36,440 nt of DNA, from positions 1-36,440 of the IMG/VR virus record IMGVR_UViG_3300040801_003111, one strand, 5' to 3'. Shown here in pieces: positions 1-36,440 of the stretch; position 1 is the stretch's first letter, and each line of letters starts with the position of its first letter. The position numbers and the translations under genes were made by a program. This stretch comes from a virus. The notes under the pieces are model-generated. The model saw only the letters and a program-made list of their open reading frames with translations. It was not told the origin of the DNA and ran no database searches.

Positions 1-72
1 CGGGACCTTAAGGCTTTGAAAGTTGAACACCGGAAACTCGCTAAACTGCATGATTCGGTATCAACGGACTAA
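1..72 (+). CDS. 3' end of an unknown protein (partial)
   Basis: Frame 1 is open from the window edge to a TAA at 70-72 and gives a 23-residue, lysine-rich C-terminus ending HDSVSTD. The next plus-strand gene starts at 146, so this fits the tail of an upstream gene in the same rightward cluster. The start lies outside the window and no function can be assigned. The open frame is short enough to be chance, so confidence is limited. Confidence 0.4.
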   Translation, partial: RDLKALKVEHRKLAKLHDSVSTD

Positions 73-85
73 TCCCCTTTCCTTA

Positions 86-104
86 GCCCACTTCATTGGT
101 GGGC
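86..104 (+). other. Short hairpin before the first complete gene
   Basis: GCCCAC (86-91) pairs with GTGGGC (99-104) across a 7-nt loop. The stem can extend outward by three more pairs after two mismatches. It lies between the stop at 72 and the start at 146. No T-run follows, so it is not a standard intrinsic terminator. It could be a leader structure or a weak terminator. Confidence 0.35.
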
Positions 105-145
105 CTAGGTGAGTGGACTTAACGAACTAAACGAGGAGCACTGTT

Positions 146-388
146 ATGCGAAACACGAAACAGATTGAACTAAAAATTTCCCAACATTTAGTTTGCGCTC
201 TTGTCAATGCAGATGAGTCGGGTCTTGAACCTGAGGATATCAAGGCCATTGATGATGCGATTGAGGCTTATGGACCTGTCTTCCATGTTTACTGCCCGAG
301 TGAAACGGAGACTACCTTTGAGCTCTGTGACTTAACTGGACTCGCTGGAGATTGCCTAACCTGCACCGTTGAAGTCAGCGACAAGTAA
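146..388 (+). CDS. Small conserved-type phage protein, unknown function
   Basis: An 80-aa acidic protein preceded by a good ribosome binding site (GAGGAG about 9 nt before the ATG). It begins with a beta-strand-like segment (KQIELKISQHLVCALVNADE) followed by an acidic helix. The C-terminal half has spaced cysteines, including GDCLTC. The pattern of a short N-terminal strand, 'LVNADESGL' and a C-terminal TGL..DC element resembles small proteins common in phage accessory regions. I recall a DUF6926-like family with this look but cannot confirm membership. The leader carries the hairpin at 86-104. Confidence 0.7.
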   Translation: MRNTKQIELKISQHLVCALVNADESGLEPEDIKAIDDAIEAYGPVFHVYCPSETETTFELCDLTGLAGDCLTCTVEVSDK

Positions 389-401
389 TAACCTTCCATT
401 G

Positions 402-427
402 AACCGGAGCTCTTTAACCGGAGCTCT
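402..427 (+). repeat. Two-copy 14-nt tandem repeat
   Basis: AACCGGAGCTCT occurs at 402-413 and again at 416-427, a 14-nt period in the gap between two small genes. Each copy contains the self-complementary GAGCTC, so the RNA could also fold on itself. The role is unknown; it may be a local duplication or a regulator binding site. Confidence 0.6.
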
Positions 428-470
428 ATCTTGAGTGGATTATTTTAAAGCCAATAAACAGGAGAGAGAG

Positions 471-746
471 ATGAAAAAATATTCAATCCCACAAACCCCG
501 GACGGTTTGAGACACTTTACTTCAGTGAGTCCCTTTGATTATTCGGCGGTTCTTACGGTGGTTTGTCACTCGTTGCAGTCAGACACTCCGTTTAAGGACG
601 CGCCAAAGCCCTATGTGGTGGGGAGTATTCCACGCATAGCACTGGACGATATCAGACCAGGGGATCTTTATCATTCCGCTGGTTTTGATTATCGGATTGA
701 GAGCATTGAGGACAATTTATTTATTAACGTGGTTTGTATTAACTAG
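471..746 (+). CDS. Small unknown protein
   Basis: A 91-aa protein. The ATG at 471 is chosen over an upstream in-frame start because AGGAGAGAGAG lies directly before it. The sequence looks soluble and mixed alpha/beta; the C-terminal half (IRPGDLYHSAGFDYRIESIED) reads like a small beta domain. No family was recognised. It is followed by a good ribosome binding site (AGGAG) and an 11-codon micro-frame before the zinc-ribbon gene. Confidence 0.6.
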   Translation: MKKYSIPQTPDGLRHFTSVSPFDYSAVLTVVCHSLQSDTPFKDAPKPYVVGSIPRIALDDIRPGDLYHSAGFDYRIESIEDNLFINVVCIN

Positions 747-823
747 GAGATAAGACAATGAGTGAAGCGAATATAGACAAAAGAAAATATTAAGGAATCA
801 CTTAAGGATATCCGAGGTGAAGC

Positions 824-1021
824 ATGACCCTAAACAAGACCTGTACTTGTGGCGCAGTACTCACCACTAAGGGAGTGAAGCGCCTGGGCCTGCAAGATTG
901 GCCGACGAAGACCCAGCTTTTAGGAAACTGCCGGGATTGTGGCAGTACAGCTGTGCTAGCCAAGAGAGTAAAGCGCCTTTGTTTATTGCCGATAAGAGAT
1001 GTTAAGGAGCGTGTATCATGA
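824..1021 (+). CDS. Small zinc-ribbon-like protein
   Basis: A 65-aa basic protein starting at an ATG with GAGGTG about 5 nt upstream. Two cysteine pairs, CTCG near residue 7 and CRDC near residue 36, are spaced as in a small zinc ribbon, which suggests metal binding and possibly nucleic-acid or protein contact. The stop overlaps the next gene's ATG by 4 nt, so the two are translationally coupled. An antisense frame across 802-1068 looks like a shadow. Confidence 0.65.
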   Translation: MTLNKTCTCGAVLTTKGVKRLGLQDWPTKTQLLGNCRDCGSTAVLAKRVKRLCLLPIRDVKERVS

Positions 1022-1365
1022 GTGAACAAAGAAGCAATTTTATAGTCCGGTGGCTTGAATCTGGGCACTGGACATCCGAGACATTTAAGGTGGCACTGTG
1101 GGGAGTCCTATTTATATCGAGTGTTTATTTTGTGCGCCACGTTTTGCCGGGGATTTACGAGCGCTGGACTATCGAGCGTGCTGAAAGCGCAAGGATTGCT
1201 GAGATTTCTAGAGAGAGAGACCGGCTTTATGAGCGCAATAAACTTATGGTCCTTGAGGCTAAAAAAGAATTAGTGAATGAACACGCCCGGTTTTGTGAGG
1301 AGACCTCAACGAGTCGGGAGATGATGCTAGATTGTTTAAACAAAGTAAAAATACAAGGAGAGTGA
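1018..1365 (+). CDS. Membrane-anchored coiled-coil protein
   Basis: A 115-aa protein with one hydrophobic segment at about residues 24-45 (VALWGVLFISSVYFVRHVLPG). A charged helical tail rich in E, R and K (about 50-105) follows and should form a coiled coil. The arrangement resembles small phage inner-membrane proteins, including i-spanin-like ones. The next gene, 3 nt downstream, encodes a lipoprotein, so an inner-membrane/outer-membrane spanin pair is conceivable, although the endolysin is 2.7 kb away. That role is inference only. Confidence 0.65.
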   Translation: MSEQRSNFIVRWLESGHWTSETFKVALWGVLFISSVYFVRHVLPGIYERWTIERAESARIAEISRERDRLYERNKLMVLEAKKELVNEHARFCEETSTSREMMLDCLNKVKIQGE

Positions 1366-1368
1366 ACA

Positions 1369-1767
1369 ATGAAAAAAACAGTTTTATTTTTATCGTTATT
1401 AGTTTTAGGAGCTTGTGGCTCAGACGGTGATGGTGGTGGAGGTAGCGCTCAGTGCACTAAGACCATCCAGAGTGAGTGGACGGCTACGAGTGTTAATTTC
1501 ACAGCCGATCTTAGAGACGTGCAGCTTGGAGTGACGGGGAACTACTTTATTGTGTTTGGTGGTGGAGAGACTTGTGAACTCACAGGCCAGATTGTGGGCG
1601 GTGCTTGCAGTGGGGAGATCCAGATCACTGGTTCGACTTATGCCGGTGGCGGTAGTGGTGACCCAGGCTGCGCGGCACTCGTTGAAACAAGTAGCTATGA
1701 GATTGTCGATACGACCATGACTGCCTGTGATGTCAATGATGCTTCAGATTGTTTGGTGTATCAGTGA
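1369..1767 (+). CDS. Predicted secreted lipoprotein, Gly/Cys rich
   Basis: A 132-aa protein with a classical lipoprotein signal: MKK, a hydrophobic core and an LGAC lipobox placing the lipidated Cys near residue 16. A flexible Ser/Asp/Gly stretch follows. The mature part is acidic, has no obvious helices, and contains several cysteines that could form disulphides in the periplasm. AAGGAG lies 8 nt before the ATG. Lipoproteins in temperate phages often act in superinfection exclusion or as o-spanins. This one is long for an o-spanin and lacks a proline-rich tail, so exclusion or surface modification are open alternatives. Confidence 0.75.
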   Translation: MKKTVLFLSLLVLGACGSDGDGGGGSAQCTKTIQSEWTATSVNFTADLRDVQLGVTGNYFIVFGGGETCELTGQIVGGACSGEIQITGSTYAGGGSGDPGCAALVETSSYEIVDTTMTACDVNDASDCLVYQ

Positions 1768-1772
1768 GAAAG

Positions 1773-2132
1773 TTAGCGCTTGGGGTAGCCATGCCTTGCC
1801 AGGTCTTCAAAGAGCCATTTTTCTTTGACAGCCTCTTTCGTGGTGGGTTTTTCACCGCGAGAGGCCTTATCAAGCATCGACTCATAGACCTTCATATGGT
1901 CAATGCTGTTTGGATCAACTCCCTCTTTGCGATAGTCGTCCTCACCCTTGTGCCAGCGCTTAGAGAGATCAAGGGCGATCGAAGAGTAGAGGTTCTTGGG
2001 TCCATACCAGATTTTATCGGTAAGAGAGATGCCGCCTTTTTTTTGAGCCAGCTCAAGCTGCTCTTGCCGGCGCCGTGCCCAGCGCTGCATTTCATCGTGC
2101 CAAGAATTGGGGTCGTTTTTAACCGGGTCCAT
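1773..2132 (-). CDS. Unknown hydrophilic protein on the opposite strand
   Basis: A 119-aa protein rich in K, E, D and W, with residue use typical of a real soluble protein (for example KRWHKGEDDYRKEGVD and the C-terminal DLARHGYPKR). The plus strand of the same stretch also carries a 133-codon open frame, but its product is hydrophobic and unnatural-looking, so I favour the minus gene. It is the first gene here running against the rightward cluster. Its ATG has no clear ribosome binding site. The start is 18 nt from the divergent small membrane gene at 2151, so the pair may share a regulatory region. Function unknown. Confidence 0.65.
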   Translation of the reverse strand: MDPVKNDPNSWHDEMQRWARRRQEQLELAQKKGGISLTDKIWYGPKNLYSSIALDLSKRWHKGEDDYRKEGVDPNSIDHMKVYESMLDKASRGEKPTTKEAVKEKWLFEDLARHGYPKR

Positions 2133-2150
2133 ACAAAGGAGATTTTATAA

Positions 2151-2294
2151 TGCTTAAGAAAGTTTTAATAGCCCTTTCTATTATTTTTAATATTTTCGTG
2201 CTCGGAGTGATTGTGTCTTACCACTACGATTGGCTTGACGGCCACCACGGGGAGCCACCGCAAGAAAGCACTCGGAGCTTAAGCCATGAGTAAG
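2151..2294 (+). CDS. 47-aa single-pass membrane protein
   Basis: The ATG at 2151 is preceded by AAAGGAG with 8-nt spacing. The product has a basic N-terminus (MLKK) and a hydrophobic segment at about residues 5-24. A short polar, His-rich tail (YHYDWLDGHHGEPPQ) follows. The stop overlaps the following recombinase start by 9 nt, so translation is probably coupled. No function is assigned; the size and topology fit many small phage membrane proteins. Confidence 0.6.
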
Positions 2295-2816
2295 TTTAAG
2301 ATGCTCACTGCCAGTGAAGAGGAAAAGCTAAGAGAGAGCCTAAAGTTTTGCTCGCCCCGAGACCGACTCATTGTCAAGATCCTTCTCGACTATGGTCCAA
2401 GGGGAGCGGAGTTAAGAGAGATTTTACGCTCTGATATCGATCTTGAGGCTCAGACCATCACTATCGGTGGCAAGAAAGGCTCAGAATCCCGCCAATTTCC
2501 GATTCTCCCGGCGCTTTTAGAAGAACTTGAGGCTTATGTTAGGTCTCTGGATATCGCCCCACACGAGCCAATTTTCGAGCTCTCAGCCAGTGGCCTTAAA
2601 AAAGTATGGTATCGGGTGAGACCCTGCTTAAAAGGGGTGCACTCTTTGCGCCACACTTTCGCGGTGAATCTGTACCGGAGAACTCGGGATATTCGCATGG
2701 TGCAAGTCTGCTTGGGGCACCGCTCCATTCAGAACACTCTTGTGTACGCCCAGTTTGTGGACTCAACAGAGAGAATCCGGGAGATTTTCTTGCCAGGAGA
2801 GAGTCATGTCAGCTAA
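2286..2816 (+). CDS. Compact tyrosine recombinase (catalytic domain only)
   Basis: A 176-aa protein containing the full tyrosine-recombinase catalytic set: Arg39 (GPRGAEL), a beta-hairpin Lys near 64 (GGKKGS), His119 and Arg122 (HSLRH), His145 (LGHRS) and nucleophile Tyr154 (VYAQF). The usual N-terminal core- and arm-binding domains are absent; typical phage integrases have 330-400 residues. All catalytic residues are present, so it may be active on short sites, for example as a resolvase or invertase, or with a partner. It is distinct from the full-size integrase at 14745-15779. It overlaps the following HTH gene by 11 nt, suggesting a coupled unit. Confidence 0.88.
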   Translation: MSKFKMLTASEEEKLRESLKFCSPRDRLIVKILLDYGPRGAELREILRSDIDLEAQTITIGGKKGSESRQFPILPALLEELEAYVRSLDIAPHEPIFELSASGLKKVWYRVRPCLKGVHSLRHTFAVNLYRRTRDIRMVQVCLGHRSIQNTLVYAQFVDSTERIREIFLPGESHVS

Positions 2817-3096
2817 GAGCCTCTCCATGTCCCCAACTGCGCATAAGGCTAAGGCCAACTCCCTTGGTGAGTTTATTAAAGAGGTAAGACAGACCCGAGA
2901 CTGGTTCCAGGCTGATCTTGCTAAGGCCTGCGGGGTTGACCAAAGCTACATCTCCATGGTGGAGAATGGAAGGTGGTCAAAGCCACCCCTTGATACAGTG
3001 AGAAAGATTTACAAGAACGTGCTCACCAACGAGGAGAAAGCCCAGCTCATGCTCGTGCTCTACTCCCTTATGGATGAGTATGTAGAGAGCCCCTAG
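2806..3096 (+). CDS. Cro/CI-type helix-turn-helix regulator
   Basis: A 96-aa protein. The ATG at 2806 is chosen because AGGAG lies 7 nt upstream. An HTH_3 domain spans about residues 19-75: an initial helix (LGEFIKEVRQTRDWFQ), then DLAKACGVDQSYISMVENG, the classical turn and recognition helix. There is no C-terminal peptidase domain, so this is a Cro-like or small CI-like DNA-binding protein. It could bind the ATGAGT-N4-ACTCAT sites found at 3627, 15817 and 30385. The first of these lies about 530 bp downstream, in the promoter of the convergent resolvase gene. The 3' end overlaps that convergent gene by 4 nt. Confidence 0.85.
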   Translation: MSAKSLSMSPTAHKAKANSLGEFIKEVRQTRDWFQADLAKACGVDQSYISMVENGRWSKPPLDTVRKIYKNVLTNEEKAQLMLVLYSLMDEYVESP

Positions 3097-3614
3097 CTTC
3101 GTCCCCTAAAGTTAGCTCCCCAATAAGCAATGAGAGCCGCGTCTATCATGCCATCATGGGGGGTTGAGCATCGTTCACTTCTTAAAAATTTTTCACCCGG
3201 AAAAAGTCTTGAAGCCACAACTTGTGCCATCTTCTTAGTGTCCTTGGTGTTTCTTTTTCCAGATTTGGTGATCTTATACTGCGGGGTCTCGCCTTTAAAG
3301 ATCGCTTTTTGCCACTCAGTGGGCTTTACAAACTCTTGTGGCGCTGGGGCCAGAGTCGCCGCATCAATGGCCATTTGATAACTTCTCCCGAAGGAAAATG
3401 TGGCACCAGCGGCTGAGCCCCTAATGGCCTGCACTCTTTCAATGAGAATTAAGTCCACTCTAATACACAGAGATTGCAGTCTTTTGTTAAGAGATCTGAA
3501 GCAAAGCTCCTTTGTGGCCCCGACCTTTGGAAAAGTCTCGGCCAGTAAAAGTGTGGTGTCCTCCACAATGGCGAATGCTCCATCTTTTCCTGGGTCAATA
3601 CCGATAACTTTCAA
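3093..3614 (-). CDS. RuvC-like Holliday junction resolvase
   Basis: A 173-aa RNase H-fold nuclease. Motif 1 is GIDPGKDGAFA with Asp7. A second acid follows a hydrophobic strand (LILIERVQA, Glu59), and the C-terminal motif HDGMIDAALIA supplies Asp154 and Asp158. This is the RuvC-family active-site layout, with the length of RuvC. Such enzymes resolve branched DNA before packaging or during recombination, which suits a phage carrying Sak4, SSB and an exonuclease. The start is TTG (3614), with GGAG 8 nt upstream. It is read from a sigma70-like promoter at 3641-3669 that overlaps an operator palindrome. It runs opposite to its neighbours. Confidence 0.88.
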   Translation of the reverse strand: MKVIGIDPGKDGAFAIVEDTTLLLAETFPKVGATKELCFRSLNKRLQSLCIRVDLILIERVQAIRGSAAGATFSFGRSYQMAIDAATLAPAPQEFVKPTEWQKAIFKGETPQYKITKSGKRNTKDTKKMAQVVASRLFPGEKFLRSERCSTPHDGMIDAALIAYWGANFRGRS

Positions 3615-3626
3615 GCTCGCTTCTCC

Positions 3627-3642
3627 ATGAGTTTTTACTCAT
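3627..3642. promoter_or_regulatory. Palindromic operator-like site, copy 1
   Basis: ATGAGT-TTTT-ACTCAT is a perfect inverted repeat with an A/T-only 4-bp centre. It overlaps the last two bases of the -10 box of the resolvase promoter and abuts that gene's ribosome binding site. A bound repressor would block transcription. The same half-sites recur at 15817-15832 and 30385-30400. Confidence 0.7.
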
Positions 3643-3669
3643 ACTACTGACTTGACTGTGGGCTGGCAA
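3641..3669 (-). promoter_or_regulatory. Sigma70-like promoter for the RuvC-like gene
   Basis: Read on the minus strand, TTGCCA (3669-3664) is a 5/6 match to the -35 consensus. A 17-bp spacer separates it from TAGTAT (3646-3641), a 4/6 match to the -10. Transcription would start next to or within the palindrome at 3627-3642. This is the best-looking promoter I found in the window. Confidence 0.6.
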
Positions 3670-3687
3670 TGCTATTTGATTAGAAAT

Positions 3688-3900
3688 ATGGCAGTAAGAC
3701 CCCAGCTTCCAATCCGAGTGGCTCTTGAGACCAGACATCGTTGGTTTCGAATTAAGAATGTCTATGGTTATGACGCAAGTGGAGAGATCCGCTACCTTGT
3801 TGAAAAGCATTTAAGAAATCTTGAGCGGCGGTTGGAAAAAGAAAACCCAGGTCTGAGAGAAAAGGTGATGAATGATGCCCGAGGGAATGGAAGCGATTGA
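3688..3900 (+). CDS. Small basic protein, unknown function
   Basis: About 70 aa from the ATG at 3688. The start is uncertain because the ribosome binding site is weak and a TTG at 3652 is also in frame. The sequence has a short strand-like start (LPIRVALETRHRWFRIKNV) and a long basic, amphipathic helix (GEIRYLVEKHLRNLERRLEKE). It overlaps the holin-like gene by 29 nt. It could be a small DNA-binding or lysis-regulating protein, but no family was recognised. Confidence 0.55.
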   Translation: MAVRPQLPIRVALETRHRWFRIKNVYGYDASGEIRYLVEKHLRNLERRLEKENPGLREKVMNDARGNGSD

Positions 3901-4099
3901 TCTAACCAAGTTTTATTGGCTGATCGGCGCATTGGTGGTGATGAATGTGGGATCTATTGGTTCAATGGCTGTGGCGGCTTTTCGAGTTATTTGGTTTGTC
4001 TCAAAGCTCGATAGTCGCATCGAAGCCAACAGAAAAGATGTCAACAATGCCCATGAAAAAATCCGAGGGATTGAATCAAAACTCTATGAACTTCAATGA
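3872..4099 (+). CDS. Holin-like membrane protein with coiled-coil tail
   Basis: A 75-aa protein with one strong hydrophobic segment at about residues 15-42 (WLIGALVVMNVGSIGSMAVA). A charged heptad-like helix (about 45-75) ending in KLYELQ follows. One membrane segment plus a coiled coil is the arrangement of XhlA-type lysis accessory proteins and some small holins. It directly precedes the endolysin and overlaps it by 14 nt, which is the main argument for a lysis role. The first of two tandem ATGs is taken, with AAGGTG upstream. Confidence 0.75.
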   Translation: MMPEGMEAIDLTKFYWLIGALVVMNVGSIGSMAVAAFRVIWFVSKLDSRIEANRKDVNNAHEKIRGIESKLYELQ

Positions 4100-4592
4100 T
4101 CTTATCGACTACATAATTGATGCCCACGAGGGTGGCCTTGTTGATCATAAGGATGACCCCGGTGGGCTCACAAAATATGGCATCAGTCAGCGTGCTTTCC
4201 CAGAGCTTGACATCAGAGGGCTCACCAAAGAGCAGGCCAAAGAGATTTATCGTCTGCATTATTGGCAAAAGATAAGAGGAGAGGAGCTTCCCGGGCAATT
4301 AAAGCTCATCACATTGGACGCTGCCATTAACCAGGGTGTGGACCGAGCGGCAAAGCTTTTACAAAAAGCCTGTGGTGTTAAGGTTGATGGCATCATTGGG
4401 CCAAAGACTCTTGAGGCTTTAAAAACCACCCAATCCATGTTTGTTTTAAGCAAGTATGCTGAGCTTAGGCTTTTACACTACCAGGGGCTCCCCACCTGGG
4501 GAGTTTTCGGCAAAGGTTGGTCAAGAAGGCTTTTAGATGTGGCTGTGCTTTCGGCTTTTGTGAATGAAAATCGAGGCGAGACTCTTCCTTGA
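4086..4592 (+). CDS. Endolysin, GH108-type N-acetylmuramidase
   Basis: A 168-aa glycan hydrolase cleaving the peptidoglycan sugar backbone at lysis. The N-terminal half matches the GH108 (ZliS-like) pattern: an AHEGG motif with catalytic Glu15, then DHKDDPGGLTKYGIS and a K-EQAKEIYRLHYW helix. The C-terminal half contains a VDGIIGPKTLEAL segment typical of the family's putative peptidoglycan-binding part. There is no signal peptide, so export needs the adjacent holin-like protein. The ATG at 4086 is chosen because homology begins there; a longer upstream reading would be a shadow of the holin gene. It is the last gene of the rightward cluster. Confidence 0.9.
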   Translation: MNFNDLIDYIIDAHEGGLVDHKDDPGGLTKYGISQRAFPELDIRGLTKEQAKEIYRLHYWQKIRGEELPGQLKLITLDAAINQGVDRAAKLLQKACGVKVDGIIGPKTLEALKTTQSMFVLSKYAELRLLHYQGLPTWGVFGKGWSRRLLDVAVLSAFVNENRGETLP

Positions 4593-4650
4593 GGCTCACT
4601 CCTCGGGGGTTTAAACCTTGCCTCGGATTTTAGCATGGTGCTCCATTAAA
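4591..4650. other. Convergent intergenic region, possible terminator
   Basis: The rightward endolysin and the leftward early operon end facing each other here. The gap holds a perfect 10-bp palindrome, GGTTTAAACC (4608-4617), and a weak GAGG/CCTC hairpin at 4591-4604. No clear stem with a T-run is seen. A termination function is expected from the layout but is not demonstrated by sequence. Confidence 0.3.
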
Positions 4651-4857
4651 TCAAACACCAAGCTCCGTTAGTTTTTCTTTTAATAGATCAAGGGCTGTGA
4701 GGAAATCATCGTCTTTTCTTAGCACGAGAATGTTTTTGTTATCGGTCAGAAGGTTTTTTGCGATCATGAGGAGATCTCTGTGTTCTTTAAGCCGCTCCTC
4801 GTAAATCTGAATGACTTCTCTTAAATAGTCGATCTCTTCTTGGTCTTCACCGTTCAC
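4651..4857 (-). CDS. Small coiled-coil protein
   Basis: A 68-aa, mostly helical and charged protein (DYLREVIQIYEERLKEHRDL) with a GTG start overlapping the upstream gene's TGA (GTGA). It is the last gene of the long leftward early operon. No family was recognised; dimerisation by a coiled coil is likely. Confidence 0.65.
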   Translation of the reverse strand: MNGEDQEEIDYLREVIQIYEERLKEHRDLLMIAKNLLTDNKNILVLRKDDDFLTALDLLKEKLTELGV

Positions 4858-5654
4858 TTAATATTCTCCCAAGCGTCTCTGAACATATCAGCTAAAAATC
4901 TCGTGTCATCTGTCGGGTGGTGGTCGTCCAAGTGATCGGCCCATAGATCAATGAGCTTTTCAACAGGCATGACTTTATTAGAAAGCCAAGAGAAAGGAGT
5001 TGGAAGTCTTTTCGTGGCATAGACTTGCTCAGCGCATTGGTTTTGAGTGAGGTTTGATTTCTTAAAGAATCTCCAGTTGATTGCACCTGCAAGAAGTTCA
5101 ATATCAAACAGGAGGACCAGGGGCCAGAGATACCACTTGTTAATAGCTCTTAAGTAGCAGTTCCAAACTTTAGGCCCTGTGATGTCTGGGAGTTTTGGCG
5201 CGTAGCTGTAGCCGTTTTTGCCGTGATTAAACTTTGTAGCACCATTCTGCCTTGAATTATTTGCCAGCAAGAAAAGCCTTTTCGCATGACCCTTCGCCAT
5301 GCGCCACAATTGTTTCTTGTCCCACAACCCACAGGCCATAATATAGGGTTTATACATGTCGCGTGAACCACGGTCCCAGTCTCCAGCGTCTAGCTCTGGA
5401 TTGGGGTGCCTAAGCAAGATGCCAGGATGGGGTTGAAAAAGAGATAGGTTTCTGTGAACGTCACTTGTGTTTCTCTCTAGAGCATTCAGCCATTTTACTT
5501 GCTTGGCCTCACTCATAAGCCCAAGGGCAATCCAATAGCGAGACTCTTTGTGGCAGCAATCACCACCGTCTCGGCCCACTATTTTGTCTATGAGGTTCCA
5601 GTCATCGAGGTATCTAGTCAGGTCCATCTCATCCCACTTTTCTTGGTCGGTCAT
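4854..5654 (-). CDS. Conserved-looking phage protein with one hydrophobic segment
   Basis: 266 aa from the ATG at 5654. That start is chosen because GGAGGG lies just upstream and the ATG overlaps the previous stop as ATGA. Notable segments are GRDGGDCCHKESRYWIALGL near the N-terminus, DWDRGSRDMYKPYIMACGLW, AKRLFLLANNSRQNGA, and a hydrophobic stretch WPLVLLFDIELLAGAINW at about residues 175-192. The many Trp, Cys and His residues and conserved-looking Gly/Asp clusters suggest a real domain. I do not recognise the family. A membrane-associated or metal-binding role is possible but unsupported. Confidence 0.75.
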   Translation of the reverse strand: MTDQEKWDEMDLTRYLDDWNLIDKIVGRDGGDCCHKESRYWIALGLMSEAKQVKWLNALERNTSDVHRNLSLFQPHPGILLRHPNPELDAGDWDRGSRDMYKPYIMACGLWDKKQLWRMAKGHAKRLFLLANNSRQNGATKFNHGKNGYSYAPKLPDITGPKVWNCYLRAINKWYLWPLVLLFDIELLAGAINWRFFKKSNLTQNQCAEQVYATKRLPTPFSWLSNKVMPVEKLIDLWADHLDDHHPTDDTRFLADMFRDAWENIK

Positions 5655-5752
5655 AGGTCCCTCCACATCATGTACGCTAAGATAATAATAGCCAAACCAA
5701 GACTTGCAAAACCAGAGCACACAATTGCTTTTATCAACTCATTGCTAAACAT
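5651..5752 (-). CDS. 33-aa single-pass membrane peptide
   Basis: The ATG at 5752 has GGAGGGG immediately upstream, and the stop overlaps the next ATG as ATGA. Almost the whole product is one hydrophobic helix (KAIVCSGFASLGLAIIILAY) ending in MMWRDL. The coupling on both sides (8-nt overlap upstream, 4-nt downstream) argues that it is translated. The role is unknown. Confidence 0.55.
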   Translation of the reverse strand: MFSNELIKAIVCSGFASLGLAIIILAYMMWRDL

Positions 5753-6137
5753 TCCCCTCCCTCCAGGCCTTGATCTTAGCGAGGGTTTTTCTAACTTCAT
5801 TTTTCTTAACGACATTTAAACCACCAAAGCAACGACAACCCCCATTCGTTCTCATTCCGCCCTTTTCCTTAGCGAACATACAAGAATTGTCGCCGCAGTC
5901 CATCGCAAAGGCAGTATCAATCTCATCAATCAACTCGCAGGCCTTAATGCACTTCGTTTCCATTTCATCTAATTCAATACTATCCTTTGCTGCTTGCCAC
6001 GCGGTCCCAGCATTGAAGGCATCGTATCGCCCATAATTTTCTCGATTATGAGTCTTTTCCCACTTGCGAAAAGCATCGACTTTGGCATCAATATACTCTT
6101 TCAGCGGATCTCTATCCCTCGGTTTATTCTTGCTCAT
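5745..6137 (-). CDS. Unknown protein with Cys-rich C-terminal part
   Basis: 130 aa from the ATG at 6137, chosen because GGAGG lies 7-8 nt upstream. The N-terminal half is charged and helical (DPLKEYIDAKVDAFRKWEK). The middle and C-terminal parts carry spaced cysteines (KCIKACELIDE, MDCGDNSCMFAKEKG, GGCRCFGG) that could bind metal. It overlaps the preceding gene by 14 nt. Small early phage proteins with a 'WQAAKDS' helix and Cys pairs are common, but I cannot assign a family. Confidence 0.65.
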   Translation of the reverse strand: MSKNKPRDRDPLKEYIDAKVDAFRKWEKTHNRENYGRYDAFNAGTAWQAAKDSIELDEMETKCIKACELIDEIDTAFAMDCGDNSCMFAKEKGGMRTNGGCRCFGGLNVVKKNEVRKTLAKIKAWREGNV

Positions 6138-6300
6138 CGGGAGCCTCCATAAACTCATTGTTAAAAGGAATGAAACAGCACCCCTGCATATCAGAATAAA
6201 CCCAACCACCAGGCACTCTAACTATTGAAGTCCTGCTGTCTGGTAAGTGGGTTTCGCCTAATTTCATTTGGTAAATTAATCGCCATTGAAATTTCGCCAT
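6124..6300 (-). CDS. Small beta-rich unknown protein
   Basis: 58 aa from the ATG at 6300, preceded by AGGAGAAGTGAG. It contains KLGETHLPDSRTSIVRVPGG, followed by WVYSDMQGCCFIPF. The 'RVPGGWVY' element recurs in small phage proteins from many hosts in my recollection, but it has no function I can name. An upstream in-frame extension to 6351 lacks a ribosome binding site and overlaps the previous gene. Confidence 0.65.
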   Translation of the reverse strand: MAKFQWRLIYQMKLGETHLPDSRTSIVRVPGGWVYSDMQGCCFIPFNNEFMEAPDEQE

Positions 6301-6301
6301 C

Positions 6302-6598
6302 TCACTTCTCCTGTTGGCTTTGTTGGGCCTTATACGCCTGATTATAGTCATATAAATCCGCTACGACATCACCCACTTGAACCGCCTCATTTGGTGTAAG
6401 CGTGGTATCTTCTAAAAAAGACTGGAGCCTTTTTATAGATTCATCCACAACAAAAGATAGTCCTTTTGTTGGCACCTCACTGGGGAACATAAACTTATCA
6501 AGTCTTGAAATGATGTCAGACGGAAAGGAATATCTTCCCACTAGGTACAAATAAAATTCTCTCTTACTGTCTAAATTAAACCCATCTCTGATTTCCAC
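6302..6598 (-). CDS. Unknown soluble protein, GTG start
   Basis: A 98-aa protein starting at GTG (6598) with AAAGGA about 9 nt upstream. It is mainly helical and acidic. The C-terminal third (AVQVGDVVADLYDYNQAYKAQ) is Gln/Ala rich and ends QQSQQEK. The 94-nt A/T-rich gap upstream is one of the larger gaps in this operon and could hold an internal promoter, but I see no convincing -35/-10 pair. No family was recognised. Confidence 0.6.
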   Translation of the reverse strand: MEIRDGFNLDSKREFYLYLVGRYSFPSDIISRLDKFMFPSEVPTKGLSFVVDESIKRLQSFLEDTTLTPNEAVQVGDVVADLYDYNQAYKAQQSQQEK

Positions 6599-6692
6599 TT
6601 TAAAAGTCCTTTCTAATCACTACTCTAGGTTGTTGTTTTCACATAAATATAATGAGAAAACGATATTTCCGTTTCTTCCTTCTCACTTCCCA

Positions 6693-6974
6693 TCACTCCC
6701 CCTTTTCCTTAAACTCTTTGATCTTGGCTAGGCATTCATTGAACCATACTGCATGAGCTGGCAAATAGTCTCCACCATGTTTTTCTGTCTGTTCCTTAAA
6801 AGATTGCATAGCTTTCTGGGTCTCATCAATAAGCTCCACGGCATCAGTGAAGGCCTGAAGTTCTATGACCCTTACATTTTCGTTAATTGCGGGAACAGGG
6901 CCATCGCAATGAATAGCAATCGCACCGCTCATCAACTTGCCACCCTTGATAATCCACTCCCTAAACTTTCCCAT
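6693..6974 (-). CDS. Unknown small acidic protein
   Basis: 93 aa from the ATG at 6974 with GGAGG 6 nt upstream; a GTG one codon earlier is also possible. An N-terminal IKGGKLMSGAIAIHCDGPVP strand region is followed by a helical part (DAVELIDETQKAMQSFKEQ) and a conserved-looking HAVWFNECLAKIKEF end. No family was assigned. It is coupled to the upstream 50-aa gene. Confidence 0.6.
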   Translation of the reverse strand: MGKFREWIIKGGKLMSGAIAIHCDGPVPAINENVRVIELQAFTDAVELIDETQKAMQSFKEQTEKHGGDYLPAHAVWFNECLAKIKEFKEKGE

Positions 6975-7126
6975 CACTCTCCTCCAGTTTCTAGGGCTTG
7001 TTTGGCTCTCCTTATGAGATCAACATCAACTGGGACATTTAATTCATTCATCTCCCAACCTACAACAATATACCTCAACACATCAGCTGGCGTTTCCTTT
7101 TTCTTTTTCTTCTGTCTCTTAGTCAT
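6974..7126 (-). CDS. 50-aa basic small protein
   Basis: The ATG at 7126 overlaps the upstream stop (ATGA), and the TGA at 6974-6976 abuts the next start. The product begins with a very basic run ([13 protein letters not shown]). A short folded-looking part (ADVLRYIVVGWEMNELNVPV) and a helix ending LETGGE follow. Operon coupling at both ends and good residue composition support a real gene. The N-terminal lysines could contact nucleic acid; function unknown. Confidence 0.55.
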   Translation of the reverse strand: MTKRQKKKKKETPADVLRYIVVGWEMNELNVPVDVDLIRRAKQALETGGE

Positions 7127-7344
7127 CACTCCCCCTCGACCTGTAGGGTTTGTTCCACCAGGTATTCAATTTCTTTTAAGTTTAACCAAGTCTCTTTTTC
7201 GCCATCGTCTGTTTCAGTTTCGATGTAATCAACCTCTGTAACTTCCTCAAGCGCCTCACGCAGCCTTTGGTTCTCGGCGCGGAGGTTTTCTATTTCTTTT
7301 TGTAATAATATTTTTTCGCTAACATCTTTAGGCAAGTCCGGCAC
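7126..7344 (-). CDS. Leucine-zipper-like small protein
   Basis: A 72-aa protein starting at GTG (7344) with GGGAGG 5 nt upstream. A clear heptad-repeat helix ([20 protein letters not shown], about residues 12-33) should form a coiled coil. An acidic C-terminal part ([18 protein letters not shown]) follows. The gene overlaps the 3' end of the HNH nuclease gene by 55 nt. The strong ribosome binding site supports the long overlap. This fits an HNH gene that was inserted and trimmed into an existing operon. Confidence 0.6.
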
Positions 7345-7724
7345 GAACGCCTCCCGTCTTTTCTTCTTAGTGTGTTTTCTTCATTAAATTCGTGACCACG
7401 CTTACAATGTGTCCACTTTTGTTTTGGAGTCCACGCCCTGCCTTTTTCAGCCATATCTCTCATGTTATCTTTATGAGTCCCAGCAAATAAATGAAATGGA
7501 TTAACGCAGGCTGGGTTGTCGCAATGATGTAAGCACCATAGCTTTTTCAAAGGCTCTCTAAAATACTCATAAGATACTCGGTGCGCTTTTCTGTATTGGC
7601 CATTCATATAAAATTCCCCATAGCCAAACCAATGTCTTTTGCCAGTCCACTCCCAGCATGAGTCAGAATACTTTATGTTAGCAAAGAACCTCTCTTCTAA
7701 AGCCTTCTCAAACTCGTCACTCAT
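7290..7724 (-). CDS. Free-standing HNH homing endonuclease
   Basis: A 144-aa HNH nuclease. Residues about 18-50 form the usual N-terminal DNA-contact region ([16 protein letters not shown], then [13 protein letters not shown]). The core is [20 protein letters not shown], in which HH is the catalytic H and the second CxxxxC/H/N set coordinates metal. [11 protein letters not shown] follows. A C-terminal Cys/His element ([12 protein letters not shown], then CRTC) looks like a zinc-binding tail. These enzymes spread by cutting genomes lacking their gene. GAGGAG precedes the ATG. Its overlaps with both neighbours show it is embedded in the operon without disrupting it. Confidence 0.88.
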
Positions 7725-8290
7725 AACTCTCCTCTAAGTAACTCCAAAAGCTTGTCCGCATATTTCTCATAGGCGGCGGACCGGGCGGACCAGGCGGACC
7801 GGGCGGCGGACAAGGCGGCGAACAAGGCGGACCGGACGGACTCCTTGCCTTTTTGATATTCAATGCAAAGCTCAATTGCTTTTTTAGTCTGTTCTATGCT
7901 GCTTGTTACTTCGGGCCATTTGTCTTTGTCGTATTCGCAAGCATCTAAATATTTTATATTTTCTTCCAAAATAAAAATCAGAAATTCTTTTTTTACTTGC
8001 TCAAAATCAAGACCCACCTTCATTGCGGGATAGAAGTCTACAGCGAATTGTTTTGCTTTTTCGTTCGATAGACCTTCAAAAATTTGATCAGCTAGAATTC
8101 CGAGCCATTCAGGCCCAATGCCCTCGGACTCAAACTTTTTATGGGAGTATTCATGGAGAGTGCATCCAATAAAACAACCCTTACCATTTTCCCAGCCTGT
8201 ACCTTGAATAATCTCGTCAGCCTTAGCGTGGGCCTTCATTCTGTTGACATAAAACTCTTTTAACTTCGGATCGTTGTTAAATGCTCTCAT
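7721..8290 (-). CDS. Unknown phage protein with Ser-Ala-Arg repeat tail
   Basis: A 189-aa protein with GAGGAG before the ATG. The globular N-terminal part (about 1-145) includes [20 protein letters not shown], a possible metal-site pair HEYSHKKFE, and [16 protein letters not shown]. The C-terminal part (about 152-180) is a short tandem repeat of SAR/SAW/SAA triplets, encoded by a GCGGACCGG-like repeat at about 7770-7845. Phage proteins with Ala-Ala-Arg/Trp repeats of variable number are widespread in my recollection; their function is not known. The repeat suggests an extended helix or a recently expanded tract. Confidence 0.75.
7765..7845 (-). repeat. Short tandem repeat coding for Ser-Ala-X
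   Basis: Imperfect 9-nt units (variants of GCGGACCGG on the plus strand) tile the 3' part of the 189-aa gene and encode (Ser-Ala-Arg/Trp/Ala)n. Units are multiples of three, so gain or loss of copies keeps the reading frame. Confidence 0.65.
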
Positions 8291-8310
8291 CTTGGTTCTC
8301 CTCTAAAAAA

Positions 8311-8376
8311 TTGGCGGGTTCGGGCGTCCCTCCCTCGTTTTAATGAACATGACTCCTGACCATGCTCTCCCGCCAA
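8311..8376. other. Inverted repeat in the gap before the 189-aa gene
   Basis: TTGGCGGG (8311-8318) and CCCGCCAA (8369-8376) form a perfect 8-bp inverted repeat about 50 nt apart, in the 100-nt gap between the repeat gene and the 189-aa gene. A 15-codon frame with its own AGGAG (8350-8303, minus) lies between the arms. It may be an RNA structure controlling the downstream gene; no function is proved. Confidence 0.4.
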
Positions 8377-8390
8377 ACCTAGCTTCCTTT

Positions 8391-8633
8391 TTAACCGTCA
8401 CCGGAACCGTCACCGTAACCGTCACCGGAACCGTCGCCGTAACCGTAACCGTCACCGGAACCGTGACCGTAACCGGAACCGGAACCGTAACCGTAACCGT
8501 CGCCGGAACCGTAACCGGAACCGTCACCGGAACCGGAACCGTAACCGTAACCGTAACCGTCACCGGAACCGGAACCGTCACCGGAACCGGAACCGTCGCC
8601 GGAACCAGACCATCTTTTAATTATTTTTTCCAT
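8391..8633 (-). CDS. Low-complexity protein of 36 X-Gly dipeptides
   Basis: An 80-aa protein with a short charged head, MEKIIKRW, followed by 36 dipeptides in which every second residue is Gly and the other is Ser, Asp or Tyr (one His). The head reads as a genuine translation start and overlaps the upstream gene by 13 nt. Gly codons are GGT/GGC, Ser always TCC, Asp GAC and Tyr TAC, so the tract expanded from one hexamer. The product should be disordered and sticky, like a silk or a phase-separating segment. The opposite strand reads as Thr-Val/Gly repeats and is taken as a shadow. Function unknown. Confidence 0.65.
   Translation of the reverse strand: MEKIIKRWSGSGDGSGSGDGSGSGDGYGYGYGSGSGDGSGYGSGDGYGYGSGSGYGHGSGDGYGYGDGSGDGYGDGSGDG
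8394..8609 (-). repeat. Hexanucleotide repeat tract
   Basis: About 36 tandem 6-nt units of the forms ACCGGA, ACCGTA, ACCGTC and ACCGTG (plus strand) run without interruption for about 216 nt. All units are in frame with the X-Gly protein, so copy-number changes alter length but not frame. Confidence 0.9.
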
Positions 8634-8998
8634 ACTTTTGCCTCACGGAATAGCTTAACGGTTTCTTCCGACATAGGAATTATCTCGATGACTTGTTCTA
8701 AAACCATCTCATCAACTGGCATTGCAATTTTACAGCCATCGAAATTTTTAGATCCTTCCATTGCCAATTGAGAAAGCGAACAAGCCTCAGTCCAATAAAA
8801 AACTCTCTGGGCATTTTTTACAAGGCAGCTCTGTCCTTGTTTTTCCGCTAGCTCACCAAAGTGTACGCCAGCCGAATAAGTGCGAAACATGCAGGTTTTT
8901 CCTATCATGCCGCGAGCCGGATCTTTAGCTGGTTCTTGGCCTCCCAAAAGACTTTGCAATTGTTTTATTTGCCCTAGTGTTAGCTCATCTATATTCAT
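8621..8998 (-). CDS. Small phage protein, DUF6948-like
   Basis: A 125-aa protein with GGGAG 8 nt before the ATG. The N-terminal helix (DELTLGQIKQLQSLLGG) is followed by a domain with GKTCMFRTYSAGVHFGEL, then a Trp/Tyr-rich strand (RVFYWTEACSLSQLA). CKIAMPVDEMVLEQVIEIIP and a closing MSEETVKLFREAKVW come last. This pattern is one I associate with DUF6948-type phage proteins of unknown function; the match is by memory. Its position among small early genes fits an accessory role. Confidence 0.75.
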   Translation of the reverse strand: MNIDELTLGQIKQLQSLLGGQEPAKDPARGMIGKTCMFRTYSAGVHFGELAEKQGQSCLVKNAQRVFYWTEACSLSQLAMEGSKNFDGCKIAMPVDEMVLEQVIEIIPMSEETVKLFREAKVWKK

Positions 8999-9022
8999 TT
9001 CTTTTCTCCCTTTCGTTAAACA

Positions 9023-9142
9023 TCAATTAATAGGTGTATTCAAAGCCACAATAAACGTGACAAAGCCAAATGCAAAGCCACTGCAAAAGCCAAGAGCCAC
9101 ACCGAGTATCATTAGAGTTTCACTGGTCTCTTTTCTTACCAT
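9023..9142 (-). CDS. 39-aa single-pass membrane protein
   Basis: The ATG at 9142 is preceded by GAGGGG with 7-nt spacing; a longer reading to 9241 would need a TTG start without such a site. After MVRKETSETL comes one Gly-rich hydrophobic helix (MILGVALGFCSGFAFGFVTF) and a short tail. The role is unknown. Confidence 0.55.
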   Translation of the reverse strand: MVRKETSETLMILGVALGFCSGFAFGFVTFIVALNTPIN

Positions 9143-9185
9143 CCTGATCCCCCTCAAAATGTTCTCTGATAAACCTGAATGCTGA

Positions 9186-9272
9186 CTATAGATTTGCGAA
9201 GACGTTGCGGCGAACAACCTCACCATCATCATACAGAACAATGTACCCGTTAGTAGCGGGTATGATTGTCAT
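9186..9272 (-). CDS. 28-aa small protein (tentative)
   Basis: The frame runs from the ATG at 9272 to the TAG at 9186 and gives IIPATNGYIVLYDDGEVVRR, then NVFANL, a plausible small beta structure. AGGAG directly abuts the ATG, which is tighter than usual. It fills the gap between two other genes of the operon. Low certainty. Confidence 0.35.
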   Translation of the reverse strand: MTIIPATNGYIVLYDDGEVVRRNVFANL

Positions 9273-9280
9273 CTCCTGAG

Positions 9281-9895
9281 TCACAGCCCAGCCTCTACGA
9301 TTTTCCCTTTAGCCTCTTTTACGCCTGGCATATTAAACTTCTTTGGCTTTTCTGGTTTGTCTTCATGAATGGGTCGAGTCTTGAAGATCATCTGTTTATA
9401 TCTCTGCCCCTTTTTCTGAACGATACGCTCATAGCCAACAGTTTTTTGAGGCTCTATCGTTACCGACACAGGGCGATTGAAAAGCTTAAGCTTGCGGTCA
9501 ATTAGTCGGGGCACCGCCTTAAGCTTGTCATTTAAAGCCTTTTGATTTTCAGCAAACACTTGATCATTTGAACGAATCCTTGCCAAGTGATCCTGGCAAT
9601 CATCTATCTGCCGATTAAGGCCATCAATAGCCGCCTCAAAGCGCTTATTGAAATCAAACTTCTGATCCTGAATAGAGCTTTCTAGCGCTTCGATGTCTTC
9701 AGCCACAGACTTTTGCTGGGCTTCAATCTCATCAATATGATTAAAGATTGATTCCACCGACTTAGAGATCTCGATAGTTTCACGGCTTGGAAGATCAGCC
9801 CTTTTCTTTACAAAATACATCAATACAAGTGACGCCACGATACAAAGCAAGATCGCCATTTCTAAAATCACATTTCCCTCCTCATTGGATTTCAT
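9281..9895 (-). CDS. Membrane-anchored coiled-coil protein
   Basis: A 204-aa protein. A hydrophobic anchor near residues 9-27 (VILEMAILLCIVASLVLMYF) is followed by a long acidic coiled coil (about 40-135), with heptads such as FNHIDEIEAQQKSVAEDIEA. A basic, lysine/proline-rich tail (KPEKPKKFNMPGVKEAKGK) ends it. The short N-terminus and anchor suggest the coiled coil lies on one face of the inner membrane. It sits just downstream of the helicase and a 56-aa gene, so a membrane link to replication is one idea, unsupported by homology. Confidence 0.7.
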   Translation of the reverse strand: MKSNEEGNVILEMAILLCIVASLVLMYFVKKRADLPSRETIEISKSVESIFNHIDEIEAQQKSVAEDIEALESSIQDQKFDFNKRFEAAIDGLNRQIDDCQDHLARIRSNDQVFAENQKALNDKLKAVPRLIDRKLKLFNRPVSVTIEPQKTVGYERIVQKKGQRYKQMIFKTRPIHEDKPEKPKKFNMPGVKEAKGKIVEAGL

Positions 9896-10052
9896 TTTTT
9901 TTCTCCTCTTTTTCCTTTTTTAAAATTCTGTACTCATCAATAAGCCTTTGCACTTCGATACGAGTCTCCTCATACCCCTCCCTATGGATCACACCAATAA
10001 AACCTGCCTTCTTCTCTAATGTCTTTAATTCTGCCTCTGTTAGCCAAGCCAC
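9882..10052 (-). CDS. 56-aa charged small protein, GTG start
   Basis: The GTG at 10052 has GGAGG 8 nt upstream and overlaps the helicase 3' end by 13 nt. The product is a charged helical peptide (AWLTEAELKTLEKKAGFIGV, then IHREGYEETRIEVQRLIDEY) ending in a Lys/Glu run. It overlaps the next gene's start by 14 nt. Good ribosome binding site and coupling at both ends support it; function unknown. Confidence 0.6.
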   Translation of the reverse strand: MAWLTEAELKTLEKKAGFIGVIHREGYEETRIEVQRLIDEYRILKKEKEEKKNEIQ

Positions 10053-11014
10053 GATAGCTCCTCCGGGTCCACTAGGTTCTCATCTAAATTTAACTTCACA
10101 GTGTTGTACCTAAACCGATGCACCGTATATGTCGGAGCATATTGGTTTAAATAGATGTCGTAATCACAGCGAAACAAAAACTTTGAAGGTGTCGAGAACC
10201 CGCGAAATTTTGGAAACGAAAAGAGTGTCTGAGTTGAATCACCTTTTTGATTCCCAGGGGCCAAGATCACGCCTTTAGTGCACACCTTAGAAAGGTCCGA
10301 TGATCCATGAAAATCATCAAGATTTGGCACCAATTTAAACTCATTGCCTTGAGACTTTCTTAAATGCGCTAAGATAACGACTGGCACACCCGTGAGGAGA
10401 GAAATGTCACGAATCTTCTTTATTGCTTCACTCAGCGCCTCGTTTTCGTTAACGCCATCAAAATAGTGGATGTGATCAATAATGATGAGGTCAGCGTCAT
10501 TCTTGACACTCATGGTGAGCTTTATAAATTCATCAATCCCAAACTCTTGCTTTCGATAATAGATATAAAGATTCTCAAAGTTATTAAGCTCAGAAAGACA
10601 CTCATCGTAATAAGTATTGAGCTCCTCATAACGCCCTAAACGCCAATGCTTAAAGTTATATTTCTTGCGAGGATTGAAAGCCCGGGCCTTGCTCACCAAG
10701 CGCTCATAAAGGATTCTCATTTGAATCTCCTCAGGCTCCGCTTCAAGCGCATACATATATATCTTTTTCCCAAGCATTGTATTATGAAGCGCCACTTTCG
10801 AGGCCAGAGCCGTTTTCCCCACCCCAGTCTTTGCCCCCAAAAGAACAATATCATTTGGCAAAATCCCCCCAAAAACATCATCAACCACCTGAATGCCTGT
10901 TGAGATCGCTTTCCTGCGAGCATGACTGAGGCGCTCCTGGATGTCTTTTGCCGACACCTTAGCCGACTTAAAGCCATCATAGGTCTTAAGCTCCACATCC
11001 TTAGACTCTCCCAC
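10040..11014 (-). CDS. DnaB-like replicative helicase (RecA-fold core)
   Basis: A 324-aa ring helicase expected to unwind the phage replication fork. The Walker A motif is GAKTGVGKT at residues 60-68. EAEPEEIQMR near 91-100 corresponds to the DnaB H1a-type glutamate region. Walker B is DLIIIDHIHYF at about 175-185, and ILAHLRKS near 214-221 matches DnaB motif H3. The N-terminal DnaG-binding domain of cellular DnaB is missing, as is common in phages with their own primase. The start is GTG with GAGAGG upstream. It overlaps the primase gene by 14 nt, so primase and helicase are made together. Confidence 0.88.
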   Translation of the reverse strand: MGESKDVELKTYDGFKSAKVSAKDIQERLSHARRKAISTGIQVVDDVFGGILPNDIVLLGAKTGVGKTALASKVALHNTMLGKKIYMYALEAEPEEIQMRILYERLVSKARAFNPRKKYNFKHWRLGRYEELNTYYDECLSELNNFENLYIYYRKQEFGIDEFIKLTMSVKNDADLIIIDHIHYFDGVNENEALSEAIKKIRDISLLTGVPVVILAHLRKSQGNEFKLVPNLDDFHGSSDLSKVCTKGVILAPGNQKGDSTQTLFSFPKFRGFSTPSKFLFRCDYDIYLNQYAPTYTVHRFRYNTVKLNLDENLVDPEELSWLG

Positions 11015-11843
11015 TAAAAACCTCTCTTAAGATGCGGTACACTTGTCGATTGTCGTAATTGAAATATTTAAGCCACTGAAAAATGCTAGGCCCCCCAGGT
11101 ACAGCCCCAATCATCTTATCTTTGTCTATAAAACAGCTTGTCGAGCGGCCATTGACCCAAATGTTCTTATGTCCATTAGCCACTGGCTTAAAATCATAAG
11201 TCTCCCCACCAACCCAAGCGCTTCCAGAGAGCCTTGATAAAGCCCATTCGTGATCAAGGTTGTCTAAAAACTCGGTGAGTTTGTCTAAATTTATATTAGC
11301 AATTTCGGCTTCCAGAGCGCTGATCGGAGGACCCATTTTCTTTTCCACCGGAAAAAAATACATCATCTCTTCATCGGTGTAGCGGGTCTGAATATTCATT
11401 CTCTCAGTAACCTTAAAAGGCGCGTGAGGGTCTTTCTTATGCCAAAACCCAGGTTCCCTTAGAAGAACCGTCACCATCTTGGCTTTCTCATCGCCTCCGA
11501 AAAATCGGTTCAAACCGTCAACAATGAGGCGGTGATAACAGAGTTCAGCATTAATAGCGTTGAAATAAACGTGGAATCCGTTCTTGCTTTCGACCACGCG
11601 AGAGGGCCAAATTGGGGAGCTATTAATTTTTATGATCTGCTCTCGCTTTGTTCCTTCGTCGATATCAACGTGCCAAGCCTTAATGGCCTTGAGACACTCT
11701 TTTTTTCTGCGGCCATTAAATTCATTCACCGCCCGAAAGATCCCAGTGTTTGAGCTCTCATTTAGCCTTCGGGCCTCATCAAGTGAAACCGGGCGCGGAG
11801 GGGTAAAATTGTCCCCTATGTTTTCAGCCATCGCATAGAGCAT
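11001..11843 (-). CDS. AEP-type DNA primase
   Basis: A 280-aa protein with the archaeo-eukaryotic primase catalytic pattern. The metal-binding pair is in AWHVDIDEG (Asp60, Asp62). KNGFHVYF places a His near 91. LLREPGFWHKKDP near 127-139 supplies basic and His residues like the third AEP motif. No helicase domain is fused; the helicase follows as a separate overlapping gene. A zinc-finger primase (DnaG type) is ruled out by the absence of CHC2 or Toprim motifs. It would synthesise primers for leading or lagging strands of the phage replicon. The ATG is at 11843; MAENIG 12 nt later is a possible alternative. Confidence 0.82.
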   Translation of the reverse strand: MLYAMAENIGDNFTPPRPVSLDEARRLNESSNTGIFRAVNEFNGRRKKECLKAIKAWHVDIDEGTKREQIIKINSSPIWPSRVVESKNGFHVYFNAINAELCYHRLIVDGLNRFFGGDEKAKMVTVLLREPGFWHKKDPHAPFKVTERMNIQTRYTDEEMMYFFPVEKKMGPPISALEAEIANINLDKLTEFLDNLDHEWALSRLSGSAWVGGETYDFKPVANGHKNIWVNGRSTSCFIDKDKMIGAVPGGPSIFQWLKYFNYDNRQVYRILREVFSGRV

Positions 11844-11844
11844 T

Positions 11845-12147
11845 CTACATATACCCCTGGTTTTCTTCGATCACCCGGTCAGCCTCGCGTCTTCGCTTAA
11901 GCTCCTCAGCATACTGCGCTTGAGCGTGGATGGTCTTTTGATCTTTCCTTGCTTTAATCAGCCAATTGGTTAAAAACTTCACACGATTGCGGTCAGGCTT
12001 TGGGTCGCTCATTTCAAAGATTCTTGCCTCACCAATGTGCTCTAAAACAAACTTAACCCCATAGTATCTGATCCACTCTTCCTGCACGCGAGGGGGGATA
12101 TTTTGCAAATAGGTCTCGTACTGTTTGAGTGAATCATCAACGCTCAT
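11845..12147 (-). CDS. Unknown helical protein in the replication operon
   Basis: A 100-aa protein coupled to the upstream HTH gene by ATGA and ending 1 nt before the primase start. The N-terminal half carries YLQNIPPRVQEEWIRYYG, followed by VKFVLEHIGEARIFEMSD. The C-terminal half is a long basic helix (RVKFLTNWLIKARKDQKTIH through EELKRRREADR). It could be a helicase loader or a DNA-binding accessory factor given its position, but no family was recognised. Confidence 0.7.
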   Translation of the reverse strand: MSVDDSLKQYETYLQNIPPRVQEEWIRYYGVKFVLEHIGEARIFEMSDPKPDRNRVKFLTNWLIKARKDQKTIHAQAQYAEELKRRREADRVIEENQGYM

Positions 12148-12395
12148 GCTCTGGGCCTTCTTACCGTCACTGGAGCGCCAAGGTCTTTTGTCATGGCCTC
12201 ACTGAACTCTTTTAGGGTGATTGGAAGACCAATCTTTTTAAGCTTTGCAATCTCACCCCACTCTAAGATCCCTTGCTGGTAGCGGTAGTTAAATGTTTGA
12301 AGGCTTACCCCAAGGGCCTCGGCCATCTCGGTTTTAGTAAGATCACTGTCGGCAATTTTTTTTGAGATCAAAGCGTTGAGGTTACTGAGCTTCAC
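12144..12395 (-). CDS. Small helix-turn-helix DNA-binding protein
   Basis: 83 aa from the GTG at 12395, chosen because GGAGG lies 9 nt upstream; an ATG at 12425 has none. The HTH core is DLTKTEMAEALGVSLQTFNY, with a typical Cro/XRE turn. RYQQGILEWGEIAKLKKIGL follows, and a short basic end, VTVRRPRA. It overlaps the exonuclease gene by 14 nt and the next gene by 4 nt. It might be a replication-initiation or regulatory protein, and it is a second candidate ligand for the ATGAGT-N4-ACTCAT palindromes. Confidence 0.75.
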   Translation of the reverse strand: MKLSNLNALISKKIADSDLTKTEMAEALGVSLQTFNYRYQQGILEWGEIAKLKKIGLPITLKEFSEAMTKDLGAPVTVRRPRA

Positions 12396-13260
12396 TGTCG
12401 AAATCCTCCATGTCATAACCCGCATCGGGAAGCTGTAACTCTTTGATGTCTATGGTGTAACCAGGCCACTCTTCAAGCTTGGTGTACTTTTGGATTTTCT
12501 TAATATATTGAGAGCGGAGTGTGGCTCCGAACATGATATCTGTGGCCGACAAGCGGTAGGTGGCGCACGCGAAGGGGTGTGAATTTTCCTGCACTATAAA
12601 GTAAAATTCTTTTATTGTACCTGGGAAAAGCCTCTCGGCCCCAATCATATAGTGAGCCGCACTGATGTGATAACCATAGCGGATCACAGCCCACTTAAAT
12701 GAGGACTCACGCGCTGACTGAGCGGTTTTATAATCAACAATGTAACCCTTTTTAAGGTTAATAATGTCAGGCCTGAAGCGGCACTTAACCTCATGCTCCT
12801 GATCCCAGTAGGCAAAACCTTGCTCTACCAGATTCTCCTTGCTCACCAAAGACTGAGCTAAAGAGTCTTGATGAAAAGCCTCATACATACCCTCAACCTT
12901 TTCATAGTCAGTCTGAGAGCAAGCAAAGCCGTTGTGATGATCAATAAAATCTTGCTTTTGATCAGCGACTGATCGGGGTGTTTCCACCCCCCGCTTTTTT
13001 TGATCAGCCATGGTTTCCCATTTGGTGGGGATTGCCACAAGCTCTGAGAACCGATCCTCTAAAAGAGCCCCATGCACAATGGTCCCCAGAGCTTGGCTTG
13101 TGGTTGGCTTCCCCTCGCCACAGATTACGTTTTTATAGTAATGCCATGGCGTTTTTCCCATTTCCTTAATGTTTGATGAGGAGAAAAGCTCGCCTCTTTG
13201 ATGATATTTCTCGATGTCTTCTTCTGGGAGCTTTCCTTCCCAATCAAACAAATTATTCAT
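12382..13260 (-). CDS. RecB/RecE-family exonuclease (PD-(D/E)XK)
   Basis: A 292-aa nuclease. The N-terminal region has SSSNIKEMGKTPWHYYKNVI and SQALGTIVHGALLE, which fits the G...H motif of RecB-like nucleases. The catalytic core is RFRPDIINLKKGYIVDYKTA, giving the D...DxK signature at about residues 170-187. A downstream helix (GYHISAAHYMIGAERLF) corresponds to the family's Q/Y-containing motif. Such enzymes resect double-stranded DNA to feed single-strand annealing. It lies next to SSB and the Sak4-like ATPase, so these three form a phage recombination module. Confidence 0.88.
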   Translation of the reverse strand: MNNLFDWEGKLPEEDIEKYHQRGELFSSSNIKEMGKTPWHYYKNVICGEGKPTTSQALGTIVHGALLEDRFSELVAIPTKWETMADQKKRGVETPRSVADQKQDFIDHHNGFACSQTDYEKVEGMYEAFHQDSLAQSLVSKENLVEQGFAYWDQEHEVKCRFRPDIINLKKGYIVDYKTAQSARESSFKWAVIRYGYHISAAHYMIGAERLFPGTIKEFYFIVQENSHPFACATYRLSATDIMFGATLRSQYIKKIQKYTKLEEWPGYTIDIKELQLPDAGYDMEDFDSEAQ

Positions 13261-13279
13261 TTATCCCCCCAAAAGACCC

Positions 13280-13660
13280 CTAGAAAGGGATCTCCTCGTT
13301 GCCTGAGCTTTCAGTTTTTTCTGCTGATCCCTTAGAGTCTAAGAACTGCACCGTTTGAGCCACGACTTCGGTCATGTACTTCTTGTTGCCTTGCTCGTCT
13401 TCCCATGACCTGGTTTGAAGCTTGCCTTCAACGTAGGCCTGAGAGCCTTTTTTGAGATACTTTGCACAGTTCTCAGCGGTCTTCCCCCAACAAGTGACCC
13501 GAGTCCACTCAGTCTTTTCTTGCTTATTGCCATCTTTGTCGGTCCATTTTTCTGAGGTCGCTAGACTCATATTGGCAACGGTTTGCCCACCATCAAGTGT
13601 TTTGCTCTCCGGGTCTGCGCCTAAACGGCCCACGATGATAACTTTATTTACTCCACTCAT
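13280..13660 (-). CDS. ssb: Single-stranded DNA-binding protein
   Basis: A 126-aa OB-fold SSB. The start MSGVNKVIIVGRLGADPE and the central EKTEWTRVTCWGKTAENCAK are hallmark SSB strands, followed by KKGSQAYVEGKLQTRSWED. The acidic end GNEEIPF matches the C-terminal tip that recruits partner proteins. AAAGGAG precedes the ATG, which overlaps the Sak4-like gene's stop as ATGA. It coats single strands during replication and recombination. Confidence 0.96.
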   Translation of the reverse strand: MSGVNKVIIVGRLGADPESKTLDGGQTVANMSLATSEKWTDKDGNKQEKTEWTRVTCWGKTAENCAKYLKKGSQAYVEGKLQTRSWEDEQGNKKYMTEVVAQTVQFLDSKGSAEKTESSGNEEIPF

Positions 13661-14400
13661 TTCACTTCTCCTTTTATTTTCATTGCGATCTCCGCAAGGT
13701 TTGGTTTCTCAAATTTCTCTAGGTTTCCAGAGCGGTCCTTAGCAAAAGCCTCGTCAGTGGCCTGAGTTAAGATGTAGCGCTTATCTCCCTTGATTCCGTA
13801 ATAGAGGATCTCATCAAAGAAGGCGGGGAGGTTTTCTGGAATCTTTTGCCCTGGCATTAGGACCGAGGCCGGATGTCTTCTGATCACCTTTTGACTTTTC
13901 TCATCAATGTCTTCTTTGTGCTCAACAAGGGCTGTGAACCAAATGTTGTAATAGGGAAGATCCCTGAACCCCAAAATGAGGTTTGTCATTTTCTTTGTGT
14001 ACTCACCATAGCGGGGCTTAGCCATTTTTTGGGAGCCAAACTTTTCGCTTTTTTCAAGCATACGGATGACAATCCCACCAAGCTCGGTGATACCATCGAC
14101 ATAAATAGTTTTAAATTTCTTGCTGGCCTCCTCGGTCTTAAGCCAATCAAAGACCTTAAGGAGTTTCTGATAGCGTCCAGCCTCATCAAGAGCCATGACT
14201 TTGCCATCCTGCTTGTCGATTGTGAGATCAATCATCGGGATGTCGAATTTATTAAGAGTTAGGTGCCCGGACTCCGCTGAAATAAGTAGTGTATTGGGGC
14301 CAGCTGTGGACGCGAGATAAGTTTTTCCCACGCCACTTGGGCCTAAGATTACGCCCTTAATACGGTCGGCACTAGCCCCCTTAGTTGACTCTATAAACAT
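13657..14400 (-). CDS. Sak4-like RecA-type ATPase (single-strand annealing)
   Basis: 247 aa from the ATG at 14400. The Walker A motif is GPSGVGKT at residues 20-27 and Walker B is KTIYVDGITEL near 105-115. The surrounding pattern (TAGPNTLLISAESGHLTL, IWFTALVEHKEDID, MPGQKIPENLPAFFDEILYY) is that of the phage AAA_24/Sak4 family, a minimal RecA core that anneals single strands with SSB help. Its position immediately before SSB and the exonuclease supports this strongly. A TTG at 14430 is a possible longer start, but the ATG has a better upstream site (AAAGG). Confidence 0.85.
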   Translation of the reverse strand: MFIESTKGASADRIKGVILGPSGVGKTYLASTAGPNTLLISAESGHLTLNKFDIPMIDLTIDKQDGKVMALDEAGRYQKLLKVFDWLKTEEASKKFKTIYVDGITELGGIVIRMLEKSEKFGSQKMAKPRYGEYTKKMTNLILGFRDLPYYNIWFTALVEHKEDIDEKSQKVIRRHPASVLMPGQKIPENLPAFFDEILYYGIKGDKRYILTQATDEAFAKDRSGNLEKFEKPNLAEIAMKIKGEVK

Positions 14401-14554
14401 AGTTTTCGCCTTTAGGTAATTGGGTTTCAAGATGGGCCTTTAGATTTAAGTAGGCCTTAAACATTTTGTCTGGGTCTCGGAAGTCCTCAAGCTTGCAACG
14501 GATCAGCATTCCGTTTTCGCCCGGGAGTAAAATTATAACCTTGTGCTTTTCCAT
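14381..14554 (-). CDS. 57-aa small protein at the head of the early operon
   Basis: The ATG at 14554 has GGGGAG 5 nt upstream and the frame ends at a TAA at 14381, overlapping the Sak4-like start by 20 nt. The product (KVIILLPGENGMLIRCKLED, then PDKMFKAYLNLKAHL) looks like a small alpha/beta fold. It is the first gene after attP, and its ribosome binding site lies about 8 nt from the left att arm. Function unknown. Confidence 0.6.
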   Translation of the reverse strand: MEKHKVIILLPGENGMLIRCKLEDFRDPDKMFKAYLNLKAHLETQLPKGENYVYRVN

Positions 14555-14574
14555 GCTGTCTCCCCTGAGACCAA

Positions 14575-14605
14575 GAGAAACACTTCTTTGCTAGATAAAA
14601 GTCAG
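14575..14605 (+). repeat. Left arm of attP inverted repeat
   Basis: This arm carries GAGAAACAC (14575-14583), then GCTA (14590-14593), then AAAGTCAG (14598-14605). The same three blocks recur in inverted order and orientation at 14668-14699, on the other side of the tRNA-derived core. Paired arms like this are expected for integrase arm-binding sites or for excisionase or host-factor sites. Confidence 0.6.
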
Positions 14606-14615
14606 GCAATCCAGA

Positions 14616-14660
14616 TTGGGGTGGTGGAGGTCGCTGGTTCAAATCCAGTCGGGCCGACCA
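14616..14660 (+). other. attP: attP core: 3' half of a tRNA-Pro(GGG) gene
   Basis: These 45 nt read as a tRNA from the anticodon loop to the end. The loop is TTGGGGT (14616-14622) with anticodon GGG; the 3' anticodon stem is GGTGG and the variable region AGGTC. A T-arm follows (GCTGG, loop TTCAAAT, CCAGT; four Watson-Crick pairs and one wobble). The acceptor strand is CGGGCCG, with A73 and CCA (14658-14660). The implied C1-G72/A73 end is typical of bacterial tRNA-Pro. There is no D-arm or 5' acceptor upstream, and only three of the five anticodon-stem pairs remain, so this is a fragment and not a functional tRNA. A 3' tRNA fragment next to an integrase gene is the standard form of a phage attachment site that rebuilds the host tRNA on integration. 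Confidence 0.85.
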
Positions 14661-14667
14661 ACTTACT

Positions 14668-14703
14668 CTGACTTTCATTTAGCTGGGAGGGTGTTTCTCT
14701 CAG
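14668..14703 (-). repeat. Right arm of attP inverted repeat
   Basis: CTGACTTT (14668-14675), TAGC (14680-14683) and GTGTTTCTC (14691-14699) are the reverse complements of the left-arm blocks, in mirrored order and with nearly equal spacing. The terminal CTCAG also mirrors CTGAG near 14566. Confidence 0.6.
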
Positions 14704-14710
14704 CTTGTCC

Positions 14711-14740
14711 GGGTCCTTGGGGGTGCAACCCTAAGGGCCC
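14711..14740 (-). terminator. Strong hairpin just after the integrase stop
   Basis: GGGTCCTTGGGG (14711-14722) pairs with CCCTAAGGGCCC (14729-14740): 12 pairs including two G-T wobbles, with a 6-nt loop. It begins 4 nt past the integrase stop. It is the natural place for an integrase terminator, but no T-run follows on the minus strand. It could instead be part of the attP architecture. Confidence 0.5.
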
Positions 14741-14744
14741 AAAT

Positions 14745-15779
14745 TTATGCAATATTTTCAATCTTAGACTTCAGCAGGCTGGCATCAGAATGAATATACC
14801 CTTCTGTGACCGTAACTGAGGAGTGACCAAGTAGGCCCTTTATTTCATTGACCGTTAAGCCCCCCTCATGAAGTCTGGATGCCAGACTATGCCTAAGCCC
14901 GTGAAGGCTAAGAATGTCCCCATGATTATTCTTGAGCCCTGATCTGATCAAGACCTTTCTCACTCGGCCTGTAAAATTTTTTGAATTTATTGGTTTTCCA
15001 CTGGGCTCAGTGAAAAGATAATTATGGGAAATTGAGGGGTTATCTCTTCTCTTAAGTAGTTCAATAATGAATTTGTGTAGCTTGTCATAGATGGGAAAGT
15101 AATAAGTCTTAACGCTCTGCTTTGGCCCTTTACTTGAGCGAAAACTAATGCGGCGGTTTTTCATATCAATGTCACTCAGCCTTGCATCCGCAGCGCTTGA
15201 AAGCCTTGCGCCGGTCAGCCAAAGGAACTCAAAAAGATCTTGGTCTTCTTTTGAGTGCAAAGATTTTTTAATTTTCTCAAACTCATATGCCCCCCAAACA
15301 GCCTTGGGAGCGGGGTTTTCGGGCATCTTTTTGACATACCTTGCCGGTGACTTAAGGATCATCTCCCACTGAATGAGCTTATTAAAGAAGTTTTTAATCG
15401 TTGAAAAATAGCGGTTGACCGTCGCGGGGTTTAGGCCCTTTTCAAAAAGAAGAAAAGATTGAAAACCCTCGATGTGAGATTGATTAAGGCTTGTGATGGG
15501 TTCTGTTGGTGAGACCCCCTGTCTTTTTAAGTAAAGTAAAAAGCTTTTAAAGATAAACCTCTCCCATTTTTCGGTGCCAGGACTCTTTTTTCTTGAAACA
15601 AGACTGATGTACTTCTCTATGCAGTGATCAATGGGATAAAGCTTTGTAACATATGATCTTTTAAGGTTTTCAAAGAAAATCTGAGCCTCTTCTCTGGTAT
15701 TGAAAACTTTTTGAAATTCATATCCAAACAGATCGAAATGAGCATCATAACCCCCCTCACTATTTTTAGTAATTCGCAC
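14745..15779 (-). CDS. int: Phage integrase, tyrosine recombinase
   Basis: About 344 aa from the GTG at 15779, chosen because GGAGG lies 5 nt upstream; a GTG at 15800 is an alternative (351 aa, numbering used here). An N-terminal arm-type domain (about 8-50) is followed by a SAM-like core-binding domain (about 57-160, including NPATVNRYFSTIKNFFNKL). The catalytic domain has Arg199 (TGARLSS), Lys224 (RSSKGP), His300 and Arg303 (HGLRH), His326 (LGHSS) and Tyr335 (EGYIH). All active-site residues are present and the length is normal. The gene ends next to the tRNA-Pro-derived attP. A palindromic operator lies about 40 nt upstream, so expression is probably repressor-controlled. Confidence 0.95.
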   Translation of the reverse strand: MRITKNSEGGYDAHFDLFGYEFQKVFNTREEAQIFFENLKRSYVTKLYPIDHCIEKYISLVSRKKSPGTEKWERFIFKSFLLYLKRQGVSPTEPITSLNQSHIEGFQSFLLFEKGLNPATVNRYFSTIKNFFNKLIQWEMILKSPARYVKKMPENPAPKAVWGAYEFEKIKKSLHSKEDQDLFEFLWLTGARLSSAADARLSDIDMKNRRISFRSSKGPKQSVKTYYFPIYDKLHKFIIELLKRRDNPSISHNYLFTEPSGKPINSKNFTGRVRKVLIRSGLKNNHGDILSLHGLRHSLASRLHEGGLTVNEIKGLLGHSSVTVTEGYIHSDASLLKSKIENIA

Positions 15780-15816
15780 ACAAGCCTCCGTGGGCCACAC
15801 TACACAAGTCCGGTTT

Positions 15817-15832
15817 ATGAGTAATTACTCAA
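15817..15832. promoter_or_regulatory. Palindromic operator-like site, copy 2 (integrase)
   Basis: ATGAGT-AATT-ACTCAA differs from the perfect palindrome at one end position. It lies between the integrase start and the end of the virion operon, with a -35-like TTTACA (15838-15833, minus) directly adjacent. No good -10 is seen, so the exact promoter is uncertain. Its half-sites and 4-bp A/T centre match copies 1 and 3. Confidence 0.65.
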
Positions 15833-15877
15833 TGTAAATATGAATTATTTACATGGTATGTTTGAAGCCTTTACTTT

Positions 15878-15889
15878 GTTAGGCCTAAC
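15878..15889. other. Perfect 12-bp palindrome after the virion operon
   Basis: GTTAGGCCTAAC is fully self-complementary and sits 2 nt past the last virion gene's stop codon. With no loop it is more likely a protein-binding site or cruciform seed than a terminator. A related half, TAGGCCTTAA, occurs near 14452. Confidence 0.4.
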
Positions 15890-15890
15890 G

Positions 15891-17696
15891 CTATTCGTTT
15901 AGACCTTCGGTAATGATTCCCGAGCCAATAGCCTGATTTACAGGAGTTGCTCTTGGGGTGATAAGCTCTCGTGACCGGCCAGCCGCTCTCATGGCCCGAA
16001 TATACGCTTTCATCGCCGCAGGGGAGCCGAGCATTGTTCCCAGAGCCGCGCCACCAGCCCCACCAACAGTGGCCCCAGCATAACCTTGCCCAGTATTATA
16101 ACCGGCAAGTGAGCCGAGCGAGCCCCCGGCAATAGCTAAAGGAATGGTGCGAGAAGTGGATGTTGTCCCAGCACTTGAGACCGGCGCTACATTTGGATTG
16201 CCAAGCCATCTGTAGGTTGAAAGGATTTTTGCCTCATCAGCAAGGTTTAAAATCTCATCATCAGAAAGTTTTGAAAGCTTTTCTTGCATGACCTTTCGGC
16301 CCTGGCGATCAAGCCTCGACATTTCATTGTAGGTTTTCTGAATAGAGTCAGCGCGAGTTCGACCCTCAAATCTTGGCAGGAGTTCAGCCTCTTCTTTTAT
16401 TGCCGCACTATACCGATCTTTAGCCTTTGAAGAAAGACCTTCTGATGCCTCATCAAGCGCCTCGTTTATTTTAAAATAAGAATCACGAGCGGCCCCTTTT
16501 CTTGCAAGGTCAGCAGGAGTCAGATCAGATTTTTCAAAATCAGCCACCTGTTTTAACTGCTTTTGAATGTCCCAGGCTTTTTTAGGAGTTAGCTCATCAG
16601 GAACAAAAGAAGGTGATTTTTCAAGAACCATCCTATTTGGGTTGAGTCTTGTTTGAGCATCTTCAGCAAGTCCAAAATATTTATTGTAATCTCCAAGGAC
16701 GGCGTTGATCGCCTTCTGATCAGCTTCAGTAACAGGAGCGTTTTTTTGAATCTCATCAACACGACTTGTAAAACTTCCTTTCGCCGGTGCAACATTGGCT
16801 TTACGACCAGCCCCTTCAATCGCCTCAACAAGCTCTTGACCGGCCTTTTCCTTATTGCCTTCGATATAGTTTTTAAGCTTATCAAAAACCTTGCCTGAAA
16901 AATCAGTGATCCCCTCTTTTTCAAGTCGCTTCACAGCCTCTCTAACACCATCATCGGCATAGTCTCTCAGGATTTGTCTTGGCACACCACTGACCTTCTC
17001 ACCAATAAAGGGAAGGGGGTTGATGGCCCTTGTCGCTTTACCACCATACTCCATGGCTTTTTGCGCCACCCCTGGCACCTTGCCAGCACCACTGATTGCA
17101 GGAGCTACAGCACCAATGGCTCCACTTGCTAAGACATCCTCACCGCTGACATCTTGAGGCAGACCAAGCCACTGACCCAGCTTTTGCCTTATCCCCTCGT
17201 TGGCCGCTGTTGCGGCACCTCCTGCCAACATGGCCCCAGGGATTGCGCCCGTCATACCAGCCGGAAGACTCACGCCAGCGCCGAGTGCGGCCCCACCAAG
17301 AGCCGCAGCACCTTCTGTGGCTCCCGCATAAAGATCATAGCCAATGTCGCCAACGTCTTTTCCAAACTCTTTTAAGCCACCCTTTGAGTAATCAAGACCA
17401 TGGTTGTCGGGGTCAATGGCCATCCATTTGCCACCTTTTGACTTAGCCCGAAGCTGACCATCACCACTCATTTCAATCTCAAGATCTGGATACTTTTGCT
17501 TTAGATAATTAAGTGAGGCCTCGGGGCTTTGAGAAAGATTTTTTACAAGCCAACGATCAGCAGTTGAAATATCAGGATGTTGTTCTTGCACTGTTGAGCC
17601 AAGATCACCTACATAACCTGAAAGCTTTTGCTTTGCTTTTTGCAAAAGGATTTTTCTTCTAGCCTTTCTCAATAACTCTTCTCTTCTACTGCCCAT
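15891..17696 (-). CDS. Large internal virion / DNA-ejection-type protein
   Basis: A 601-aa protein. A basic helical N-terminus (SRREELLRKARRKILLQKAK) is followed by a region with WMAIDPDNHGLDYSKGG. A long Gly/Ala-rich hydrophobic stretch comes at about 115-210, with glycine-zipper spacing as in YAGATEGAAALGGAALGAGV. A helical coiled-coil middle (about 225-500) follows, then a second Gly/Ala-rich segment near 535-570. Membrane-active Gly-zipper segments joined to long helices are typical of podoviral internal proteins that form a channel for DNA entry. It is the last and largest gene of the internal-protein group. Function is inferred from composition and place, not from a motif. Confidence 0.7.
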   Translation of the reverse strand: MGSRREELLRKARRKILLQKAKQKLSGYVGDLGSTVQEQHPDISTADRWLVKNLSQSPEASLNYLKQKYPDLEIEMSGDGQLRAKSKGGKWMAIDPDNHGLDYSKGGLKEFGKDVGDIGYDLYAGATEGAAALGGAALGAGVSLPAGMTGAIPGAMLAGGAATAANEGIRQKLGQWLGLPQDVSGEDVLASGAIGAVAPAISGAGKVPGVAQKAMEYGGKATRAINPLPFIGEKVSGVPRQILRDYADDGVREAVKRLEKEGITDFSGKVFDKLKNYIEGNKEKAGQELVEAIEGAGRKANVAPAKGSFTSRVDEIQKNAPVTEADQKAINAVLGDYNKYFGLAEDAQTRLNPNRMVLEKSPSFVPDELTPKKAWDIQKQLKQVADFEKSDLTPADLARKGAARDSYFKINEALDEASEGLSSKAKDRYSAAIKEEAELLPRFEGRTRADSIQKTYNEMSRLDRQGRKVMQEKLSKLSDDEILNLADEAKILSTYRWLGNPNVAPVSSAGTTSTSRTIPLAIAGGSLGSLAGYNTGQGYAGATVGGAGGAALGTMLGSPAAMKAYIRAMRAAGRSRELITPRATPVNQAIGSGIITEGLNE

Positions 17697-18819
17697 TTAA
17701 GAAAGCCTCCAGCTCCTCTTCAGTCATATTGTTAAGAGCATCTTCTGTCACCTGAGGCCCCATGCCCCCACCAATAACACCTGGCATTTGTGGGATTTCA
17801 AAACCACGGTCAAGTCCCGTTAGATTATAGCCCTGGGCTCTAAAGGCATCCATATCTGAGCCTTGTTTTTGCTTAAGCATTCTTTCAACAATAGCAAGCT
17901 TGTTTCTTGCCACCTCAGGCGTATCTGAGGCATTCGGGAACATTCGACGATACTTCGCCTCATCTTCTTTTCTTAAGACTCCGCCTTCCATATAGCGACC
18001 AAAAGACTGAGATGCAGCACGCACCTGTGACTCAAGGGTTTGGCTTTGCTCATCCCATGGGTTTAGAGATCTGCGCCGACCCTCGACAGGGCCCATGATA
18101 TTTGCCGAGGCATCAAGTGCTACACGAACATCATCAAGCATCTGGGGAATCTGATTCCCCTCATTCAAGGTCCTGATCATGTTTTGGGTGAGCTCTTTGC
18201 CTTGAGGAGCGCTTTTTTGAGCCATCTGCTGCTTTCTTAAAGCAAGCATCTTGTCTCGATAGGACTGGTTGTCTCTTTGCGCCTGACCTTGGGCTGACAC
18301 CTGATCCATATAAGCCTTGTTTCTAAAAAACTGCAAAGCCTGATTGGCGTACTCATCCTTTTGATCAATCAAAGCGTTTTCAAGATTTAAAGCCATCGCT
18401 TGCTTTTCCTCGAAAGGAGTGGGGCCTTGAAAACCAGGGGAGAGCCTTGAACCAGTCATTGAATCGAGATAGGCGGCAAGGGGAGCCGTATCAAGGCGGT
18501 CAGACCAGTGCATCTCATCCCTGACATTTTGGAGCTGTTTTGCGATCCCCTCAATAGAACCCCTTTTCTCTGCTAAAACCTCACGCATATAATCAGGATA
18601 ACTTGGCATCTCAGACTCCTCACCTTGGGGAGTGAGCTGAGCAAGCATCGGGGCACGATTTGGGGCTTTGCTTGCAAGGTCCCTTACCTCAGGACGCCTT
18701 CTTGCCTGAGGCCTTTGTGGCACAGCGACAGGCTCACCCATTGAAACATAATCTTGAGGCTCTTGTAGGCCCCCTTGAGCCAAAGAGGCGTATAGGTTTT
18801 GCAAAAAAGGGTTATCCAT
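17686..18819 (-). CDS. Internal virion-type helical protein
   Basis: A 377-aa protein starting at an ATG with AGAGG upstream. The N-terminal 70 residues are Pro/Gln/Arg rich (VPQRPQARRRPEVRDLASKA) and likely disordered. The rest is mostly helical and Gln-rich (AQGQAQRDNQSYRDKMLALR), with a conserved-looking segment NIMGPVEGRRRSLNPWDE and an acidic tail (MTEEELEAFLNGQ). It lies between two other ejection-type genes and overlaps the following one by 11 nt. No family was recognised; a role inside the capsid is inferred from context. Confidence 0.65.
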   Translation of the reverse strand: MDNPFLQNLYASLAQGGLQEPQDYVSMGEPVAVPQRPQARRRPEVRDLASKAPNRAPMLAQLTPQGEESEMPSYPDYMREVLAEKRGSIEGIAKQLQNVRDEMHWSDRLDTAPLAAYLDSMTGSRLSPGFQGPTPFEEKQAMALNLENALIDQKDEYANQALQFFRNKAYMDQVSAQGQAQRDNQSYRDKMLALRKQQMAQKSAPQGKELTQNMIRTLNEGNQIPQMLDDVRVALDASANIMGPVEGRRRSLNPWDEQSQTLESQVRAASQSFGRYMEGGVLRKEDEAKYRRMFPNASDTPEVARNKLAIVERMLKQKQGSDMDAFRAQGYNLTGLDRGFEIPQMPGVIGGGMGPQVTEDALNNMTEEELEAFLNGQ

Positions 18820-18829
18820 TTTCTACCTC

Positions 18830-19228
18830 TTAATCAAAGAAAGTTCTTGTTCTTGGGTCCTGTCCACGCTTTAGCATATCAGTGTAAGGGTCCTTTGCCC
18901 CAAGACCTGTTTTTGTTGATGCCCCGGCAAAGCTTTGTGGACCACCCATCGCGCCACCGCCGCTGCCACCCGAACCACCATCCCCAGTGTTTCCACCGCC
19001 AATGAAAGCTCGTGATGCACCAAAGCCTGCTAAGCCCCCCTGCAAAGCTCCACTTAGAGCATCCGGCGCACCAAAGCGCTGTTGCATCCGATTCCCCGTA
19101 ATATGAGCATACTTATTACTCTCAGCAGCGGCATTATTATATCGGTTTTGTGCCCGCTGCTGTTCATTTGCCTGGTGCATTCCTAAAAGCGCACTGCCGC
19201 CCGTTACCGCTACAGCTACCCATGCCAT
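18830..19228 (-). CDS. Small internal virion protein, gp14-like organisation
   Basis: 132 aa from the ATG at 19228; a GTG one codon upstream is also possible. The N-terminus is hydrophobic and Gly/Ala rich (AWVAVAVTGGSALLGMHQAN). A Gln/Asn/Ala-rich helix (EQQRAQNRYNNAAAESNKY) follows, and then a Gly-rich flexible segment (about 70-105). This order, a membrane-active start plus a polar helix, resembles the T7 gp14-type internal proteins that enter the outer membrane first. The similarity is in organisation only. Confidence 0.65.
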   Translation of the reverse strand: MAWVAVAVTGGSALLGMHQANEQQRAQNRYNNAAAESNKYAHITGNRMQQRFGAPDALSGALQGGLAGFGASRAFIGGGNTGDGGSGGSGGGAMGGPQSFAGASTKTGLGAKDPYTDMLKRGQDPRTRTFFD

Positions 19229-19734
19229 CACTGACCCCCTTTAATCTGATTTAGTTCTGTAAAGTCTTTTGCTATAATTCTTGATTCTATCTCTTCAAGG
19301 TCTTCGCTATTCTCCGCGTTTTCGTGGCTTGTCACCCAAACAACATCAGTGTGACTCACCACAACCCTCTTTGTAAAAGGCGGGGAAACAAATACTGAAG
19401 GAGCTTTATAAAGTTTTGCGCCCTCTTCGCTAATCACCGTAATTTCCCCCTGAGCAATAACAGAAAGCGTTTTACCTCGATGAATTTTTGAAACAATAAC
19501 CTGACCGGCAGGAATAAATAACTCACGACCATAAACCCCAGTGCCAAAATGGTGATGTATTCTCCCCTCATTATATTCCTCCATACTCTGAGATTCATCA
19601 AGACTCTCAAGCGCTTTTTCCAGATCACATATCCTTGCTCTCCGATGCTTAATCACCTCATCGGTCAGCTCCACTAATGGGTTGAAATCAGCAAGTATCA
19701 TGTTTAAATTTATCGAATCTCGCGCTTCACTCAT
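19228..19734 (-). CDS. Cupin-like protein in the virion operon
   Basis: A 168-aa protein. A helical N-terminus (VELTDEVIKHRRARICDLEK) precedes a beta-barrel-like region at about 58-140. That region starts with HHHFGTGVYGRELFIPAGQV, then IHRGKTLSVIAQGEITVISEEG, and a closing strand VSHTDVVWVTSHEN. The pattern of His cluster, 'FIPAG', G-turn and late His fits a small cupin fold with possible metal binding. Similar proteins sit beside GNAT genes in other podovirus-like phages in my recollection. The ATG overlaps the upstream gene's stop (ATGA). Catalytic activity is unproved. Confidence 0.72.
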   Translation of the reverse strand: MSEARDSINLNMILADFNPLVELTDEVIKHRRARICDLEKALESLDESQSMEEYNEGRIHHHFGTGVYGRELFIPAGQVIVSKIHRGKTLSVIAQGEITVISEEGAKLYKAPSVFVSPPFTKRVVVSHTDVVWVTSHENAENSEDLEEIESRIIAKDFTELNQIKGGQ

Positions 19735-20087
19735 AAATCCAGCTTCAGTAAAATCTGATTATTGTCATAAGACTTAATGGGGACAAAACCAAGAGCCAGG
19801 TAACAACGCAAAAGCTTTGCCTTTCTCTTGTTTTCATCGTCAGTTAATCCCAGCGAAACAATCCCTGTTATCATTTTGCAGTTATTCTTTTTTGCAAACT
19901 CAACAAACCTTGTGAAAAACTTTTTGCACTCAAGAGTTCCTCTGTGCTCAGGGCTAACGTAGAGATCAGAAAAGAAAAGCTCACTTGAAGATGGGTTGAG
20001 CTTATAACAGCAGAACCCATAATCATTAACAAAGGTGTCCTTGCCATACTCTTCTTTCATGTAGCCTGCGAACATCTCGTTAAACAT
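19731..20087 (-). CDS. GNAT-family acetyltransferase-like protein
   Basis: A 118-aa protein with the core GNAT pattern. Strand SSSELFFSDLYVSPEHRG includes the acetyl-CoA-binding turn region (here PEHRGTLECKKFFTRF, a variant of Q/RxxGxG/A). MITGIVSLGLTD follows, then LLRCYLALGFVPIKSY, the usual C-terminal 'YxxxGF' element. The glycine-rich loop is degenerate, so acetyl-CoA binding may be weakened. It is embedded between virion genes, overlapping the Hint-domain gene by 8 nt and the cupin-like gene by 4 nt. It could modify a virion or host protein; the target is unknown. Confidence 0.75.
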   Translation of the reverse strand: MFNEMFAGYMKEEYGKDTFVNDYGFCCYKLNPSSSELFFSDLYVSPEHRGTLECKKFFTRFVEFAKKNNCKMITGIVSLGLTDDENKRKAKLLRCYLALGFVPIKSYDNNQILLKLDL

Positions 20088-21228
20088 AAACGCCCCGGTT
20101 CTTTAGCTTCAAACACTCCTCGTCAGAAAGCCTTTGATCATCAACCTCATCAAAGTCTGAGAAAACAACCCCATTAATAATAATTTCGTGATCTTCGGTT
20201 GAGAGGTTATAAAGACGCTCAAACTCAACGCCTAACAATTTGGCCTCATCAGTATCTTTCACCCGGACCCACTCCTCGCCATCAAAAACAGCGTGATCTC
20301 CTGTTACGATAACACCCTTATAGTCATACCACTCAGCGCCACTTGCGGTGCCCTCAATGGTCTTTGTAACCACCCCGCCGCTATCAACTCGGTCCCCAAC
20401 AGAGACTCTTTCAATTGATTTTTTTGAACCATCGGCCATGTCAATGAGTGTTCCCTTGGGGAAACATCCACCGCCCGCACCCTTTTGTGCTTCGGCTTGC
20501 TTAATCCCAGCCCAGTCCTGACGCTCCTGAGTCCACTTATCAAGGTCGGCCTGCCTTCTGGCATCGCGCTCTTGAAGTGAGTTTGTAATATCGAACTCTC
20601 TTCCCTGAAGACCCATGCGATTACGATCCATCTCCATGCCAGTGAGAGACTGCAATTGACCAATGCGGTTTTGCTCATCTTGCGCCAAGATTCCGAGGCG
20701 ATCTCTTCTGTAATCTCTTCTTGCCCCCTGTCTTGCCTCAAGGAGTGAGCGTATAGAGTTTGCCCCCATGCGCTCTCTTGCGCCACTTCCAATCCCACCT
20801 TGCGCTGCCATCTGATCCATTGAGTTTGCAAGCCCCATTTGATACTGGCTTGAGATATCTCCAAGCTGGTCTTGCCGATCGAGGTCTCGCCTCTGAAGCA
20901 TAAGATCAGCAAAGGTCGATGGCCCATCTCTTAGGGCTTCATCTTGAAACTTTTGGAAACCAACATCATCGCTCATTGCATCTTGCACCGCCTGATTAAG
21001 CTGGTAGCGCTGATCAATCATATTGTCTTTGCCGAGCATAGAATCCCACTCTGGCCTGATTGGTGAGCCATCAGGGTTTTTACCCTCTTTTTTCAGTTGG
21101 ACATTACGCTTTTTGGTATTTAATTGCTCAAGCTCTGCCGGTGTTTTGGCCGTATAAGTCTTGCCATCAATTTCGACTTCTTGGGGCTGAAAGCCTTTGC
21201 CCTGATTACCGCTAAATGCAGGATTCAT
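20080..21228 (-). CDS. Virion protein with C-terminal Hint (intein-like) domain
   Basis: About 382 aa from the ATG at 21228, chosen because GAGG lies 8 nt upstream. Residues about 1-250 are helical, Gln/Arg rich and virion-like (DLMLQRRDLDRQDQLGDISS). A Gly-rich linker leads to a Hint domain (Cys codon at 20466-20464). Block A is CFPKGTLIDMADGSKKSIER, block B is VTGDHAVF with the conserved His, and block F is LYNLSTEDHEIIINGVVFSD. There is no terminal Asn-Cys/Ser/Thr, so splicing is not expected. Cleavage at the Gly-Cys junction, as in hedgehog-type or bacterial Hint proteins, is the likely activity. That would separate the virion part from the Hint tail, or attach it to a nucleophile. Confidence 0.82.
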   Translation of the reverse strand: MNPAFSGNQGKGFQPQEVEIDGKTYTAKTPAELEQLNTKKRNVQLKKEGKNPDGSPIRPEWDSMLGKDNMIDQRYQLNQAVQDAMSDDVGFQKFQDEALRDGPSTFADLMLQRRDLDRQDQLGDISSQYQMGLANSMDQMAAQGGIGSGARERMGANSIRSLLEARQGARRDYRRDRLGILAQDEQNRIGQLQSLTGMEMDRNRMGLQGREFDITNSLQERDARRQADLDKWTQERQDWAGIKQAEAQKGAGGGCFPKGTLIDMADGSKKSIERVSVGDRVDSGGVVTKTIEGTASGAEWYDYKGVIVTGDHAVFDGEEWVRVKDTDEAKLLGVEFERLYNLSTEDHEIIINGVVFSDFDEVDDQRLSDEECLKLKNRGVYV

Positions 21229-21233
21229 CAACA

Positions 21234-21926
21234 TCACATCACCTCAAATTCGTCATAAATGTCTTCATAATAACTAAGATCGGGTTGGATCTCATCGCGA
21301 CTATCATCGGGAATCATATTATTTAAAGCCTCAATCATCAAAGCTCTTTGCCTTTGCATCGCTTGGCTTTCCGAATGATCCCACATAGGGCCAAGCTCTT
21401 TACCTCGAACCTGATCTTTTATATATTGCTTAATAAAAGCATCAGCAATCGGAATTTCAATCGTATCAGAGTCAGCGACAATCCTTGTTGCTGTTCTAAT
21501 ATAGTAGACCTTCATATTTGTTGAAGTCTCAGTTGGGGTGGGAAAAATCTCAATCTGCATCCCATTAACAGAATCATTTCTTAAGCGATAACGATAATAA
21601 TCATCCGTCTGATCAGAGTATCTGACCTCATCTTTTCGCTTAAGATAGCGAACCTCATACTCTTTAGAACCATTGTTGTATTCTATGTGAGTAATCTTGT
21701 GGGCCATAATGTCAGACGGAAGATTGTACCTTTGAGTGCCGCTCACCAAAGAAAGGGTGGTGTCGGTCTCAAAATACTTATCATAAAGACTTACGATCTC
21801 TTTTTCAGCTTGCTCAATCCCATCATTGGCCCAAGCCAAAAGCTCTAGGTCTGACACAAAATCCTCGCCATGAAGGTTCATATCATCCTTTATCTCTTCC
21901 TTTAGGGTCGCCCAGGTTTTTGCCAT
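21234..21926 (-). CDS. Head-tail adaptor-like protein
   Basis: A 230-aa protein. The N-terminal helix pair (VSDLELLAWANDGIEQAEKE) and central RYNLPSDIMAHKITHIEYN, followed by YYRYRLRNDSVNGMQIEIFP, match the pattern of podoviral adaptor proteins that dock below the portal. The C-terminal part is acidic and Tyr rich (DLSYYEDIYDEFEVM). TAATG overlap and GGGAGG before the start couple it to the preceding gene. It precedes internal proteins and follows the nozzle-like gene, as expected for tail-assembly genes. Confidence 0.78.
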   Translation of the reverse strand: MAKTWATLKEEIKDDMNLHGEDFVSDLELLAWANDGIEQAEKEIVSLYDKYFETDTTLSLVSGTQRYNLPSDIMAHKITHIEYNNGSKEYEVRYLKRKDEVRYSDQTDDYYRYRLRNDSVNGMQIEIFPTPTETSTNMKVYYIRTATRIVADSDTIEIPIADAFIKQYIKDQVRGKELGPMWDHSESQAMQRQRALMIEALNNMIPDDSRDEIQPDLSYYEDIYDEFEVM

Positions 21927-22243
21927 TAGCTAATCCTCCCGGCTATAAGCCTTACCTTACAAGCTGCGCTTGCCGTAAAAGCTAAAAAAGTCTCATCAAT
22001 TTCGTCATACTTAATGCTGATGGTGGCGTTATTTGTCACCCAGGAAACCCAAACGTCAGTTGGCGCAAAACTAAAGCGGTGCCTGATCTTTATTGTTGTT
22101 GAAGTGTTTGTCACATCAAACTCAAACACCTTAAGGTTCCCGGTTAAAAGTGGCGAGGCATTTAAAACCTCACTGATCTTTTCAAGAGCCTCTCTGGCCA
22201 ACGGATCACCAATCTGCTCACTATCAAGAAAAACAACACTCAT
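21926..22243 (-). CDS. Small structural protein
   Basis: A 105-aa protein. An N-terminal helix (GDPLAREALEKISEVLNASP) is followed by a beta-rich domain (KVFEFDVTNTSTTIKIRHRF, then PTDVWVSWVTNNATISIKYD) and FTASAACKVRLIAGRIS. Small proteins of this form often accompany podoviral tail genes. It overlaps both the nozzle-like and adaptor genes (ATGA and TAATG), which argues for coordinated amounts. No exact family was assigned. Confidence 0.65.
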   Translation of the reverse strand: MSVVFLDSEQIGDPLAREALEKISEVLNASPLLTGNLKVFEFDVTNTSTTIKIRHRFSFAPTDVWVSWVTNNATISIKYDEIDETFLAFTASAACKVRLIAGRIS

Positions 22244-24852
22244 GGTGTGCTCCCTTGCTCAGTGCTTTGGGTCATGGTGATCGGTGTGTAGCTGACAACA
22301 TAATTTGAAAGGTTCATGACCTCACCCTTCTTATAGCCCTTGATCTTAAAGTTTGAGCTTGTCATGTCAGTCAGAGTGTTTGCGGAGTCTGTGATTGTCA
22401 GGTCAGCACCACTAATGGCGGTGATCTTATAATCAAAGGCGTAGTTTTGAGCCTCGAAGCTAATGAAATAGTTCACAATGTCTGTGCCCCAGGTCGTGGT
22501 GGGGTGGCCATCTAAGGTCACTGTTGTTGAACTTGCCACCACCGAAGCCGCGCCAAGAGAGCCAGAGTTATCAATCTCAGAGTAGGCATTCTTGAAGCGA
22601 AGCTGTTTATACATACAGCGGATTTTTTGTCTTATGGCTGGGAAATAGCGCCAAGAAGAAATGATCGGAAGAAGATTCCAAAGAATTTCATCGTCTCCCC
22701 AAACAACCGAGGCATCCCCCCAAGAAAGGTTTGATTGATCAATGATTTCCTTTAAGTTCTCAAAGCTCCCTGTGTTGTCATTAGCACTTTGAACCTGAAG
22801 ACTTAAAGTTGATACGTTCTGCGCATTGATGTTAATCTTTGGAACCCACTTTCTTACCTTGGAATTTCCAAAATCAAGAGCCACACTGTCGATCTGATAG
22901 AAGATTGTTTGCGTATCCCAATTATCTGGGGTCTTGTTGACGTTGACAAAGCAGTCATCAGAAAAACTCGAATCGTGATAAATGAGATAACCCTGAGGGT
23001 CGATTCTTAGCAAATTCGTATTGCCATCATTGTCATCAAAGCCAATACCGCTAACAGAAAAATTGTCAGGATCTTCTCCACCATCGAATATGGAAAAGGG
23101 CACGCCACCCTTTGGGGTATTATAATCAAGATCAGCAACAAAAATAGAATCATTGTGATTGTTGGAGGAATCACGCCTTGCGGACCACATGACTCGGTTA
23201 TTGAAGCGGTCATAAGTTCCCTCTATATCACTTTTAGCAGCAAGATTAGAAAAAGTGTCATTGATGTCCGTTGAAATTCTTTTAGCCTGAAAACCATCTG
23301 TGAAATAAAAACCATCAGAGCCGGCAAAAAACACACCTTGTTTTGTGCTCACAATTGATCTGTGGTTAAGCGCACCAATAGAGTCGGTAACAAGTCTTTT
23401 TCTCGCAAACCCTTTTCCAAAGGAATCAAAAGACCCCTCAACCCGGTAAACCTTATCGTCCAAAAAAACAATCGGGTAAGTGTTGTAATAACCAATGCCC
23501 TTGATATCGCCCTCAAATTCAACCCTAAAGGAGCTTGGGCAGGAGTAGGGCTTAGCTGGCTTTGATAACTGCAAAATATTTGGAAGCTCGCTCACCCCAG
23601 CCTTAATATGGCCCAAAACAAGAGTGTCATTAACTACGGCTGAGTATTTAGCCTTTGGCGGTGGTTCATCAGCAAGCTCACCGCCGTCAGCATAAAGAGG
23701 CTGATTGTTCTCGATATCAGTATCAGTCTTTGAGTCTGTGTAGCTTGCCGTATTTGCCGCCACCTCATCAAGCTTATAAAAGGCTGTCGCTGAATTATTA
23801 AAAGTTCGATAAATGGCAATCTTAATATTGGTCATGTCGTAACCAACAAGACTTGATAGGGCGGGCAGCGTAATTGTCATGGTGTTGGCCCCAATGGCCC
23901 CCACGTTAGACTTTTCAATATAAAGAATATCCGAGCGCTCAAGGAACGTCTTATCAGGTGTTGAGAAATTGTATTTGTAATGAAGGGCGTAAATATAGGT
24001 GTTCCCGGTTCCACCTGAGACTGATGCAAGCTCACCTGTAGCCGATGGGCTTGTAATTTGATGAGACCCGCCACCAGCAGTGTGCGCAGTCGAATCGTTG
24101 TCATGCTGATTGTACTTTTTTTTCATGTCGGCAAGAGCTGCCGCTAGACCATATATTGTTTCAAAACTTCGCTCTTCCAGTCTGTCGGCGCTGTCAATAG
24201 CGCCTGGATGAATTGCTGTGTTATCAAGGTGAAGCTCATACTTGGTGAGAAGCTCCTGACCAAGAGTAAAAAGCGTATCAAGATCTGTGGCATTGGCTGA
24301 CGTTATGGTGTTTGATCCAGCGCTTGAGTGCTCTCCGGTGTCAGCAATATGAGCGTTGAAGTCGGCCTTAAGCTCGTTTGCAAGAGTGATGAGATAGCCT
24401 AAAATAATATAGGGCATCCCCAAAGTTTCAATCTCAAAGTTATTTGAGGCGTTTTCCCAAAGTCTTAGTGGCCTGATAAGATCATTCGATGTAATGATTC
24501 GCGAACCGTTCCATGACGACTGATAAACCCTTGTTGATGTTGACCCACCAACAAAGGCATCAGAGGCCCCAGGTACACTTATCGCTGTTGCGCTTGAGGC
24601 CCCGAGCTTATAAAGCTTTTCCTCGGCCTGCACAAGAAAATTGGTTCCAAATCTAAAGATAGCCCTTGGCACCTCATTGGCCGTGATTCGATATTCAAAC
24701 TTTGGCCTTGATCCATTTCTTGTCACAAGATCGCGGTTTTCATCGATCACCATATTTTTGATCATCTCATTTTGGCTAGGACTGGCACCAACAATAAAAT
24801 CGGTCATCCCGCCTGAGAAATCATCAATGGGAAGGGCCTGAAGATTATCCAT
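22240..24852 (-). CDS. Large tail nozzle / stabilisation-like protein
   Basis: An 870-aa protein. The start, with DFSGGMTDFIVGASPSQNEM and KNMVIDENRDLVTRNGSRP, is characteristic of podoviral tail nozzle or stabiliser proteins, which form a beta-propeller closing the short tail. Residues about 157-270 are an inserted helical, His-rich repeat with three imperfect copies of (LANELKADFNAHIADTGEHS), a module seen in many phage structural proteins. The rest is beta rich, with YYNTYPIVFLDDKVYRVEGS and FFAGSDGFYFTDGFQAKRIS blocks typical of propeller blades. It is followed by the small structural protein and the adaptor. Confidence 0.82.
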   Translation of the reverse strand: MDNLQALPIDDFSGGMTDFIVGASPSQNEMIKNMVIDENRDLVTRNGSRPKFEYRITANEVPRAIFRFGTNFLVQAEEKLYKLGASSATAISVPGASDAFVGGSTSTRVYQSSWNGSRIITSNDLIRPLRLWENASNNFEIETLGMPYIILGYLITLANELKADFNAHIADTGEHSSAGSNTITSANATDLDTLFTLGQELLTKYELHLDNTAIHPGAIDSADRLEERSFETIYGLAAALADMKKKYNQHDNDSTAHTAGGGSHQITSPSATGELASVSGGTGNTYIYALHYKYNFSTPDKTFLERSDILYIEKSNVGAIGANTMTITLPALSSLVGYDMTNIKIAIYRTFNNSATAFYKLDEVAANTASYTDSKTDTDIENNQPLYADGGELADEPPPKAKYSAVVNDTLVLGHIKAGVSELPNILQLSKPAKPYSCPSSFRVEFEGDIKGIGYYNTYPIVFLDDKVYRVEGSFDSFGKGFARKRLVTDSIGALNHRSIVSTKQGVFFAGSDGFYFTDGFQAKRISTDINDTFSNLAAKSDIEGTYDRFNNRVMWSARRDSSNNHNDSIFVADLDYNTPKGGVPFSIFDGGEDPDNFSVSGIGFDDNDGNTNLLRIDPQGYLIYHDSSFSDDCFVNVNKTPDNWDTQTIFYQIDSVALDFGNSKVRKWVPKININAQNVSTLSLQVQSANDNTGSFENLKEIIDQSNLSWGDASVVWGDDEILWNLLPIISSWRYFPAIRQKIRCMYKQLRFKNAYSEIDNSGSLGAASVVASSTTVTLDGHPTTTWGTDIVNYFISFEAQNYAFDYKITAISGADLTITDSANTLTDMTSSNFKIKGYKKGEVMNLSNYVVSYTPITMTQSTEQGSTP

Positions 24853-25228
24853 AAACGATTGTCAGATCCAATGAGTTATCATTAACGGTCACGGTCATTG
24901 TTGTGCTTGAGGCCTTGGTGACGGTGGGAAAGATCCGATCTCCTGTGGCATCGTCAATAAAAGTAAGAGTATGGTTTTCATAAGTAACGCCGGTGGGGAA
25001 GGTGACGGTCGCGGAAAAGGTGGACCCCCCGGAATCTGAGCCCCAATCAGCGCTAGCAATTGCACTTGTGGTCGATGAAATGTTTTTAGACTTTACTTTT
25101 TCGCCATCAGTGCCATCGTGCTCATGGTCATTAATTTGATCAATGTTATCTTCAAGGTTTTTAAACCAGACCGAGCCCCGATCTCCGGTTTGAGGCTTTT
25201 TATATCCTTTTGAGAGTGTGGTGCTCAC
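24845..25228 (-). CDS. Small virion protein with DHEHDG motif
   Basis: A 127-aa protein, GTG start with GGGGG upstream. After MSTTLSKGYKKPQTGDRGS comes FKNLEDNIDQINDHEHDGTD, a His/Asp motif common in phage fibre- and tail-associated proteins, where it may bind metal in trimers. The C-terminal half is beta rich (STFSATVTFPTGVTYENHTL). It overlaps the nozzle-like gene by 8 nt and the lipoprotein gene by 4 nt. A fibre-adaptor role is likely. Confidence 0.7.
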   Translation of the reverse strand: MSTTLSKGYKKPQTGDRGSVWFKNLEDNIDQINDHEHDGTDGEKVKSKNISSTTSAIASADWGSDSGGSTFSATVTFPTGVTYENHTLTFIDDATGDRIFPTVTKASSTTMTVTVNDNSLDLTIVYG

Positions 25229-25410
25229 TGGCTACCCCCTTGGCACTGATTGAGAACTTTCCATAGTTTTTGAGTGTCTTCAGAGTTAATGCAGGCCATG
25301 TTCTCACCCCTTTCATTTTGCAGGATGCGAAAGGTTGGAGTGAAATCATCCCGCTTTTGGGGAGCGACACAGCTACAAAGAATTAAAAGCAGCATTAAGC
25401 TTTTTTTCAT
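25225..25410 (-). CDS. Small lipoprotein
   Basis: A 61-aa protein with MKK, a hydrophobic core (SLMLLLILCSC) and a lipobox ending in Cys12 or Cys14. A short mature part (APQKRDDFTPTFRILQNERG) follows. The start overlaps the upstream helical gene by 38 nt in a different frame. Overlap of a small lipoprotein with a helical partner resembles the Rz/Rz1 spanin arrangement. The upstream partner lacks a clear membrane segment, however, so a spanin role is only one option; surface exclusion is another. Confidence 0.65.
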   Translation of the reverse strand: MKKSLMLLLILCSCVAPQKRDDFTPTFRILQNERGENMACINSEDTQKLWKVLNQCQGGSQ

Positions 25411-25564
25411 CGCCTTCCTCCAGGGCTTGATTGATTTCCTTTATCTTTTCTTTGACCTGCTTAGAGTCGGGCTTGCTCCCCTGAGCCGCTTCCTGCTGTC
25501 GGATGACCAATTTAACAAAGTTAATGATCTCAGGAAGGGCCCTGAGAAGTGCTGCCCAGTTCAT
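25373..25564 (-). CDS. 63-aa amphipathic helical protein
   Basis: The ATG at 25564 overlaps the upstream gene's stop. The N-terminal half (ALLRALPEIINFVKLVIRQQ) is amphipathic and could sit on a membrane. The C-terminal half is a charged helix (VKEKIKEINQALEEGDEKKL). It overlaps the lipoprotein gene by 38 nt. It may be part of a lysis or membrane cassette placed between fibre and tail genes; no family was recognised. Confidence 0.6.
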   Translation of the reverse strand: MNWAALLRALPEIINFVKLVIRQQEAAQGSKPDSKQVKEKIKEINQALEEGDEKKLNAAFNSL

Positions 25565-25800
25565 TAGAATTTACTCCCAACTTTAAGCGCCAAGTAAGCA
25601 ATGGCATCTGAGCGATGCTTTGACTTCATCTCATCATCAACTTGATCAATGCCTTTTACAGCGCGAGATAGCTCGTCAAAGATTTCAGCCAAGTCTGTGA
25701 TTTGCACACCGTCTTGCACTTGAACATAGATTTTCTCAAGAAGATCAATCACTTCTTTTGTTTCCTTTGGCACCTGTAGTTCGTGTTTAATTAGTTCCAT
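25564..25800 (-). CDS. 78-aa unknown helical protein
   Basis: Starts after a strong ribosome binding site (AAGGAGGG). An acidic, mostly helical protein (KETKEVIDLLEKIYVQVQDG, then QITDLAEIFDELSRAVKGID) without membrane segments. It is the first of three small coupled genes after the fibre. Function unknown; a fibre chaperone or lysis regulator would fit the place but nothing shows it. Confidence 0.65.
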   Translation of the reverse strand: MELIKHELQVPKETKEVIDLLEKIYVQVQDGVQITDLAEIFDELSRAVKGIDQVDDEMKSKHRSDAIAYLALKVGSKF

Positions 25801-25842
25801 TTGGTTGCCCTCCTTGGGTTTTATATATATGCAAAATATCCA

Positions 25843-28191
25843 TTAGCCAAAGTCACTTGTTTCGATTAGGTCGTTGCGTTCTTCTAGTTGAGCCCAGGTT
25901 TCATTTCCCGTGCCGTTGCCTTCAACGGCTCCTCCATCTAAATCTGCTGCATCTACCTCAACCGTTGTGGCTGTGGCTTTGAACGTAACCGACATTTGAC
26001 CTGTCCACCTGTCGCCGTTTCCACCACTAGTGACCTTATTCCAAAGGCGGGCAATTGTAGAACCGTCGTGGTTTAAGTCAAAGGACCCGTAGCTTTCTCC
26101 ACCCAAGTAAGTAATTTGAACATTTATTGTGTACCACTTGCCAATTACTAGGTTTGAAAAACTAATATCACTGATTACGGCTTCGGAAGTGGTGTTTGCA
26201 CTTAGAAATTTTTTCTGCACCCGATTGCGTTCCTTAACCGCCCCAAGCACCGTGTAGTCCTCGAAAAACCGCACACTCGCAAAAGTATCGCTCTCCCCCC
26301 CAGTAGTGTTTAATGCCCCACCACTTGTCTGAAACGCGGCAAACTCAATTGTATCGCCCCTGGAAACTTTTATTTCTTTTGACGTTTGGATTCGATTCGT
26401 TGAAGAATGCGCTTCGTGTAATGGTCCAGCGTTTACAATGGTCCCGTTTTTCTTAATCGCTAATCCACGAAAACCTGCTGAATTATTAGCGTACCTTACA
26501 GAGCCTGTGGCGAGAATTCTCCCCGCCCTGAGCATAGTAAATTCGCCTGTTGACGAGTTATACATTGAAAAATCGTCCTCAACTACGGTGTCAAAAGTGA
26601 TGTCGGTGACTGTGCTGTTGGGAATTGATTGCGCCGCTGAGTCGTAAACACTTGCGCCAACAGTCTGCAAGCTCAACTCATTCTCAGTCAGTGTTGGGCC
26701 TGCTGTGTCGGGGACAGTGTAGGTGATGCCAAACTGCAATGCTGAGGTTTGAGCAGATGTAGAACCCGCCCAATCTCTAAATTCAAAGCGTAATTTTCCA
26801 TCAGTTTGAACAAAAACTTCAGTTACAAGACCTGAGGATAGTGAATAAAGATTGTTTTTAAACGTTGCTGGTAAAGCCCAGTCAGGAATAAGCCCCGCTG
26901 CACTTTCTGGAATAGTTGCACTTGCAAAGGTTGCAGTTGCAGTTTCACTTATGGTTACAACATTCCCAACCCGCTCAACCTGAATCTCACCACCTGTAAA
27001 ATCACCACTACCAGTCAGATCAATAGTCTGAGACTTACGATAAACAGTCTGTACCTGTGCCGCAGGGCCTAGCTTGAAATCATCGAAATAGACAGTGTAG
27101 GCAGTCGCATCGGTATCATTTATCTTGATGCGAACCTCAATGCTTGCGGTCGTGCTTTCAGTATATACAGGAAGAGTCACCTTACCTTGGGTCTTTAAAA
27201 TCTCTCGCTCAGACGCTGGACCCGCATACAAGACCGCACTATTGGTGTTGTCGTAAAACTCAAACTCAAGATTATTAGCGTAGTTCGCGTCATCAGCATC
27301 AAAATTACAACTAAAAAACAAAATCTTTCCGCGATCACTGCGGTCAATGGTCTCGGTTGTTACCTTTGCAAAATGACCATCACCGTCTGCCGCACTCTTG
27401 GCAAAGCTTAGATCACCCGACCCACTAAGCGGTGTCGTAGTATTTCTTGAAAGAGTGATAACACCCGATGCGCTCGCCGCACCATCATCAGTCGACCAGC
27501 CGCTTGTGTCGGTCTCAAAATCACCATTATCAATGTAGTTTTTGGAGCCACCACCGCCGCCAGACCCAACTTCTTGCTCAATACCAGCATCATCAAGAGT
27601 GTAGAGCTTACCATCATTTTTAGCGTAAAGCTTTTTATCACCACTTGCCGGGGTGCTTGGGGTGCTTCCTTGCTCCTCTAAAGTCAGAGCGTCCGTTATT
27701 GTCTTGTTAGATAGGTCTTGGGTGTCAGTCGTGCCCACCACTGAGCCCGAAACGCCGTGAGCGCTACTAGCAGCAACGTGAGTATCTAAATCCCCATCGA
27801 CCTCATCAATTGCCGCCTGCACATCAGTGGCCGTTAAGCCACTCGTCGAATTAGAATAGCTGATCTCATCAGCCTCATCTTTCCCCGCCACCTGCGCGTC
27901 CACATAAGCCTTGACTGACTGCTGGGTGGGGACCGCAGTATCGGAGTTTGAGGCCATGTTGTCCTCATCCAAAACCCCTGTCCCACTTAAAGCCCCGTTG
28001 AGAACCGGAGCCGTGAGCGTTTTATTCGTTAATGTTTGGGAATCGTCCTTTGTTACAAGGCTCTTAGTCCCAGACCCATCGCCGACCTTAACCTCATCAT
28101 CTCCAGTATGATAAACAATCTCCCCACGCTTAGTGGGGTCTGAATTGCGAGCTTCCAATTGCGCGTCAATGAGCTGAGACTTAACCTTCAT
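25843..28191 (-). CDS. Large tail fibre / receptor-binding protein
   Basis: A 782-aa modular protein. Residues about 1-115 carry phage-fibre repeats (QTLTNKTLTAPVLNGALSGT; TAVPTQQSVKAYVDAQVAGK). About 115-210 holds a second LSNKTITDALTLEEQG repeat and a Gly-rich linker. About 215-385 is a jelly-roll-like module (NGDFETDTSGWSTDDGAASA through TAYTVYFDDFKLGP), as in carbohydrate-binding domains. About 520-650 resembles a C1q/TNF-like trimeric head (MYNSSTGEFTMLRAGRILAT, IKKNGTIVNAG). A beta-rich tip follows. It probably contacts the host surface. It lies between capsid and tail genes instead of at the operon end. No intramolecular chaperone was recognised. Confidence 0.82.
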   Translation of the reverse strand: MKVKSQLIDAQLEARNSDPTKRGEIVYHTGDDEVKVGDGSGTKSLVTKDDSQTLTNKTLTAPVLNGALSGTGVLDEDNMASNSDTAVPTQQSVKAYVDAQVAGKDEADEISYSNSTSGLTATDVQAAIDEVDGDLDTHVAASSAHGVSGSVVGTTDTQDLSNKTITDALTLEEQGSTPSTPASGDKKLYAKNDGKLYTLDDAGIEQEVGSGGGGGSKNYIDNGDFETDTSGWSTDDGAASASGVITLSRNTTTPLSGSGDLSFAKSAADGDGHFAKVTTETIDRSDRGKILFFSCNFDADDANYANNLEFEFYDNTNSAVLYAGPASEREILKTQGKVTLPVYTESTTASIEVRIKINDTDATAYTVYFDDFKLGPAAQVQTVYRKSQTIDLTGSGDFTGGEIQVERVGNVVTISETATATFASATIPESAAGLIPDWALPATFKNNLYSLSSGLVTEVFVQTDGKLRFEFRDWAGSTSAQTSALQFGITYTVPDTAGPTLTENELSLQTVGASVYDSAAQSIPNSTVTDITFDTVVEDDFSMYNSSTGEFTMLRAGRILATGSVRYANNSAGFRGLAIKKNGTIVNAGPLHEAHSSTNRIQTSKEIKVSRGDTIEFAAFQTSGGALNTTGGESDTFASVRFFEDYTVLGAVKERNRVQKKFLSANTTSEAVISDISFSNLVIGKWYTINVQITYLGGESYGSFDLNHDGSTIARLWNKVTSGGNGDRWTGQMSVTFKATATTVEVDAADLDGGAVEGNGTGNETWAQLEERNDLIETSDFG

Positions 28192-28194
28192 AAC

Positions 28195-28998
28195 TTAAAT
28201 ATCCCTTTGTGGAATAGCGTAGACATAAAAGCGAACCTTACCGGCTGTCAGTGGCGCGACCTCAACATCAATGTTCAACTGATCGCCCTTGGAAACCGCA
28301 ATTCCCGCAGCAGAGCCACTCAGAGTGTGGTTCACAACGCCAGTAAATGATGCAATCGCAGTGGCGGCAACAAGAGCCGTTGAGCCAGCGCGAACAGCAA
28401 CAGTGGCTGATCCACCGCTTGTCACATTGGTGAGCTCATGGCTCATGACTTTCGTCACAATGGCATCTTCCTCAAAAGCATAACCAAGGTTAATGGCCGT
28501 TACCCCTTGAGTATCAACAGCAAAAGTAAACCCAGTGTCTCCATCGGAAGCGTCTGTCACCGCCTCGGGGTCAACACAAGTCACCGTGATCACGTTACCG
28601 CTTGCACTTGCGGTGAACTTAGAGTCTGCATTGATGACAGCCGCCACCTTGGTCGCAACGCTATTTGCTGAATCGTCGGTCGCAATTGTTGTGACCTCTA
28701 AAGCTCGATCTGCAGCATTTGCGCCCGCTGGGATCGTCGTGCCCGAGTTATCGGTATCAATCCACACACCAACAGAGCCCGCCTCATCGTGGATAAGAAA
28801 ATACTTTCCATCCAGCGAATCAGAATCATCGGCTACAGTTGTGATAAGTGTTTTTTCTTGGGTTCCCCCGCCCTGATCGGCATGGTCAAACGTCACAGGG
28901 ATTACAAGTTCTTTTCTTGCCAGAGCCGTTGCCACCCGATCCTTTTCAAACACCGTATTCGTATTTTTAAGTCTTGTTAGTTGTTTGTTGCTTAACAT
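28195..28998 (-). CDS. Capsid-associated or decoration-like virion protein
   Basis: A 267-aa protein with AAAGGAG before the ATG. The N-terminal 40 residues are helical and basic. Residues about 45-165 form a repeated virion module (GKYFLIHDEAGSVGVWIDTD, then LEVTTIATDDSANSVATKVA and ASGNVITVTCVDPEAVTDAS) found in many phage structural proteins. About 170-267 is a beta-rich domain ending in GKVRFYVYAIPQRDI. Its place right after the capsid gene suggests a head decoration or head-fibre protein; which of these cannot be told. It is separated from the capsid gene by a terminator-like hairpin. Confidence 0.65.
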   Translation of the reverse strand: MLSNKQLTRLKNTNTVFEKDRVATALARKELVIPVTFDHADQGGGTQEKTLITTVADDSDSLDGKYFLIHDEAGSVGVWIDTDNSGTTIPAGANAADRALEVTTIATDDSANSVATKVAAVINADSKFTASASGNVITVTCVDPEAVTDASDGDTGFTFAVDTQGVTAINLGYAFEEDAIVTKVMSHELTNVTSGGSATVAVRAGSTALVAATAIASFTGVVNHTLSGSAAGIAVSKGDQLNIDVEVAPLTAGKVRFYVYAIPQRDI

Positions 28999-29020
28999 TT
29001 CAAAAGTCTCCTTTAAGCAG

Positions 29021-29085
29021 AAAACCCCCTGGGACAGTCACAGGCCTTTTTCAGTTAGGCACCCAGCCTCATCCCAAGGGGTTTT
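29021..29085 (-). terminator. Terminator-like hairpin after the major capsid gene
   Basis: AAAACCCCCTGGGA (29021-29034) pairs with TCCCAAGGGGTTTT (29072-29085): 13 of 14 positions. The intervening loop contains a smaller GCCT/AGGC hairpin. On the minus strand the stem is followed by a short T-tract (GTTTTCTG). A partial terminator here would lower expression of genes after the capsid gene, a common arrangement in phages. Confidence 0.6.
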
Positions 29086-29093
29086 TAAATTTA

Positions 29094-30341
29094 TTAACTA
29101 GCTGGCAATGAATTAGGAATAGAGTGAACTACACCCTGATGACTTGGAGCTTGCACAACGAGCGCTCCCTCAAAGCAAGTATCAACAATGTTGACCTTTC
29201 CTGTGGTGTCACGAGTTACATAAAACTCATTTCCGTTAGCATCAACGTCACGCTTAAAGAAGCTGTTTCCGCAAAGACTCATTCCCTTTTTATCAAGGAT
29301 GAAACAAAGGGTGGGGTCGATGTCGCGAATGGCAACAAATTTCGCCATACCATCTGGACCATAGATTTCAACTTCGCGCATACCGTAACCAACCTTAGTT
29401 TGCTTGGCTTCATAACGCTTGTTGTTCTCAAGCCCCGAAGAAATGTACTGCATGAACTTAAGCGGCATAACCATGGTTTTATCCAAAGACCCCTTACCTT
29501 GATCGAGGACTTCGTAGTAAGCGCCGTAAAGATCATCAAGAAGTGTCGCTTGAGTAAAGCTAGAACCATCAATGTTCTTGGCCTGAAGGGCCGGATAAGT
29601 AGCCTTGGCATAACCAAAGTAGTTCGTTGACCCGCCGTTTGCTGCAGACAAAAGAATGTCTTTAAGAGCAACAGGAATATCAGCTTGACCGGGATTATAA
29701 ACCTTAGCGTTTTGAGCCACTGTGTAGCCAGACAAGTCAACATCAGAGCCCCCGGTTCTTGCGTCTTGAATGTGAAGCTGCTTAGTGTTGATGTCAATAG
29801 CCACGATGTAACCAGTCGCTGAGCTTGAGTTATCATCGTCAACAACCACTTTCTGACCAATGTTAAAGCGGTGAGGGTAGTTAACAGTGATGATTCCACC
29901 AGAGGTTCCATCAACAGTGGCGGAGTCAATAGATCCGTCTCCAAAATAAGAGATCGAAACCATTTGGCTCATCAGTTGAGTGAAGCGAGTCAGGCGCTGA
30001 GGCAAAATCTGCAAATAAGAGCGCTTCATGTCTCCGTTGTGGCGACGCAAATCTTTATTGTGGATCTTCATGGTTCCCCAAAGCTCTTTTAAATCAGAGT
30101 TTGAAAGGGTTCCCATGAGGAAATTATCCTCACCCAAATCGTTTGCGGCACTTAAGGCGCCCCAAGAAAAGTTAGCAGCTTGCGCGGCCTCAAAGGGGAT
30201 CTCCATGGTACCCCCGTACCAATCAGTCTTCTTTGGAACCCACTCTATAAACCAGTTATGTCGTTTCAGCATCTCCATGTGGAGAGCAAAGGGCGTATAT
30301 CTTTTTAAAATCGCATTAAAGCTTTCAGTTGTTGCGGCCAT
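29094..30341 (-). CDS. Major capsid protein
   Basis: A 415-aa protein placed directly after the portal and scaffold-like genes, with a strong ribosome binding site (AAGGAAGG). The N-terminal segment (ALHMEMLKRHNWFIEWVPKK) and a region WGTMKIHNKDLRRHNGDMKR are followed by a beta-rich insertion (NIGQKVVVDDDNSSSATGYI). A C-terminal domain includes VPVALKDILLSAA-type and MPLKFMQYISSGLENNKRYE segments. Size, place and alternating alpha/beta layout fit an HK97-fold major capsid protein; I cannot name the subfamily. It has its own operator-bearing upstream region (30342-30419) and a terminator-like hairpin after it, as expected for the most abundant product. Confidence 0.82.
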   Translation of the reverse strand: MAATTESFNAILKRYTPFALHMEMLKRHNWFIEWVPKKTDWYGGTMEIPFEAAQAANFSWGALSAANDLGEDNFLMGTLSNSDLKELWGTMKIHNKDLRRHNGDMKRSYLQILPQRLTRFTQLMSQMVSISYFGDGSIDSATVDGTSGGIITVNYPHRFNIGQKVVVDDDNSSSATGYIVAIDINTKQLHIQDARTGGSDVDLSGYTVAQNAKVYNPGQADIPVALKDILLSAANGGSTNYFGYAKATYPALQAKNIDGSSFTQATLLDDLYGAYYEVLDQGKGSLDKTMVMPLKFMQYISSGLENNKRYEAKQTKVGYGMREVEIYGPDGMAKFVAIRDIDPTLCFILDKKGMSLCGNSFFKRDVDANGNEFYVTRDTTGKVNIVDTCFEGALVVQAPSHQGVVHSIPNSLPAS

Positions 30342-30379
30342 TTTTTAAGTCCTTCCTTACATAGCAACAGCCCTGACTT

Positions 30380-30407
30380 TAAATATGAGTAAAAACTCAT
30401 ATGCCAG
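30380..30407 (-). promoter_or_regulatory. Candidate promoter for the major capsid gene
   Basis: On the minus strand CTGGCA (30407-30402, 4/6 to the -35) and TATTTA (30385-30380, 4/6 to the -10) are 16 bp apart. The operator palindrome fills the spacer exactly. The match is modest, and the case rests partly on the palindrome's position. Confidence 0.45.
30385..30400. promoter_or_regulatory. Palindromic operator-like site, copy 3 (capsid gene)
   Basis: ATGAGT-AAAA-ACTCAT is perfect, and two further flanking bases on each side extend it to a 20-bp palindrome. It lies 44-59 nt upstream of the major capsid start, inside a 78-nt gap between scaffold and capsid genes. It is identical in half-sites to copy 1 at 3627-3642. 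Confidence 0.7.
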
Positions 30408-30419
30408 AGCAAAAAAAAG

Positions 30420-31634
30420 TTAAAATTGGATTGAGATGCCAAGCTCTTCACGCGCTAACTTTTCTAAGTCCTCAGGCGATGAGATGACTCTCTGGCCGGG
30501 GCTTCCTCCCTCGCTGTCAACAGCGGGAATAATCTCCGGCTCACTTCTTCTCTTGTTTCCTTGAGCGGGTTGGCTCTGGGAATTGTTGCCAGGTGCGGGT
30601 TGGCCCTGGTTGTTTTGATTTTGTGCGCTTTGAGCATGAGCGGGTTGGCTCACCAAGCTGCCTAAATTGTATCGGCTGATTATATCTTTTGCAATAGCCT
30701 TTGGGCTCAAAATTCTTCCGGTCTGTTGACTGATCTGGGCCCCTCGGGTAGCCACCTCTTGGAAAAAGGCCCCATTCCCGTGCTTTTCCTCAAAAGCCTT
30801 GATCACTGGACCAAATTCTTGATCCTGGGTCATTTGATCAAACTCACTGTGAATCTGATTCTCTAAAGTCTGCTGATAGGTCTGCTCCATCCCTTGCATC
30901 TGCATTTGCATCTCACGCATTCTGCGGTCCTGCTCAGCCTGCATCCGCTGGGCCTGGGCTTGCTCTGGACTTCGATTGGCGATCTCATAGGCCATCTGCA
31001 CAAGGTCGCGCTCCTGAAAACCAAAGCCCCGCATCACTTCCTGAAGGCTTGGTTTTGGAAGGCCCGCCACATGGGTCCAGGCTTTTTCAAAATCCCCCAA
31101 TTGAGCGCTTTTCATAAACTCATTAAAGGTCTGATCGTATTGTTGGAGCTGCTGCTCAGCCTTTTCGCGCTTTTCTTGCACAAAATCAAAGCCCTCAGCC
31201 TTGTGAAAAAGATCACGATAAAAGTCCTCTTGCTCTTTAGTCTTTATGACGCCCGCAAGCTCTTCGGGCATCTGCTTTTCTTCCCTAAGATGCTTATATG
31301 TGAGGTTTGGAATGTAAGCTTCGCCTCCTGGCTCGGTGGACTTTTCTTTTGGCTGACCACCCCCTTCCTCTTCATCTTTCGGCTGAGCCTGCGATTTTTC
31401 CGCTCCCTCTTCTCCCGCACCTTCTCCGGCATCAGCCCCTTTTTCTCCCTTGGCTTTGACATCTGAATCACCCTCACCATCCTTGGTTAGATCTTCTTTC
31501 TCGGCTTCCTTAATATGATGATCCAATAATTGATCAGCCGTCATGTCCTCAACACTTGAAGGGACCTCTTCCACATGAGCATTGGTGTCAGCCATATTAT
31601 TCGGATCAACTGTTTCTACACTTTGCATTTCCAT
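30420..31634 (-). CDS. Scaffolding-like protein
   Basis: A 404-aa highly acidic protein between portal and capsid genes. The N-terminal 100 residues are Glu/Asp/Lys rich and disordered (DVKAKGEKGADAGEGAGEEG). The middle (about 150-265) is a long Gln/Glu/Met coiled coil (QRMQAEQDRRMREMQMQMQG). The C-terminal part is Gln/Asn/Pro rich, with NQNNQGQPAPGNNSQSQPAQ and a short final helix. Acidic, helical, Gln-rich proteins in this exact gene position are typical capsid scaffolds that guide assembly and then leave or are degraded. A GAGGAG site precedes the ATG. Confidence 0.8.
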   Translation of the reverse strand: MEMQSVETVDPNNMADTNAHVEEVPSSVEDMTADQLLDHHIKEAEKEDLTKDGEGDSDVKAKGEKGADAGEGAGEEGAEKSQAQPKDEEEGGGQPKEKSTEPGGEAYIPNLTYKHLREEKQMPEELAGVIKTKEQEDFYRDLFHKAEGFDFVQEKREKAEQQLQQYDQTFNEFMKSAQLGDFEKAWTHVAGLPKPSLQEVMRGFGFQERDLVQMAYEIANRSPEQAQAQRMQAEQDRRMREMQMQMQGMEQTYQQTLENQIHSEFDQMTQDQEFGPVIKAFEEKHGNGAFFQEVATRGAQISQQTGRILSPKAIAKDIISRYNLGSLVSQPAHAQSAQNQNNQGQPAPGNNSQSQPAQGNKRRSEPEIIPAVDSEGGSPGQRVISSPEDLEKLAREELGISIQF

Positions 31635-31664
31635 TTATTCTCCTCCTTGTTGGTTTTTTAAAAA

Positions 31665-33929
31665 TTACATGCTTTGTTCAGGCGGGAGCATTGGGGGCAT
31701 CTCGCCAGCAAGCTCCTCATCAACGCCACGAAGAATCTGCGTCCTCATGCCAAGATCAGCAATCTCCTGCAATCTCTCCTGAGCAATCCCTTGTTTTTCA
31801 AGATTTTCTCTTAGCCACATGAGCGCATCGTTTGGCACCTCAAGGCGAGAAGTCTTATCAGGCTTACTCGGATCATCAGCGACATAAACATCAGCCCTGA
31901 CAAGTGGCCCAGTGGTGGGAATGAGGCCCGCTTGCGCTTTCCGAAGCTCTTCCATCTGTTGCTTTAAAAACATCTGATGCTCTTGCTCTTTTTTCTTAAA
32001 CATTTCCTGAATCTGGGGATCTAGACGCCCGAAGTCCTTTTGGCTCATCCGATTACTTAAAAATTGCAACACAAGCTCGTGATTATCGTACTCCCGAGGG
32101 GGCACATACTCGCCACGCTCAAGCGCCAAGATATCACTTTCAATATTGTCGTGCTGAATGGTAACGTGCTTAAAGGCGTGCTGACGATTGAGGATCGGGA
32201 ACTGGCGGAGAAGAGAAATCCTTGTTTGCTCGTCTAAATCCTTTCCTGAGTATTGAAGGATCGTTTCAAGCTCCATGGTTTTTCCCATCATGGTTTCAAG
32301 ATCGCCACTGACTTCCTCAAGCTTTACCTGATAATCAAGGCGATCAATTTGCTCGAACTCCTCAAAATTCACGGCCTCTTGGGGGCCCACGACACGCTCA
32401 AATCTTTCTGGAGTCATATATTTTTGCTCTAAGAAGAGATAAATCTGGGCGACATCCTTAAAAAAGCGCTCAATCTTCGCAGCGGGCTTTGAAAACTTAA
32501 TCTTTTGCTTTTGCATCTTAAAAAGCTCAGCCTTGGGATCAAACCCTTGGGCTGTGGGGTTTTTATTGTCATCCACACTTAAAAGACGGTAAATCTCAGC
32601 AATGTTATGCTCTAAATAGCCAACAAATTGCTCGCCACTCTTGCCCTGAAGATATTGGGCTGTTCCTGTGGAATAAAAAACTCTAATTCCTGGGTGATCA
32701 ACGCCCTTTTCAAACTTTGAGCCCTTCTGTAAGATCACCTTATCGTCACCAACTGTTAAGTGATGCTCTGTGATCTTAGACGCACACCGATTGACCTCTA
32801 ATTGTGCCGGGCGCACTCGCTTAATCGGCGAGAACCCACGAGCTGAAGAAGAAAAACGATCAAACCCCTGCCACTTAATCGGAAACGCAATGTCTCCATA
32901 CTCACCAAAAGGAATGGGGCCCTCAAAGAGTTTTCCATACTCAGTCCAAATGCAGAAATAACCCTTTGGATACTTTGGAGATTGTCGCCAATACTTTTCC
33001 TTTAAAAGTGTTTGGCCTTCGGTCTCCTCAAAAGACCCATTGCCAGCATTAAACACCCGGAATGTTGAGCCCCCACCTGTACCAAGCTTTTCAATAGCCT
33101 CTTCTTTTTGAGAATCACTCATGCTTGTTGAGCGCCGGATCAAAGCCTTTAAGGTGTCGTTTGAAATCATCTTGCGATAAATCAGCCAAGGGGACTTGTT
33201 TACATCCTTTGCCGATTTGTCGCGCAAAAGATCATAGGCCTCAAAACGCTCAAGCACCACCTGACCGTAAAACTCAGGGCGCTCCTCATCGGGGCACATC
33301 TCATACTCGATAAACTCGCCCTGCACCTCACGTCTGACGGGCACACCATCAACTAAAATCTCCTCAAAGGCTTTCTCGAAATATCCTTTTTGAGTCGTGG
33401 TCTCACCATCAGGAGTCTTATAAAGAGGCTCGCCGAGATCATTGACCTTTTGCTTAAAGCCTCGCAAGCCCCCCTTAAGAGGATTGAAATAAACCTTGGC
33501 GCACACCTCTCCGATCTCAAAGAAGTTATCAATGCACTCCTCTCTGAACTCTTCCCACCTGTTGCACTCTTTAGAATAGTTCCAAACCTTCCTAGCGATC
33601 TCAGCACTCTTTTGATGCCTCAACTCTCCATCAACCGCAGGATAGGGCATCACCCCTGGCACCATCGAAGCCACAATGTCCTTAGCATCATTGATCGCCT
33701 TTTGGGTGTGGTTTTTTACAAGACGGATGCGCTTTGACTTGCTAATGCCAACATCCCTTAAGCCTCGCTCTAAGCGCCTGCCAACAGTCTTCCTGTAGTG
33801 CTGACCACTCATTAACAAAATGTTTGAGCGCATCTCGCCAAACACATCCATGTCGCAGGTCTCGGCCTCATGATATGAGGACTCCAAGGCTCCCAACTCT
33901 AAATCTTTATTTGTTTCATCAGTGCTCAT
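31665..33929 (-). CDS. Portal protein
   Basis: A 754-aa protein of podoviral (P22-like) portal size. Early residues include NILLMSGQHYRKTVGRRLER and the helix KNHTQKAINDAKDIVASMVP. The clip/wing region contains ECIDNFFEIGEVCAKVYFNP, YEMCPDEERPEFYGQVVLER and PIKWQGFDRFSSSARGFSP. The stem-like part includes VNRCASKITEHHLTVGDDKV. The C-terminal 250 residues are helical and Gln/Glu rich (EMFKKKEQEHQMFLKQQMEE), like the long barrel tail of some podoviral portals. It forms the dodecameric DNA gate that binds terminase. It is flanked by terminase-side and scaffold genes as expected. Confidence 0.9.
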   Translation of the reverse strand: MSTDETNKDLELGALESSYHEAETCDMDVFGEMRSNILLMSGQHYRKTVGRRLERGLRDVGISKSKRIRLVKNHTQKAINDAKDIVASMVPGVMPYPAVDGELRHQKSAEIARKVWNYSKECNRWEEFREECIDNFFEIGEVCAKVYFNPLKGGLRGFKQKVNDLGEPLYKTPDGETTTQKGYFEKAFEEILVDGVPVRREVQGEFIEYEMCPDEERPEFYGQVVLERFEAYDLLRDKSAKDVNKSPWLIYRKMISNDTLKALIRRSTSMSDSQKEEAIEKLGTGGGSTFRVFNAGNGSFEETEGQTLLKEKYWRQSPKYPKGYFCIWTEYGKLFEGPIPFGEYGDIAFPIKWQGFDRFSSSARGFSPIKRVRPAQLEVNRCASKITEHHLTVGDDKVILQKGSKFEKGVDHPGIRVFYSTGTAQYLQGKSGEQFVGYLEHNIAEIYRLLSVDDNKNPTAQGFDPKAELFKMQKQKIKFSKPAAKIERFFKDVAQIYLFLEQKYMTPERFERVVGPQEAVNFEEFEQIDRLDYQVKLEEVSGDLETMMGKTMELETILQYSGKDLDEQTRISLLRQFPILNRQHAFKHVTIQHDNIESDILALERGEYVPPREYDNHELVLQFLSNRMSQKDFGRLDPQIQEMFKKKEQEHQMFLKQQMEELRKAQAGLIPTTGPLVRADVYVADDPSKPDKTSRLEVPNDALMWLRENLEKQGIAQERLQEIADLGMRTQILRGVDEELAGEMPPMLPPEQSM

Positions 33930-34260
33930 ATATCAACTCACTTTCCTCGTCCCCACCAACGGCAACGGAGTCTTCATCATTTTCTGGATCAAGCATTCGT
34001 CTTTGCCAAGCAGCCGGGTCTGTTAAATGAAGCATCTCATCCTCAAAGTCCTTATCTTCCTCGCCGCGCAAAGAAGATTCCTCGTTGCTTGTAATAATCT
34101 TCACCCGCTCATCAAGAGGGTGGACCGGGATTTGAGTGACACTCTCCTCATCGTCCTTTGCATCAAAGTCTACCTCAAGTTCACCGAGCTTTAGCTTTCT
34201 CACGCCTGCCTCTGAGCACTTCTCAATCAATTTGCCAAGCTTAGTTAAATCCATTTCCAT
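33919..34260 (-). CDS. Small acidic protein between terminase and portal
   Basis: A 113-aa protein whose ATG overlaps the terminase stop (TAATG) and whose end overlaps the portal start by 11 nt. A short helical N-terminus (LTKLGKLIEKCSEAGVRKLK) and strand GELEVDFDAKDDEE are followed by an acidic, probably disordered region. HLTDPAAWQRRMLDPENDED sits near the end. No family was recognised; the position suggests a virion or packaging accessory. Confidence 0.65.
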   Translation of the reverse strand: MEMDLTKLGKLIEKCSEAGVRKLKLGELEVDFDAKDDEESVTQIPVHPLDERVKIITSNEESSLRGEEDKDFEDEMLHLTDPAAWQRRMLDPENDEDSVAVGGDEESELIYEH

Positions 34261-36440
34261 TAATATCCCCCTAGAAGTTCCATAAACTCATCAATGTCCT
34301 CGTCAACACTCCACTCGTTTTCATGCTTGGTGGGGTCATAAGGATTCTCATGTCTTGAATTAACTTTTGGCTTTTTCTCAACAACTTGCATCGGCACAGG
34401 CTCATTAGTAATATGAGAAAAATCCCAAGGAATGGTCGCAACCGCATACCTAAGCGAATCACAGTTTGCGACCAAAACGCCCTGAGCAAAATATTCATGC
34501 TCGCCTTCAACTGTTATATTATAAACCCAATCCCTTTTAACAAATTTACCTCGGCACCCTTCTTGAGCATCTTCGCGAACAACTCTTTGCTTTTGAGTAT
34601 TTGTTTGTTGTGAACTTCGAGCCGCACACAACGCAAGCTCTCTCCACGTTGTCTGCACCTGAAGCCCTTCTATATTTAGATTTACAGGCATTGCTGCAAA
34701 ACTTGCCGCGTGAAAAGTATCCAAGATATTCAGCGCCACACTGTTTACACTCCATTTCAATTGGCTCTTTATTTTCCCAGGAAAGATAACCAATCTTTTT
34801 ATGAAACTCGTGCCCCTCTTTAGATCTGTGCCAAGCTTTAGTAAGCGGCCTAATTCTTTCCAAATGCTCCGACTGCTTTTTTCTATTCTTTGGGCAAGAT
34901 AGGTATTCTCTTGCGTGATGAGAACAGTGTTCTGATTCATGAATGCACTCAAGGTTTTCAATTGAGTTATTGGTGACATCACCATCTTTGTGGTGGATGT
35001 GATGCTTTTCCGGGATTTTGCCAAAATAATGCTTCCAAACCTCTTGATGCAGGGCCTGAACGCCATTTCCAATATGCGTCCCGCTCGGCTTATAATATCT
35101 GCGGTGAGCCTCTCTAGGGGAATCTGGATATCTTCTGAAAACAATATTGTTGAAAACAACTTCGTCTCTTCTTGCCATTGACTAAACTCCAAAAAATCTT
35201 GGTTATTTAAACAGTTTTTAATAGGGCAAAAAGCATCCTTGCTTTTCAAATAAAACTTATGATTATCAGTACACTGAATTGATTTGTTTCCCGGAAGGGA
35301 GAACTCATAAATGTCGGCAACGTGACGAGATAGGGAGACGACCCGCTTGAGCCCCTTTCTTGTATAAACATAATCACCAACGGCAATGTCCTCTATTTTC
35401 TTTTCACCACAATCGGCTTGAATCATGGTCCCTGCGGCAAAACAACCATCGTCTATAGCAGTCGTTTTCTTTTCATTTTGCTTTAAGTTCTCTAATTCAA
35501 AAACCAAGTCTTCAGCATCCCCAATATCCTCGATATCAAGCATCTGATTTCTAAAAAGTGTGTTGAGTAAATCAAAGCCAAAATCCCGCGCTTTATCAGC
35601 TTGATTAAAAGGAATACCTGCGGCCTGCGCTCGCAAGAAAAACTCTTTAGAGTGCCAATCATAGCGATTATCGGTCATGTTAAGCCCCTTGGTGAGCTCA
35701 ACATATTTATTTAAAATATCAGTCGTCGTGGTGGTCTCATACTTGTTGCCACGCCAAAACTTATAAAGCTTTCCCTTTCTAAATTTCTGATCAACAGCCA
35801 CGATACTGATCGCTGCCGGATGACCCTCTCTGCCGCCTGTGCCAACATCGACCCCCCCAAAGAACTGCCAGGTCATATCCGTTGGAGTCTTTTTCGTAAA
35901 GTTTATTGAGCGCTGAAAGCTTGGGAACGCAAGACCCTCGTCACTGACAAATCGGCCATGGATTCGGCGATTAACCTCGCGCTCACTTGAACAATTGGCT
36001 TTTCTTCTTGCCACCTCTTCATCGGTAAAAGGTGAGGGCGTGCCATCAGCGTACTCTTTGCAATCATACTCCAAGGAAACTTGTCTTTTAAAGGCCTCAG
36101 GAAACCTTTCATTTCGTTTCCCCCGAAGCTCAATGACCTCAAACCACTCCCTTTGACCAAGAGTGGCTGTAAAAACCATTGAGAACATTCCTTCAGCCAT
36201 ATTAAGGCGCTGCTGGAGCTCATCGAACTTATCAAAAGGAATTTCTTCATCAACGAAAACAGCATCAATGGTTGAACTTTGAAAATCCTGTCGCCAGGAC
36301 TTAAAATAAATTGTCACCCCTGTATTGAACTGCACACCAACAAAGTTGGCCCGGTGGTAGAGTTTCTTCCACCCATAATGATGATGGTTTTTCATGATCC
36401 CACGAGGCATGAACTCGCGCTCCCACTTTTGCGCAAACTC
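34260..36440 (-). CDS. terL: Terminase large subunit, intein-interrupted, 5' end outside window
   Basis: The packaging motor and nuclease. The reading frame is open through the window edge (upstream of the ATG at 36410 it reads EFAQKWEREF), so the start and Walker A lie outside. Residues are counted from that ATG. Walker B is IDAVFVDEEIP (about 48-58), and the coupling motif is FTATLG (80-85). The nuclease domain starts with FFGGVDVGTGG (Asp188). The last acidic motif, IDDG/CDSLRYA, is split by a 327-residue intein at 323-649. After splicing, DDGCDSLRYAVATIPWD is restored, and the C-tail ends DEFMELLGGY. Without splicing the nuclease would lack its third metal-binding region. The terminase frame is uninterrupted across the intein. 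Confidence 0.93.
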   Translation of the reverse strand, partial: EFAQKWEREFMPRGIMKNHHHYGWKKLYHRANFVGVQFNTGVTIYFKSWRQDFQSSTIDAVFVDEEIPFDKFDELQQRLNMAEGMFSMVFTATLGQREWFEVIELRGKRNERFPEAFKRQVSLEYDCKEYADGTPSPFTDEEVARRKANCSSEREVNRRIHGRFVSDEGLAFPSFQRSINFTKKTPTDMTWQFFGGVDVGTGGREGHPAAISIVAVDQKFRKGKLYKFWRGNKYETTTTTDILNKYVELTKGLNMTDNRYDWHSKEFFLRAQAAGIPFNQADKARDFGFDLLNTLFRNQMLDIEDIGDAEDLVFELENLKQNEKKTTAIDDGCFAAGTMIQADCGEKKIEDIAVGDYVYTRKGLKRVVSLSRHVADIYEFSLPGNKSIQCTDNHKFYLKSKDAFCPIKNCLNNQDFLEFSQWQEETKLFSTILFSEDIQIPLERLTADIISRAGRILEMAFRPCIKRFGSIILAKSRKSITSTTKMVMSPITQLKTLSAFMNQNTVLITQENTYLAQRIEKSSRSIWKELGRLLKLGTDLKRGTSFIKRLVIFPGKIKSQLKWSVNSVALNILDTFHAASFAAMPVNLNIEGLQVQTTWRELALCAARSSQQTNTQKQRVVREDAQEGCRGKFVKRDWVYNITVEGEHEYFAQGVLVANCDSLRYAVATIPWDFSHITNEPVPMQVVEKKPKVNSRHENPYDPTKHENEWSVDEDIDEFMELLGGY
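34464..35444 (-). other. Intein within TerL
   Basis: A 327-residue in-frame insertion with intein blocks. Block A begins CFAAGTMIQADCGEKKIEDI (Cys1 codon at 35444-35442). VGDYVYTRKGLKRVVSLS follows. Block B is CTDNHKFYL, with the TxxH motif at intein residues 59-62. Blocks F/G are YNITVEGEHEYFAQGVLVAN, followed by Cys+1 of the C-extein (codon 34463-34461). The last residue is Asn, as needed for cyclisation. The penultimate residue is Ala instead of the common His, a known but uncommon variant. The segment between intein residues about 89 and 300 is an out-of-frame reading of a nested HNH gene and has no homing motifs of its own in this frame. Confidence 0.9.
34546..35178 (-). CDS. HNH endonuclease nested out of frame inside the intein
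   Basis: A 210-aa protein in a frame shifted -1 relative to TerL. It starts at an ATG (35178) with GGAG 8 nt upstream and ends at a stop at 34546, 26 codons before the intein end. An N-terminal DNA-contact part (FRRYPDSPREAHRRYYKPSG) and LHQEVWKHYFGKIPEKHHIH lead to the HNH core HHIHHKDGDVTNNSIENLEC. A basic linker follows. Two zinc ribbons then come: CKQCG...CSNAC and CVVCG...CSRRC. All catalytic and metal positions look intact. It occupies the position where inteins usually carry an in-frame endonuclease, so it is probably the homing enzyme, made from its own start. Confidence 0.85.
   Translation of the reverse strand: MARRDEVVFNNIVFRRYPDSPREAHRRYYKPSGTHIGNGVQALHQEVWKHYFGKIPEKHHIHHKDGDVTNNSIENLECIHESEHCSHHAREYLSCPKNRKKQSEHLERIRPLTKAWHRSKEGHEFHKKIGYLSWENKEPIEMECKQCGAEYLGYFSRGKFCSNACKSKYRRASGADNVERACVVCGSKFTTNKYSKAKSCSRRCSRRVPR

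Follow-up and report, generated by a model that had tools for sequence, protein, structure and literature searches.

A Very Probable Phage attP Core Matching the 3' Half of tRNA-Pro(GGG), with the Opposite Half at the Same Locus of a Close Relative

Introduction

Among the 3,919 tRNA and tmRNA islands collected in Islander, 3,760 carry a 3' fragment of the target gene and 159 a 5' fragment, and 2,083 are anticodon-centred (PMC4383910). The 7-bp anticodon loop and its stem resemble the lambda core, and the tRNA rebuilt in bacteria keeps its own promoter, with few exceptions (PMC8371274). In the 5'-half cases, such as that of the archaeal pTN3, the rebuilt tRNA is placed under the integrase promoter (PMC8371274). 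The attP cores of the mycobacteriophages Boilgate, Ximenita, and Omega consist of 43-45 bp belonging to the 3' half of a tRNA (PMC10865867).

The sequence analyzed here, referred to below as the window, is the whole 36,440-nt stretch of the IMG/VR record IMGVR_UViG_3300040801_003111. Its att site is of the ordinary and commonest kind, that is, anticodon-centred with a 3' fragment: as in the Islander elements of this type, there is a tyrosine integrase, the attP holds the tRNA 3' end, and the tRNA is rebuilt. It differs from these islands in that no integrated copy of the phage was found among the host-phylum genomes, and in that the host group and the virus family have been little studied. The cores of Boilgate, Ximenita, and Omega are nearly equal to that of the window in length, involve the same tRNA half, and likewise rebuild the tRNA on integration, but the tRNA and the host are different, and the likeness described here is one of att cores. 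The tRNA-dependent lysogeny of Fionnbharth and Gaia (PMC10865867) also involves a tyrosine integrase and an attB located in a tRNA gene; there, however, the core is short (about 10 bp) and the tRNA is not rebuilt, whereas the 45-bp core of the window rebuilds tRNA-Pro. The phage-encoded cognate tRNA that is a trait of this system was not detected by ARAGORN in the window, which is an incomplete genome. The 5'-fragment elements (159/3,919 in Islander, along with the archaeal pTN3-like integrases) are the opposite of the common type to which the window belongs, and pTN3 is archaeal; they resemble the close relative L002 described below, which is of this rare kind, carries nt 1-46, and would rebuild the tRNA at the other junction.

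Results

The first-pass annotation placed the 3' half of a tRNA-Pro(GGG) at 14616-14660, and these coordinates proved to be exact: all the residues of the segment (45/45) are identical to nt 33-77 of the tRNA-Pro(GGG) of the Bdellovibrionales MAG HKST-UBA04, which is a complete tRNA gene (L004:1133-1209, ARAGORN), so that a bacterial tRNA-Pro(GGG) containing the whole stretch does exist (Table 1). This was the single exact match obtained on scanning a 257-Gb prokaryote collection comprising one genome per species (84,980 species), and based on our own arithmetic, the chance that 45 nt of a 36-kb window find an identical match in this collection is of the order of 1e-11. The core is composed of the anticodon loop TTGGGGT, the 3' anticodon stem GGTGG (14623-14627), the variable loop AGGTC, the T-arm GCTGG-TTCAAAT-CCAGT, the acceptor strand CGGGCCG, an A, and CCA. 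The identity runs from the anticodon loop through CCA, as annotated, and is lost abruptly at both ends: to the left, the window reads CCAGA where the tRNA gene reads CCACC, and to the right of CCA it reads AC instead of TT. The 5' anticodon stem is only partly complementary, as had also been observed, since CCAGA and GGTGG form only three of the five pairs (3/5). No complete tRNA lies upstream: ARAGORN detected no tRNA in the window, and Rfam found nothing there at the gathering threshold. The rest of the tRNA-Pro(GGG) shows no further match longer than 12 nt with the window, and an exact search of IMG/VR with a 41-nt core yielded no further virus. The fragment beside the integrase gene is a terminal 3' tRNA piece which starts in the anticodon stem-loop and runs through CCA.

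Table 1. Positions of the features at and around the att segment of the window.
Feature	Position	Strand	Evidence
Sak4-like ssDNA annealing protein, on the side of attP opposite the integrase	13657..14430	-	phrog_124 E=8e-34; synteny
Left flank of inverted repeat, AGAGAAACAC...GCTAGATAAAAGTCAG	14574..14605	.	repeat search (I1, I2); DNA fold
CCAGA in place of the 5' anticodon stem (CCACC in attB), a degenerate left core-type arm	14611..14615	+	sequence comparison
attP common core (very probable), 45 bp, = tRNA-Pro(GGG) nt 33-77	14616..14660	+	45/45 identity, HKST-UBA04
Anticodon loop TTGGGGT, 7-bp candidate overlap (strand-exchange) region	14616..14622	+	left identity edge; analogy
TTGGGGTGGTGGAG, part of the core common to the window and the 5'-half attP of L002	14616..14629	+	tRNA nt 33-46
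Right flank of inverted repeat, CTGACTTTCATTTAGC...GTGTTTCTCT	14668..14700	.	repeat search (I1, I2)
Tyrosine integrase, 351 aa, SAM-like core-binding and catalytic domains	14745..15800	-	PF00589 E=4e-26; PF13102; phrog_1 integrase E=1e-45

The integrase gene ends 84 bp from the core. On the opposite side of attP are a small ORF, the Sak4-like annealing protein, an SSB, and an exonuclease VIII-like gene. The core is bracketed by an imperfect inverted repeat, the flanks of which are candidate arm-type integrase sites, and the att segment folds as DNA better than its shuffled versions (z = -3.1). Elsewhere in the window, another tyrosine recombinase (2286-2816, +), which at 176 aa comprises just the catalytic domain, is 96% identical to its counterpart in the L002 record, and an HTH regulator follows it near 2740-3096; a low-complexity repeat at 8303-8633 is translated, depending on the frame, into dipeptide repeats of Thr-Val-Pro or of Gly-Asp-Ser-Tyr; and a protein of the virion block (20080-21237, -) shows a Hint-like domain near its C-terminus, with no obvious C-terminal extein.

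Two other IMG/VR records, L002 and L003, have the same gene order around the integrase gene and att (int-att-Sak4-SSB-exonuclease), and their integrases are 75% (over the alignment, L002) and 44% (L003) identical to that of the window. The three integrases form a clade with support values of 100/99; four of the integrated relatives were lost from this tree at the ORF extraction step, and the direction of the 5'/3' switch was therefore not read from it. The att contents of the three phages are all different. At the locus where the window carries the 3' half, L002 carries an exact match to nt 1-46, the 5' half, of the same tRNA-Pro(GGG) (L002:7111-7156, -); it lies within an inverted repeat that has the anticodon loop at its centre (fold z = -5.3). 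When L002 was integrated in silico, the tRNA-Pro was rebuilt at the opposite junction, 3' of the phage DNA, and the essential host tRNA is therefore predicted to be driven from a phage-side promoter. A sigma-70 promoter scan detected none at either attP. A NUMOD4-HNH endonuclease gene (L002:7205-7720, +) lies directly beside the 5'-half attP and is absent from this position in the window. In L003, a complete tRNA-Val(GAC) with C33 (L003:7018-7093, -) abuts the integrase gene or overlaps its end; this might be a whole-tRNA attP or might reflect tRNA-dependent lysogeny, to which the Fionnbharth and Gaia systems are possibly relevant. The idea that C33 marks a decayed copy was dropped, since the same residue occurs in an 88% identical tRNA-Val(GAC) in G077, a genome of the same class. 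In a further relative, L033, all that is left of the integrase is an internal segment (L033:4453-4850), and the attP region has been deleted; integration, and with it lysogeny, has therefore probably been lost in this lineage. We consider it rather probable that the attP half has switched within one small phage lineage while the locus, and probably the crossover, remained constant. A small literature search yielded no account of close relatives with opposite att polarity on one attB.

The two halves of the tRNA-Pro, nt 33-77 in the window and nt 1-46 in L002, have nt 33-46 in common. Since they overlap there, the comparison would confine the crossover to this stretch of the anticodon loop and 3' stem, provided that the two phages share one exchange point, and L002 thus provides independent support for the annotated crossover near the anticodon loop. 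The 7-nt anticodon loop is included in TTGGGGTGGTGGAG. It forms the left edge of the identity and is flanked in attB by the anticodon stem CCACC/GGTGG; by analogy with described anticodon-loop sites (PMC8371274), it is likely to be the 7-bp strand-exchange overlap.

Junctions were also constructed in silico for the window phage. ARAGORN recognized a tRNA-Pro(GGG) at attL, on the integrase side, and no tRNA at attR, so that in these constructs the tRNA is restored complete at one junction only. In genomes of the host class, four distant relatives of the integrase (24-29% identity) were found, each with a complete tRNA some 100-180 bp away, and the 3' 46-50 nt of this tRNA (from nt 28, 29, or 31) are duplicated 5-38 kb away. 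The tRNA and the distance to the repeated 3' fragment are tRNA-Val GAC and 37.7 kb in G014, tRNA-Glu TTC and 5.1 kb in G056, tRNA-Glu TTC and 4.8 kb in G061, and tRNA-Gly GCC and 19.3 kb in G089. These four elements are integrated and of the anticodon-centred 3'-fragment type. Along with the exact host match and the in-silico reconstruction, they lend weight to the annotated host attB, the tRNA-Pro(GGG) gene.

The search for prophages abutting tRNA-Pro(GGG) that the first-pass annotation had proposed gave a negative answer in the 369 genomes of the host phylum, where neither an integrated copy of the window phage nor a displaced tRNA-Pro fragment was detected. The 45-nt motif occurs within 3 mismatches in 15 of these 369 genomes, and since it is present as a single copy in all 15, none of them harbors a lysogen of the window phage. 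The host is likely to be Bdellovibrionales-like, because the 45 nt of the window and the 46 nt of L002 match exactly and the relatives of the integrase occur in this class; this assignment applies to the order level, one genome per species having been searched. We infer that it is a close relative of HKST-UBA04. In that MAG itself, the best match to the integrase was 32% identical over part of the protein, and there was no close integrase; a megablast comparison of the initial 25 kb of the window with phage genomes returned nothing.

The window was also annotated as having an intact attP and hence as a free phage genome. The former part of this statement stands: the att site is a non-integrated, uninterrupted attP, and since the record containing L003 (G371) is circularly permuted with respect to the window, it is most natural to read the molecules as non-integrated. 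The latter part has to be qualified, as the window is an incomplete genome: position 36440 cuts its terminase ORF, which lacks the Walker A segment present in the terminase of G371. No terminal repeat was found at the ends of the window. Circular closure was considered and rejected, since the frame stays open across the joined ends but the terminase is still without its Walker A part. The terminase of the window (34260-36410, -) contains an intein with a Hint domain; within the intein region, on the same strand but in another frame, is the ORF of an HNH endonuclease (34546-35178, -; HNH_3 E=1e-13). In G371, the terminase of L077 (G371:6500-13500) shows an in-frame intein-like insert right after the Walker A motif (GNQAGK), at a point differing from that of the intein in the window.

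Discussion

The segment 14616-14660 is very probably a phage attP core that mimics the host tRNA-Pro(GGG) gene in its 3' part, with strand exchange by the adjacent integrase at the anticodon loop or adjoining it. In the mechanism proposed, the tyrosine integrase would pair attP with an attB in the host tRNA-Pro(GGG) gene, namely its anticodon stem-loop, and strands would be exchanged at or beside the 7-bp loop. A complete tRNA would then form next to the integrase gene from the host 5' half and the phage 3' half, with the host promoter retained, and the host's own 3' half would end up at the distal end of the prophage. The model presumes an active integrase, and the exact cleavage points in it are predicted ones.

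Phages carry tRNA genes, and such genes can decay to fragments, which is what lends some sense to the idea that the segment is a decayed or captured piece of a phage tRNA gene with no attachment role. We regard this as extremely improbable, because the identity with the host gene is exact, its ends are sharp (at the anticodon loop and CCA), the piece adjoins the integrase gene, and other tRNA pieces occupy the corresponding spot in syntenic relatives. No greater credence can be given to the segment being the attR of an integrated prophage, made up of phage DNA and the host 3' half, or an assembly chimera: an attR would likewise show the 3' half only, but phage genes occupy both flanks, the int-att-Sak4 order is repeated in two independent records, and in G371, circularly permuted relative to the window, host DNA is absent at att.

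The segment may also be an attachment core at which the exchange occurs elsewhere, in the T-loop or at the acceptor end, the 45-nt identity being simply homology kept for rebuilding the tRNA. The identity between the window and the host is in itself compatible with a crossover at any of nt 33-77, and both the T-loop and the 3' end are known sublocations (PMC4383910, PMC8371274). L002, with its 75% identical integrase at the same locus, nevertheless shares only nt 1-46 with the tRNA, which leaves nt 33-46 in common, and the repeats of the four integrated relatives start at nt 28-31, in the anticodon stem; an exchange in the T-loop or acceptor end is thus very unlikely. Exchange at or beside the anticodon loop remains the reading we adopt, and opposite halves in two close relatives would place the crossover within 14 bp without any experiment.

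The pair of phages carrying opposite halves provides a case for studying how the polarity of attP changes and how an essential tRNA gene is controlled. The use of half a tRNA as a docking site is a common strategy; here, it points to a host resembling predatory bacteria. The exact tRNA match ties an unassigned environmental virus family to its probable host, the Bdellovibrionales, and indicates a temperate lifestyle.
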